The position numbers were made by a program, and so were the translations under genes. Below the pieces are notes generated by a model. That model was given only the letters and a program-made list of their open reading frames with translations, was not told the DNA's origin and searched no databases. DNA of 39,984 bases from a virus: positions 1 to 39,984 of IMG/VR virus record IMGVR_UViG_3300022539_000835. One strand, given 5' to 3'. Positions 1 to 39,984 of the stretch are shown piece by piece. Within the stretch, counting starts at the first letter, position 1. Every line of letters starts with the position of its first letter.

Positions 1-13
1 AAGGAGAAAAAAA

Positions 14-229
14 ATGGAATGGTTCAATGTAGTAGCAATCGTGGTAACTGCATTCGCAGCCATTTTCGCTGGAAGTTATTTTAGTAAATTCAAACTTCTG
101 GTGAAAGAGCTAAAGGAAGCTTTTGTGGCATTGGATGAAGTGCTAGGAGATGATGACGTTACCGTGGAGGAGCTCAAGCGAGTCGTTAAAGAATTCCAGG
201 ATGTGCTTCTTGTCTTTCTGAGGAAGTAA
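14..229 (+). CDS. Small single-pass membrane protein, holin-like
   Basis: This 71-residue protein begins with a hydrophobic segment (about residues 5-24, rich in Val, Ala and Phe) followed by a charged, probably helical tail. A strong AAGGAG ribosome site lies just upstream, so the ATG start is well supported. Small proteins with one N-terminal membrane helix and a charged helical tail occur next to phage lysis genes, and the secreted protein and XhlA-like protein at the right end of the window could be neighbours if the genome is circular. I did not recognise a family; holin-like is an inference from topology and size. Confidence 0.7.
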   Translation: MEWFNVVAIVVTAFAAIFAGSYFSKFKLLVKELKEAFVALDEVLGDDDVTVEELKRVVKEFQDVLLVFLRK

Positions 230-236
230 AAGAACA

Positions 237-371
237 ATGGAATACGATTCTTGTCCCTTTTGCGAAAAGGACTTCGATACTCCAGTAACTCTCCAGGGAA
301 AAGCATATTATAGCTGTCCCCATTGTGGTACAGAATGGGTTAATACGTTAGATAAAGAAGTGTCATTTTAA
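237..371 (+). CDS. Mini zinc-ribbon protein, 44 aa
   Basis: A short gene seven bases after the previous stop. The product has two CxxC knuckles, CPFC at residues 6-9 and CPHC at 27-30, the pattern of a single zinc ribbon with an 18-residue spacer. The ATG is the only reasonable start, although its ribosome site is weak and translation may be coupled to the gene before. It ends inside the first of two related palindromic motifs (371-385). Function unknown; it could bind nucleic acid or a protein partner. Confidence 0.65.
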   Translation: MEYDSCPFCEKDFDTPVTLQGKAYYSCPHCGTEWVNTLDKEVSF

Positions 372-443
372 TCATTATGATGACATCTTTTATAACGAGT
401 ATAATAGGTAAAAAAACACCATTTTGTATCACTATGGTGATAC
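371..443. promoter_or_regulatory. Two related pseudo-palindromes, possible operator pair
   Basis: The motif ATCAYTATGRTGAYA occurs at 371-385 and again at 428-442, 57 bases apart. The second copy lies in a perfect inverted repeat GTATCAC-TATG-GTGATAC (426-443). The region between the zinc-ribbon gene and the LAGLIDADG remnant has no other coding potential. Two matching dyad sites suggest a dimeric DNA-binding protein, but no binding partner is identified. Confidence 0.45.
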
Positions 444-485
444 TATTTGGTATGTTTTATTACCATTCAGAAATATAACTTTCCA

Positions 486-830
486 ATGAAGAATATTACA
501 ATGAGTTAGGAATATATTGCGGGTTTTTTTGATGGAGAGGGATGTCTCTCTAGGACGAATAAAAGTTCCCCGCATAAATATTATGTAATTTCAATTAGTC
601 AAAAAAACAAACATATTCTTGATGAAATTCGGAAATTTGTAGGTTATGGACAAATATATCAAGATAAAACTAAATATCAATATAAGATCACCAAGCAAGA
701 ATATATATTAGACTTTCTGTCTGCAATAGCACCATATGTAATAGTGAAAAAAGCACAAGTTTATGAAGTTTTGGAGAATCCTTGGAAACGACAGTATAGA
801 TGGAAAAAGGTAAAACAAATTCAATACTAG
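486..830 (+). pseudogene. LAGLIDADG homing endonuclease, start region interrupted by TAG
   Basis: From 510 the frame encodes 106 residues that open with the LAGLIDADG-type motif YIAGFFDGEG and continue with a typical single-motif endonuclease body (KHILDEIRKFVG, then an aromatic and basic C-terminus). The ATG codons in the same frame (486 and 501) are separated from it by TAG at 507-509. TAG is used as a normal stop elsewhere in this window, for instance at the end of the portal gene, so recoding is unlikely. Either the gene is inactivated or it starts at the unusual codon ATT 516, with AGGA a few bases upstream. It is free-standing, as far as can be seen, not inside an intron or intein. The family makes site-specific double-strand cuts that spread the element. 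Confidence 0.75.
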
Positions 831-1011
831 CAATATTTTGTGTGCTTCTAATTACTATATTTTTAATCCTGGTAACTTAACCTTCTGTCTAATTTATTAA
901 ACCTAAGTCTATTGTATTATTTTTCACGATACCCACTATAAACGGAACTATTGTACATTTTTATACAATGACTAATGTTCAATAGCGAGTGAACATAAAG
1001 AGAGCTTGAAC
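831..1011 (+). promoter_or_regulatory. Intergenic leader with two small hairpins upstream of the protease
   Basis: An AT-rich stretch without a gene. It holds two inverted repeats next to each other: ATTGTA/TACAAT (950-955 with 964-969) and GTTCA/TGAAC (977-981 with 990-994). The second ends a few bases before the ribosome site of the protease gene, so it could affect its translation. I see no convincing promoter; TTGTAC with TAATGT 16 bases later (951-978) is a weak match only. Confidence 0.35.
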
Positions 1012-1554
1012 ATGATGAAAAGACTTTTAATTGGTGTTAGCTCATTGGTAATATTCCTAAATCTTCTACAAGCTAAGTCTGTGGTTGTTGTAGATAGTGG
1101 CTCTGGAGTATTTATTGGGGAAAGCATGATAATCACAGCGAATCATGTGGTTAGGTTTACTGACAAGCCAGCACTTAGAATCGATGGAAAGAAGGCTATT
1201 GGAAGCATAATGAAACGGCACGTAACGTTAGACATGGCTTTAATAAAGGTTGAAGGTAAGCACGAGTATGCGAAGCTCAGGCTAAATCCCAAGCTTGGTG
1301 AACGTGTTTATGTTATATCTGCTCCAGGGGGTTACTATGAGGATATTGTTGTGTTTGGTAGGATAGCAGGTATTACTGAGAAATGGTTACTGGTGGATGC
1401 AAAGGTAATTGCTGGAAGCTCTGGGGGTGGTGTTTTTGATAGAAGGGGAAGACTACTTGGGATAGTCAGGAGTGGTTATGGCTCAACCAGAATGGGTGAC
1501 TGGCTGCTGACGGCAATACCCGCTAAGACAATCAAAATGTTTTTGGAGGAATAA
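1012..1554 (+). CDS. Secreted trypsin-like serine protease
   Basis: The 180-residue product has an N-terminal signal-type hydrophobic segment (about residues 4-21) and a chymotrypsin-fold protease core. The catalytic triad can be placed: His in TANHVV (about residue 45), Asp in TLDMALIKV (about 74) and Ser in GSSGG (about 137). This matches small trypsin/DegP-type (S1) proteases without a PDZ domain. ATG 1012 was preferred over an in-frame TTG at 1006 because AGAGAG lies at a proper distance from it. It overlaps the next gene by one base. It is probably exported and may cut host surface or envelope proteins during entry or lysis; the substrate is unknown. Confidence 0.85.
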   Translation: MMKRLLIGVSSLVIFLNLLQAKSVVVVDSGSGVFIGESMIITANHVVRFTDKPALRIDGKKAIGSIMKRHVTLDMALIKVEGKHEYAKLRLNPKLGERVYVISAPGGYYEDIVVFGRIAGITEKWLLVDAKVIAGSSGGGVFDRRGRLLGIVRSGYGSTRMGDWLLTAIPAKTIKMFLEE

Positions 1555-1769
1555 TGGGCATCTACGATAATTGGGATGGGTTTGTTAAGATGGCCAAGGA
1601 GAGTGCTGGAACAGCAGGTACGAGCTTGCCTTCTCCTGCTCGCTGGCGGGAGAATATACCATCATATCTTAATGCAGCTAAAATATTTGTTGAAGTTTGT
1701 TTCCTCATATTCTTAGGATTATGGAACTTTTACCTTTGGCTGGACATAATTACAGTTTTGTCAAGTTGA
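1554..1769 (+). CDS. Small protein with C-terminal membrane helix
   Basis: The 71-residue product has a soluble N-terminal half and a hydrophobic segment near the C-terminus (about residues 45-68, IFVEVCFLIFLGLWNFYLWL). Its ATG overlaps the protease stop (TAATG) and uses a GGAGGA site inside the protease gene, so the two are translationally coupled. Coupling to a secreted protease suggests a joint role at the membrane. No family recognised. Confidence 0.7.
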   Translation: MGIYDNWDGFVKMAKESAGTAGTSLPSPARWRENIPSYLNAAKIFVEVCFLIFLGLWNFYLWLDIITVLSS

Positions 1770-1836
1770 GTGAACTCGTAAGTATACTAAGTTGTAATAC
1801 TTTTTGAGTACAATTATAACCTATTTGGAGTACAAA

Positions 1837-2013
1837 ATGAATCTTGAGTACGGGATTTGCTTTCACTGCACCAGAATTATGCCCATTGAATATCTTATTC
1901 AGATAAGGCTTTACGACCATAAATTAATAGGCAAGTTCCATCATAAGCTCTTATGCTGTGGATGTAAGGAAGCGGCGGATCAGATATATAATCACGTAGA
2001 ACTGGAGGAATAA
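1837..2013 (+). CDS. Zinc-knuckle protein, 58 aa
   Basis: The product contains CFHC near the N-terminus and CCGC near residue 41-44, plus nearby histidines, so it probably binds zinc. ATG 1837 is preceded by GGAG at a good distance; a TTG further upstream (1804) lacks one. The upstream region 1800-1836 carries two copies of GAGTACAA (1806-1813 and 1828-1835), which also occur in the main control region near 12580. Function unknown. Confidence 0.6.
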   Translation: MNLEYGICFHCTRIMPIEYLIQIRLYDHKLIGKFHHKLLCCGCKEAADQIYNHVELEE

Positions 2014-2208
2014 TTGTCTGACGAGAAGTATTACGTAGAATTTTCTGAAGTAGCAGTTAATGCTCTAAAGCAAGGGGAATGGGTAGTAATAGAATTTGAA
2101 GGATTATACTGTAAGGTAATACCTTATCCCATTGAGGAGCAAATAGCGGATGAATTGGGCAACCAAGAAGTTGTATTTAAGTTTGAGGGGAAAAGGAAGT
2201 CAACTTAG
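2014..2208 (+). CDS. Hypothetical protein, 64 aa
   Basis: The frame follows the previous stop directly and starts at TTG, supported by GGAGGA six bases upstream inside the end of the previous gene. The product is acidic with no membrane segment and no motif that I recognise. It is the last rightward gene before the leftward early region; the two units converge at 2209-2224, where I see no real terminator. Confidence 0.55.
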   Translation: MSDEKYYVEFSEVAVNALKQGEWVVIEFEGLYCKVIPYPIEEQIADELGNQEVVFKFEGKRKST

Positions 2209-2224
2209 CTGTAAATAGCTTGCC

Positions 2225-3283
2225 TTAATAATCCTTTTCAATGGGCTTATAAAACGGGACCCATTCAAATTTCATTCTTGCTAGATTATCTTTCCTACCT
2301 TTATCATTGACAAAAAATTCCACGATGAGTCCTCCTATTTCTGGGTATAAACCTTTCCTTCGCAAATAAGGCGTTTGGCTTTCAAAGCAAGGAAGGCTAA
2401 AAGCGGTGACATTCCGGTATTGAAAGAGAGCGCAACTCTTATGAAGATGCCCCATAAAATATATGTCTGGCTTGGCATCGGGGGCAAACTGCTCTATGTT
2501 TTTCTGCAAGCGATAAGAAATAGCGTAGGGAACTCCTCCAGATGTATGCTGAAGATAAACTTTTAACCTTGGTAGAATAGGATAGGCACCATAAGCACCC
2601 CAATATTCAATGTCTTCTCGTCCATCAGCTATGTCTTCTACAATGTCACAACCAGCCTCTTTGATAAATGAGTAGTCGTGATTACCAGCTATCATTATGG
2701 TTTTTCCGCCATTTTCCATTCTAGGATAATGTTCAATAGCATAATCTCTCTGGGCTTTTTCACCGTGTAAGAAAAGCTCATACTCTTGCCCCTTGTAAAC
2801 TCTGATACCAGCTATCACATCCCCGGCATGAAGAATAAGTTTTATTCCCTGCTCTTGGGCATAAGTATAAAATGTTCGTAAATAAGTAAGTTGTTGATAC
2901 TTACTGGCTAAATGAGAGCAACTTATGACTCCAAATTTTATTGTTTCTCCCTCAAACATTGACGTATCAACCCTTTTCTTAATGTCCATTTTATCTGGAG
3001 TAAGTTTTTCAACTCGATAGCCTTTTTCAGAGAGAATTTGCCGAAGGTCTTTCTCGCTTATTTTAGGAGTGCTTTCATTCTTTTGCACACTTTCAGCCAT
3101 TGGTGAAACTCTTTTTTTCCATCCTCTACTACGCCTTAAGTTTCTTATTCCCTCGGGATCTAAGTTAATTCCGAAGTGCCCCGCAATTACCATTGTTAAA
3201 CCATAGTCGGTAAAACTTTGATAATTATCCCTTATATAGTTATATACTTTGATATGCTCTTTCCAGAATTGTTCATTTCTCAT
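2225..3283 (-). CDS. Calcineurin-like metallophosphoesterase with N-terminal HTH-like region
   Basis: The 352-residue protein shows the metallophosphoesterase motifs in order: GVISCSHLA (about 118-126), GD (154-155), GNHD (200-203), a lone His near 246 and GHLH (278-281). In the first motif the metal-ligand Asp of the usual DxH is replaced by Cys (C122), while the His (H124) is kept. Residues about 25-55 look like a helix-turn-helix and are followed by a charged linker. Such proteins in phages may act on nucleic acid ends or as phosphodiesterases. GGAGGG precedes the ATG. It is the last gene of the leftward early operon, abutting the gene before it. Whether the Cys variant still binds two metals is uncertain. 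Confidence 0.85.
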   Translation of the reverse strand: MRNEQFWKEHIKVYNYIRDNYQSFTDYGLTMVIAGHFGINLDPEGIRNLRRSRGWKKRVSPMAESVQKNESTPKISEKDLRQILSEKGYRVEKLTPDKMDIKKRVDTSMFEGETIKFGVISCSHLASKYQQLTYLRTFYTYAQEQGIKLILHAGDVIAGIRVYKGQEYELFLHGEKAQRDYAIEHYPRMENGGKTIMIAGNHDYSFIKEAGCDIVEDIADGREDIEYWGAYGAYPILPRLKVYLQHTSGGVPYAISYRLQKNIEQFAPDAKPDIYFMGHLHKSCALFQYRNVTAFSLPCFESQTPYLRRKGLYPEIGGLIVEFFVNDKGRKDNLARMKFEWVPFYKPIEKDY

Positions 3284-3508
3284 TTATATACCCTCCTTAA
3301 TATACTTTACTTCCGGTACGAAATTATACTCCGTTCTGCCGCACAACACATTCTGCTGGTAATGCGCATCAGGGTCAGCACCATCGGGGCAGTGAGGATA
3401 ATGGACGTAGATAACTTGCTTCGTGATTGTCCTGCTACTCCAGTAAGAGCATTTACGATAAGGCTCACCTTGGTTGATTGCGTGAAGGCAATTATGGCAG
3501 TGAATCAT
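3284..3508 (-). CDS. Small Cys/His-rich protein, 74 aa
   Basis: The product has HCHNC at the start, then a Cys near residue 20, HYPHC near 37-41 and a last Cys near 56, so it probably binds zinc, but the spacing is not that of a standard ribbon. It overlaps the upstream gene by four bases (ATGA) and abuts the metallophosphoesterase gene. No family recognised. Confidence 0.6.
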   Translation of the reverse strand: MIHCHNCLHAINQGEPYRKCSYWSSRTITKQVIYVHYPHCPDGADPDAHYQQNVLCGRTEYNFVPEVKYIKEGI

Positions 3509-3687
3509 TTCTTTTTCCCAATTGCTTTCTCTAATTTATTTACTCGATCGACAAGTCCCGATATACTATGACTCCATGTTTCGTTTATTACATGTTCAAC
3601 GTATCGAGCAATTGCTCCTCTTTTGTTGGTGATTATCTCATCACGTAATTTTTCCAATTGAATTCGTTGTTTTGGCTTCATCGCCAT
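3505..3687 (-). CDS. Basic coiled-coil-like protein, 60 aa
   Basis: A highly charged helical product with basic ends (AMKPKQR at the start, KAIGKKK at the end) and a heptad-like stretch LVDRVNKLEKAI. ATG 3687 was chosen because AAGGAGGGAGAG precedes it; an ATG 30 bases further upstream has no such site. Function unknown; the character fits a small nucleic-acid or protein-binding factor. Confidence 0.6.
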   Translation of the reverse strand: MAMKPKQRIQLEKLRDEIITNKRGAIARYVEHVINETWSHSISGLVDRVNKLEKAIGKKK

Positions 3688-3713
3688 CTCTCCCTCCTTT
3701 TTGCGAGTGCTTT

Positions 3714-3935
3714 TCATCTATATCCCCCCGGCTCCCATTCACACTCAGGTTTATCCTTTAAAAGCCTATTTATCTTCTCTCCTCTGCTTTCTTTCTTCTC
3801 CCCGCCAGCTTGCTTTTCATATACTTCTAGTCCCCTTCTTCCACAACAAGGACACCACCAATTTATTACCCTTGTACTGGTTGAGGCAGTGCCTTCATCA
3901 AATAACATCTCTGTACCGCACTCAGAACAAGTCAT
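3714..3935 (-). CDS. Zinc-ribbon protein, 73 aa
   Basis: Residues 3-6 (CSEC) and 28-31 (CPCC) form a zinc ribbon, followed by a strongly charged, Lys/Glu-rich tail. GGAGGAG precedes the ATG. This layout (ribbon plus charged tail) recurs in other small genes of the early region. Function unknown. Confidence 0.65.
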   Translation of the reverse strand: MTCSECGTEMLFDEGTASTSTRVINWWCPCCGRRGLEVYEKQAGGEKKESRGEKINRLLKDKPECEWEPGGYR

Positions 3936-3995
3936 AATTATCTCCTCCTCCTAGTAGCCCCACCAGCTATGACTGGCAGGAGTTGTTGTCACGAT

Positions 3996-4358
3996 TTAGA
4001 CCTCTATGCTCAGTCGCTCTGCTGGCAGGGCTGCTGTTTCCTTCTTTCTCTTTCTTCTTAACCACTTCTCGTGTCTTATCTTTTTTTGTTGCCACCAATC
4101 CCGTCCTCCTTGACCCACTAGCGAACCCCTCCTCATTACCCGCATCCCATTGAGCCAGCAGTCAGCACGACAATAGTTATAGCAAAGGCGCTGTTCTATG
4201 TTGTTTTCGGCTAGTTCTTTTATAACAAGTTTCTTTTGCGCAAATCTAACCTTCTGGTATTTCTTGAGGCACTCCTTACAGGTATTGCCACTGCCACTAT
4301 AATACTCGGTAGGTGCTTTGAGTTGCCCGCATTTAATGCACTTTCGTGGTTCAATCAC
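3996..4358 (-). CDS. Zinc-finger protein with HNH-associated CxxC motif, 120 aa
   Basis: The N-terminus KCIKCGQLKAPTEYY followed by CKEC near residues 27-30 is a motif often seen at the front of phage HNH endonucleases or alone. The rest is basic (WLRRKRKKE near the end) with a second Cys cluster (LCYNYCRADC). No HNH catalytic core is visible. It starts with GTG, overlapping the upstream stop as GTGA. Probably a DNA-binding protein; role unknown. Confidence 0.65.
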   Translation of the reverse strand: MIEPRKCIKCGQLKAPTEYYSGSGNTCKECLKKYQKVRFAQKKLVIKELAENNIEQRLCYNYCRADCWLNGMRVMRRGSLVGQGGRDWWQQKKIRHEKWLRRKRKKETAALPAERLSIEV

Positions 4359-4666
4359 GCCTCTCTATCTCCTCTGAATGTAAGCATTCTTCTAAGTGTA
4401 AGCAAAATAAAATTATCGTATTGTTTGCCATACCAAGTCTCTAGCTTATTTTTTAACTCATTAGCAGTGCAGTCAGCATCATCAAGAGCAAGCTCGTCTG
4501 TAATCTGAGACTTAGTTATGGCTTGTATATCAATAACCTGTGCTATAAACGTTTGTTCAGGAGTCCCTATAAGGTAATTTGCTCCTACCTTATAATAACC
4601 TCTATTTTTCCTAATAGTTGTAAACTTCTGTTTCTTTAACTTTGAGTACTCGGATGTAAACTTCAT
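4355..4666 (-). CDS. ASCH-like domain protein, 103 aa
   Basis: The pattern KKQKFTTIRKN-x2-YYKVG near residues 11-28, then IGTPEQTFIAQVIDI and a conserved-looking TDELALDDA, resembles small ASCH/PUA-like domains, which bind RNA or modified bases. The length fits the family. GGAGGAGGTGAG gives a very good ribosome site. The assignment rests on pattern only, so treat it as probable, not certain. Confidence 0.6.
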   Translation of the reverse strand: MKFTSEYSKLKKQKFTTIRKNRGYYKVGANYLIGTPEQTFIAQVIDIQAITKSQITDELALDDADCTANELKNKLETWYGKQYDNFILLTLRRMLTFRGDREA

Positions 4667-4685
4667 CTCACCTCCTCCGAAATAT

Positions 4686-4784
4686 CTATCTTTGCTTAGT
4701 TCTTTTCATCATAAATACTGCTACTACTATACTTCCATAAACGCTACCAATTAGGAAACCGAATGCAAAACTTAACCAATTCAT
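4686..4784 (-). CDS. Membrane micropeptide, 32 aa
   Basis: The product is one glycine-spotted hydrophobic helix (FAFGFLIGSVYGSIVVAVF) with a short basic C-terminal tail (KRTKQR). The ATG overlaps the stop of the ATPase gene (ATGA) and is preceded by GGAGGA, so the two are coupled. The spacing of small residues (G..IGS.YGS) suggests helix packing with another membrane protein. Function unknown. Confidence 0.65.
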   Translation of the reverse strand: MNWLSFAFGFLIGSVYGSIVVAVFMMKRTKQR

Positions 4785-5668
4785 TGCTTGTCCTCCGATA
4801 TATCTATGAAGTTTGCTCCTCTGTTATCCAAGCGAAATCCCCAAGTCTTATTCAGGGGGTCAACATCGCTAATCGCTCGCTCTCTAGCCTTGACTATCTT
4901 GAGCTTGCCTGGCCCCCTGCCTTTCGGCCCATCCATAGCTAAATATAGTGAGGCACTTTTAACAGAGTATCCAGCACCATAACCCAAATCTCTCCCGGGA
5001 GGCTTCTGTATTGCTACGATAGCCACCCCCTGATTTAGCTTTTGGATTATCTTTTTTAGCTCATAGCCAATCAAAAAAACCTCGTTATCGAGATCCAAAT
5101 AGTCAATCACATTAATAGCATCCGGTTTAATTACATCAGCGTAGTTATCCTCCCTGCGCCAAGTCTCAAAGGGGAGAGGATCGGGAATGTCGGGGTCAAT
5201 GGCATTAAACCTTTCCTCCATTTGCATTTCCCCCATCTCACTATTACTAAAAAGATGGATCTCAAAGTCGTTCATATTCATATATACTATGTTATATAAC
5301 AGGGCAGTTTTCCCCGCTCCGGAACTTCCTGCGAGGATTATTAAACTCTTGGGGAGAATCCTCACCAATTTTTCTAACTCGAAAGGAAATCTTAACGGCA
5401 CACTCATTTTATCCGCACCCCGCCAATTTATCTTTGGTGCTTCATCGTCAATCAAGCGGTATAGCCCATCCCTTTTACCCAGGGCTACAAGCACCTTATC
5501 CTTAACAAGCCTACGCATTATTACCCGTAGGTACGCTTTACTTTCAGGAGCGAGAATACGCATCTCGTTGTATATATTAGTGAGGCTGAATTGCCCAGTA
5601 GTTCCCTTGACCCATTCTTCTACAACTGTTTTACTTGGATTGTCCATATCTCGCTTTGTGGGCTCCAT
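4781..5668 (-). CDS. RecA/DnaB-superfamily P-loop ATPase with N-terminal winged helix
   Basis: The 295-residue protein has a Walker A motif GSSGAGKT (about 114-121), a Walker B region INVIDYLDL (about 185-193) and a Gln-containing strand AIVAIQKP (about 217-224), in the order seen in RecA/DnaB/KaiC-type ATPases. The first 75 residues look like a winged-helix domain (TNIYNEMRIL to GLYRLID). Its place between recombination and zinc-ribbon genes fits a replication or recombination ATPase, perhaps a helicase or its loader. ATG 5668 was preferred over GTG 5674, which overlaps the upstream stop. It might replace the missing classical helicase, but that is inferred. Confidence 0.75.
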   Translation of the reverse strand: MEPTKRDMDNPSKTVVEEWVKGTTGQFSLTNIYNEMRILAPESKAYLRVIMRRLVKDKVLVALGKRDGLYRLIDDEAPKINWRGADKMSVPLRFPFELEKLVRILPKSLIILAGSSGAGKTALLYNIVYMNMNDFEIHLFSNSEMGEMQMEERFNAIDPDIPDPLPFETWRREDNYADVIKPDAINVIDYLDLDNEVFLIGYELKKIIQKLNQGVAIVAIQKPPGRDLGYGAGYSVKSASLYLAMDGPKGRGPGKLKIVKARERAISDVDPLNKTWGFRLDNRGANFIDISEDKQ

Positions 5669-5670
5669 TA

Positions 5671-5982
5671 TCACTTCTTTGTAGCTGCTTCAAATATGCC
5701 AATTAAATCCCGGTCATTAGCTAAACCTAACGCCCACTTAAGACACGAGTCCGAAATTATATGTAGTAACATTACAGTCATTATGCTCCCAATGCTATCT
5801 TTGTCCCCCTCGCTCTTATTTTTCTTGAGGCTAAGTATCTCTTCTATTCTTTTAAGCATCTCTTGAATCTCTTCCTTGGTTCTTACTTGGAGTTGTTGCC
5901 CGGCTCCACACTCAGCACAGAACTTTTGCCCACTAATTACCTCAGCTTTACACTTTGGACATTTCTCTAATGCATTTTCCAT
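5671..5982 (-). CDS. Zinc-ribbon and coiled-coil protein, 103 aa
   Basis: CPKC (residues 8-11) and CAEC (22-25) make a zinc ribbon, followed by a charged coiled-coil-like helix (EEIQEMLKRIEEILSLKK) and a more hydrophobic C-terminal part. AAAGGAG lies upstream of the ATG. It directly precedes the P-loop ATPase in the operon, so a partner role is plausible but unproven. Confidence 0.65.
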   Translation of the reverse strand: MENALEKCPKCKAEVISGQKFCAECGAGQQLQVRTKEEIQEMLKRIEEILSLKKNKSEGDKDSIGSIMTVMLLHIISDSCLKWALGLANDRDLIGIFEAATKK

Positions 5983-6008
5983 CTTTTTTCTCCTTTAATG
6001 TATCTTTC

Positions 6009-6043
6009 GTATCATTAGTATCATTCCTGATACTTGATGATAC
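6009..6043. promoter_or_regulatory. Strong imperfect inverted repeat with GTATCA half-sites
   Basis: GTATCATTAGTATCA (6009-6023) is followed after TTCC by TGATACTTGATGATAC (6028-6043), giving a near-complete hairpin with one mismatch or bulge. It lies between two leftward genes. The core GTATCA/TGATAC also forms the dyad at 426-443, so the same DNA-binding protein may recognise both. It could also work as an RNA hairpin in the early transcript. Confidence 0.45.
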
Positions 6044-6048
6044 ATTCA

Positions 6049-6192
6049 CTATTTATGCTCCTTTCTGGCTTGCTCATGCATTTGTCGATGCTGTTCACTT
6101 TTCCACTCCTCTATCGTATTAACCCTATTTTCCAGTACAGCTATCCTAGCTAATAACTTATCAACCATATCCCAAATACCCATCATTACCAT
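6049..6192 (-). CDS. Small coiled-coil protein, 47 aa
   Basis: A short helical product with a heptad-like pattern (VDKLLARIAVLENRVNTIEEW) and a charged tail. AAGGAG sits nine bases before the ATG. The same AAGGAGCATAAATA stretch recurs at its 3' end, but what follows is only a 16-codon frame. The protein probably forms a dimer or trimer; function unknown. Confidence 0.6.
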   Translation of the reverse strand: MVMMGIWDMVDKLLARIAVLENRVNTIEEWKSEQHRQMHEQARKEHK

Positions 6193-6206
6193 TATTTATG
6201 CTCCTT

Positions 6207-6467
6207 TCAGTTGTTTTCACCCTTCCTCCACTTAGTGAGTTTCTCATCGTCCTGTTTTAAAAGAGCAGCAAGACCCTCTTGAGTTCTTGCTGCTTTGATA
6301 ATACAAGGACCAGCATTTATAGCTTCCCTCAAAAGCCATTGAGTATGTTCGGGATCGTCGCAGGCCTCCAAGATGCGTTTTTTTACCTTGCTCTCTGCAT
6401 CTTTTAAATTGCCAGCTTCAGAAGATGCACCAACACCGAAAGCTAAAAAATACCAAGTTTTAGACAT
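6207..6467 (-). CDS. Hypothetical early protein, 86 aa
   Basis: A soluble, mostly helical product (WYFLAFGVGASSEAGN at the start, charged helix at the end) that I do not recognise. It overlaps the previous stop by one base (TAATG) and has GGAGGTGAGG as ribosome site, which supports it as a real gene in the operon. Confidence 0.6.
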   Translation of the reverse strand: MSKTWYFLAFGVGASSEAGNLKDAESKVKKRILEACDDPEHTQWLLREAINAGPCIIKAARTQEGLAALLKQDDEKLTKWRKGENN

Positions 6468-6676
6468 TATTTCCTCACCTCCTCCTCTACAGTAATTCTG
6501 ATTGGCTTCTGTATTCCGAGAAACACAATCTGTTGCTCAACATGAGAAGCAAGGTAACGACAGAGTTCGGCGAAACTATTGGTTTTTGATCTTCTTCCAT
6601 CGGCAGGAATGAGATCAAAACAATCCCGTGTCTTTAGGTCATACTTAATTACGTTTACAAACGCTTTAACTGGCAT
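6467..6676 (-). CDS. Hypothetical early protein, 69 aa
   Basis: A small protein with a mixed alpha/beta pattern (AFVNVIKYDL, then ELCRYLASHVEQQIVFLGI). AAAGGAGG precedes the ATG. It has no cysteine motif, unlike many neighbours. The stretch 6677-6773 upstream has no gene and carries GGGAC/GTCCC inverted repeats of unknown meaning. Confidence 0.55.
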   Translation of the reverse strand: MPVKAFVNVIKYDLKTRDCFDLIPADGRRSKTNSFAELCRYLASHVEQQIVFLGIQKPIRITVEEEVRK

Positions 6677-6773
6677 TATTATCCTCCTTTTTCGCCCGCT
6701 CTGCCAGCCTCAACCCGTGCTGCTAGGGGGACACTTGTTCGTGTGGTCAGTCCCACAGAGCAGGCTATATAAG

Positions 6774-6947
6774 CTATTCCCTGACTATTAACCGTTTCCT
6801 CATAGCATCTAAATGGTCAGCAACATCGGCAAGGCGAAGATAAGCCCGTTGCCAAAGTGGACTCGTTCCGGGTGTGTCAGCGTAATCTATAGCCGCTTCT
6901 TTTATTCTTTGTAAATCCTTTGTGTCTAAATCTGCTGGTGTTACCAT
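6774..6947 (-). CDS. Small helical protein, 57 aa
   Basis: An alpha-helical product (DLDTKDLQRIKEAAIDYA, then WQRAYLRLADVADHLDAM) with AGGAGGTGAG upstream. Not recognised. Supported by the ribosome site, codon-like composition and its fit between two other leftward genes. Confidence 0.55.
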   Translation of the reverse strand: MVTPADLDTKDLQRIKEAAIDYADTPGTSPLWQRAYLRLADVADHLDAMRKRLIVRE

Positions 6948-6968
6948 GAATCTCTCACCTCCTTCTTT

Positions 6969-7127
6969 CTACATTAGTCCCGGATGAATAGTAATTGTAA
7001 ATTCATCGTCTGCATTGCTGCTACGTCCACATTTTGTGTCCCATTGTTCATAGAGTTCCAGTGCTTTATTTAGCACATTGGTTTCATCGCCTATTTGATA
7101 CGACAAAGTCATATTTATTCGCTTCAT
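6969..7127 (-). CDS. Small protein, 52 aa
   Basis: The product starts with a beta-like strand (RINMTLSYQIG), has a helix (VLNKALELYEQW) and ends with another strand (DEFTITIHPG). GGAGGTGAG precedes the ATG. The compact alpha/beta pattern suggests a folded domain; family unknown. Confidence 0.55.
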   Translation of the reverse strand: MKRINMTLSYQIGDETNVLNKALELYEQWDTKCGRSSNADDEFTITIHPGLM

Positions 7128-7144
7128 TTTCTTCTCACCTCCTT

Positions 7145-7453
7145 TCAACTCTCCAACGCATAACGTTGCCCGAATATCTTTACCTTTTTTGGTCGCACCA
7201 CCGCTTTAACTTCCACTATCTTTGGTCTCGTGACGCTAGAGTCAAAGTTGCTTATCTCTAACCCCTTAGCTAATGCCTTTTTCTTCTCTACCTGGAAAGC
7301 CGGTAAAGCCTTGCCACCTTGCATATAAGTTATAGTAGTATGCTTGCGGGTCACTGCTAGATTGCTGGTTTTGCTTACTATTTTATCCAGGATGTTACCA
7401 TTGTGCGTGATAACCCATTCCTCGCTTAATCCTTTTGCTGTGAAGGCTTGCAT
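7145..7453 (-). CDS. Hypothetical early protein, 102 aa
   Basis: A basic protein with many Lys residues in its C-terminal half (VEKKKALAKG, VRPKKVKIFG). Its ATG has the strong site AAGGAGG, located inside the HicB-like gene, which it overlaps by 59 bases. Such a long overlap with a good ribosome site in both cases makes both genes believable. Not recognised. Confidence 0.6.
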   Translation of the reverse strand: MQAFTAKGLSEEWVITHNGNILDKIVSKTSNLAVTRKHTTITYMQGGKALPAFQVEKKKALAKGLEISNFDSSVTRPKIVEVKAVVRPKKVKIFGQRYALES

Positions 7454-7661
7454 CCTCTACCTCCTTTTCTATTGATTTTACGGTAGCAAGTAAGGCATCT
7501 GATAGGTTTCGCCATGCTTCCATAAGAGTATCACCCTCCGTAATTATGCTATTTTCATTGAACCTTCCATGAACAACCCAGTAGTCCTTGCCATCCTGTT
7601 TGTCGGGAATAAACAAGATTAAATACTTAGCTCGAGCTATTTCTTGTTTTGTGAATTCCAT
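7395..7661 (-). CDS. HicB-like protein, 88 aa
   Basis: Residues about 12-60 resemble the HicB antitoxin fold: a strand pair (KYLILFIPD, YWVVHGRF) followed by TEGDTLMEAWRNLSDALL, which matches the GDT-x2-EA-x2-N-x3-AL signature. No HicA-like toxin (with a GSHh motif) is next to it. The C-terminus is basic. AAGGAGG precedes ATG 7661; an ATG further upstream has no good site. HicB-type proteins can also stand alone as regulators; function here is inferred. Confidence 0.55.
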   Translation of the reverse strand: MEFTKQEIARAKYLILFIPDKQDGKDYWVVHGRFNENSIITEGDTLMEAWRNLSDALLATVKSIEKEVEDASLHSKRIKRGMGYHAQW

Positions 7662-7783
7662 TTTATTCCTCCTTCTCGCCCTTCGTAATGTACAGAATAA
7701 AGCATCCATAAATATCTCTCTACGATGTACTCATACCATATCATGTCCATTGACCTTTTTTCATTTGTTACTGTGCTTTGCAT
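7637..7783 (-). CDS. Possible small protein, 48 aa
   Basis: The frame begins at an ATG that overlaps the stop of the annealing-protein gene (TAATG), has GGAGAAG upstream, and ends 25 bases inside the HicB-like gene. It is rich in aromatic residues (MIWYEYIVERYLWMLY). It fills an otherwise empty gap of about 120 bases. It could still be a chance frame. Confidence 0.45.
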   Translation of the reverse strand: MQSTVTNEKRSMDMIWYEYIVERYLWMLYSVHYEGREGGIKWNSQNKK

Positions 7784-8820
7784 TATTCTTCTCCAAACTC
7801 TTCCTTTAGTATCGTATCCAGCGTTTTGCCATCTAACGAAACTAACTGATCAACGTTCGCCACATTGTAAGGTGCGAGCATCTCTGTCACTGGGGGGGAG
7901 TCCTCTTTGTAGTCAAGTTCCTTTATTTTATCCTTAATTAGCTCTATCTTCTCCGCCTTAGTTAGCTTCTTTAGCTGCACCCGCTCAGGTGCGTTAGCCA
8001 ATGGAAGTTTTCCAAGTTCATCTATCATCTCGCCTAATCGGTGTGGTGGTACGCGATGCAAATCAGCCCAATCTGAGATACCGTATTTGCTTAAAAACTC
8101 GGGGGTAGGTACTCTCTCTTCACGCAAAACCTTAACCTCACTAATTAGCGTTTTCATTTTCCTAAATATTTTCATATCTTCGTGATAAGCTTCGGGATGT
8201 TTTTTATAATCATTTGTGTCCAGCTTCTTATACCCTATCTCCCTGGCTAGTTTTTTAATCTCATCTATTTGCTCTGGGGTGATGTCCGCAATATCAGAGT
8301 TGTCCTTTTGAACCTCGAAGTCTGCATCAGTAGCTTTTATCTCTTTTACCTTACCCTCCTTCTTATACTGCTTCATTAACTCGACAATTACCTTCTCTGG
8401 TATTAACTTCTTCCTGGCGTTCCTCTCTGCCTTTGATATAGCTTGCTCGAAAGCAAAGGGGTTCGCCTTCCCGCTTGCATAAAACTTAGCCTGTCTTTTT
8501 GCGCCGTAAGCAGAGTCCAAGCCAACCTCTGTCCCATCGTTTTTAACAGAGTAGCGCCCAACCTTAATGACCGCCTTAATAAACTCGGCATCTTCTGTAA
8601 TGTTTTGCTCAAGCACTCTCATTGGATTACCAACCTCAGCCATGTGAATTGATACTGCATTTATACCGGCTAGGCTAAGTCCCTCTACTAATCTACCCTT
8701 ATCACGGTAGCTATACACATACTGTTTGATGATTTCTCCCCGCATTTCTGCGATAATTTGTTTCTCGTCCTCTGCGTCCATAAGTAAAAAAGGACGTGCT
8801 TCTACAAGTTCGGTGTTCAT
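7783..8820 (-). CDS. Probable single-strand DNA annealing/recombination protein
   Basis: The N-terminal half of this 345-residue protein has the features of phage annealing proteins: a central charged region YSYRDKGRLVEGLS, beta-type strands (FIKAVIKVGRYSVKNDGTEVG) and the signature AISKAERNARKKLIPEK (about residues 128-144), reminiscent of Rad52/Erf-type proteins where SKAxRNAxRxxIP is conserved. The C-terminal part is a charged helical extension with possible helix-hairpin-helix-like repeats. Such proteins anneal complementary strands during phage recombination and repair. I am moderately sure of the class, not of the exact family. Confidence 0.6.
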   Translation of the reverse strand: MNTELVEARPFLLMDAEDEKQIIAEMRGEIIKQYVYSYRDKGRLVEGLSLAGINAVSIHMAEVGNPMRVLEQNITEDAEFIKAVIKVGRYSVKNDGTEVGLDSAYGAKRQAKFYASGKANPFAFEQAISKAERNARKKLIPEKVIVELMKQYKKEGKVKEIKATDADFEVQKDNSDIADITPEQIDEIKKLAREIGYKKLDTNDYKKHPEAYHEDMKIFRKMKTLISEVKVLREERVPTPEFLSKYGISDWADLHRVPPHRLGEMIDELGKLPLANAPERVQLKKLTKAEKIELIKDKIKELDYKEDSPPVTEMLAPYNVANVDQLVSLDGKTLDTILKEEFGEE

Positions 8821-9062
8821 TTTCTTTTACCTCCTTTCTTTTCTTTCTTCCTTTCACCAAATACAATTTCTAGTCTCTTCACTACATTCTTGAAATTATT
8901 ATATACTTCGGTAAAACCACCCCCAGAAAGAATGTAACCATTTTCTACCTTTTTTAATGTAAATTCTTCATTCATGTTTTCTCTCCCTTTTTCTTCTTGC
9001 CATTCTAACGTGCATAGCCATTCGTTAGCTTGGGCATCTAGCCGCTTCTTTGTTTTCTTCAT
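8817..9062 (-). CDS. Hypothetical early protein, up to 81 aa
   Basis: The C-terminal half (VENGYILSGGGFTEVYNNF, then a helix and a basic tail GERKKEKKGGKRK) looks like a small folded domain. Two starts are possible: ATG 9062 with GGAGG, which overlaps the upstream gene by 38 bases, and ATG 8975 with GGGAGAG, which gives 52 residues without overlap. It overlaps the annealing gene by four bases (ATGA). Function unknown. Confidence 0.55.
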   Translation of the reverse strand: MKKTKKRLDAQANEWLCTLEWQEEKGRENMNEEFTLKKVENGYILSGGGFTEVYNNFKNVVKRLEIVFGERKKEKKGGKRK

Positions 9063-9171
9063 CCTCTAGCCTCCATTTTTGTTCTTCGTTGTAAATAAAC
9101 ATAGCCTGCGAGTGCTCGTAGCACAGTCCACCCGCCTTAGTAAACTTGCCACAGATAGAGCACAACTTCAT
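9025..9171 (-). CDS. Zinc-knuckle protein, 48 aa
   Basis: CSIC near the start, then a Cys and His in LCYEH, form a probable zinc site, followed by an acidic tail. The ATG overlaps the stop of the gene before it (ATGA), which supports coupling, although no strong ribosome site is seen. The end overlaps the next gene if that gene starts at 9062. It is too small for a family assignment. Confidence 0.5.
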   Translation of the reverse strand: MKLCSICGKFTKAGGLCYEHSQAMFIYNEEQKWRLEDEENKEAARCPS

Positions 9172-9440
9172 TTGCATTTATTCGCCGTTTCTATCTCGCT
9201 AATATGAATCAATTCTCCCAACCCGCCTATCTTGCCATATAAAACTTCGTTATCTGTGGGCAAATTATCCTTTAAGCCAGCTCGCATAGCATATTTCAAA
9301 CAGGCTGGATTTCCTTCGGAGAACATCCAACTTTTACCATAAATATTTTCCCACCAATCTTCAACAACATATTCTGCACCTTTATATGTACCCGACTTAA
9401 TAATAACTTTTTTCCCTGCTAACTCACTTTTTGTTTGCAT
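9168..9440 (-). CDS. Hypothetical early protein, 90 aa
   Basis: The start KKVIIKSGTYKGAEYVVEDWW resembles an SH3-like or KOW-like beta-barrel segment (strand, GxYKG turn, strand), and the middle has WMFSEGNPACLKYAMRAG. GGAGG precedes the ATG. It overlaps the upstream gene by 17 bases. The function is unknown; the beta-barrel reading is a guess from the pattern. Confidence 0.6.
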   Translation of the reverse strand: MQTKSELAGKKVIIKSGTYKGAEYVVEDWWENIYGKSWMFSEGNPACLKYAMRAGLKDNLPTDNEVLYGKIGGLGELIHISEIETANKCK

Positions 9441-9612
9441 GACCCGTAGCCTCCTTCGCTACTCTAAATGGTTGCTTTTGCTGCCATTTCTCTATAGCAA
9501 CTTTAAGTTCCTGGAGTTCGTGCCGTTTCAGCAGCATCACACATTCATCGCCCAGTGAATCCTCTACCTTTACCCAGAGACGTTCTAAACAGTAGCTAAT
9601 GTTAACCTTCAT
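9424..9612 (-). CDS. Hypothetical early protein, 62 aa
   Basis: An alpha/beta-type product (VNISYCLERLWVKVED, then a helix ELQELKVAIEKW). It overlaps both neighbours by 11-17 bases and has only a weak ribosome site, so it is probably coupled to the gene before. Not recognised. Confidence 0.5.
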   Translation of the reverse strand: MKVNISYCLERLWVKVEDSLGDECVMLLKRHELQELKVAIEKWQQKQPFRVAKEATGHANKK

Positions 9613-9781
9613 TGAAATTATCCCACTCTTCCTCGCTCATCACAACAAGCCTTATTGAGCCGAACGGATGACCATCTGGCCACTCAACAAACGCAAACTT
9701 CTTATGTTTGCCATGCTTCTTCTCGGCCATCCTGATAATGTCCTCTGCACTAGCGAAAAAAGGGATTTTAAGTGCTTTCAT
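9602..9781 (-). CDS. Hypothetical early protein, 59 aa
   Basis: A small, charged protein (a basic Lys-rich middle KKHGKHKKFAFVEWPDG and an acidic C-terminus EEEWDNFNEG). ATG 9781 is chosen because AAAGGAGG precedes it; the ATG 18 bases upstream lies within that site. Function unknown. Confidence 0.55.
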   Translation of the reverse strand: MKALKIPFFASAEDIIRMAEKKHGKHKKFAFVEWPDGHPFGSIRLVVMSEEEWDNFNEG

Positions 9782-9799
9782 GTTATCCTCCTTTAGCAT

Positions 9800-9934
9800 T
9801 TAATCTGGCACACTTACCCAACCACATCCACCACAACCGTGACAAACTTTTTCGGGTGCACTGGAGGTGCTGTATTGCTCATCGTTGGGAGTGGTTCCTT
9901 TTCCATTGCAAACAGGACAGAGTTGAGCTTTCAT
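9800..9934 (-). CDS. DnaJ-like zinc-ribbon protein, 44 aa
   Basis: CPVCNGKGT (residues 6-14) and CHGCGGCGWV (31-40) resemble the CxxCxGxG repeats of DnaJ-type zinc centres. The ATG overlaps the stop of the gene before (ATGA) and has GGAGGTGAG upstream. The whole protein is essentially one zinc module. Possible role: binding a nucleic acid or an unfolded partner; unproven. Confidence 0.65.
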   Translation of the reverse strand: MKAQLCPVCNGKGTTPNDEQYSTSSAPEKVCHGCGGCGWVSVPD

Positions 9935-10083
9935 TCTCTCTCACCTCCATTGACTTTGGTATACAGCCCGCATTCACCACAATAATACGTATGTCTGGAT
10001 GGATTCTGAGCTAATGGCCCAGGTATCTCTATCTCCTCCCCACACCACTGGCATTTTATCTTGGTAGCTAGTGCTTCTTCCAT
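9931..10083 (-). CDS. Zinc-ribbon protein, 50 aa
   Basis: CQWC (residues 11-14) and CGEC (35-38) make a classic zinc ribbon. The start ATG overlaps the stop of the HNH gene (TAATG) and its end overlaps the next gene (ATGA), so the three genes form a coupled run. GGAGGTGAG precedes it. Function unknown, perhaps linked to the HNH protein. Confidence 0.65.
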   Translation of the reverse strand: MEEALATKIKCQWCGEEIEIPGPLAQNPSRHTYYCGECGLYTKVNGGERE

Positions 10084-10532
10084 TATTTCTCACCTCCTAG
10101 TTCTACAATCCTCATCCCCGGCTCCGTAAATATCAGCTCTCTTCCACCGTTACCGTCAGAACGCAGGTAAAATGCTTTGGTTTCAGGCATGGGGAGATTA
10201 TCAACTATTCCCTCCACTTCTTGACCACTAGCAAATATAACCTTGATTCTCATTGCTCCTACCTCCCTGGGAAAGTCTATCTGCTCTAGTTTGAGCAGTT
10301 CAATGAATTCGGCTGGACTATCGTAATGCCTTTTTCGTTTGCATGTCTCACAGGTAGTGATAAGATCATCACTGGTGGTGATACCGCCAGCTTGTTTCTG
10401 GATGAAGTGCGATACATCGTGTTCTTCCCGCTTCCCGCACCAGACACAGTGGTAATGGTCACGCTTGAGAGCCTTGCGCCTGGTGCCTACCGGAATGTAG
10501 CTTGTTTGCAAACTTAAACACTTGTTTAACAT
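10083..10532 (-). CDS. HNH endonuclease, 149 aa
   Basis: The N-terminal 70 residues hold an HNH fold: RDHYHCVWC (zinc Cys at about 29 and 32), DVSHF (catalytic-type His near 42), SDDLITTC-x2-C (Cys near 61 and 64) and a closing His in KRKRH (69). The middle residue normally Asn appears as Asp/Asp. The C-terminal half is a beta-rich extension not typical of the family. HNH proteins next to terminase act in packaging, but this one is in the early operon, so a homing, recombination or host-DNA-cutting role fits better. It is preceded by GGGGGTG and by the long leader at 10533-11052. Confidence 0.85.
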   Translation of the reverse strand: MLNKCLSLQTSYIPVGTRRKALKRDHYHCVWCGKREEHDVSHFIQKQAGGITTSDDLITTCETCKRKRHYDSPAEFIELLKLEQIDFPREVGAMRIKVIFASGQEVEGIVDNLPMPETKAFYLRSDGNGGRELIFTEPGMRIVELGGEK

Positions 10533-11052
10533 TTTACACCCCCTAAGGTAGATTTTATGTCACCCTCAGGGTAGCAAAATTAAGATAAATAACCTATACA
10601 AGTTAGTTAAGTGTAAGTTTGTGAGTGGGGTAGGAGTGCCTCTATTTAAGAATAGCTTTAGGTTTGAGAGAAAATTGCGGTCTTCTCGTCTCGGGAAAGA
10701 CGTGATTATGTTCCGATAAGAGATAATACAGCACCCTAATTTATCTCTTGTATGGTGAGCTAGTGGCGAGTTGTTGGCAAGTTTACATAAAATATTGCGC
10801 CCCGGAACCAGGCCAATCCCTGACACTAGGGCTTGAGGAGCATAACCGGTTAATGCAATGAACCTCTCCATTTTATAGAGGTATACCTGAGGAGCTTGAC
10901 ATTCCCCAAGAGTCGAATTAACATTCCCCAAAAGGGGAAGGGGATTCTCAGTTTCCTGAAGGCCCTGCCCGGGCCTGATGGTTCTTTCTCTCTTAGGTAG
11001 TAAGAGCTTTACCACATTGTTGAGGATGTTATAGAAGCTCATTCGATGCTCC
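10533..11052 (-). ncRNA. Candidate structured leader or non-coding RNA
   Basis: About 500 bases between the leftward promoter at 11059-11086 and the HNH gene. They contain many perfect inverted repeats: CTCTTA/TAAGAG (10990-10995 with 11001-11006), AGGCCC/GGGCCT (10960-10965 with 10971-10976), TTCCCC-AAAA-GGGGAA (10924-10939), ACCTCT/AGAGGT (10862-10867 with 10877-10882), TAACCGGTTA (10843-10852), a nine-base stem AAGAGATAA/TTATCTCTT (10718-10726 with 10741-10749), CGTCT/AGACG (10687-10691 with 10698-10702) and ACCC/GGGT (10562-10572). One reverse frame stays open over the region (ATG 11042, with AGGAG before it, 158 codons), but it resembles no protein I know and its second half is Leu/Asn/Thr-rich. 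An RNA is the better reading; a real protein remains possible. Confidence 0.45.
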
Positions 11053-11058
11053 TCAGAT

Positions 11059-11086
11059 ATACTAGCATAATCTGAAAAAATGTCAA
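11059..11086 (-). promoter_or_regulatory. Early leftward promoter A, extended -10
   Basis: On the minus strand: TTGACA (11081-11086), 16 bases, TAGTAT (11059-11064), with TGC directly before the -10. The start point would be near 11052, giving a very long leader before the HNH gene. The -35 overlaps the TGA stop of the upstream ribbon-helix-helix gene. It shares spacing and TGC with promoters B and C. Confidence 0.75.
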
Positions 11087-11241
11087 GCCTCATGCTCCCG
11101 GATATACTGCTCCACGATCATACTTATTTTGGTAGAGCGTGGTAAATTCTTCGTGCCCCCAACCTCAATTGCGTCCAGCTTATCTATGAGGTCACGATCC
11201 ATGGTTATGCCGATACTAGCTTTTCGTCCTCTAGTTCTCAT
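11083..11241 (-). CDS. Ribbon-helix-helix (CopG/Arc-type) regulator, 52 aa
   Basis: After a basic start (RTRGRKA) comes a strand ASIGITMD, a helix RDLIDKLDAIE and a second helix STKISMIVEQYIREHE: the order of a ribbon-helix-helix domain. These dimers bind DNA through the strand, and usually repress their own or nearby promoters. The gene ends inside promoter A, so autoregulation or control of that promoter is likely. AAAAGGAG precedes the ATG. It is the clearest transcription regulator in the window. Confidence 0.8.
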   Translation of the reverse strand: MRTRGRKASIGITMDRDLIDKLDAIEVGGTKNLPRSTKISMIVEQYIREHEA

Positions 11242-11274
11242 GTGTACTCCTTTTATGCACATCTACACCATTTA

Positions 11275-11463
11275 TTAGTATAAATGATGAGAAAGAGCAA
11301 GTAGTTTCCTTAAATAACCAGGATTATTCCATTGAGAAAGAGTTAGTCCACAGTGAATACCAATGGAATCACTATCTTTTTTAGATAGAAACCACAACCT
11401 ATGGAATTGTGAGTCTCTGTATAACTCCCTTTCTTTTCCTGCAATATTAACTTTAGTTCCCAT
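11275..11463 (-). CDS. Hypothetical early protein, 62 aa
   Basis: A small mixed protein (KVNIAGKERELYRDSQFHRL at the start) that follows the upstream stop directly (TAA-ATG), with AAGGAAC as ribosome site. The last codons contain a 14-base stretch, GATGAGAAAGAGCA on the plus strand, which recurs at 12547-12560 in the control region. Function unknown. Confidence 0.55.
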   Translation of the reverse strand: MGTKVNIAGKERELYRDSQFHRLWFLSKKDSDSIGIHCGLTLSQWNNPGYLRKLLALSHHLY

Positions 11464-11640
11464 TTATAGTTCCTTCACAATATATCTATCTCGATACCGT
11501 TCATCTGTGAGTGAAACCTCCGCTTTGGCTTTCTCGGGGGTAGTTATCCATACCTTGAGAGGACCATCTTCGAGGAGCCCTTCATATTTGCCTTCCCCGT
11601 TGTAAACCTCGATCACCGCTTTCTTTTTGAATTCTATCAT
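11464..11640 (-). CDS. Hypothetical early protein, 58 aa
   Basis: A charged alpha/beta product (FKKKAVIEVYNGEGKYEGLL, then ITTPEKAKAEV). AAGGAGG precedes the ATG. It is the first gene after promoter B (11672-11699), so the leader is short. The strand-turn-strand start suggests a small beta-barrel; function unknown. Confidence 0.65.
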   Translation of the reverse strand: MIEFKKKAVIEVYNGEGKYEGLLEDGPLKVWITTPEKAKAEVSLTDERYRDRYIVKEL

Positions 11641-11671
11641 TTGTCTACCTCCTTATTTCAAAGATGCCACC

Positions 11672-11699
11672 AGCATAGCATATTCTAGCATTTTGTCAA
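11672..11699 (-). promoter_or_regulatory. Early leftward promoter B, extended -10
   Basis: On the minus strand: TTGACA (11694-11699), 16 bases, TATGCT (11672-11677), with TGC directly before the -10. It lies just upstream of the 58-residue gene 11464-11640, whose transcript would start near 11665. Confidence 0.8.
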
Positions 11700-11715
11700 G
11701 CATGACTACAAACTA

Positions 11716-11829
11716 TTACTTCAAGCTAGACATTAATCCGTGCCACAGGCATATCAAGCATTGAGCTTTCCATCTGCCACCGCCATGCCACGTGTTAATC
11801 TTGGTACTACCACATTTAGGACATTTCAT
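11716..11829 (-). CDS. Zinc-ribbon micropeptide, 37 aa
   Basis: CPKC (residues 3-6) and CLIC (24-27) form a minimal zinc ribbon with Trp and His in between (TWHGGGRW). It starts directly after the upstream stop (TAG-ATG), with GAGGAG before it. One of the smallest of the many zinc modules here. Function unknown. Confidence 0.65.
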   Translation of the reverse strand: MKCPKCGSTKINTWHGGGRWKAQCLICLWHGLMSSLK

Positions 11830-12024
11830 CTACATCTCCTCGTGTTGGCACTTTAGACACTCATATCTTTGACATTGATGACACCAAATCCATTTTGTCG
11901 TATCAACGCCGTGAGGCTTCCAGTGGTCACAGTGTCCGTTTGCTTGCTCTTCCGACTCAAGGGCCGCTTTGTTCAACGGTTCCCCGGTTGTTGAGTCATA
12001 AATAGGTTTTTCTAGTCTAGACAT
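11830..12024 (-). CDS. Zinc-binding protein, 64 aa
   Basis: The C-terminal half has a dense Cys/His cluster (HCDHW, then WCHQC and CLKCQH), enough for one or two zinc ions. ATG 12024 was chosen for the AAAGGAG site; a start 18 bases upstream is possible. It overlaps the upstream gene by eight bases. Function unknown. Confidence 0.65.
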   Translation of the reverse strand: MSRLEKPIYDSTTGEPLNKAALESEEQANGHCDHWKPHGVDTTKWIWCHQCQRYECLKCQHEEM

Positions 12025-12235
12025 CTCTATCTCCTTTTTCACACTCCTTACATATTATCGCAAATCTACCGTAACCGATGTTCTTTTGTCTCATAACAGG
12101 CTTAACTCCTTTAATCCACCCATCTCCAGCTTGAAAACCGGGCACTTTTAGTAAGTACGTTGTTTCCGCATATATACTTACTGTGTCGTACTTAATTGTC
12201 TTGTGGCAATAATCACATCTCTTGGTGCCACACAT
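12017..12235 (-). CDS. Zinc-binding protein, 72 aa, first early gene
   Basis: CDYC (residues 7-10) and CKEC (62-65) flank a beta-rich middle (TVSIYAETTYLLKVPGF). The widely spaced ribbon is common in small phage proteins. AGGAGG precedes the ATG. It is the first gene after promoter C, with a leader of roughly 20 bases, so it should be among the first expressed. A role in host takeover is possible but unproven. Confidence 0.7.
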   Translation of the reverse strand: MCGTKRCDYCHKTIKYDTVSIYAETTYLLKVPGFQAGDGWIKGVKPVMRQKNIGYGRFAIICKECEKGDRDV

Positions 12236-12265
12236 CTCATTCCTCCTATTATCAAAGATGCAATG

Positions 12266-12293
12266 AGTATAGCATAAAATAGCAAGATGTCAA
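12266..12293 (-). promoter_or_regulatory. Early leftward promoter C, extended -10
   Basis: On the minus strand: TTGACA (12288-12293), 16 bases, TATACT (12266-12271), with TGC directly before the -10. This is the best consensus match of the window and stands at the head of the leftward early region. Confidence 0.85.
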
Positions 12294-12679
12294 GGCCCTA
12301 TTTCTCCAGTAAAAGGGTTCTCCCTCTTAACAATCTCCCTCTCCTAAAAACAAGAGTGTTAGTGCACTAACTAGGTTAGTACGTTCTTTCTTTGTTTACT
12401 CTTATTAGTTAGCAATTAGTGTGCCAAAGTTTGAGTTGCGTAAATGAAGAGTTAGAACAAGCTAGGTACGCTACACATGTTAACATATAGCACGGTCGCT
12501 ATTGCGCTTTTCATGGTAGAACCTAGTTTAGTGTTTATAAATAAGGGATGAGAAAGAGCACGTGACTACAATAATGAGTACAAATATACTCAAAACAGAG
12601 TACAAAAAAGTATTTAAGCTATAATTCTTTACAATAATAATACATTAGAACTGCATGGTTAGCGGAGGGAGAGAAGAGG
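12294..12679. promoter_or_regulatory. Divergent control region with palindromes and repeats
   Basis: About 385 bases without a gene between the leftward and rightward units. It holds a perfect 14-base palindrome GTTAGTGCACTAAC (12358-12371) with related GTTAGT pieces nearby, a second palindrome ATGTTAACAT (12477-12486), two GAGTACAA copies (12576-12583 and 12598-12605) around an inverted TACTC (12587-12591), and an AT-rich stretch at 12600-12655. These would suit operator sites and possibly a replication origin. The evidence is sequence symmetry only. Confidence 0.55.
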
Positions 12680-12706
12680 TTGACTTTAAAACTGAGTGTA
12701 TATAAT
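12680..12706 (+). promoter_or_regulatory. Rightward promoter at the control region
   Basis: TTGACT (12680-12685), 15 bases, TATAAT (12701-12706). The -10 is perfect but the spacer is short. The start point near 12713 would make the ATG at 12713 leaderless, while the ATG at 12755 has a ribosome site. It would drive the small zinc-ribbon genes and perhaps the glycan module. Confidence 0.6.
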
Positions 12707-12754
12707 TAGGGTATGAAGATAGGGAAACCTGAGAAAGTTAGGAGAGGCGAAGAA

Positions 12755-12892
12755 ATGGGATATAAACTAGAAGGTATAACGTGTAATTACTGCGGACACG
12801 ATGAGTTCTTTGTAGGTGCTCTAGGGATTGAACATTGTACTGAGTGCTTTGGGCCAAGGGTTGAGACGGGGGAAAAGGATGGAAAGGATTAA
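12755..12892 (+). CDS. Zinc-ribbon protein, 45 aa
   Basis: CNYC (residues 9-12) and CTEC (28-31) make a zinc ribbon with a charged tail. ATG 12755 was chosen because AGGAGAGG lies before it; an in-frame ATG at 12713 would coincide with the predicted transcript start. First gene of the rightward unit. Function unknown. Confidence 0.65.
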   Translation: MGYKLEGITCNYCGHDEFFVGALGIEHCTECFGPRVETGEKDGKD

Positions 12893-13253
12893 GAAACAAT
12901 ACACATTGAAGGTGTGTATGCCTAACATTTCATACTTTTCACTTGCTTATCTTCCTTTAACCATGCTTTACTCCTTCATTTGGTATGAATTAGCGCTATA
13001 TATACGTCAAATCCTTTGTAATGCAATACCAATGCAGGATAAACAGGTTGGTTTACATATTGTCCCTTATAGGAACATGGTAAAGGGATTGAAGCGCTTA
13101 TATACAAGGGGATTGGAGGAGTGCGGTATGATAGGGGTTGGAGGTGGGGAGAGCCCCAGAGGAAAAGCCCCCCCAGCGGTGTCTGTATATTGTAACTACC
13201 TCACCGACAAAATTTATACCAAATTTGCTTTTTTCTGGAGTCAAAATGACTAA
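12879..13253 (+). CDS. Possible membrane protein, 124 aa
   Basis: The frame opens with a basic segment, followed by a hydrophobic stretch (SLAYLPLTMLYSFIWYELAL, about residues 21-40) and a basic region. ATG 12879 overlaps the previous gene by 14 bases and has GGGGGA nearby. The last third is Gly/Pro-rich and does not look like folded protein; the DNA there holds TGGGG/CCCCA (13145-13158) and other G/C runs, so it may instead be a regulatory stretch. Doubtful gene. Confidence 0.35.
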   Translation: MERIKKQYTLKVCMPNISYFSLAYLPLTMLYSFIWYELALYIRQILCNAIPMQDKQVGLHIVPYRNMVKGLKRLYTRGLEECGMIGVGGGESPRGKAPPAVSVYCNYLTDKIYTKFAFFWSQND

Positions 13254-13395
13254 ATTTATTTGTCCTCTTTGCAGGACTTCTATTCCTATATTTACCATTT
13301 CTCCTCCGAGGATTAAATGTCCTGGATGCGGGGTTTTGATGGAACATAGAGGTGGAAGGCTTAGGCGGATTCCAATGAAGCAGGGGAAAAGATAA
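13246..13395 (+). CDS. Zinc-ribbon protein, 49 aa
   Basis: CPLC (residues 6-9) and CPGC (25-28) form a zinc ribbon; the C-terminus is basic (RGGRLRRIPMKQGKR). The real start is ATG 13246 with GGAG seven bases upstream; upstream in-frame codons are not supported. A basic tail suggests nucleic-acid binding. Confidence 0.7.
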   Translation: MTKFICPLCRTSIPIFTISPPRIKCPGCGVLMEHRGGRLRRIPMKQGKR

Positions 13396-13416
13396 TGAGA
13401 AAAAAGGAGTTCTTTA

Positions 13417-13677
13417 ATGGCAGGCATAGCCGAGATTACATCTAATTATTGGTATTGGAGCTTTACACCAACTGCGGTTAATAGCGTTAGAGATAAACAG
13501 CTAAGCCAAGAAGCCATATTGTTTATGTTATGCCAGGATACCTTTGCAGAACTCAATGAAGAGATGAGAGTAAAAGGTCTTTCTCTGTCTGGTTTGGATG
13601 TTCATACAAGAGCTGAATTAGCAAATAAATTGCAAAGATGTCCTATATCTTTTCGGTATATGATAGGATTAAATTAA
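13417..13677 (+). CDS. Hypothetical protein, 86 aa
   Basis: A soluble, helical product (NYWYWSFTPTAVNSVRDK at the start, then EAILFMLCQDTFAELNEEM). AAGGAG precedes the ATG. The next gene starts directly after its stop. Not recognised. Confidence 0.6.
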   Translation: MAGIAEITSNYWYWSFTPTAVNSVRDKQLSQEAILFMLCQDTFAELNEEMRVKGLSLSGLDVHTRAELANKLQRCPISFRYMIGLN

Positions 13678-13860
13678 ATGACCAATAAAGAACTTCAGTT
13701 AATACTGCGGACTCTTTTCCGAGAGCAAGCTACTAAGAATCCCTACTTTATTTTCGCATACAACTGGGGCATAGTAAACTTCTCGGATAAGGTTGTCACA
13801 GCACAAGAGATAATGCAGTGTGTTAATGAGGTGGTATTCCCGCCGATAGGAAAGAACTAA
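13678..13860 (+). CDS. Hypothetical protein, 60 aa
   Basis: A small protein with helix (NKELQLILRTLFREQATKN) and mixed C-terminal part. It starts directly after the previous stop and shares one base with the next gene (TAATG), so it is probably translated by coupling. Not recognised. Confidence 0.5.
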   Translation: MTNKELQLILRTLFREQATKNPYFIFAYNWGIVNFSDKVVTAQEIMQCVNEVVFPPIGKN

Positions 13861-14018
13861 TGGGTCTCGTTGTTTGTAGATGTCCTGCTTGTTATAATGT
13901 TCTTGACGAAGATGACTATGGAAAATCTGATACTTATGTTTGTTCGATTTGTGGAGCCTTGCTTAAAGTATTGCCCGATGGATTAGATTTAATTGCTCGT
14001 ACCATGGGGAAAAATTAA
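13860..14018 (+). CDS. Zinc-ribbon protein, 52 aa
   Basis: CPAC (residues 8-11) and CSIC (28-31) form a zinc ribbon, followed by a short hydrophobic C-terminal helix. Start and stop are tightly packed with its neighbours (TAATG before, TAA-ATG after), directly ahead of the glycan-modification genes. Function unknown. Confidence 0.65.
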   Translation: MGLVVCRCPACYNVLDEDDYGKSDTYVCSICGALLKVLPDGLDLIARTMGKN

Positions 14019-14516
14019 ATGAATCACGACTGTTTGGTTCCTTACGAGAATACCGAACTTGCAGACAAGGTGCTTTTTGAATTTGATGATGTAGTTAAGT
14101 CTGTGGGTGTAACTTATTTTTTGCTCTTTGGCACAGTTCTGGGTTTTTACCGAGATAAGAGCTACATTCCTCATGATCACGATATAGATGTTGGTATTAG
14201 GTGTAATTTCGAGAAAGGACAAAAACTTCTTGATGAGCTGGAGAAAAAAGGATTTCGTCTACAAGAAAGGAGTATCCTCTATTGGGTTTTTAAAAATAAT
14301 ATTCAAATTGATATATGGCATATGCCTGGTCATGCTTACAATCCTTATACAGACAACCTTGGGGTTTTGATATATAAAGGCAGAGAATTCAATATTCCTT
14401 CTCCTATTGAATTATATTTGCAGGCAATGTACGGAGACTGGAAGACACCTCGGGAGGGAAAAGCGAATGCAGGAGTAGTTAGGGAATGGGCCAGGGGGTA
14501 TCAACGTAAATGGTAA
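14019..14516 (+). CDS. LicD-like phospho-transferase, 165 aa
   Basis: The stretch FLLFGTVLGFYRDKSYIPHD followed by HDIDVGI (about residues 34-60) is the LicD signature: a Gly-Thr-x-Leu-Gly turn and the Asp-x-Asp metal site of a nucleotidyltransferase fold. LicD proteins move phosphocholine or a similar phospho-group from its CDP-carrier onto a surface glycan. The protein is short for the family (usually well above 200), so it may be a minimal catalytic core. It overlaps the cytidylyltransferase gene by seven bases, which would make the CDP-linked donor. Together they suggest phospho-decoration of a glycan. Confidence 0.75.
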   Translation: MNHDCLVPYENTELADKVLFEFDDVVKSVGVTYFLLFGTVLGFYRDKSYIPHDHDIDVGIRCNFEKGQKLLDELEKKGFRLQERSILYWVFKNNIQIDIWHMPGHAYNPYTDNLGVLIYKGREFNIPSPIELYLQAMYGDWKTPREGKANAGVVREWARGYQRKW

Positions 14517-14944
14517 CCATAGTAGCTACTTTTGGAGTCTGGGATCTCTTTCATGTGGGGCATCTTAATTTCTTAGAAAAGGCTAAAGATCTGGGGCATC
14601 TTCTTGTTGTGGGAGTCGCAAGCGATAAGATCGTCGCAATCCATAAAGGAAGGATACCTGTTGTTTCATGTGAAGATAGACAAAGAATTATAAAAGCCCT
14701 TAGATGTGCTGATATAGTTGTCCCATATTCTAATGAGGATTTTACCGATATATTAGAACAATTACATATAGATATTTTAGCAGTGGGAGAATATTGGGGT
14801 AATCTTAAAGAGCATGAAAAAATCAAAGATTATATACTAAAAAGAGGCAAAATTACAACTATACCATATACCAGAAGTATTTCCAGTAAAGAAGTAAGAC
14901 AACGACTTTTTGATCGTCTATATAGGACAGAAAGTGAATATTAA
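14510..14944 (+). CDS. TagD-like cytidylyltransferase, 144 aa
   Basis: The product has the cytidylyltransferase signatures: GVWDLFHVGHLNFL (HxGH at about 15-18), KGRIPVVSCEDRQRII (about 46-61) and RSISSKEVR (about 122-130), in place of the RTEGIST motif. Length matches glycerol-3-phosphate cytidylyltransferase (TagD, about 130 residues). These enzymes make CDP-glycerol, CDP-choline or related CDP-alcohols from CTP. The overlap with the LicD gene points to a donor-transferase pair. Which alcohol phosphate is used cannot be told from the sequence. Confidence 0.85.
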   Translation: MVTIVATFGVWDLFHVGHLNFLEKAKDLGHLLVVGVASDKIVAIHKGRIPVVSCEDRQRIIKALRCADIVVPYSNEDFTDILEQLHIDILAVGEYWGNLKEHEKIKDYILKRGKITTIPYTRSISSKEVRQRLFDRLYRTESEY

Positions 14945-15506
14945 GGGGAATAATAAAAGTCCCAGTAGAAACCTCTATGATTTTTCAAGAACTGATTTTA
15001 AAAGCATGGAGGAACTAAGGGGTAACTTGGTCAACCGAAATTGGCCAGGAATTGAATCTTGTGCTGATATTCTTTTTGGTCTGACTGTATGCTTAAAAGC
15101 TAAATTGATATTTGAAATCGGAACAGGTGGGTTATGGTCAACTCAATGTTTTTTGCATGGCCTGGAAATTACTGATGGGAAAATAGTTAGCTGTGATATT
15201 ATTAAAAGATTTAAAGATTTTTCTCATCCAAGATTGCAATTTATAAATAAACCTTCATACGAAATAGCTAAGACTTGGAAACTGCCCATAGATATTTTGT
15301 TCATCGATGGCTATCATCAAAAAGAAGCTGTCAAGCAAGACTATGAATTATTTTCTCCTTTTGTTGAACCAAAAAAGTTGATAATTTTTCACGATACTAA
15401 CCATCCAGTTTTTCCTGGGGCAAGAAAAGTAGTAAAAGAAATTCAAGGACCGAAAATAGTCTTTGAAGAATATCCAGGATTAACTATTCTTCAGAAGGTG
15501 ATTTGA
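14934..15506 (+). CDS. SAM-dependent methyltransferase, about 190 aa
   Basis: The fold is class I methyltransferase: IFEIGTGGLWSTQCFL (motif I, about residues 60-75), an acidic strand KIVSCDI, then IDILFIDGYHQKEAVKQDY and LIIFHDT, as in the Methyltransf_24 group that often modifies sugars or small molecules. The start is unclear: GTG 14934 with a weak AGGA, or TTG 14910; both overlap the cytidylyltransferase gene. It is inside the glycan module, so O-methylation of a sugar is a reasonable guess. Confidence 0.75.
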   Translation: MNIKGNNKSPSRNLYDFSRTDFKSMEELRGNLVNRNWPGIESCADILFGLTVCLKAKLIFEIGTGGLWSTQCFLHGLEITDGKIVSCDIIKRFKDFSHPRLQFINKPSYEIAKTWKLPIDILFIDGYHQKEAVKQDYELFSPFVEPKKLIIFHDTNHPVFPGARKVVKEIQGPKIVFEEYPGLTILQKVI

Positions 15507-16234
15507 TGGTTAAAAACTTAGTTAGCATTATTATCCCTGTTCGCTCAAGGGTTGAAAAGTTATTAAAACTAATTTATTTAATACGAAAGAACACTCACTA
15601 TCCACGCTATGAGATTATTGTGGTAGTTGATGAGGATGACCGTAAGATTCAGGGTTTGATCCATGATGAACTAGCTGATATTGTTAATTGGAGTATTATG
15701 GAGCGGGATGGTTATGTGCACAAGCTAAATGCAGGTTTTAAGTTTGCTAAAGGAGAATATCTTCAGGTCTTCGGGGATGATGTTGAGCCTCAGGAGAACT
15801 GGCTTACCAATGCCGTTTCCTGTTTCAAAAAGGCTTTTCCCGATGGGATTGGTGTTCTTGCTATGGACGATGGTCAATATAGGAGAAAGCTGGCTATTCA
15901 TCCCTTTGTTTCTCGTAAATGGATTGACAGCTATCAACATGGCAAGTGGTTTCAGTGGCCCGAGTATATTCATTGGCATGGTGATTTGGAATTGACCCTG
16001 GTTGCCAAAGCTATGAAGAAATTCGTCTACTGTCCCAAAGCTCGTGTTCTCCATGTAAGACCCAATGTTCAGGAAAGAGATCCCCAGTGGTGGTATGTGC
16101 ATATGAAGTTCTGGACTAGAGATTCTTCTATTTTTGAAGCGAGGGGACAGAGAGGATTCCCCGAGTATGGTCCAAGAAAAGTTAAGCTGGAGAAGACTGA
16201 GATTGCGAAAGCTCTAGCGGAGGCAAGGTCTTGA
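15506..16234 (+). CDS. Family 2-type glycosyltransferase (GT-A), 242 aa
   Basis: The N-terminus LVSIIIPVRSR, then YEIIVVVDEDD and HKLNAGFKFAKGEYLQVFGDD (acidic metal site at about 90-92), is the standard layout of inverting GT-A glycosyltransferases. ATG 15506 overlaps the previous stop (TGATG). The later part (EYIHWHGDLEL and a basic region) probably holds acceptor contacts. It would add a sugar from a nucleotide donor to a glycan, host surface or virion; the acceptor is unknown. Confidence 0.85.
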   Translation: MVKNLVSIIIPVRSRVEKLLKLIYLIRKNTHYPRYEIIVVVDEDDRKIQGLIHDELADIVNWSIMERDGYVHKLNAGFKFAKGEYLQVFGDDVEPQENWLTNAVSCFKKAFPDGIGVLAMDDGQYRRKLAIHPFVSRKWIDSYQHGKWFQWPEYIHWHGDLELTLVAKAMKKFVYCPKARVLHVRPNVQERDPQWWYVHMKFWTRDSSIFEARGQRGFPEYGPRKVKLEKTEIAKALAEARS

Positions 16235-16983
16235 AAGCCTTAAAATTCTCGAAAAAGTTAGCGCAGTTACGGTCATCTAAAATTTTCATTCATACACCTC
16301 TATATGAGGGGTTTCATGGTAAGTCTTCAATGGCTAGAGAAGATTTGATTGGTGGCTCTTCCTATAAACTTGCCCGAGGAACTTCTATTGGAACCAGGAT
16401 TGATAGAGCTAGAGTCAGCCTTGCTCGTGGTTTTTTAAAGACTGAGTGTGATTATATGCTCTGTATTGATGGTGATATGCTGGGTTATACTCCTCAATTA
16501 TTAGACGAATTTGTTTTACATAATAAATCTATTATCAGTGCTCTTTATTTTAGTAAAACTTATCCCTATAAGCCAGTAATCTTTTCTCAACCGGAAGGTT
16601 ATGGCACTTCTTTTTATCGGATTCATGCCTGGCCCGAAGGAAAGATGATAGAGGTTGATGGCACTGGCCTTGGTTTTATGTTGATAAAACGCAAAGTTAT
16701 CGAAAAAGTAGGGGTAGGTGCTTTCATGCCAGCACTAATTCCAGTTCCTAAGTATGAGGAGAGCAAGATGGGTACTGGTGATATAAATTGGATTGGGGGA
16801 GACCTCGGTTTTACTCAGGAGGCCAGGAAAGCTGGTTTTAAGGTTTGGGTTGATACTTCTCGGGTAGTTCTTCACCTCGGCGTTGCATCCATTGGCAGGG
16901 AGCATTGGGAGATGACTAAAGAGCTTCAGAGGCAACAAGAACAAGAAGTAAAAAAGAGGGGGGTTGACACCTGCAAAAAATAG
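16231..16983 (+). CDS. Second GT-A glycosyltransferase, 250 aa
   Basis: CDYMLCIDGDM (DxD-type site, about residues 73-83), the later GTGLGFMLIKRKVIEKVG and a GGDLGFTQEARKAGFKVWVD segment fit GT-A enzymes common in phages and distinct from the first one. The TTG start is backed by GGAGG eight bases upstream and overlaps the previous stop. The last codons contain the rightward promoter at 16964-16991. Two different transferases in a row suggest at least two sugars or two steps. Confidence 0.8.
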   Translation: MKALKFSKKLAQLRSSKIFIHTPLYEGFHGKSSMAREDLIGGSSYKLARGTSIGTRIDRARVSLARGFLKTECDYMLCIDGDMLGYTPQLLDEFVLHNKSIISALYFSKTYPYKPVIFSQPEGYGTSFYRIHAWPEGKMIEVDGTGLGFMLIKRKVIEKVGVGAFMPALIPVPKYEESKMGTGDINWIGGDLGFTQEARKAGFKVWVDTSRVVLHLGVASIGREHWEMTKELQRQQEQEVKKRGVDTCKK

Positions 16984-16991
16984 TGTATTAT
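16964..16991 (+). promoter_or_regulatory. Rightward promoter inside the end of the glycosyltransferase gene
   Basis: TTGACA (16964-16969), 16 bases, TATTAT (16986-16991). The -35 is perfect and the spacing equals that of the leftward promoters. It should drive the two small genes at 17023-17324, which end in a terminator. Confidence 0.7.
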
Positions 16992-17022
16992 GTATAATAG
17001 TAGTGAAGTTGAAAAGAACTTA

Positions 17023-17151
17023 ATGGCGCAATTCTCTGAGGCTCTGAAGATTGTCTTAAAAGCAGGCTTTGGTAGAATTGAAGTAATTATAGATGAGGAT
17101 AAGGGAATTTATGATGTTATTCCCTCTCCCCGGATTCGGGTAAAGAGTTGA
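17023..17151 (+). CDS. Small protein, 42 aa
   Basis: The frame could also start at ATG 16990 (53 residues), but that codon overlaps the promoter -10, so ATG 17023 is chosen. The product is alpha/beta (FSEALKIVLKAG, then RIEVIIDEDKGIYDVIP) and looks like a small folded domain. No strong ribosome site. It is coupled to the next gene by overlap (TTGA). Unknown. Confidence 0.5.
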   Translation: MAQFSEALKIVLKAGFGRIEVIIDEDKGIYDVIPSPRIRVKS

Positions 17152-17324
17152 AAGCAGACGACATATTTACTTCTGGCAACTTAGTTATTAAGAGTCGTAG
17201 GACTCAACCAGTTGTTAAATATACTATACGTTATCGTGAAGAAAGTATTTGTTTTTGGCTACGTTCAATGCTCTATATTATGGGTATAGCAGCAGTTATT
17301 GCATTTATAATCAGTAAGATTTGA
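17148..17324 (+). CDS. Small protein with C-terminal membrane helix, 58 aa
   Basis: A basic N-terminal half (IKSRRTQPVVKYTIRYR) is followed by a membrane helix (about residues 41-58, MLYIMGIAAVIAFII). The start is TTG overlapping the previous stop. Together with the upstream gene it forms an isolated promoter-to-terminator unit between glycan and packaging modules, the layout of a moron-like cassette. Function unknown, perhaps at the membrane. Confidence 0.5.
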   Translation: MKADDIFTSGNLVIKSRRTQPVVKYTIRYREESICFWLRSMLYIMGIAAVIAFIISKI

Positions 17325-17356
17325 CAACTTAATATAATCTGACCTACTCTGAACTT

Positions 17357-17412
17357 GAGCGGTCAATCTTAGCATTCTAAATGTGGAGTGCTATGGTTGG
17401 CCGCTTTTTTTA
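17357..17412 (+). terminator. Rho-independent terminator
   Basis: AGCGGTCAATCTTAGCA pairs with TGCTATGGTTGGCCGCT (allowing G-U pairs), followed by a run of seven T (17405-17411). It closes the two-gene unit 17023-17324. A TTGACA at 17321-17326 upstream lacks a good -10. Confidence 0.8.
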
Positions 17413-17436
17413 TGAATATGCAATTTTGATTCTGTA

Positions 17437-17746
17437 GCGTTTGGGGGAGTCAAACGCATAGCTAAGTAGCCTAGGCAACAACTTAGCTACAGACGAATGG
17501 GGATTCAGCAGTTTATCCTTCGGGATAATGTAGCACGCCATGTGCGTTGTCTGCTTCAGGAGGGGTCTGACAGAAGAACCAGTCTTTATAGTTTATCTTC
17601 GCTTTTACTGAAGTTTAACTATGAACTCCCCGCACTTTTATAACGGGGATAATATGACGTCGGGGGGACGCTCCCGATATTGACCACTAGGCGAGTCCTA
17701 TTGGTTCAAGACGCTCTGCTGTATACAGGCGGCAGGGCGTTTTTTT
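17437..17746 (+). ncRNA. Candidate structured RNA upstream of the small terminase gene
   Basis: No gene fits here, but paired segments are dense: GCGTTTG/CAAACGC (17437-17443 with 17451-17457), TAGCTAAGT/ACTTAGCTA (17459-17467 with 17481-17489), TTATCC-TTCG-GGATAA (17513-17528, a UUCG loop), GCAC/GTGC near 17535, TCCCCG/CGGGGA (17627-17632 with 17644-17649), TCGGG/CCCGA near 17660-17677, and a closing terminator. The stretch is flanked by terminators on both sides. It could be a phage non-coding RNA or a packaging/cos region. No clear promoter is seen just before it. No known RNA family was recognised. Confidence 0.5.
17711..17746 (+). terminator. Strong rho-independent terminator
   Basis: ACGCTCTGCTG (17711-17721) pairs with CGGCAGGGCGT (17730-17740) over 11 positions, including G-U pairs, and is followed by seven T. 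It ends the structured stretch and separates it from the late genes. Confidence 0.9.
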
Positions 17747-17815
17747 ATTATGTGCAGTTTTACGCGGGGAATGTGAACGCAAGATAACGGAGATTCTCGT
17801 TATTAGAGGGGAATT

Positions 17816-18328
17816 GTGGGCTTTTTATATTCTGAGAGATTAAATCTTTCGATCTTTGCTGTGATGCTTCTTAGGTTTACTGGGCTTTCTCAGGCTAAGG
17901 TAGCCAGAAGGTTGAATTGTAGCCTGAGCTGGGTAGAGAAGGTTATTCGGGTTACTAAGTATCAGAGTGACTATTCCCTGGTTCGTAAACAAGTGGCTGA
18001 GGAATATCTCCTGGAGCAGATTCAAAAGAACCCCGAAGAGAACCTGGTTAAGTGGTATCCCAAACTCTTGAAAGATATGAAGGATGCGGCTGAGGGGAAG
18101 ATAAAAGATAAGACCAGGATTATGGCTATTCAAAAGCTCTTTGAGATTGCCGAGGAATATAAAAAGAAAGTGAAGCCACCCGAGGAGCTTCGGCCCATTA
18201 TGTCTGATGAGAAGGCTGAGGAGATGCACAAAGAAATAAAGCAACTTCTGACGCTTCATCGAAGTTTAATAGGAAAATTAAACGTATGCCCACGAGAGAA
18301 TTTGACCGAGATTTTAGGGAGCTCGTAA
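17816..18328 (+). CDS. Small terminase-like protein, 170 aa
   Basis: The N-terminus has a helix-turn-helix (GLSQAKVARRLNCSLSWVEKVI, about residues 23-44), as in small terminase subunits that bind the packaging site. The remainder is helical and charged, fitting the oligomerisation part. The start is GTG with GAGGGG upstream. It overlaps the large terminase gene by 43 bases, a usual arrangement. The upstream structured region might be its recognition site. Assignment rests on position and the DNA-binding motif. Confidence 0.7.
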   Translation: MGFLYSERLNLSIFAVMLLRFTGLSQAKVARRLNCSLSWVEKVIRVTKYQSDYSLVRKQVAEEYLLEQIQKNPEENLVKWYPKLLKDMKDAAEGKIKDKTRIMAIQKLFEIAEEYKKKVKPPEELRPIMSDEKAEEMHKEIKQLLTLHRSLIGKLNVCPRENLTEILGSS

Positions 18329-19809
18329 AAGAAGACCTTTATTTATTTTCTAAATATTGTCTGGAGTATAACCAGGACTCTTATTTAGAACTAGGCTTTC
18401 ATTATTTAATCTCGCTCTTTCTCAGTGTTGACTCGATTACTAGAAAACAGTTGGAACTTCCCCGTGCTTTTTTGAAAACCACCCTGGCAGTAGAGGATAA
18501 TGCTACTTGGAAGGCCGTTAAGAAACCTGATTCTGTAAGGGCTCTCTTTCGCTGTGATGTGGTTGATAATGCAACGAAGAGTATAGCTAAGGTGAAGAGT
18601 TACTTTCAGGCTTCTGAGATGCTTCAAAGACTCTTCCCTGAGGTTATTCCTAATTTTGGAAAGGTGCGCTGGTCTGATAAATGTGCTGAATTAAACCGAA
18701 AGCACAAGTGGCCCGAGGGAACATTCCAAGCGGCGGGCAGGGGAACGAAACTCGTGCATCAGCATTTCACTCACTACTTCGAGGATGATTTGCTGGTTCC
18801 CAAAAAGGATGATTTAACAGGCGAGGAGATGATTCCTTCCCGGGATGATGTGAGAAAAGCCATTGGTGCTCATAAATTAGCTGAACCGCTTTTGGTTAAT
18901 CCTACTTGCGAGATTGTTAATGTTCAGAACAGGTGGAGTGAGTGGGATTTGGTTCGCCACATTATAGATAATGAGCCCTGGTTTCTTCGCTACCACAAGG
19001 CATGCGTAAAAGAGCCCGATAATTGGCCCTCATCAGAGCCGACCTATCCTTTGCGCTTCTCTATTGAGATTCTAAAGGGGGTTGAAATGCGGGCTGGAAG
19101 CTATGTCTTTTCTACTCAGTATCTCGGTAAGCCCTACGATGTTGAGAAGATGGTTTTTAGGCTGGAATGGCTTCAGATTTATAAGCAAGCCCCTGAAGAC
19201 CTTAATATTTATCTTCTCACCGATGCGGCTCTGGGTGAGAGCAAGCGAGCTGATTATTCGGTAGCCATGATTATGGGTTTAACTCCTAATCGGCATTTCT
19301 ACATTCTTGATTATATCAGGGGCCACTTAGATCCGACTGATTTCATTAACCATATTAGAGGTCTTAATTACAGGTGGCATCCTATTGCTATTGGAGTAGA
19401 GAAGTTTGCCCTTGACAAAACCATTGGTCATTTCTTAGGCAAATATCCTGAGCTTAATGTAGTGCCAGTGGGGAGAAATAAGGGGGAGAGTAAGGACTGG
19501 CATATTAGATCTTTAATACCCGTAGCCAGAGATGGAAGACTGCATATTCGGGATGATATGAACGAGTTTAGAACAGAATATGTAGAGTATCGGGGTGAGG
19601 ATTCAAGGAATGATTTACTGGATGCAGCCGCAGACATTTTCAAGTTAGGCTCTTTTCCCGAGGATGAGAAAGCTCCAAAGGAAAGGGGGATGTTTCAACT
19701 GGAAACAATTTTAGAGGAATTACAAGAAAGAAAGGGAGGTCGTTTACCCTTTGATTATCAATTATCGCAAGATTATGAAGAAGAATATATCGAAGAGGAG
19801 GTAATATAA
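18286..19809 (+). CDS. terL: Terminase large subunit, 507 aa
   Basis: The ATPase part has a deviant Walker A PRAFLKTT (about residues 59-66) and a Walker B region HYFEDDLL (about 163-170). The C-terminal nuclease has an RNase-H-like layout: LLTDAALGESKRADYS (Asp at about 313 and 323), GVEKFA (Glu near 372) and NDLLDAAAD (about 442-450). The enzyme powers DNA entry into the procapsid at the portal and cuts the concatemer. Length is normal. Its stop shares one base with the next start. This is the best phylogenetic marker in the window. Confidence 0.92.
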   Translation: MPTREFDRDFRELVKEDLYLFSKYCLEYNQDSYLELGFHYLISLFLSVDSITRKQLELPRAFLKTTLAVEDNATWKAVKKPDSVRALFRCDVVDNATKSIAKVKSYFQASEMLQRLFPEVIPNFGKVRWSDKCAELNRKHKWPEGTFQAAGRGTKLVHQHFTHYFEDDLLVPKKDDLTGEEMIPSRDDVRKAIGAHKLAEPLLVNPTCEIVNVQNRWSEWDLVRHIIDNEPWFLRYHKACVKEPDNWPSSEPTYPLRFSIEILKGVEMRAGSYVFSTQYLGKPYDVEKMVFRLEWLQIYKQAPEDLNIYLLTDAALGESKRADYSVAMIMGLTPNRHFYILDYIRGHLDPTDFINHIRGLNYRWHPIAIGVEKFALDKTIGHFLGKYPELNVVPVGRNKGESKDWHIRSLIPVARDGRLHIRDDMNEFRTEYVEYRGEDSRNDLLDAAADIFKLGSFPEDEKAPKERGMFQLETILEELQERKGGRLPFDYQLSQDYEEEYIEEEVI

Positions 19810-20096
19810 TGGCTGCTAGAGGTTGGCTTTCCTCAGATGAAGTAACTACAAATACTGCTATAAAAAGCTCAAGCGGGGATTTTGGTGGAGTTATCGTCCT
19901 AACAGACGGGACTTATGATGCGACTATTATTATCTATGACAATACCAGTGCTGCTGCACCAAAGCTCTTTGAAGAAAAAGTAGCTGGGGGAGATAATTAC
20001 GGTGGTATGATTGGCCCTGGACCCGTTGCTTTTAAAACTGGTTTGTATGCTTCGGTGGATGGAACTGGTGCATCTTGCATAGTGTATTACCGCTAG
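19809..20096 (+). CDS. Small beta-rich structural protein, 95 aa
   Basis: The pattern is all strands and turns (FGGVIVLTDGTYDATIIIYD, LYASVDGTGASCIVYYR), typical of small virion decoration or tail proteins. It overlaps the terminase stop by one base and precedes the LamG protein. A virion role is inferred from position. Confidence 0.6.
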   Translation: MAARGWLSSDEVTTNTAIKSSSGDFGGVIVLTDGTYDATIIIYDNTSAAAPKLFEEKVAGGDNYGGMIGPGPVAFKTGLYASVDGTGASCIVYYR

Positions 20097-20106
20097 GGAG
20101 ACTTAG

Positions 20107-21081
20107 ATGAGCTATATTGCGTTAAGGCTAGATGGAAACGGATATGCTTCTATTGCCGATGCCTCTCAGGCTGGTCTCGATATGGGCCTGTCTGATTTTA
20201 TGCTTGAGGCGAGGGTAAAATTGACTGTGCCTACTGTCAATCAACCAGAGACATACTCATGTCTTTTCGATAAATATGTAATTACGGGATTGTATGAAGT
20301 TTTCTTGGAAAGCGCAGCTGAAAAAATTTGGTTTAATATTAAGGATGCAGGTCCCTCTGCTCGCGGTCTTGAATGTGCCTCATCTTATATAGATGATCTG
20401 AAATGGCACAATCTAATCTTTGTAGCAGATAGAGACCAAATTACAGGTCTTGAACTGTACATTGATGGTGCTGAGGTTACATATCTTAACCAGCTAGACC
20501 CAACCTCTGTAGGTAGTTTGGATAATAATGCAGTATTTGCGATTGGAGCGACAGGCACTGTGTTTGATTCGAAAATGAATGGCCAAATGGACGAAGTCCG
20601 CGTCTGGAACTTCGGCTATGGTGGACTCCCCGCAGACTACGCTACCTATATAGCCTGGCGAGCAGCAGGACGCAATGTATTTCTTGACATTTCTAATTAC
20701 AGTAGTGGTAGCTGGAATCTATATGCAGACGCAGTGCGAACAGAGTTACATGATGGAGCTGGAACTGTTGCTGGTATGGTGGTAGGGAAAAAATATGGCT
20801 ATGTAACAGCAACTCCCCATACCCTGGATTACACGGGAGGCACGCTGGAGGATAATGGAGTATTCACCGCAACGCATACGACAGGCACGATTGCAAGTGG
20901 AGATGCAAACGACCATGTTCGGCGAGTTGGTTTGGTGGCTAGGTGGAAGTTTGAGGGAAATTATTTAGATGAAGGTTCAAATGATAATGATTTAACTGCG
21001 GGGGGAACGGGAAATGCTTTCCCCACATATACATTAAAACCCCATAAAATAATTTCACCTCTAACGGGATGGTTAAAGTAA
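20107..21081 (+). CDS. Laminin-G/concanavalin-like virion protein, 324 aa
   Basis: The first 170 residues match a LamG jelly roll: YIALRLDGNGYASI at the start, LKWHNLIFVADRDQITGLELYIDG in the middle and GQMDEVRVWNFG at its end. A second, partial LamG-like piece appears near the C-terminus (GLVARWKFEGNYLDE, SNDNDLTAGG). Such domains bind carbohydrate or host surfaces. It may be a receptor-binding or head-decoration protein, placed between terminase and portal rather than with the tail genes. Confidence 0.75.
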   Translation: MSYIALRLDGNGYASIADASQAGLDMGLSDFMLEARVKLTVPTVNQPETYSCLFDKYVITGLYEVFLESAAEKIWFNIKDAGPSARGLECASSYIDDLKWHNLIFVADRDQITGLELYIDGAEVTYLNQLDPTSVGSLDNNAVFAIGATGTVFDSKMNGQMDEVRVWNFGYGGLPADYATYIAWRAAGRNVFLDISNYSSGSWNLYADAVRTELHDGAGTVAGMVVGKKYGYVTATPHTLDYTGGTLEDNGVFTATHTTGTIASGDANDHVRRVGLVARWKFEGNYLDEGSNDNDLTAGGTGNAFPTYTLKPHKIISPLTGWLK

Positions 21082-21320
21082 TGGTTCTCTATAAGATTAT
21101 CATTTTTGCTAGGGGTGAGAGTTCTAAACAAGATGAGGATAGCAATTGGTTTGATATTGTCTGGTATAAATTTGAAGTTCCCGAGATACATTTTCGTGGT
21201 CGAATAGAGCTTGAAAAGAAAAAAGACAACTGGGGGCAGATGAAAAAAGCAATTAAGGAAAAATTGATTGAACAATTAGAAAGTCTTTTTGAACTTATTG
21301 AGTACGAAGAGGAGATTTAA
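21081..21320 (+). CDS. Hypothetical protein, 79 aa
   Basis: A mixed protein with a beta-like start (VLYKIIIFARGE, FDIVWYKFEV) and an acidic helix at the end (KLIEQLESLFELIEYEEEI). ATG 21081 overlaps the LamG stop (TAATG). It overlaps the next gene by one base. Function unknown. Confidence 0.55.
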   Translation: MVLYKIIIFARGESSKQDEDSNWFDIVWYKFEVPEIHFRGRIELEKKKDNWGQMKKAIKEKLIEQLESLFELIEYEEEI

Positions 21321-21493
21321 TGCCCAAGGGATTTGAAGAATGCCGAAGAAAAGGGGGAAGAATACGCACCATAAAGCCCAAAGGTAAGAAGTCCAATGTC
21401 TATCTTCACGTTTGTTATCTTAATGGGAAATCGTATCCGGGTGAGACAAAAAGGGCTGAAACGCCACTAGCTAGACAACTGGGGAAAAAGTAG
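21320..21493 (+). CDS. Small basic protein, 57 aa
   Basis: A Lys/Arg-rich product (KGFEECRRKGGRIRTIKPKG, then NVYLHVCYLNGKSYPGE) of a type often found as a small conserved gene near phage portal genes. GAGGAG precedes the ATG, and the portal gene follows directly (TAG-ATG). It may bind DNA or RNA. Confidence 0.65.
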   Translation: MPKGFEECRRKGGRIRTIKPKGKKSNVYLHVCYLNGKSYPGETKRAETPLARQLGKK

Positions 21494-23212
21494 ATGCCAA
21501 GGATTTTAGATTTAGAAAAGTGGAAAGAAAAGGTAAAGGGTGGTCAGCAGTTTCAGACAAAATATGGAAATAGTAAAGCATGGAATGGTTACTACAAAAT
21601 GTATCGTGGAGAATTCAAGAAGGGGGTTATTCCAGCCAATCTTTTATTTCCTCTCTGCCGCTCTTTGATACCCCGAGTTTATTTTAGAGATCCCAAAGTT
21701 TCGGTTATTGCGGCTAGGTCTGGATATGAACTTCAGGCTAAGGTGGTAGAGGCGGTGGATAACTGGCTCATTCGGGAGATCAATCTTAAATACCAGATAA
21801 AGTTGATGATCCAGGATAGCTTCTTTTATGGAACTGGGCCAGGCATTCACGGATTTGATTCTGAGTGGGGATTTAAAGCCTCCGATCAATTAGCCAAAAG
21901 CTACTATAAAGAGATGGGGATAGAGGTTCCCGAGAAGGAAGTTCATCAGGATGTAAAGATTAAGAACGGGATGCCCTGGTTTTTGAGGGTGCAGCCAGAC
22001 GATTTTATAGTTCCCTGGGGAACGGTAGATATAGACTCTGCTCCCTGGTGTGCTTATCGGGTTTATAGAACTCTGGATGAGGTTAAAAAAGACCCCATTT
22101 ATGAGAATAAGAAAGATCTTTCGGCTACTTACTCTCAGAAGGTTGATCCTGATAGGCAATCGGGAAGAGAGGATGAGGCACCCGTTTCCTCTGCTCTGGG
22201 AGTCGAGGAGCAGGAGTATGTGGAGCTCTGGACAATCCATGATGCTAGAGAGAAAAAAATTATGGTTATGGCTCCTAATCACGATAAGTGGCTGCGGCAC
22301 GAAGATGATGATTTGCAAATTGAAGGGCTTCCTGTTCAGGTGTTGCAGTTTAATCCCGATGGTCGCCAGTTCTGGGCTGTACCAGACGCAAAGATAATTT
22401 TACCTCAGCAGCTTGAGTTAAATGAGATTAGAACTCAGCAAATGAAACACAGAAGGCTTTGCACTCTTAAAATACTCTACGACAAGAGCAAGATAGGAAA
22501 GGATGAATTGAATAAATTATTATCTGAAGATGTTGGTCCTGGTGTAGCTGTAACTGGGTCTCCTGGTGAGAGCGTACTTCTGGTTACTCCTACTATGCCG
22601 CAGGCTTTATCTCTGGATGCACAAGAAGTAAGAGGTGATGTTCGAGAGATGGTGGGCTTTAGCAGAGAAGCAACGGGTCAGTTTGCCGGGCCTCCCCGAA
22701 AAACAAAGTACGAGGTTCAGGCAGTGAGAGAAGCTCATATGATCAGAATAGATGAGCGAAGGGATATGGTTGCCGATTTATTGACCAGCATTATTAGAAA
22801 AATCAATCAACAGATTTTCTCCTGGTGGACAACTGAGCAGGTTATTCCAGTCGTAGGTGAAGACCTTGCTATGCACTGGGTCTCCTATACTGGGCCAGAG
22901 ATAAGGGGAGAGTATAGCTATAAAGTTGATCCCGAGTCGGGAACACCAGTTACCGAAGAGACAAGGCGAGAGGAAGCATTTATGATGTTTGAGACTTTTA
23001 AGGGTGATCCGATGATTAATCAGATGGAACTTAGAAAACATGTTCTTTCTCAATTCAGGGGAGTTAATCCTGATAAATTCTTAGTTGAGCAACAACCCAT
23101 GGGTGCTCCAGGTATGGAGGGAGTTATCCCCATGGGTCAAGCGATGGGAAGGGGTAGAATTGCTCCTATGCCACAATTGCCTCCTCCTGGAGGCAAGCGT
23201 GCCGCAGTATAG
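21494..23212 (+). CDS. Portal protein, 572 aa
   Basis: The size, position after terminase and before scaffold and capsid, and the helical layout (YYKMYRGEFKKGVIP; PANLLFPLCRSLIPRVYFRD; the long central part with ILPQQLELNEIRTQQMKHRR) fit portal (head-tail connector) proteins of podoviruses, which form the dodecameric ring for DNA passage. The C-terminus is Met/Gly/Pro-rich and flexible. It starts directly after the previous stop. No single catalytic motif exists for this family. Confidence 0.8.
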   Translation: MPRILDLEKWKEKVKGGQQFQTKYGNSKAWNGYYKMYRGEFKKGVIPANLLFPLCRSLIPRVYFRDPKVSVIAARSGYELQAKVVEAVDNWLIREINLKYQIKLMIQDSFFYGTGPGIHGFDSEWGFKASDQLAKSYYKEMGIEVPEKEVHQDVKIKNGMPWFLRVQPDDFIVPWGTVDIDSAPWCAYRVYRTLDEVKKDPIYENKKDLSATYSQKVDPDRQSGREDEAPVSSALGVEEQEYVELWTIHDAREKKIMVMAPNHDKWLRHEDDDLQIEGLPVQVLQFNPDGRQFWAVPDAKIILPQQLELNEIRTQQMKHRRLCTLKILYDKSKIGKDELNKLLSEDVGPGVAVTGSPGESVLLVTPTMPQALSLDAQEVRGDVREMVGFSREATGQFAGPPRKTKYEVQAVREAHMIRIDERRDMVADLLTSIIRKINQQIFSWWTTEQVIPVVGEDLAMHWVSYTGPEIRGEYSYKVDPESGTPVTEETRREEAFMMFETFKGDPMINQMELRKHVLSQFRGVNPDKFLVEQQPMGAPGMEGVIPMGQAMGRGRIAPMPQLPPPGGKRAAV

Positions 23213-23552
23213 GTATCATTGTGAGAATTGCGGGAATGAGTTCTCTAAATTTAAGAGCATTGCTACGAGACATAATATTAAATGTGAGTGCGGGGCAAAG
23301 CCAGAGATTGTTATTGTAAAGTGTGCTACTCATTTCTTTCCCGAAGGACTCTGGCGAGAGATGAGTTATAAGGGAGAGCATATATCCAGCAAAGGAAAGC
23401 TCAAGGAAGAGTGTTATAAGCGAGGGATGATTAGTCCCTATTTTGACATTTATCCACGTAATAGTGGATTGGAGGAAGAAAGCGATGAAAGAGAAAGTAA
23501 AAGCAGGAAGGCCGAAGAAGCGAAAGAAAAAGAGCAAAGCGATAATCATTGA
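23199..23552 (+). CDS. FmdB-like zinc-ribbon protein, 117 aa
   Basis: YRYHCENCGNEF, then CECG after a spacer, resembles the FmdB-type regulatory zinc ribbon. The start is GTG 23199, backed by GGAGG five bases upstream within the portal gene, which it overlaps by 14 bases; upstream in-frame starts would lie deep in the portal gene. The C-terminus is strongly charged. Role unknown, maybe a virion or assembly accessory. Confidence 0.65.
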   Translation: MPQYRYHCENCGNEFSKFKSIATRHNIKCECGAKPEIVIVKCATHFFPEGLWREMSYKGEHISSKGKLKEECYKRGMISPYFDIYPRNSGLEEESDERESKSRKAEEAKEKEQSDNH

Positions 23553-23715
23553 TTTTGCGGGAAGTGTTGTTAAGGCTCGTTTTATTAACGACACGGAGAT
23601 TCCTTTTAGGGGTTCAGATCTCGACAAAGCCTACAAAGCGATGAGAAGAGGCTTATTCGAGTATAAAAGAAAATTAAGAGCAAAACTAGAAAAGGAGGCT
23701 ATTGAAAATGCCTGA
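23485..23715 (+). CDS. Basic small protein, 76 aa
   Basis: The N-terminus is a cluster of basic residues (KAGRPKKRKKKSK, AT-hook-like), followed by a folded part (AIIIDFAGSVVKARFINDTE) and a charged helix. ATG 23485 has GGAGGAAG upstream. It overlaps both neighbours. It could bind DNA during packaging; unproven. Confidence 0.6.
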   Translation: MKEKVKAGRPKKRKKKSKAIIIDFAGSVVKARFINDTEIPFRGSDLDKAYKAMRRGLFEYKRKLRAKLEKEAIENA

Positions 23716-24364
23716 CGAAATTATCAAAAGCGAAGAGATTCAAAATGCTAGTGGCGATGATACTAGCCAAGAAAAACAAGAAAAAACCGAGAAGGTGGAA
23801 GTCTCCAAAGAGGAAGTTGAGGTTCTGAAAGCGGATAAACAAAAAACGCAACAGGAGCTCGATGCCTTGAAAGCAACTGTTTATTCTGAGGACTATGTTA
23901 ATTATCTTCAGAGTAAGCAAACTGCTCAAACTCAAGCGCCCCAAGAAAACTTGGAGTTTCTTTCTCAGAAAGAGTTAATAAACCTGGTTAGAAAAGAAAG
24001 GCAACAGGACTTACAGCATCTTCGGATGGGAATAGCGGGTCAACAGCAAGAAGTTGCTACAACTCAACAGATTAAACAGGCTCAAAAGGATCACGCTGAT
24101 TTTGAGACTCGCAGGCCAACTTTGAAAAAGATAGCTGAGAGAATTGGTGGAGGTCTTACGGCTGAGGATGCCTGCGGACTGGATTATTATTATCAGCATA
24201 GAGATGAGATACTGAAGAAAAGTCCACCACCAAGATCCACAGAGAAACCAACGGGTACTTCTTCTGGGACAATGAAGAAAACCCAGTTTGATGAGAAAGA
24301 AGCACTTGAGGAGGCAGCAAGGCAAGTAGGATTAGAGGAGGCTTTAGCTAAACACGAAAAGTAA
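23708..24364 (+). CDS. Scaffolding protein, 218 aa
   Basis: Acidic and highly charged helices, Gln-rich, and low in hydrophobics (KTEKVEVSKEEVEVLKADKQ), located directly before the major capsid gene: this is the character of phage scaffolding proteins, which guide procapsid assembly and then leave. ATG 23708 was chosen over TTG 23702 because of the spacing to AGGAGG. The C-terminal basic helix (residues about 193-218) fits the coat-binding part. Confidence 0.75.
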   Translation: MPDEIIKSEEIQNASGDDTSQEKQEKTEKVEVSKEEVEVLKADKQKTQQELDALKATVYSEDYVNYLQSKQTAQTQAPQENLEFLSQKELINLVRKERQQDLQHLRMGIAGQQQEVATTQQIKQAQKDHADFETRRPTLKKIAERIGGGLTAEDACGLDYYYQHRDEILKKSPPPRSTEKPTGTSSGTMKKTQFDEKEALEEAARQVGLEEALAKHEK

Positions 24365-24394
24365 CTTCTCGGTAAAAACTAAGAGGTAAAATAA

Positions 24395-25372
24395 ATGGCT
24401 ATAAATCTTACCGAGACTTTTGACAATATGTACACCACAACCTGGCAGCTTATGAGAAAAGCGGCTGAGGATGTGATATTCACTTCTACACCATTTTGGT
24501 TCTGGCTTACCAGCAAGGGAAAACGCAGAACCGAGACGGGTGGAAGGTGGATTGGGGTTCCTCTAATGTATGCCAAGAATACTACGGTAGCCGCTATTGG
24601 TAAGGGCGGAACTGTAAGTATTTCTGATGTGGAGCACCTCACCACTGCAAAGTATGACTGGAAGTATATTGCGGGTAGTGTAGTACGATACTTTGTAGAA
24701 GAGCAGGAGAATAGAGGTAAATCTCAGATTATCAATTTGGTTAAATCCAAGCTCGATAATCTAAAACTCAGTCTCATAGATAAGCTGGAAACTGATGCTT
24801 TTGGTGATGGGACGGGTGATAGTGGAATGACTATCGGTGGACTGGATGGATATATAAAAGAAGCTCCGGCAACAGGAACTATAGCTGGAATTAACAGGGC
24901 TAGTTATGACTGGTGGAGAAATCAGTATAAGGATCTCTCAGCTAAGGAAATCAGTGTTTACATGGTAGATTATATGAGAGTCCTTTTCAATGACTGTGCT
25001 AAAGGTGCCGGGGTTGATCATCCTGATTTTCTTATGACTGACCAGGGTTCCTATGAAGATTACATGAAGGAAGCGGATGAGATTCATCGAATAGTCAATA
25101 AGAACTTGTTTGATGCTGGCTTTGAGAACTTGGAGTTCATGGGAGTTCCCCTAACCTGGTCTGCTGCCTGTAAAGAGAATTCAATGTATTTCTTGAATTC
25201 TAAGTATATCGAATGGGTGGCTCAGGAAGGAGCGAATTTTGCTATGACTGATTGGAAATCCATTCCAAATCAGGTTAATGACCGAGTAGCTCAGGTAATC
25301 GTGGCTGGTAATCTTGTCTTTACGAATTTCGAAAGACAGGGTGTGTTGTTTGATATTGGAGAGACAAGTTAG
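24395..25372 (+). CDS. Major capsid protein, 325 aa
   Basis: Position (after portal and scaffold), length and layout fit an HK97-fold coat protein: N-terminal helix (WQLMRKAAEDVIFTSTPFWF), the beta-rich middle, and the C-terminal strands (VAQVIVAGNLVFTNFERQG). No cleavage site was identified. It is followed by a perfect hairpin (25391-25414), which may help keep this message at a high level. Confidence 0.75.
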   Translation: MAINLTETFDNMYTTTWQLMRKAAEDVIFTSTPFWFWLTSKGKRRTETGGRWIGVPLMYAKNTTVAAIGKGGTVSISDVEHLTTAKYDWKYIAGSVVRYFVEEQENRGKSQIINLVKSKLDNLKLSLIDKLETDAFGDGTGDSGMTIGGLDGYIKEAPATGTIAGINRASYDWWRNQYKDLSAKEISVYMVDYMRVLFNDCAKGAGVDHPDFLMTDQGSYEDYMKEADEIHRIVNKNLFDAGFENLEFMGVPLTWSAACKENSMYFLNSKYIEWVAQEGANFAMTDWKSIPNQVNDRVAQVIVAGNLVFTNFERQGVLFDIGETS

Positions 25373-25390
25373 TAAGTAAATAATCCTTCT

Positions 25391-25414
25391 GGGGCTGGAA
25401 CGCTAACCAGCCCC
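25391..25414 (+). promoter_or_regulatory. Perfect hairpin after the capsid gene
   Basis: GGGGCTGG (25391-25398) pairs with CCAGCCCC (25407-25414) over eight bases with an eight-base loop. No T-run follows, so it is probably not a full terminator. It may protect the 3' end of the capsid message or set the level of the next gene. Confidence 0.6.
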
Positions 25415-25452
25415 TTGAGGTAAGCCAAAAATACCAAAAGGAGGGTAATAAA

Positions 25453-26271
25453 ATGGCTGAAGTTGAACACATTGGACCAGTGCAGGGCTTTGTATCACAA
25501 GAAGCTACCATTGCTCCAAAACAGGGGATTTATGAAACAAGAGACAAAGCAGTTTGTCGCTTGGGTACAAGAATTAGAGTTGGGCCGAGAGTTTTCTACT
25601 ATGCCAAGTATGTAGCAGATACGGCTGCGGGATATTTGGTGGGTCAAGACGAGAGTGCTGGGAGTATAGTTGATACTGATAATGTCATTGTCTGTGATGG
25701 AAACTACGCTGCGGCTGCGGGAGCTACTAAGGTCGAGATTCTTCTAGCTGCTCAAACTAAGGATAACTGGGTAGATGGTTTTTTCCACATTACTGATGGT
25801 GCTGGAATAGGTTACTGCTATGGAATTAAGAGAAACAGTAAAACTGGGGAAAAACTCTATCCAACTGACCCAGCTCTTAATGCAACTACCTCATTTATGC
25901 TTGAGCTTTACGATCCAATAGTAGTAGCCCTTGGGAATGACGCAACTGATTTTGCTATCACGGGTTGTCTCTATGATAACCTACGACAAGCGGTTTCTGG
26001 TGCGGCAGACGACGATTGTGCTATGGGAGTTGCTCCCACGGCAATTGATGTATCGGAGGCTCCGTATGGTTGGCTGCAAACGTGGGGACCATGCACCGCT
26101 CTTGCTGATACTTCTGCGGTTGGGGCCAAGGGAAGTGTAGCGTGTGTGAGTGATGGCACCGAAGGAGCAGTTCAGGTTTCTGACGTTTTCACCGAGCATT
26201 TCGTTGGTTACATACTAGAAGTGGGTGATGCTGCTGGATGTATGGCATTGTATCTAATGATACAACCGTAA
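25453..26271 (+). CDS. Capsid-associated structural protein, 272 aa
   Basis: The product is beta-rich with many Gly/Ala/Asp turns (VCDGNYAAAAGATKVEILLA, GDAAGCMALYLMI). It follows the major capsid gene, with AAAGGAGGG as ribosome site. Such proteins often are minor head or decoration proteins. It is followed by another GC-rich hairpin (26285-26332). Family unknown. Confidence 0.6.
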   Translation: MAEVEHIGPVQGFVSQEATIAPKQGIYETRDKAVCRLGTRIRVGPRVFYYAKYVADTAAGYLVGQDESAGSIVDTDNVIVCDGNYAAAAGATKVEILLAAQTKDNWVDGFFHITDGAGIGYCYGIKRNSKTGEKLYPTDPALNATTSFMLELYDPIVVALGNDATDFAITGCLYDNLRQAVSGAADDDCAMGVAPTAIDVSEAPYGWLQTWGPCTALADTSAVGAKGSVACVSDGTEGAVQVSDVFTEHFVGYILEVGDAAGCMALYLMIQP

Positions 26272-26284
26272 GAGGAAAAATAAC

Positions 26285-26332
26285 GGGGGAGGGAAACGGT
26301 TGAACTCCGACACTCCTCCCCCTCCTAAAAAT
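26285..26332 (+). promoter_or_regulatory. GC-rich hairpin between structural genes
   Basis: GGGGGAGG (26285-26292) pairs perfectly with CCTCCCCC (26325-26332), with a loop of 32 bases. No T-run follows. The downstream ribosome site GGAGGA is close to the 3' arm, so folding could influence translation of the next gene. Confidence 0.55.
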
Positions 26333-26343
26333 GGAGGAATTAA

Positions 26344-26664
26344 ATGGCAACTTATGCAAGTACTACAACTGTGGATCATCCGAGAGCTGAGAGAATATCT
26401 CGCAATCTAGGTATGGTTATTGGTAAGTGTGACATCACAACCTATAGCACGACTGGGGCTGAGATTACCGACATTACCAAGTATTTCAAAACAGTTAAGC
26501 GGGTAGTTTGTGATGGCACAACCGATAATCTGTACCCGGTTCGCTGGGATACCACTGACAAGTGTTTCCATTGCTTTACCATTACTAACACCAGTGGCCC
26601 GATGACTGAACTTGCTAGTGGCGATGCGGGTGAGGTAAACTTTATTGCTACAGGGATGATTTAA
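26344..26664 (+). CDS. Structural protein, 106 aa
   Basis: A beta-rich product (TTYSTTGAEITDITKYFKTV, CFHCFTITNTSGP) located between the capsid and adaptor genes. It overlaps the next gene by one base (TAATG). It may be a head-stabilising or decoration protein. Not recognised. Confidence 0.55.
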   Translation: MATYASTTTVDHPRAERISRNLGMVIGKCDITTYSTTGAEITDITKYFKTVKRVVCDGTTDNLYPVRWDTTDKCFHCFTITNTSGPMTELASGDAGEVNFIATGMI

Positions 26665-27350
26665 TGGCGTTGAATAGAGGCGAGATTGTTACTGAAGTTG
26701 AAGGTGTAACAGGTAGAACTGATAAGACTACCGAGATTCAAACCTATGTTGGTTGGGCCCTGAAGCGTATAACCAGGGCCCATATGTGGAGTGAGCTGGA
26801 TACCTTTGACAAAACGACTATGGACACAACCTCTGCTGCTGATACGGCAGCCCTTCCCACTAATTGCCGAGTTATCCTGAGTTTGGTTTTAGAAGATAGC
26901 GCTAACTCTAGGAAGCTACATAAGGTTTTACCTCGCTATTATGATAAGATTGTCTCTGACCCTTCTCAATATACAACGGGCAAACCCAACTGGTATATCA
27001 GAGAAGGGACTCAGGTTAGATTTTTCAGGTATCCCGATACTGCTTATGATGTCTGGATTAGATACTCTAAGTGGGCTTCTGACGTTACCACCGATGGCGA
27101 GACACCAGATTTAACCAACAAGGATGATTTAATTGTCTCGGCTACAGCCTTAGAGCTTTCTTATTCCATTGGTGATGTTAATGACATAAAGATGTGGGAG
27201 GCTCGATATAATAGAATGCTGGTTATGGCAGTAAGAGGTGATATGGAAGACCCAGATTGGAGTCCCGTAGCTAGAGGATATGATTCTGGTGCTGAGGGTG
27301 GTTCTATCGGAGAATATTGGGCTAATCCTTTTGTGAAAGAGGTGGATTGA
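26664..27350 (+). CDS. Head-tail adaptor protein, 228 aa
   Basis: The N-terminal helices (EIQTYVGWALKRITRAHMW), the size of about 230 residues and the position between capsid and nozzle fit the podovirus adaptor (gp4/gp11-like), the ring that joins portal and tail. Overlap with the next start (TGATG) shows tight packing. Assignment is by layout and pattern, not by a catalytic motif. Confidence 0.65.
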   Translation: MALNRGEIVTEVEGVTGRTDKTTEIQTYVGWALKRITRAHMWSELDTFDKTTMDTTSAADTAALPTNCRVILSLVLEDSANSRKLHKVLPRYYDKIVSDPSQYTTGKPNWYIREGTQVRFFRYPDTAYDVWIRYSKWASDVTTDGETPDLTNKDDLIVSATALELSYSIGDVNDIKMWEARYNRMLVMAVRGDMEDPDWSPVARGYDSGAEGGSIGEYWANPFVKEVD

Positions 27351-27808
27351 TGGCCTATGGTCCTGATGTAGCTACTGGTGGAACACCTTCTGCAAGTGCT
27401 GACAGCGAAAGTTCTGTAGCTGAGGCCTTTAATGATATTTGGGATAGCGACACCAACAGATGGAATAGTGGCACATCAGGAACTCATTGGCTAAAATATG
27501 ATTTAGGTGATGGAAATGCCAAAACAGTAATTAAATACTATTTTCAAAGTCATATTAGTGGGGCAGACTTCCATCCTACTGCTTGGACATTTGAAGGTTC
27601 TAATAACGATTCGGACTGGGATGTTTTAGATACTCAATCAGGTATTTCTTGGAATCCTAATGATGAGAAAAAATCCTTTACTTTTTCCAACACTACTGCT
27701 TATCGTTATTATAGAATTGTTATGACCGTCACGACGGGTAATGCTTATATTATTCATGAAATGGACATGATGGAGAGAAGCCTACAATCACCAATATTTA
27801 TGGAATAA
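27350..27808 (+). CDS. Discoidin (F5/8 type C)-like protein, 152 aa
   Basis: The core HPTAWTFEGSNNDSDWDVLD and the later YRYYRIVMTVT are typical of F5/8 type C domains, a beta sandwich that often binds glycans. The entire protein is about one domain. It lies within the tail genes, so a receptor-binding or virion-surface role is likely. It starts at ATG overlapping the previous stop. Confidence 0.75.
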   Translation: MAYGPDVATGGTPSASADSESSVAEAFNDIWDSDTNRWNSGTSGTHWLKYDLGDGNAKTVIKYYFQSHISGADFHPTAWTFEGSNNDSDWDVLDTQSGISWNPNDEKKSFTFSNTTAYRYYRIVMTVTTGNAYIIHEMDMMERSLQSPIFME

Positions 27809-27820
27809 AAGGAGTAAATT

Positions 27821-28300
27821 ATGGCAGCAATAGGAAGCTGGAATAAAGCCAAGCCCGCAGGAACAGATTCGCTAAAAACTTCGGATGATTTAATAAGAGC
27901 TAATTGGTCAGCCATAGAGACTTGCCTGCCACAACTTGCTGATTCTTCTAAAGGTTCTGGAGCTCTAGCCTGGTGCTATGATTCTAATGCAGCTACGGGA
28001 GCGAAGATTTCCTCAGTAGTAATGCCCTGGGCTGTAACTCTTCTTAAGGCGAAAGCCTACGCTGATACCGCTCCGACTGGTGCAGCACTTCTTGTGGATA
28101 TAAACAAAAATGGTAGTTCAGTTCTTACAACCTCTACATTGGTCACGATTGCCGATGGAAGTAATGCTGGCTCTTCTGGTACTCCAAGTGTTACGGCTGT
28201 AGCGCTAGGCGATAGACTTTCTTATGACATAGACCAGGTTGGTTCAACTACGGCTGGTGGAGACCACTTAACTATAACTCTATATTACAACCGAGCTTAA
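27821..28300 (+). CDS. Tail-associated protein, 159 aa
   Basis: The first part (residues about 10-35) has a tail-fibre-like look (TDSLKTSDDLIRANWSAIE). The second half is beta-rich (ALLVDINKNGSSVLTTSTLV, RLSYDIDQVG, TITLYYN), like a trimerising or receptor-contact domain in tail fibres. It is placed right before the nozzle gene. Function inferred. Confidence 0.6.
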   Translation: MAAIGSWNKAKPAGTDSLKTSDDLIRANWSAIETCLPQLADSSKGSGALAWCYDSNAATGAKISSVVMPWAVTLLKAKAYADTAPTGAALLVDINKNGSSVLTTSTLVTIADGSNAGSSGTPSVTAVALGDRLSYDIDQVGSTTAGGDHLTITLYYNRA

Positions 28301-28301
28301 T

Positions 28302-29819
28302 ATGCCTGAGATTAAAATTAGACCAATACCACTGCCCAAAAAGGGATTAGAATATAGAAAAGCGGGTTGGGAGTTAGAGCCAGGTTTCTCTCCTAACGCT
28401 CAGAATTTCTGGATTTACAGAAGCATAGGGAAAAAAAGAACTGGTCAGGTCAATTTTGGGAATGGATTACCTTTTACTGGGGAGCCAGTGGGAGCAGTGG
28501 TTGAGTTTGAGACCTTTGCGGGAGATAACTTCCTTTTAGCTATTACTACGGGAGATATTTATAAATATGATTCAACTACTGATACTTGGGGTTCTTTATC
28601 GGGCTCTTTGTCAGGAGATATAGATTATCCGGTCTCTTTTACGGAGATGAACGATAAACTCATTTTTACCAACTACATTGACAATATAAAGAAATGGACG
28701 GGAAATGGAGATGTGGCTAATTTGGGGGGAGCTACTAATTATAAGGCAAAGATAATTCGTCAATTCTATAATCATCTTATGCTTCTCAATACAATGGAAA
28801 GTGGCAACGCTGTTCCTCAAAGAGTTAGGTGGTCTGATGTGGGAGACCCAGAGGACTGGGACACAGGAGATGCTGGAACTAACGATTTAGTTGATTTCCC
28901 TGGCTGGATTATAGGGGCCGACCTTTTAGGCGATCATCTAGTTATTTACAAAGAGGATTGTATTATCCTTTGTGATTGGGCTGGGGGAACATCTATTTTT
29001 GCTTTTGTAACTAAAGTTTCAGGAAGCGGGCTTTTTGCTCAAGGAAGCCTGGTTAATATCAAAGATAGGCACTTTTTCTTGGGGACTGATAATGTTTATT
29101 CCTATGATGGCTCAAATATTGTCTATCCTATTGGTAATTCTATTAAACACGAACTTTTTTCTACTCTTAATGCACCGTATAAAGATAGGATTTTTGCCTT
29201 TAAGCTAGATCAATATAATCAATACTGGCTTTGTATTCCAACGACAGGAGAATATCCAGATACAGCCTGGGTATATAATTGGGAAGAGAAATCTTGGTTT
29301 AAGTTCAAATTAAGTGCTACGGCAGGGGGATTATGGAAAGCTCAGGCTACCACCTCTTGGGATGCTATTGATGCTACTTGGGATGAGTTATCGCAATCCT
29401 GGGATGATAAGGTTTTCTCAGAAGTTTTCTCGGCTCTATTCTTCGGAACAAGCGATGGATATGTCCGAAGATACAATTATCTCTCCATCAATGATGCTGG
29501 CTCTGCCATTGACGGATATTTTGAGACTCCAGATTATACGGTAAAGGAAGAGAAATCAGATCGCCCCCTGATTGGTAGATGGTTGGGAGTAAGATTTTAT
29601 GGCAAGGGAGATGGAGTAACAATTGATTATTCCACTGACGAGGGGACAAGCTGGACGAATGCGGGAACTGTAACCTTAACTTCCTCCTGGGTAGAATATA
29701 CCCAGAACTTTGATGTAACGGCTGATAGATGTCGAATAAGATTTCGCAATAATACTGAATCTGAAACTTTTGAGATTCAATCAAAATACGACCTTATGTA
29801 TCAGGAAAAAGCACAGTGA
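28302..29819 (+). CDS. Tail nozzle / beta-propeller protein, 505 aa
   Basis: The protein has repeated beta-propeller-like blades (AITTGDIYKYDSTTDTWGSL, ALFFGTSDGYVRRYNYLS, and VYNWEEKSWFKF), as in the P22 gp10/T7 gp12-type tail nozzle that closes the short tail. Length and position after the adaptor support this. The C-terminal part is an added beta domain. It overlaps the next gene by four bases. Confidence 0.7.
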   Translation: MPEIKIRPIPLPKKGLEYRKAGWELEPGFSPNAQNFWIYRSIGKKRTGQVNFGNGLPFTGEPVGAVVEFETFAGDNFLLAITTGDIYKYDSTTDTWGSLSGSLSGDIDYPVSFTEMNDKLIFTNYIDNIKKWTGNGDVANLGGATNYKAKIIRQFYNHLMLLNTMESGNAVPQRVRWSDVGDPEDWDTGDAGTNDLVDFPGWIIGADLLGDHLVIYKEDCIILCDWAGGTSIFAFVTKVSGSGLFAQGSLVNIKDRHFFLGTDNVYSYDGSNIVYPIGNSIKHELFSTLNAPYKDRIFAFKLDQYNQYWLCIPTTGEYPDTAWVYNWEEKSWFKFKLSATAGGLWKAQATTSWDAIDATWDELSQSWDDKVFSEVFSALFFGTSDGYVRRYNYLSINDAGSAIDGYFETPDYTVKEEKSDRPLIGRWLGVRFYGKGDGVTIDYSTDEGTSWTNAGTVTLTSSWVEYTQNFDVTADRCRIRFRNNTESETFEIQSKYDLMYQEKAQ

Positions 29820-30100
29820 GAGTAAAAACTCCAAAGTCTATAACTTGGCCTGAACTTCCCGAAGAGATGCCAGAAGAGCAAAAGGTGTTTTTTAGAAAAT
29901 GGCAGATTCTACTTGATGATTTAGTAAGAGATATACATCAGGATATTTCTAATGGTAATATTTCCTTTAAGATTTCATCTTCAGCTCCCACAGTGAGTGA
30001 TTTAAATGAGGGTGAGTTTTTCCTGTATGACAATGGAGTGAGCGTAAGAAGATTATATACAAGAATAAATGGTGTCTTACGGTATTTGAATATGACGTAA
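29816..30100 (+). CDS. Hypothetical tail-region protein, 94 aa
   Basis: GTG start overlapping the previous stop. The N-terminal half is helical (EEQKVFFRKWQILLDDLVRD), and the C-terminal half is beta (EGEFFLYDNGVSVRRLYTRI), a pattern seen in small phage virion proteins that display a strand-turn end. Function unknown. Confidence 0.6.
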   Translation: MRVKTPKSITWPELPEEMPEEQKVFFRKWQILLDDLVRDIHQDISNGNISFKISSSAPTVSDLNEGEFFLYDNGVSVRRLYTRINGVLRYLNMT

Positions 30101-30114
30101 AGGAGGAAACAACA

Positions 30115-30597
30115 ATGGCATTTCCAATTTTACCAATATTAGGAGGAGCATTATTGGGAGGACTTTTTAGTGGAAGAGGAGGCGGTGGTGGCCCAAAGAC
30201 TATTTCCAGTTTAAGCCCTGAACAACAGTTAATATCTGAGCAAATGCAGCCTCGTTTATCTCAAAGATTGGGTTATCCTTCTGGAGTAGGTGCGAATGGT
30301 CAGGGCGGTCAACCTTTCGGCGCTGAATTAGAACAGCCAGCTATAGCTGCTTTACAACGAGCCCTAGCAGTAGATCCTCGTTTTGCTTTTACTTATGGAA
30401 TGATGGGACTGAGGGCTATTCAGGCATCTACTGCTGCTGTTCCTCATGCCCAGCGAATTTGGCAAGAGCCATATCAGATGGGACTTAGCTATCTTGGTAC
30501 TCCTATGACGAATACTTACATGGAGCAGCCAGCGCCGAATCCATTTATGCAATTAGCGGGGATGGCTATTCCAAGTTTATTAGGAAAATACTTATAA
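30115..30597 (+). CDS. Gly-rich membrane-active virion protein, 160 aa
   Basis: The N-terminus is hydrophobic and Gly-rich (FPILPILGGALLGGLFSGRG) and may insert into membranes, followed by a Gln/Ala-rich soluble part. It is the first of five genes that probably encode ejection proteins, released with the DNA to form a channel through the host envelope. This is inferred from position and composition. Confidence 0.55.
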   Translation: MAFPILPILGGALLGGLFSGRGGGGGPKTISSLSPEQQLISEQMQPRLSQRLGYPSGVGANGQGGQPFGAELEQPAIAALQRALAVDPRFAFTYGMMGLRAIQASTAAVPHAQRIWQEPYQMGLSYLGTPMTNTYMEQPAPNPFMQLAGMAIPSLLGKYL

Positions 30598-30616
30598 AGA
30601 ATTAAAGGAGAGATAA

Positions 30617-30913
30617 ATGACATTAAGTGATCTTTTAATGCCTAACAGGCTTACGCCTGCACAATCCGCAAGCAGGAGAGCAATTTGGCAGTCATCTTCT
30701 TCCGGAGGAGAGGATAGAACTCAATATCCTAGAACTGGTTTTACTAATCCAGCCTATAAACCTGGTATGGTGTGGATTGGGCGGCATGGTTGGCAACCCC
30801 AGGATTCGCCTTTTGCTCAGAGAATGGTTGCGCAATCACAACGTTGTCCAATGTGTGGGCAAGTTATTGGGCAATCAAAACCCATGCCTATGCCGTTAGG
30901 GAAATCTTTATAA
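30617..30913 (+). CDS. Virion-region protein with CxxC, 98 aa
   Basis: The C-terminal part contains CPMC (residues 77-80), followed by a Pro/Met-rich tail. The first part is polar (Ser/Gly/Arg-rich). AAAGGAG precedes the ATG. A single CxxC is only half of a zinc ribbon; it may pair in a dimer or be a redox site. Function unknown. Confidence 0.55.
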   Translation: MTLSDLLMPNRLTPAQSASRRAIWQSSSSGGEDRTQYPRTGFTNPAYKPGMVWIGRHGWQPQDSPFAQRMVAQSQRCPMCGQVIGQSKPMPMPLGKSL

Positions 30914-30931
30914 AATTTAAGGAGGAATAAA

Positions 30932-31900
30932 ATGTCAGTGTGGTATAAATCTTCAGTTACACCTCTAGGTCCGCCTTCAGAACCAACAGAAGGAGGCGGT
31001 GGTGGTACCTCTTCAAGTGTAACGTTACCCTACTCAACTCAGGAGGGATATGAAGCTTTTCTTGCATCTAGGTTTCCACCTGGGCCTACACTTGAACCTA
31101 CACCAGAACCCACACCCGAGCCCATGCCCGAGCCTACACCTGAACCCTGGATACCACCTCGCTATGACTTTCCTACTGGGCCCACTGGTTCTATTTATTC
31201 AGCTCCTATACCCAGAGTTCAAGCACCCGCTCCATACGATTGGGCTGCTGAGGCTCGAAGGTTAGCACAGACACAACAAATTCGGGATATTATTGGTCAA
31301 TTAGAAACAGGATTGGGACCTATTCGCACAACCCTACAAGAACTTCTATCTTTATCCCCAGAGGCAATTGAGGAGCGTTATCGGGCTCAGATAGAAGTTC
31401 CCGCTACAAGATATTTTGAGGAACAAACTCTTCCCCATTTAAGAAGAGGATTTGTTGGGCCAGGAACTTACTGGTCTAGTATGAGAGCAGGAGCAGAGCA
31501 AAGAGCGGGTGAAACTTTTCAGGAAGCCTTAATGTCTCAAAGGGCAGGAATGTTTGAGTCACAAAGACAGACTGCTTTGGGTGCTGCTGGAAGAGCTATG
31601 GAATTAGAACAGCAAGCCTTTACTGGAAGAACCTATCCTTATGCGATGGCTATGCAGGCTGCTCCTCACGAAGTGCAGCAAAGAGCACAATCCCTTGAAG
31701 CGGAACTAGCAAATGCTCAGGCAGCAATGCAGGCAAGGGCGCAGGAACTACAACGATGGGCAGCGCTGGAACAGTTAAAGCAAAGGGAGCGTGAAAATTG
31801 GGGATATTTATCTCCCGCTGAAGGCGGAACATATTCTCCCTCTTGGCCAGTTCAACCTCCAGCGGAGACTGCGGGATATACATTAGGAGGAGCACTATAA
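30932..31900 (+). CDS. Proline-repeat, coiled-coil virion protein (ejection-type), 322 aa
   Basis: The N-terminus is polar, then EP(T/M)P repeats (residues about 54-72) form a rigid spacer, and the rest is a long Ala/Gln/Glu-rich helical part (RQTALGAAGRAMELEQQAF). This composition is common in internal virion or ejection proteins of podoviruses. It precedes two more long helical proteins. No catalytic motif seen. Confidence 0.6.
   Translation: MSVWYKSSVTPLGPPSEPTEGGGGGTSSSVTLPYSTQEGYEAFLASRFPPGPTLEPTPEPTPEPMPEPTPEPWIPPRYDFPTGPTGSIYSAPIPRVQAPAPYDWAAEARRLAQTQQIRDIIGQLETGLGPIRTTLQELLSLSPEAIEERYRAQIEVPATRYFEEQTLPHLRRGFVGPGTYWSSMRAGAEQRAGETFQEALMSQRAGMFESQRQTALGAAGRAMELEQQAFTGRTYPYAMAMQAAPHEVQQRAQSLEAELANAQAAMQARAQELQRWAALEQLKQRERENWGYLSPAEGGTYSPSWPVQPPAETAGYTLGGAL
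31094..31147 (+). repeat. In-frame EPTP-type repeat
   Basis: About nine six-base units (GAA/GAG-CC-x) encode alternating Glu-Pro and Thr/Met-Pro. The unit varies in its third bases, so it is an old repeat kept for the protein pattern, not a fresh slippage product. Confidence 0.7.
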
Positions 31901-31910
31901 GGAGACTAAA

Positions 31911-33296
31911 ATGGCTTTTATAGGAACTTTACAGAAACGAACCTTTATGGATGATTTAACTTCTGGTATACAAGCTGGTGCTCCTTTGGCTCAGATGCTT
32001 CAAAATAAACAGCAACAAAAAGAAGAACAGGAAAAAAAACTTCTATTTACTATTATAGCGGCTTATCAAGGTACAGACGAAGAGGGCAGACGAGCCATGG
32101 AAGCTGAACCTAACTGGGCTCAATTCCAAGCTCTAATGTCTAAACATGGTTTATCTACTATGATGCCTGGCGGGAAGATGATAATGCCTGTTAAAGAAGA
32201 AAGACCAGAGACACAAGAACAATACATTATAAGAAAAACAAAAGAATTAGAGAAGCAGGGTATTCCGCCGGAACAATGGCCCGAACGCATAAGAGTGCAT
32301 TGGAAGACTCAACCACCTGCTACTGAAGCTGGAAAGATTAAACATCAAGAATCAATCCTTGCGCAACGAAAAGTAGAGTTCGAGAAGACACATGCACGAT
32401 TAGTAAATGTAGATAAATTCACCCAGCAGATGAAGCTGAAAACAGAAGACAGAAATACTAAAGAATCTTTCTGGAAGCAAAGCATTGAGGAATTAAAACA
32501 GACAAGGGCTGATGCTACCTTAAAGTTAGAACAGTTAAAAACAGAGCTTCAAGACCAATTGGGATGGGCTAAATTATTTAAAAGTGATGAATGGCAAAAG
32601 ATGGCCAATGAAACAAGGATACTAATTGGCAATTGGGATAAAGAAGCAACGCTGGTTGACCAAAAACTTGCTAGAGAGAAATTTCAGTTTGATAAATGGG
32701 TAGAGGAGCAACCCGAGCTTATAAAACTTCAACCCGGTGAGACTTTATTTGAATATGGGGCAAGAGCGGAAAGGCCACTCACTAAGTTAAAAGAGATGCC
32801 TGCTGATCCAGAGAAACAGAAGAATATCTTTATGAATTTAATGGGTAAGGCTATTACTGATATTAAAAAGACTTATCCTACTGCGTTTTTAAGTGGAATG
32901 AGTCCTGAGGGGCGAGTTCAATACAGCAAAGAAGTAATGAAACGGGCATATCCCTTGTTTGTCAATTATCTAAAAACTGAACCCAATCTGACTAGTGACG
33001 ATAAAAGTTATTATAGCAACTTGGCAAGAGAGTTTATGATTGCGGAAAAAGCGGAAGTTAAAGTTCCTCTAGGAAAGCAAAAAGGTAGATTAACAGCTAC
33101 AGATATTAATAAAATGATAAAAGACTTCATTTTTGGTGGCGAACAAAAAGTAGAACAGCCGAGCACTAGAAATATCCGTGACGATTTAAATACATTCTTG
33201 CAGAGAAATGAGAATGCAACTCGTCCTGAAGCACGAGAATACCTCAAGGGTTTGGGTTATTCTGATGATGAGATAAATAGCTTGTTTGGAAAATAA
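31911..33296 (+). CDS. Long helical virion protein (ejection-type), 461 aa
   Basis: Charged helices with long coiled-coil-like stretches (LQNKQQQKEEQEKKLLFTII, and FWKQSIEELKQTRADATLKL) fit an internal virion protein. The end (TRPEAREYLKGLGYSDDEIN) looks like a small helical domain resembling a UBA-type motif. It lies between the Pro-repeat protein and the largest protein. No enzyme motif found. Function inferred from context. Confidence 0.6.
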   Translation: MAFIGTLQKRTFMDDLTSGIQAGAPLAQMLQNKQQQKEEQEKKLLFTIIAAYQGTDEEGRRAMEAEPNWAQFQALMSKHGLSTMMPGGKMIMPVKEERPETQEQYIIRKTKELEKQGIPPEQWPERIRVHWKTQPPATEAGKIKHQESILAQRKVEFEKTHARLVNVDKFTQQMKLKTEDRNTKESFWKQSIEELKQTRADATLKLEQLKTELQDQLGWAKLFKSDEWQKMANETRILIGNWDKEATLVDQKLAREKFQFDKWVEEQPELIKLQPGETLFEYGARAERPLTKLKEMPADPEKQKNIFMNLMGKAITDIKKTYPTAFLSGMSPEGRVQYSKEVMKRAYPLFVNYLKTEPNLTSDDKSYYSNLAREFMIAEKAEVKVPLGKQKGRLTATDINKMIKDFIFGGEQKVEQPSTRNIRDDLNTFLQRNENATRPEAREYLKGLGYSDDEINSLFGK

Positions 33297-33297
33297 A

Positions 33298-36200
33298 ATG
33301 CTTGATTTAATAGACAGCTGGCTCAGGAAAACACAAGCAACAGAGACTCCAGGTTTAGTGGATGATTGGTTAAAGCAGGCAGAACCTCCTGATTTAGTGA
33401 ATGAATGGATTAAAAAAACAAAGCAAGATGAGGATATTCCCCGATGGAAATTTGAAGAGACTACTCCCAAGCCGATTACAGAAAAGGTAAAGGATATTTA
33501 CCAGTGGATGTATCCCTCTGGAATAGAAAATCTACCCTATCAGTGGGGAGATTTATTAACTCAAGCGGGTGCAGGAGTAGGACAAGGTGCTACTTATCTT
33601 GCTAGAATTTGCCCCAACCAAGAAGACCTCCCCGATTATTTAGACCAACCAATTTGGCGACAAGCCCTTACTTTGGGTCAAGCTACCAGTCTTGTCGCAT
33701 TAGCGGGTTTGATTGGTTATACAGGCGTTACATCAATTGCTTCTCTGGCTAAATATCTAGCTTATGGAAAAGCTGATAAAATTGCTGGCAAATTTGCTAC
33801 TCAATACCTTGCTCAGATAAAGAAATTAAATCCCGAAGTTAAAACCTTAGAAGATGCCAAGAGTCTAGCTCAGGCTTCTTTGAGAGGAGTTATCCACCCC
33901 ACAGTAGAAACAACTTATTTACCTACTACAATGGGAAAACTCAAGGAATTGGGAAGTCGCTTACTTCAACCACTACCAAAGGCTGCTCCTACTTCAGAGT
34001 TTAAAGCTAACCTTACTCAGCAAGTAATAAATTTCTTTAATCAAGTAGGCATTAAACCAGCCCCAAAAGCACTTGAACCATTTATAAAAACAATTGAGCA
34101 TTATACTGGTTCACCGAAGACAGGAGAAATTACCTTAGAATTTGGTCAAGCTACTATTGATACTCTGAATAAATTTATCCCACCAATGCTTGACTCTGTT
34201 ATACATCAGGGCGGAGCCGTTGTTCCTTTTGAAAAGCCAAAAATAACACCAGAGGAAGAAATTGTAGATAGAGAAATGCTAAGGCCACTCACCGAAACCC
34301 CAGAGGAATATGCTGCTTTAGAAGCTGGTAAAGAAATAGCAAAAGAAGTGACAGAACCCGGTGGGGTTGAAGCACTTGGCTTGAGTATTAAAGAGATAAA
34401 ACGTGGTCAGCCACCAACTTTTCCCTCTCTCAACATTGATGATGCAGTAAAATTCAGCGAGCAGGAAGCATTGAGCACTTTTAGTAAAGTAAAGGATTTT
34501 ATCGGAAGGAATTTCTATAGGAACTATGCTTTGAGATTCAATCTGAATAAACCTGAAGCCGATATGCTATTTAGGAATTTCTTTTCTACAAGAGAGCTAA
34601 GAGAAAAAGATACCCAAAAATGGCTTCAACACACCTTTGGCACCATAACAACCGAGGATGCTATTGCTCTTTCCCTTCATCAAGAAATGCCTGAGAAATA
34701 CCCCATCCCCGATAGACTGAAGGCAATAGCTCAAAAGCAAATAGCAGTATATGAGTTCTTTGATAAAGTTTTACAGAGCTACGATGTTTACAAAGAACCA
34801 TTTCCTCAGTCTATGATAACACGTTCTCATAAGCAAATTGAGATGTTGAAAGAAGAAATTACTTATCTAAAACAGCCTCAAGCCATTAAGAGAAAATTGG
34901 CTAAAATAGAACAGCTGGAGGAATTAATAGCCCTTCTGGTAACCGTTCGTTATCTCCCTCATCGCTATCATGGTAGAGTTCATAACCTTATCATTGAGGA
35001 GTCAGCAGATAAAGATGTTTTGGCTCTTATCCCTCGCCAATATAGTAGCGTTTTACGACCCACTTTTAAAGAAATTAAAAAGAGAAAAATTCCTACCTTA
35101 GAGCAAGCAGCCAAAGAAGGGTTTGTCCCTGAACTTGATGCTAGAACTATTATGGGGAAGTATTTACTTTATGTTCAAGAAGAGATAGCCAAAGCTGAAT
35201 TGGCAAAGAAACTTATAGAAGACCCTGATTTAGTTCTTCCAGAAGACCAGAATCCAGGGGATTGGCAAAAAGTGGCTTTGCGACCATTCAAAGGCTATGT
35301 TGTTCACCCAGCCCTAGTAGATGCTATGGAGGAAGTAGCGGGAATCAGAGGAAAAACGTGGGAACCACTTTATTATTGGGCTAAATTAACAAGCCATTTA
35401 AAACGTTTAAAATTCTATATTCCAACCATTATGATAATGAATAATATACAGCAGTCTTATTTAGCTGCTGGCCCAAGAGCAGCACTCGATCCAAGGCTCT
35501 GGAATTGGAGTATTAGACAATTATCGGGGGATACCCCAATTTACCGAAAATTTATAGAACGTGATTTATTTCCTACTCCTCCCGATATAAGACCCTCTCA
35601 AAAAACCCAGGATGAAATGGTAATGATGTGGGTTCGCCACATGGATAAGAATTATCCCAAGGTAGCTCGTGCTATTGAAAAAGCTACTAATGGCGACTGG
35701 AACTTCAAGGGTAAGAATCCCCTTCAAGCATTGGGTAGCTCTCTTAAGGGTGCATATAATATGCTCTGGAATGTAACTTGGACTGCCGATAGAATTCAGA
35801 GGATGAATACAGTGAAGCGTTTAATGGATAAGGGAATGAAATTAGAAGATGCAGTAGAGGAGGCTAGATTTTTCCATGTGGATTATGCTGATTTGCCCCA
35901 AGCAGCAAGACGTATGTCAAACTTGGTTCTCCTAACTCCTACTTATCGCATTGGAATGGCAAAGGTTTATGGCAGTATGTTTCGTCATCCAATTAAATAT
36001 AAGGGCCCCCTTTCTCGTCTCCTCTTGGCTTGGTTTGGGATAGCAGCCGGAGCAACAATCGGTGGTTACCAATTAAACGAGTTTTATCGGGCAAGAAAAA
36101 AAATAGAAGGAGACAAGGAACATGTTATTGTTATTCCTGGTCCCATAGCTGAGATACAAAAATATCTTGGACGAGGACCATTTGGTCAATTTAATCTTCA

Positions 36201-36681
36201 ATCCTCCGTACCAATTTATGTTTGGTATGCAATTGATAAAAATAGAGATTGGAAGGGAGATCCGGTTTATTATCCAGGTTCACCCGGGGGTAAACCTGAA
36301 CAAGCAACACAAATAGCTTACTTTCTTCTAAAGAATGCTTTTCCTCCCCTAGAAGGCATTGAGATGCTTACAAGTGAACAACAAGATTTAAGAGATAGGC
36401 TTCTACGCTTCTTAGCTGTTAGTGCTTACACTAGAGAAAGACCAGAAATATATCAATACTATAGATTGCAACGACTAAACCCAGAGGCACGGGCATATCT
36501 TAGATGGAAATATCCTGAAGAAGTTTATCCCAAAGGGCCACCGCTGGATGCAACTGAGGCTGTTGAAAAACGAGCTTTACAAAGAGGAGAGAAAGTCCTA
36601 CGGGAAGAGCCTAGCGGATTTGATGTTTTTGCACAGATGCAGAAGGGACTACTTTGGGGATTAGAGAAGGTATTACCTTAA
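33298..36681 (+). CDS. Large internal virion/ejection protein, 1127 aa
   Basis: The largest gene. It opens with three similar segments: LIDSWLRKT (4-12), LVDDWLKQA (20-28) and LVNEWIKKT (33-41), which look like short binding motifs. A hydrophobic stretch follows (QATSLVALAGLIGYTG, near 120-145). The long middle is helical, with another hydrophobic segment (LLLAWFGIAAGATIGGY, near residue 910). The start ATG 33298 comes just after the previous stop; an in-frame TTG at 33286 is less likely. It resembles the giant proteins injected by podoviruses; no transglycosylase motif was found by eye. Confidence 0.65.
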   Translation: MLDLIDSWLRKTQATETPGLVDDWLKQAEPPDLVNEWIKKTKQDEDIPRWKFEETTPKPITEKVKDIYQWMYPSGIENLPYQWGDLLTQAGAGVGQGATYLARICPNQEDLPDYLDQPIWRQALTLGQATSLVALAGLIGYTGVTSIASLAKYLAYGKADKIAGKFATQYLAQIKKLNPEVKTLEDAKSLAQASLRGVIHPTVETTYLPTTMGKLKELGSRLLQPLPKAAPTSEFKANLTQQVINFFNQVGIKPAPKALEPFIKTIEHYTGSPKTGEITLEFGQATIDTLNKFIPPMLDSVIHQGGAVVPFEKPKITPEEEIVDREMLRPLTETPEEYAALEAGKEIAKEVTEPGGVEALGLSIKEIKRGQPPTFPSLNIDDAVKFSEQEALSTFSKVKDFIGRNFYRNYALRFNLNKPEADMLFRNFFSTRELREKDTQKWLQHTFGTITTEDAIALSLHQEMPEKYPIPDRLKAIAQKQIAVYEFFDKVLQSYDVYKEPFPQSMITRSHKQIEMLKEEITYLKQPQAIKRKLAKIEQLEELIALLVTVRYLPHRYHGRVHNLIIEESADKDVLALIPRQYSSVLRPTFKEIKKRKIPTLEQAAKEGFVPELDARTIMGKYLLYVQEEIAKAELAKKLIEDPDLVLPEDQNPGDWQKVALRPFKGYVVHPALVDAMEEVAGIRGKTWEPLYYWAKLTSHLKRLKFYIPTIMIMNNIQQSYLAAGPRAALDPRLWNWSIRQLSGDTPIYRKFIERDLFPTPPDIRPSQKTQDEMVMMWVRHMDKNYPKVARAIEKATNGDWNFKGKNPLQALGSSLKGAYNMLWNVTWTADRIQRMNTVKRLMDKGMKLEDAVEEARFFHVDYADLPQAARRMSNLVLLTPTYRIGMAKVYGSMFRHPIKYKGPLSRLLLAWFGIAAGATIGGYQLNEFYRARKKIEGDKEHVIVIPGPIAEIQKYLGRGPFGQFNLQSSVPIYVWYAIDKNRDWKGDPVYYPGSPGGKPEQATQIAYFLLKNAFPPLEGIEMLTSEQQDLRDRLLRFLAVSAYTRERPEIYQYYRLQRLNPEARAYLRWKYPEEVYPKGPPLDATEAVEKRALQRGEKVLREEPSGFDVFAQMQKGLLWGLEKVLP

Positions 36682-36914
36682 TGGGATTTTTTAGGCATAA
36701 GGCTGATTATCAAGAGAACGGTAATTATTATTATTGGAATCACATAGCCTTGAAAGCAATCGAAATATTCATACGCTATGTTTGGATTCTCTGGCACTGG
36801 AATTCCGTGATTTGTTATATAGGGTTTTACCGAGTGGAGATAAAGTATCCCCGAAATAATAAGACCCGATAACCACAGAACCACTAGCTGTGCTTTAGTA
36901 AAGATTTGTCTCAT
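36678..36914 (-). CDS. Two-pass membrane protein, 78 aa
   Basis: Two hydrophobic segments (LVVLWLSGLIISGILYL, residues about 10-26, and YVIPIIIITVLLIISLM, about 57-73) with a polar loop between. GAGGAGG precedes the ATG, a strong sign of a real leftward gene. Its stop overlaps the end of the large virion gene. With the upstream zinc-knuckle gene and promoter D, it forms an isolated cassette. A membrane role in host or superinfection control is possible; unproven. Confidence 0.7.
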   Translation of the reverse strand: MRQIFTKAQLVVLWLSGLIISGILYLHSVKPYITNHGIPVPENPNIAYEYFDCFQGYVIPIIIITVLLIISLMPKKSH

Positions 36915-36937
36915 TTTTACCTCCTCGATATTTTTAG

Positions 36938-37090
36938 TTAAAAATAGGTCTTTTTCAGAAAACGACCATACGCATCATAGTCATTATTCCAGACTTTTTT
37001 GAAGCATTTTTTACAATAGGGATGTATATAACATCCTCTTGTATCTTTAATTTTGGTTATTTTTCTACATTCTACACAAATAATACTCAT
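36938..37090 (-). CDS. Zinc-knuckle protein, 50 aa
   Basis: CVEC (residues 5-8), then C..H and CKKC (26-29) form a zinc site, followed by a basic/aromatic tail. The ATG has AAAGGA upstream and lies shortly after the promoter at 37112-37139. It is the first gene of the leftward cassette. Function unknown. Confidence 0.65.
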   Translation of the reverse strand: MSIICVECRKITKIKDTRGCYIHPYCKKCFKKVWNNDYDAYGRFLKKTYF

Positions 37091-37111
37091 TTGGATCCTT
37101 TTCGAGGAAGT

Positions 37112-37139
37112 TATATACCATAATTTTTAAGAATGTCAA
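37112..37139 (-). promoter_or_regulatory. Leftward promoter D of the late-region cassette
   Basis: On the minus strand: TTGACA (37134-37139), 16 bases, TATATA (37112-37117), with TGG directly before the -10. Same spacing and TGn extension as promoters A, B and C, so probably read by the host RNA polymerase from the beginning of infection. Confidence 0.75.
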
Positions 37140-37177
37140 GGGGGAGTTTCCATTTACGATGGATGGCTGAAGTAAGT

Positions 37178-37271
37178 GGGGGAAGTTTTCACCCAGGTTA
37201 CTGGGCTAGTTGAATTACTGCGGACCAAAAGGAGGCTTTTCAGCCACCGCAATAGCTCAACAGCTTCCCCC
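37178..37271 (+). other. Inverted-repeat element, potential three-way junction
   Basis: Outer arms GGGGGAAG (37178-37185) and CTTCCCCC (37264-37271) pair perfectly. Inside, CCCAG-GTTA-CTGGG (37192-37205) makes a first hairpin. A second, longer arm runs from 37209 to 37223 and pairs with 37247-37261 over 12 of 15 positions, and it ends in AAAAG-GAGG-CTTTT (37227-37240). On paper this is a three-way junction. It directly precedes a TATAAT (37276-37281) without a good -35 and the PurD-like gene. It could act as an RNA switch, a cruciform for replication or packaging, or a promoter element. It resembles no riboswitch I know. Confidence 0.6.
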
Positions 37272-37304
37272 GCAATATAATAGCACAAGGAGCAAAAAAA
37301 GACA

Positions 37305-38288
37305 ATGAAGTTTCAATTTATATCAGAAGCGTCCAACGCTCTGGGACTAGCCTTGAGGTTAGAGGAAGATGGTCATACCGTTTTCTTCCTCAATAACTCC
37401 CAAGCGGGGCAGGGGTTCTTTGAGAAGAAAAAGAAAGAGCCAGCGGATATAAATATCCTTGATGGGGTTAATGTTCTCACCCCGGATCATCCCAAAATTG
37501 GGGGAAGTAAAGCTACTAATACTCTACTTACCTCCAGAGAATATATGCAGGCAGTCCTAGCTACCGTCAATATTCCTGTCTTAAATGAGCCTGTTTTTAC
37601 CAGCGAGGGGATTTATCCCGGGGGGAATAATGCTGTGCCGGTTAAATCAGATAGACTTGAGGTTGTCGTTGAGGCTTACTTCAATGGAGATCGGTTCTTA
37701 AAACCACCTTATATTATCTTGGATTGCCTCTTGAAAAAGATAGACCCAGACTCTCCTCTTTACCAGGAGAGCCTTTTGAAACTGGAAGAGCCCTTGCGGG
37801 GTATGGACTATAAAGGCCCAGTTGCTTTGAGGGTATTACTTGATGAGATGGCATTCGTAGTTATCGGCTTTGAGAGACGATTTCGCTATTCCGTATTTGA
37901 AACTTTAAAAAAGAAACTCTCAGACTTTTTCTCAGAGTTAGCCTTGACTAAGTTAAAGAGTTTAAATTTTTCTTCTGATTGGATAATTGAATTGCCAGTT
38001 GTAACATTACTTAGAAAGGATATTCCTGTGGAGGGCATAACCACAGAGAATAAAAGGCATATCTGGCTAAGGGATGTTTACCGGCAAGATAACGGCATTT
38101 TCTCGGCAGGTCAAGATGGCTTGGTTCTTTTCATCACCAGCTATGGTAGAACACCCAATGAGGCAAGAAGAAGAAGTTATCGAACATTTAGCAACTTAAC
38201 TATTCCTTATGCTAGAGTTTCCTTTGTAGATGATATAAAGATTGAGCATCAATATAAATCTCTGAAAGGGTGGGGGTGGATAAAGTGA
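37305..38288 (+). CDS. PurD-like (GAR synthetase-like) protein, probably degenerate, 327 aa
   Basis: The order of blocks resembles phosphoribosylamine-glycine ligase: an N-terminal Rossmann-like start (NALGLALRLEEDGHTVFFLN), a middle EVVVEAYFNGD and GMDYKGPVALRVLLDEMAFV, then a C-terminal region FSAGQDGLVLFITSYGRTPNEA like the PurD C-domain. However it is about 100 residues shorter than PurD (about 420), the ATP-grasp first half seems missing, and the catalytic-type ExNxRFGDPE is replaced by GFERRFRYSVFE. Activity is doubtful. AAGGAG lies upstream. Perhaps repurposed as a binding protein; inference. Confidence 0.55.
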   Translation: MKFQFISEASNALGLALRLEEDGHTVFFLNNSQAGQGFFEKKKKEPADINILDGVNVLTPDHPKIGGSKATNTLLTSREYMQAVLATVNIPVLNEPVFTSEGIYPGGNNAVPVKSDRLEVVVEAYFNGDRFLKPPYIILDCLLKKIDPDSPLYQESLLKLEEPLRGMDYKGPVALRVLLDEMAFVVIGFERRFRYSVFETLKKKLSDFFSELALTKLKSLNFSSDWIIELPVVTLLRKDIPVEGITTENKRHIWLRDVYRQDNGIFSAGQDGLVLFITSYGRTPNEARRRSYRTFSNLTIPYARVSFVDDIKIEHQYKSLKGWGWIK

Positions 38289-38461
38289 AAGAATCACAGA
38301 ACTATAACATCCGCTGGCAGGTGAAAATTGATGAGAAGTTGAAACACTTGGAAGAAGTGCTGGAAAATCATATCGTTTCTCGGCTCAACAGGCTCGATAA
38401 GAGATTCTGGTGGATAATAGGAGTTATTATAACGGGCATTGTTCTAGGCAAACTTCTTTAG
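38285..38461 (+). CDS. XhlA/holin-accessory-like membrane protein, 58 aa
   Basis: A helical charged part (IDEKLKHLEEVLENHIVSRL, RLDKRF) is followed by a C-terminal membrane helix (WWIIGVIITGIVLGKLL). This is the layout of the haemolysin XhlA family, which works with holins in phage lysis. GTG start overlapping the previous stop (GTGA), with GGGGGTGG upstream. Good candidate lysis component. Confidence 0.7.
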   Translation: MKESQNYNIRWQVKIDEKLKHLEEVLENHIVSRLNRLDKRFWWIIGVIITGIVLGKLL

Positions 38462-38608
38462 ATGATACAAACATCAAGTAAAAAATCTAAGTTCAAATTT
38501 AAGCCCTCTATGGAGCTATTTTGTCTAAGAGATTTTTTATCCGAGGAGATAGTCAGAAAACTTTTACTCAGGAAGCAAGTTTTACCGAGGAGGAAAAAAG
38601 TAAAATGA
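38462..38608 (+). CDS. Possible small basic protein, 48 aa
   Basis: An ATG follows the previous stop directly (TAG-ATG) and the frame ends with an ATGA overlap on the protease start at 38605. The product is basic (SSKKSKFKFKPS, then LPRRKKVK). Its own ribosome site is absent, so it may depend on coupling. The tidy fit between two genes supports it, but chance cannot be excluded. Confidence 0.35.
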   Translation: MIQTSSKKSKFKFKPSMELFCLRDFLSEEIVRKLLLRKQVLPRRKKVK

Positions 38609-39573
38609 AAAAAGACAAGTTTCACCTGCCACCCTACAGGGTGGAGAAAGTGCCAATGATGCTTGCAGAGGAAGAGCTTTCTAACTGGGGCATCAGGCGC
38701 ATGAGGATCAAGGAAATATGGGAAAAGGGAATTACAGGCAAGAGTGTGCGGGTTGCAGTGCTGGATACCGGACTGCCTGTTCATGAGGACATCGTAGTTG
38801 AAAAGTCAGTTAATTTCAGTGATGACCCTGTTGAAGATAGTAATGGACATAGCACTTGGGTAACGGGTTGTATTGGTGCTGATGGAAGGTTCAAAGGGAT
38901 TGCTCCGAAATGTAAACTCTATATTGCGAAGATTCTGGGAGATGATGGTTCGGGAGATTGGAGTTGGCTAGAGAAGGGACTGTTATGGGCCGAGCAGGAA
39001 GAGTGTGAAGTAGTTAATATCAGTGCTGGGGGAGATTATAGTGGTGACAGGATTCAGCCCATTTTGAAGAGGATGGCTGATAAGGGAATCATCGTAGTCT
39101 GTGCTGGAGGGAATGCAGGGGATCTGTTGTTCTTCCCAGCTAATGATAAGCATACCCTCGCTATAGGAGCTATTGACGAAAAGGGAGAAAGACCGGATTG
39201 GAGTAATTTTGGCCCTAGACTTGTAGTGATGGCTCCAGGAGTAGATTTACTTGGGTGCTGGCTGAATGACGAATATGCCAAGGTAAGCGGTACTAGTATG
39301 GCCAGTCCAATGGCGGCTGGTGTTCTATCATTGGAAGAGCAAGAGCACGCCCTAAGTCTTACTGAGGCTATTATTCGATTTGTGTTCACTTCAGAAGATA
39401 TTGGAAACACTGGATGGCAGCCTGATAGTGGCTGGGGTTCAGTCGCTGTGCATGAATTTATGCTATTGGAAAAAGTTAGTTTGAAACTGGATATGAATTG
39501 GCTAATGAGTCTGGCCATGTTCATAGCTGCCTACTATATAGGCGATGAGGAATATAGAACTGAAGGAGGGTAA
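38605..39573 (+). CDS. Subtilisin-like serine protease, 322 aa
   Basis: The subtilase triad can be seen: Asp in VAVLDTGLP (about 54), His in NGHSTWVTG (about 82) and Ser in GTSMASPMAAG (about 231), plus the oxyanion Asn in AGGN (about 170). There is no signal peptide; a hydrophobic stretch near the end (WLMSLAMFIAAYYIG, 299-313) may anchor it. Start ATG 38605 fits the ATGA overlap, with GAGGAGG somewhat far upstream; TTG 38521 is an alternative. Located beside the XhlA-like and secreted proteins, it may help lysis or surface escape, or mature a virion protein. Confidence 0.9.
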   Translation: MKKDKFHLPPYRVEKVPMMLAEEELSNWGIRRMRIKEIWEKGITGKSVRVAVLDTGLPVHEDIVVEKSVNFSDDPVEDSNGHSTWVTGCIGADGRFKGIAPKCKLYIAKILGDDGSGDWSWLEKGLLWAEQEECEVVNISAGGDYSGDRIQPILKRMADKGIIVVCAGGNAGDLLFFPANDKHTLAIGAIDEKGERPDWSNFGPRLVVMAPGVDLLGCWLNDEYAKVSGTSMASPMAAGVLSLEEQEHALSLTEAIIRFVFTSEDIGNTGWQPDSGWGSVAVHEFMLLEKVSLKLDMNWLMSLAMFIAAYYIGDEEYRTEGG

Positions 39574-39577
39574 TTAA

Positions 39578-39984
39578 ATGAGGAAAGAATATCCAATTTT
39601 GATAACGGTGTTGCTAATCATAGGTCTGTTTGGTTCGTCTGCTTGGGCGGGAGAGCTTTCAGAGAAAATCAAAAAGCGACCAGTAAATGTCCTTGAATAT
39701 ACTTACGAGGGAATAGACTATGGACTGACTGTTTTGATGCAACTACTTAAAACTGGGAAACCTACTGTAATGTGGAATAAAGAAAATCAAAATGGCTCAT
39801 CGGGATTTGGACTGACACTAATGGAGGGCTTTCTTCATAAGAGAGTCAACCTTGTTGGTGGGGCAAGATTTGTGAATAACAAGCCACGTTATGTGTTTTG
39901 GGGCTTGGAGATTCAGATGCCTGGGAAACTTTTAGAGCGGTTTCCCCTGGGATTTTACTGGTCACAAGATGAATGGTGGTTCGG
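39578..39984 (+). CDS. Secreted protein, partial (runs off the window)
   Basis: The start has GAAGGAGGG before the ATG. A typical signal peptide follows (basic start, hydrophobic core ILITVLLIIGLFG, cleavage-type SAWA-GE at about residues 21-26). The mature part seems beta-rich with many aromatic residues (VFWGLEI, FPLGFYWSQDEWW). Only 135 codons are present. A secreted protein next to a protease and an XhlA-like protein may act on the envelope. No family recognised. Confidence 0.7.
   Translation, partial: MRKEYPILITVLLIIGLFGSSAWAGELSEKIKKRPVNVLEYTYEGIDYGLTVLMQLLKTGKPTVMWNKENQNGSSGFGLTLMEGFLHKRVNLVGGARFVNNKPRYVFWGLEIQMPGKLLERFPLGFYWSQDEWWF

Follow-up and report, generated by a model that had tools for sequence, protein, structure and literature searches.

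What would a phage do with five overlapping genes that resemble machinery for making an activated phospho-group and attaching it to a glycan, and what would the acceptor be? The window analysed here spans an entire IMG/VR virus record (39,984 bases); the five genes (Table 1) have the terminase, portal and major head genes on their right. A DNA-level search of the window against named phages gave no match, and a terminase-based scan for close relatives of the window phage found none. A sequence-only reading had proposed a module composed of a LicD-like transferase, a cytidylyltransferase (CytT), a methyltransferase and two glycosyltransferases, and the five consecutive, overlapping plus-strand ORFs proved to be real and to lie where it had placed them. 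The successive overlaps measure 7, 11, 1-4 and 4 bases, which agrees with the 1-11 bases given there; between CytT and the methyltransferase, the overlap is 11 bases if the methyltransferase starts at GTG 14934, which is the likelier start and has AGGA upstream, and 35 bases with the alternative TTG 14910. For the GT2 gene, an ATG at 15506 after AAGG is also possible. Gene overlap by itself is ordinary in phages, and what places the module beyond chance is the recurrence of the LicD-CytT pair, not the overlap. Our reading of the locus, to which we give a probability of roughly 55%, is that it is a phage phospho-group tailoring module that most likely acts on a glycan carried by a virion protein.

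Table 1. Features of the module and of its downstream flank in the window.
Feature	Coordinates	Strand	Basis
LicD/FKRP-type phosphotransferase, short, 165 aa	14019..14516	+	PF04991, AF2 model, FKRP best PDB match, 47 phage relatives
CTP_transf_like cytidylyltransferase (CytT), 144 aa	14510..14944	+	PF01467, PDB matches, tree
Class I SAM methyltransferase, Methyltransf_24	14934 (or 14910)..15506	+	PF13578 over cut-off
GT2 glycosyltransferase	15503 (or 15506)..16234	+	PF00535 over cut-off; phmmer to GT2-LicD fusions
GT-A-fold glycosyltransferase, IDGDM (DxD-like) motif	16231..16983	+	PHROG glycosyltransferases, phage relatives, AF2 fold
Two small downstream ORFs (53 aa and 58 aa), which may or may not belong to the module	16990..17324	+	
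Strong intrinsic-terminator hairpin closing the transcription unit of the module	17357..17412	+	Fold -32.7 kcal/mol, z -8.0, then seven T

The first gene passes the PF04991 cut-off (33.3 bits against 22.6), with only residues 27-60 aligned. Its AF2 model (pLDDT 89.9) contains a complete NTase-fold catalytic domain in 165 residues, and the top PDB match of this model is the catalytic domain of human FKRP (Z 14.3, 143 residues aligned, rmsd 2.9 with VIA-align), which Foldseek also placed first (E 2e-7). FKRP Asp360, Asp362, Asp364 and Asp416 are essential for activity (PMC6965139), and they correspond to D53, D55, D57 and D98 of the phage protein, all four being present, in the motifs G38-T39-x-L41-G42, D53-H-D55-I-D57 and the third Asp, D98. 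Among 47 phage relatives, D55, D57, G38, G42 and R45 are invariant, position 53 holds D or E, and D98 is kept in 40 and replaced in 7. The LicD-family assignment is therefore borne out by the Pfam score, the FKRP-like fold and the four aspartates. The protein had been called unusually short, which holds against cellular LicDs of about 300 aa and fails against stand-alone phage LicDs, mostly about 140-220 aa, for which its length is normal; since the catalytic domain is complete and the Asp residues are conserved, the short length is no sign of decay. With the FKRP/LicD family (PF04991), which includes the human CDP-ribitol ribitol-5-phosphate transferase FKRP, Mycoplasma fermentans Mf1 and the pneumococcal and Haemophilus LicD, it has in common the NTase fold, GTxLG, DxDxD plus the third Asp, and a C-terminal YL..YG. 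It differs in being a phage-borne catalytic core of about 165 aa, and phage LicDs overlap or are fused with their own cytidylyltransferase and glycosyltransferases. From sequence and model, the window LicD is predicted to transfer a phospho-alcohol from a CDP-alcohol to a glycan. When the LicDs of the window and of viral locus L036 were compared by tblastn with 50,697 named phages, no match was found at E 1e-3, tblastn being weak for such divergent proteins.

The fold is also shared by other NTases, namely ANT(2'')-Ia (Z 12.3), LnuA (11.7) and MenT1 (11.4), so the short protein could instead be an antibiotic-type nucleotidyltransferase or a MenT/AbiEii-like toxin, its neighbour making an unrelated nucleotide conjugate. 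We hold this to be very improbable: FKRP comes first by Z and also by profile, where the 47 phage relatives reach it at E 2.8e-16 and the next match at 0.0018; the PF04991 cut-off is passed; and the relatives are fused to, or lie beside, CytT and GT2. There was no PADLOC match, and we rejected a toxin or defence role for the LicD on that ground.

The second gene also fits the predicted chemistry, and its substrate is harder to name. It scores 60.8 bits for PF01467 (cut-off 21) and has an intact HxGH active site (H15-V-G17-H18) together with K46, R57, W96 and an ISS motif; HxGH, K46 and R57 are conserved among the 30 phage CytT sequences compared. The PDB matches comprise ECT, GCT, the Fom1 CyTase, CCT and an HldE-like chain, and because enzymes with such different substrates all match, sequence searches do not name the one used here. 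The sequence-only reading had called the protein TagD-like, which is too specific: it falls below the equivalog cut-offs of both TagD (TIGR01518; 65.3 against 165.4 bits) and HldE (TIGR02199, heptose-1-phosphate adenylyltransferase; 82.9 against 181.5 bits), and in the tree it stands outside the TagD/TarD branch, so TagD membership was rejected. With TagD/TarD glycerol-3-phosphate cytidylyltransferase and other PF01467 enzymes (ECT, Fom1 CyTase, the HldE C-domain) it nevertheless shares HxGH, the KGR-type lysine, the arginine, GxxW and the S/T motif near the C-terminus; unlike them, it groups with the phage CytTs of loci L003 and L005 (94/93), with no characterised enzyme in the group.

The coupling of these two enzymes was examined by scanning IMG/VR separately with the LicD alignment (57 loci) and the CytT alignment (80 loci), the loci being dereplicated by clustering at 80% identity to 42 LicD-picked and 51 CytT-picked clusters. 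A CytT was found nearby in 27 of the 42 clusters picked by LicD alone, and a LicD in 37 of the 51 picked by CytT alone, while 56 control viral loci picked at random by an arbitrary 16-mer (539 kb) contained neither. All unfused pairs are on the same strand (20 LicD-picked, 29 CytT-picked), and about half overlap or lie within 100 nt (10/20 and 14/29, respectively). In 7 LicD-picked and 8 CytT-picked dereplicated clusters the two proteins are fused. Within 34 whole records chosen for the module, PF04991 was found in 31 and PF01467 in 28. Loci L045, L051, L057 and their relatives encode single GT2-LicD-CytT-GT2 proteins of about 860 aa, that of L057 with one further GT2, and L003 and L005 encode GT2-LicD fusions of about 465 aa. 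The window LicD and CytT rank with the nearest relatives of their L003/L005 counterparts, and the window GT2 is homologous to the GT2 half of the GT2-LicD fusions in L003, L005 and L113 (phmmer E 4e-39 to 8e-43; 4e-39 to 3e-40 for the L003 and L005 halves), so the window looks like a split form of the L003/L005 arrangement. Functional coupling of LicD and CytT is supported by computation, as are the enzyme families, folds and catalytic residues. Donor synthesis plus transfer, the core of the sequence-only reading, thus gains strong support from conserved catalytic residues, two-way co-occurrence and fusions; that reading depended on the active sites being kept in relatives, and they are, across 47 LicD and 30 CytT sequences. 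We consider CMP-X activation followed by LicD transfer, X being the transferred group, highly probable.

In the tree, the CytTs that accompany LicD belong to several lineages, TagD-like and Fom1-like ones included, and the relatives of the module appear to use different donors. The CytTs of L043 and L050 group with TagD/TarD (100/99), which suggests CDP-glycerol as their donor. Those of L016, L028 and L044 group with Fom1, the hydroxyethylphosphonate cytidylyltransferase (99/95), and these three contigs, which contain phage terminase and/or major head genes, encode a PEP mutase (PF13714, E 1e-47 to 1e-50) with EDKxxxxxNS in all three. L044 and L028 also encode split TPP subunits, which in L044 most resemble phosphonopyruvate decarboxylase, together with an alcohol dehydrogenase whose nearest match is the phosphonate Fe-ADH; in L016 the TPP subunits are present and no Fe-ADH occurs in the stretch read. 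None of the phosphonate-gene NCBIfam matches in the three contigs passes its equivalog cut-off. The set lies between the major head gene, which precedes it, and a gene that follows it and is neck-like by resemblance only, with no PHROG match. Judged from these sequences, a CMP-phosphonate pathway working with LicD is plausible in the three phages. It would follow bacterial phosphonate tailoring (Ppm-Ppd-CytT; Fom1, PntC; PMC6697681) in activating a phosphonate as a CMP conjugate before transfer, with the difference that the phage version comes with LicD. The window contains no PEP mutase, so its X would have to come from the host.

The calls of a methyltransferase and two glycosyltransferases also held up. 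The methyltransferase scores 50.8 bits for Methyltransf_24 (PF13578, cut-off 26.3) and the GT2 45.5 bits for Glycos_transf_2 (PF00535, cut-off 23.3). For the fifth gene, family searches give nothing beyond PHROGs of phage glycosyltransferases and an Anp1 match below threshold, but its AF2 model (pLDDT 68) has a GT-A fold, matching LH3 (Z 16.9), STIV A197 (16.1), mimivirus R699 (15.9) and Mnn9 (15.5). The protein is distantly related to mycobacteriophage glycosyltransferases, gp15 of mycobacteriophage Wanda among them. A single-sequence scan found no relatives of this gene, and an alignment-based scan found hundreds. LicD was absent from the 80 loci examined of this wider family, and only GT2-LicD-CytT recurs as a unit. 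The recurrence that the sequence-only reading had asked about in related phages holds for the LicD-CytT pair, which turns up in many unrelated phages, often beside particle-building genes.

The wider family of the fifth gene adjoins recombination genes (RecT-, YqaJ- and RusA-like), and phage glycosyltransferases can modify DNA according to work cited in PMC12619734, which raises the possibility that the NTase and the glycosyltransferases act on bases of the phage DNA, protecting the genome from restriction. We regard this as improbable, since the closest verified relatives of the LicD (FKRP, Mf1) and its fold act on glycans or glycolipids, and the window encodes neither a C5 DNA methylase nor a thymidylate synthase, which occur in 5 and 3 of the 34 records, respectively. 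A Tet/JBP search gave no match, the control genomes being equally silent. That the acceptor is a glycan we consider likely.

Whether this glycan would be on the virion or on the host is a closer question, and the sequence-only reading had offered both. Among the genes flanking the module in relatives are those for the tail terminator, major tail protein, tape measure, head-tail adaptor, Neck1 and minor head protein, and the fused modules adjoin tail terminator or major tail genes. The nearest structural gene is on the module strand in 43 of the 43 loci where one was found, these loci not being dereplicated and partly supplying the structural-gene representatives used for scoring; the search for a structural gene near the module gave no match in 24 of 67 larger loci (the sets overlap). 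The window module is on the same strand as the terminase and directly upstream of it, but behind its own terminator, and a structured non-coding stretch (17411-17752, z -4.2) lies between the module and the terminase genes, so shared late transcription of the module is unsupported in the window. Glycosyltransferase genes in or beside the structural block, as expected of a virion glycosylation module, are found in the window and in relatives. In Wanda, gp15-gp20 form a GT-kinase-methyltransferase-GT block between capsid and head-tail genes, and for other mycobacteriophages (Che8, Rita) glycosylated capsid proteins are reported in work cited in PMC11256854. What the window module shares with these mycobacteriophage genes is a run of overlapping glycosyltransferase and methyltransferase genes next to capsid or tail genes; no LicD or CytT is annotated in the Wanda block, and the window module would add a phospho-group.

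The same chemistry could be directed at the host envelope instead, at teichoic acid, LPS or another glycan there, altering receptors and blocking superinfection. LicD is known above all for its work on surface glycans, the cellular relatives of the window LicD lie in bacteria, some of them with a CytT, and NeuB or nucleotide-sugar genes occur in some viral loci; the separate terminator of the window module also fits. Furthermore, Benler et al. 2021 (PMC8008677) described a phage licD adjoining ispD in Flandersviridae and proposed a role in superinfection exclusion. Against this, only 3 of the 34 module-bearing records have a tyrosine integrase and none a serine recombinase, and the window has neither a tyrosine nor a serine integrase. 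GtrA flippase was found in 0 of 37 records, so that, with no integrase in the window, the locus does not qualify as a lysogenic seroconversion cassette of the GtrABC type. The enzymes appear soluble, as strongly hydrophobic stretches are missing from CytT, the methyltransferase, the GT2 and the fifth protein and LicD shows a single borderline segment within its fold, and no flippase, polymerase or lipid-carrier enzyme was recognised in the window module. We consider a host-surface role rather unlikely. Decoration of virion glycans fits better because of the structural neighbours on the same strand, the few integrases, the lack of GtrA, the soluble enzymes and the Wanda-like block, and we favour it over host-surface change or DNA modification, with the virion location itself evenly balanced.

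In the scheme we favour, CytT would couple presumably CTP to X, a small phospho-alcohol (or phosphonate), giving CDP-X/CMP-X; the short LicD, with its Asp/Mg centre, would break the activated bond and move phospho-X to a sugar hydroxyl. The GT2 and GT-A enzymes would build the sugar chain, from sugars that we can only infer, and the methyltransferase may cap or alter a sugar. The acceptor glycan would be attached to a virion protein and probably made in the cytosol late in infection.

The Flandersviridae pair resembles the window in having a phage licD beside a nucleotidyltransferase gene, but that gene belongs to a different cytidylyltransferase family and lies in the replication module, and the authors tied ispD to isoprenoids and proposed no CDP-alcohol pathway (PMC8008677). 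It was the one report of phage licD returned by our literature search, of partial coverage, in which no account of LicD-CytT modules, of fusions or of PEP mutase in phages turned up. Provisionally, then, the LicD/FKRP chemistry is known, and what is new is a phage-borne, self-contained donor-plus-transferase module, fused or in a phosphonate version in some phages. Tentatively, and a little short of even odds, we would extend this to many unrelated phages: a portable machine may make CMP-activated phospho- or phosphonyl-groups and put them on the glycans of their own virions, sometimes as one GT2-LicD-CytT-GT2 enzyme and sometimes with full phage-encoded hydroxyethylphosphonate synthesis, giving a phosphodiester-decorated coat not described before. 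If virions do carry phospho-groups, charged or zwitterionic additions would join the known virion modifications, with a possible bearing on adsorption, particle stability and recognition. How LicD proteins choose donors, a question relevant to FKRP, could be asked in a defined system with the single-chain fusion enzymes.

Downstream of the module, a family search with the two small ORFs gave no matches; the 58 aa ORF has a hydrophobic stretch at its C-terminus.

Single proteins that join the module's activities in the order GT2-LicD-CytT-GT2 (CytT, cytidylyltransferase) are encoded at three loci from other records, L045, L051 and L057. They measure ~860 aa, that of L057 having an additional N-terminal GT2, and a major tail gene lies ~500-560 nt downstream of each fusion gene. 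In the fusions of L034 and L038 the CytT domain is probably inactive, since its HxGH motif has been lost and replaced by TPRH or DKER, while L013 and L046 show a GT2-LicD-GT2 architecture with no CytT domain.

LicD and CytT also occur in other arrangements. At L002, the extra domain fused to the CytT N terminus (~130 aa) is apparently membrane-spanning, and the CytT fusion is followed by an epimerase-like gene and then by LicD. Within the genome collection, the nearest relatives of the LicD-CytT pair are L061 and L062, contigs from a Bathyarchaeota MAG in which a short LicD (142 aa) overlaps a CytT having HxGI in place of HxGH, the pair sitting inside a nucleotide-sugar gene cluster; these could be viral contigs mis-assigned to the archaeon by binning.

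Three phage contigs, L016 (IMG/VR 3300033153_009691), L028 (3300024433_001125) and L044 (3300028837_001285), encode LicDs and a Fom1-like CytT together with PEP mutase and TPP subunits resembling those of decarboxylases, all downstream of the major head gene; L028 and L044 additionally have an Fe-ADH there. This set is apparently a phage-encoded CMP-hydroxyethylphosphonate pathway.

In the window, third-position GC is 0.21-0.26 in the CytT and methyltransferase genes (14510-15506) versus ~0.5 in the terminase genes, hinting that the former were acquired separately. The wider glycosyltransferase family of the fifth module gene is very common among viral contigs (L243-L322), neighboured by RecT-, YqaJ- and RusA-like genes.

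Non-coding positions 17411-17752, flanked by two terminators, fold better than 100/100 shuffles (z -4.2) and had no match in Rfam; this is possibly a structured phage RNA. The Concanavalin/Laminin_G_3-domain product may be a virion protein binding glycans.

Positions of fusion genes and of further window features
Feature	Record	Position	Location
GT2-LicD-CytT-GT2 protein	L045	5197-7794	
GT2-LicD-CytT-GT2 protein	L051	5146-7731	
GT2-LicD-CytT-GT2 protein	L057	4432-7728	
Fusion, altered CytT domain	L034	5152-7752	
Fusion, altered CytT domain	L038	2050-4617	
CytT with N-terminal extra domain fused	L002	4204-4980	
Trypsin-like protease gene	window	1006-1554	near left end
Concanavalin/Laminin_G_3-domain protein	window	20107-21081	between terminase and portal genes
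Phage 'protease' PHROG match	window	38521-39573	near right end
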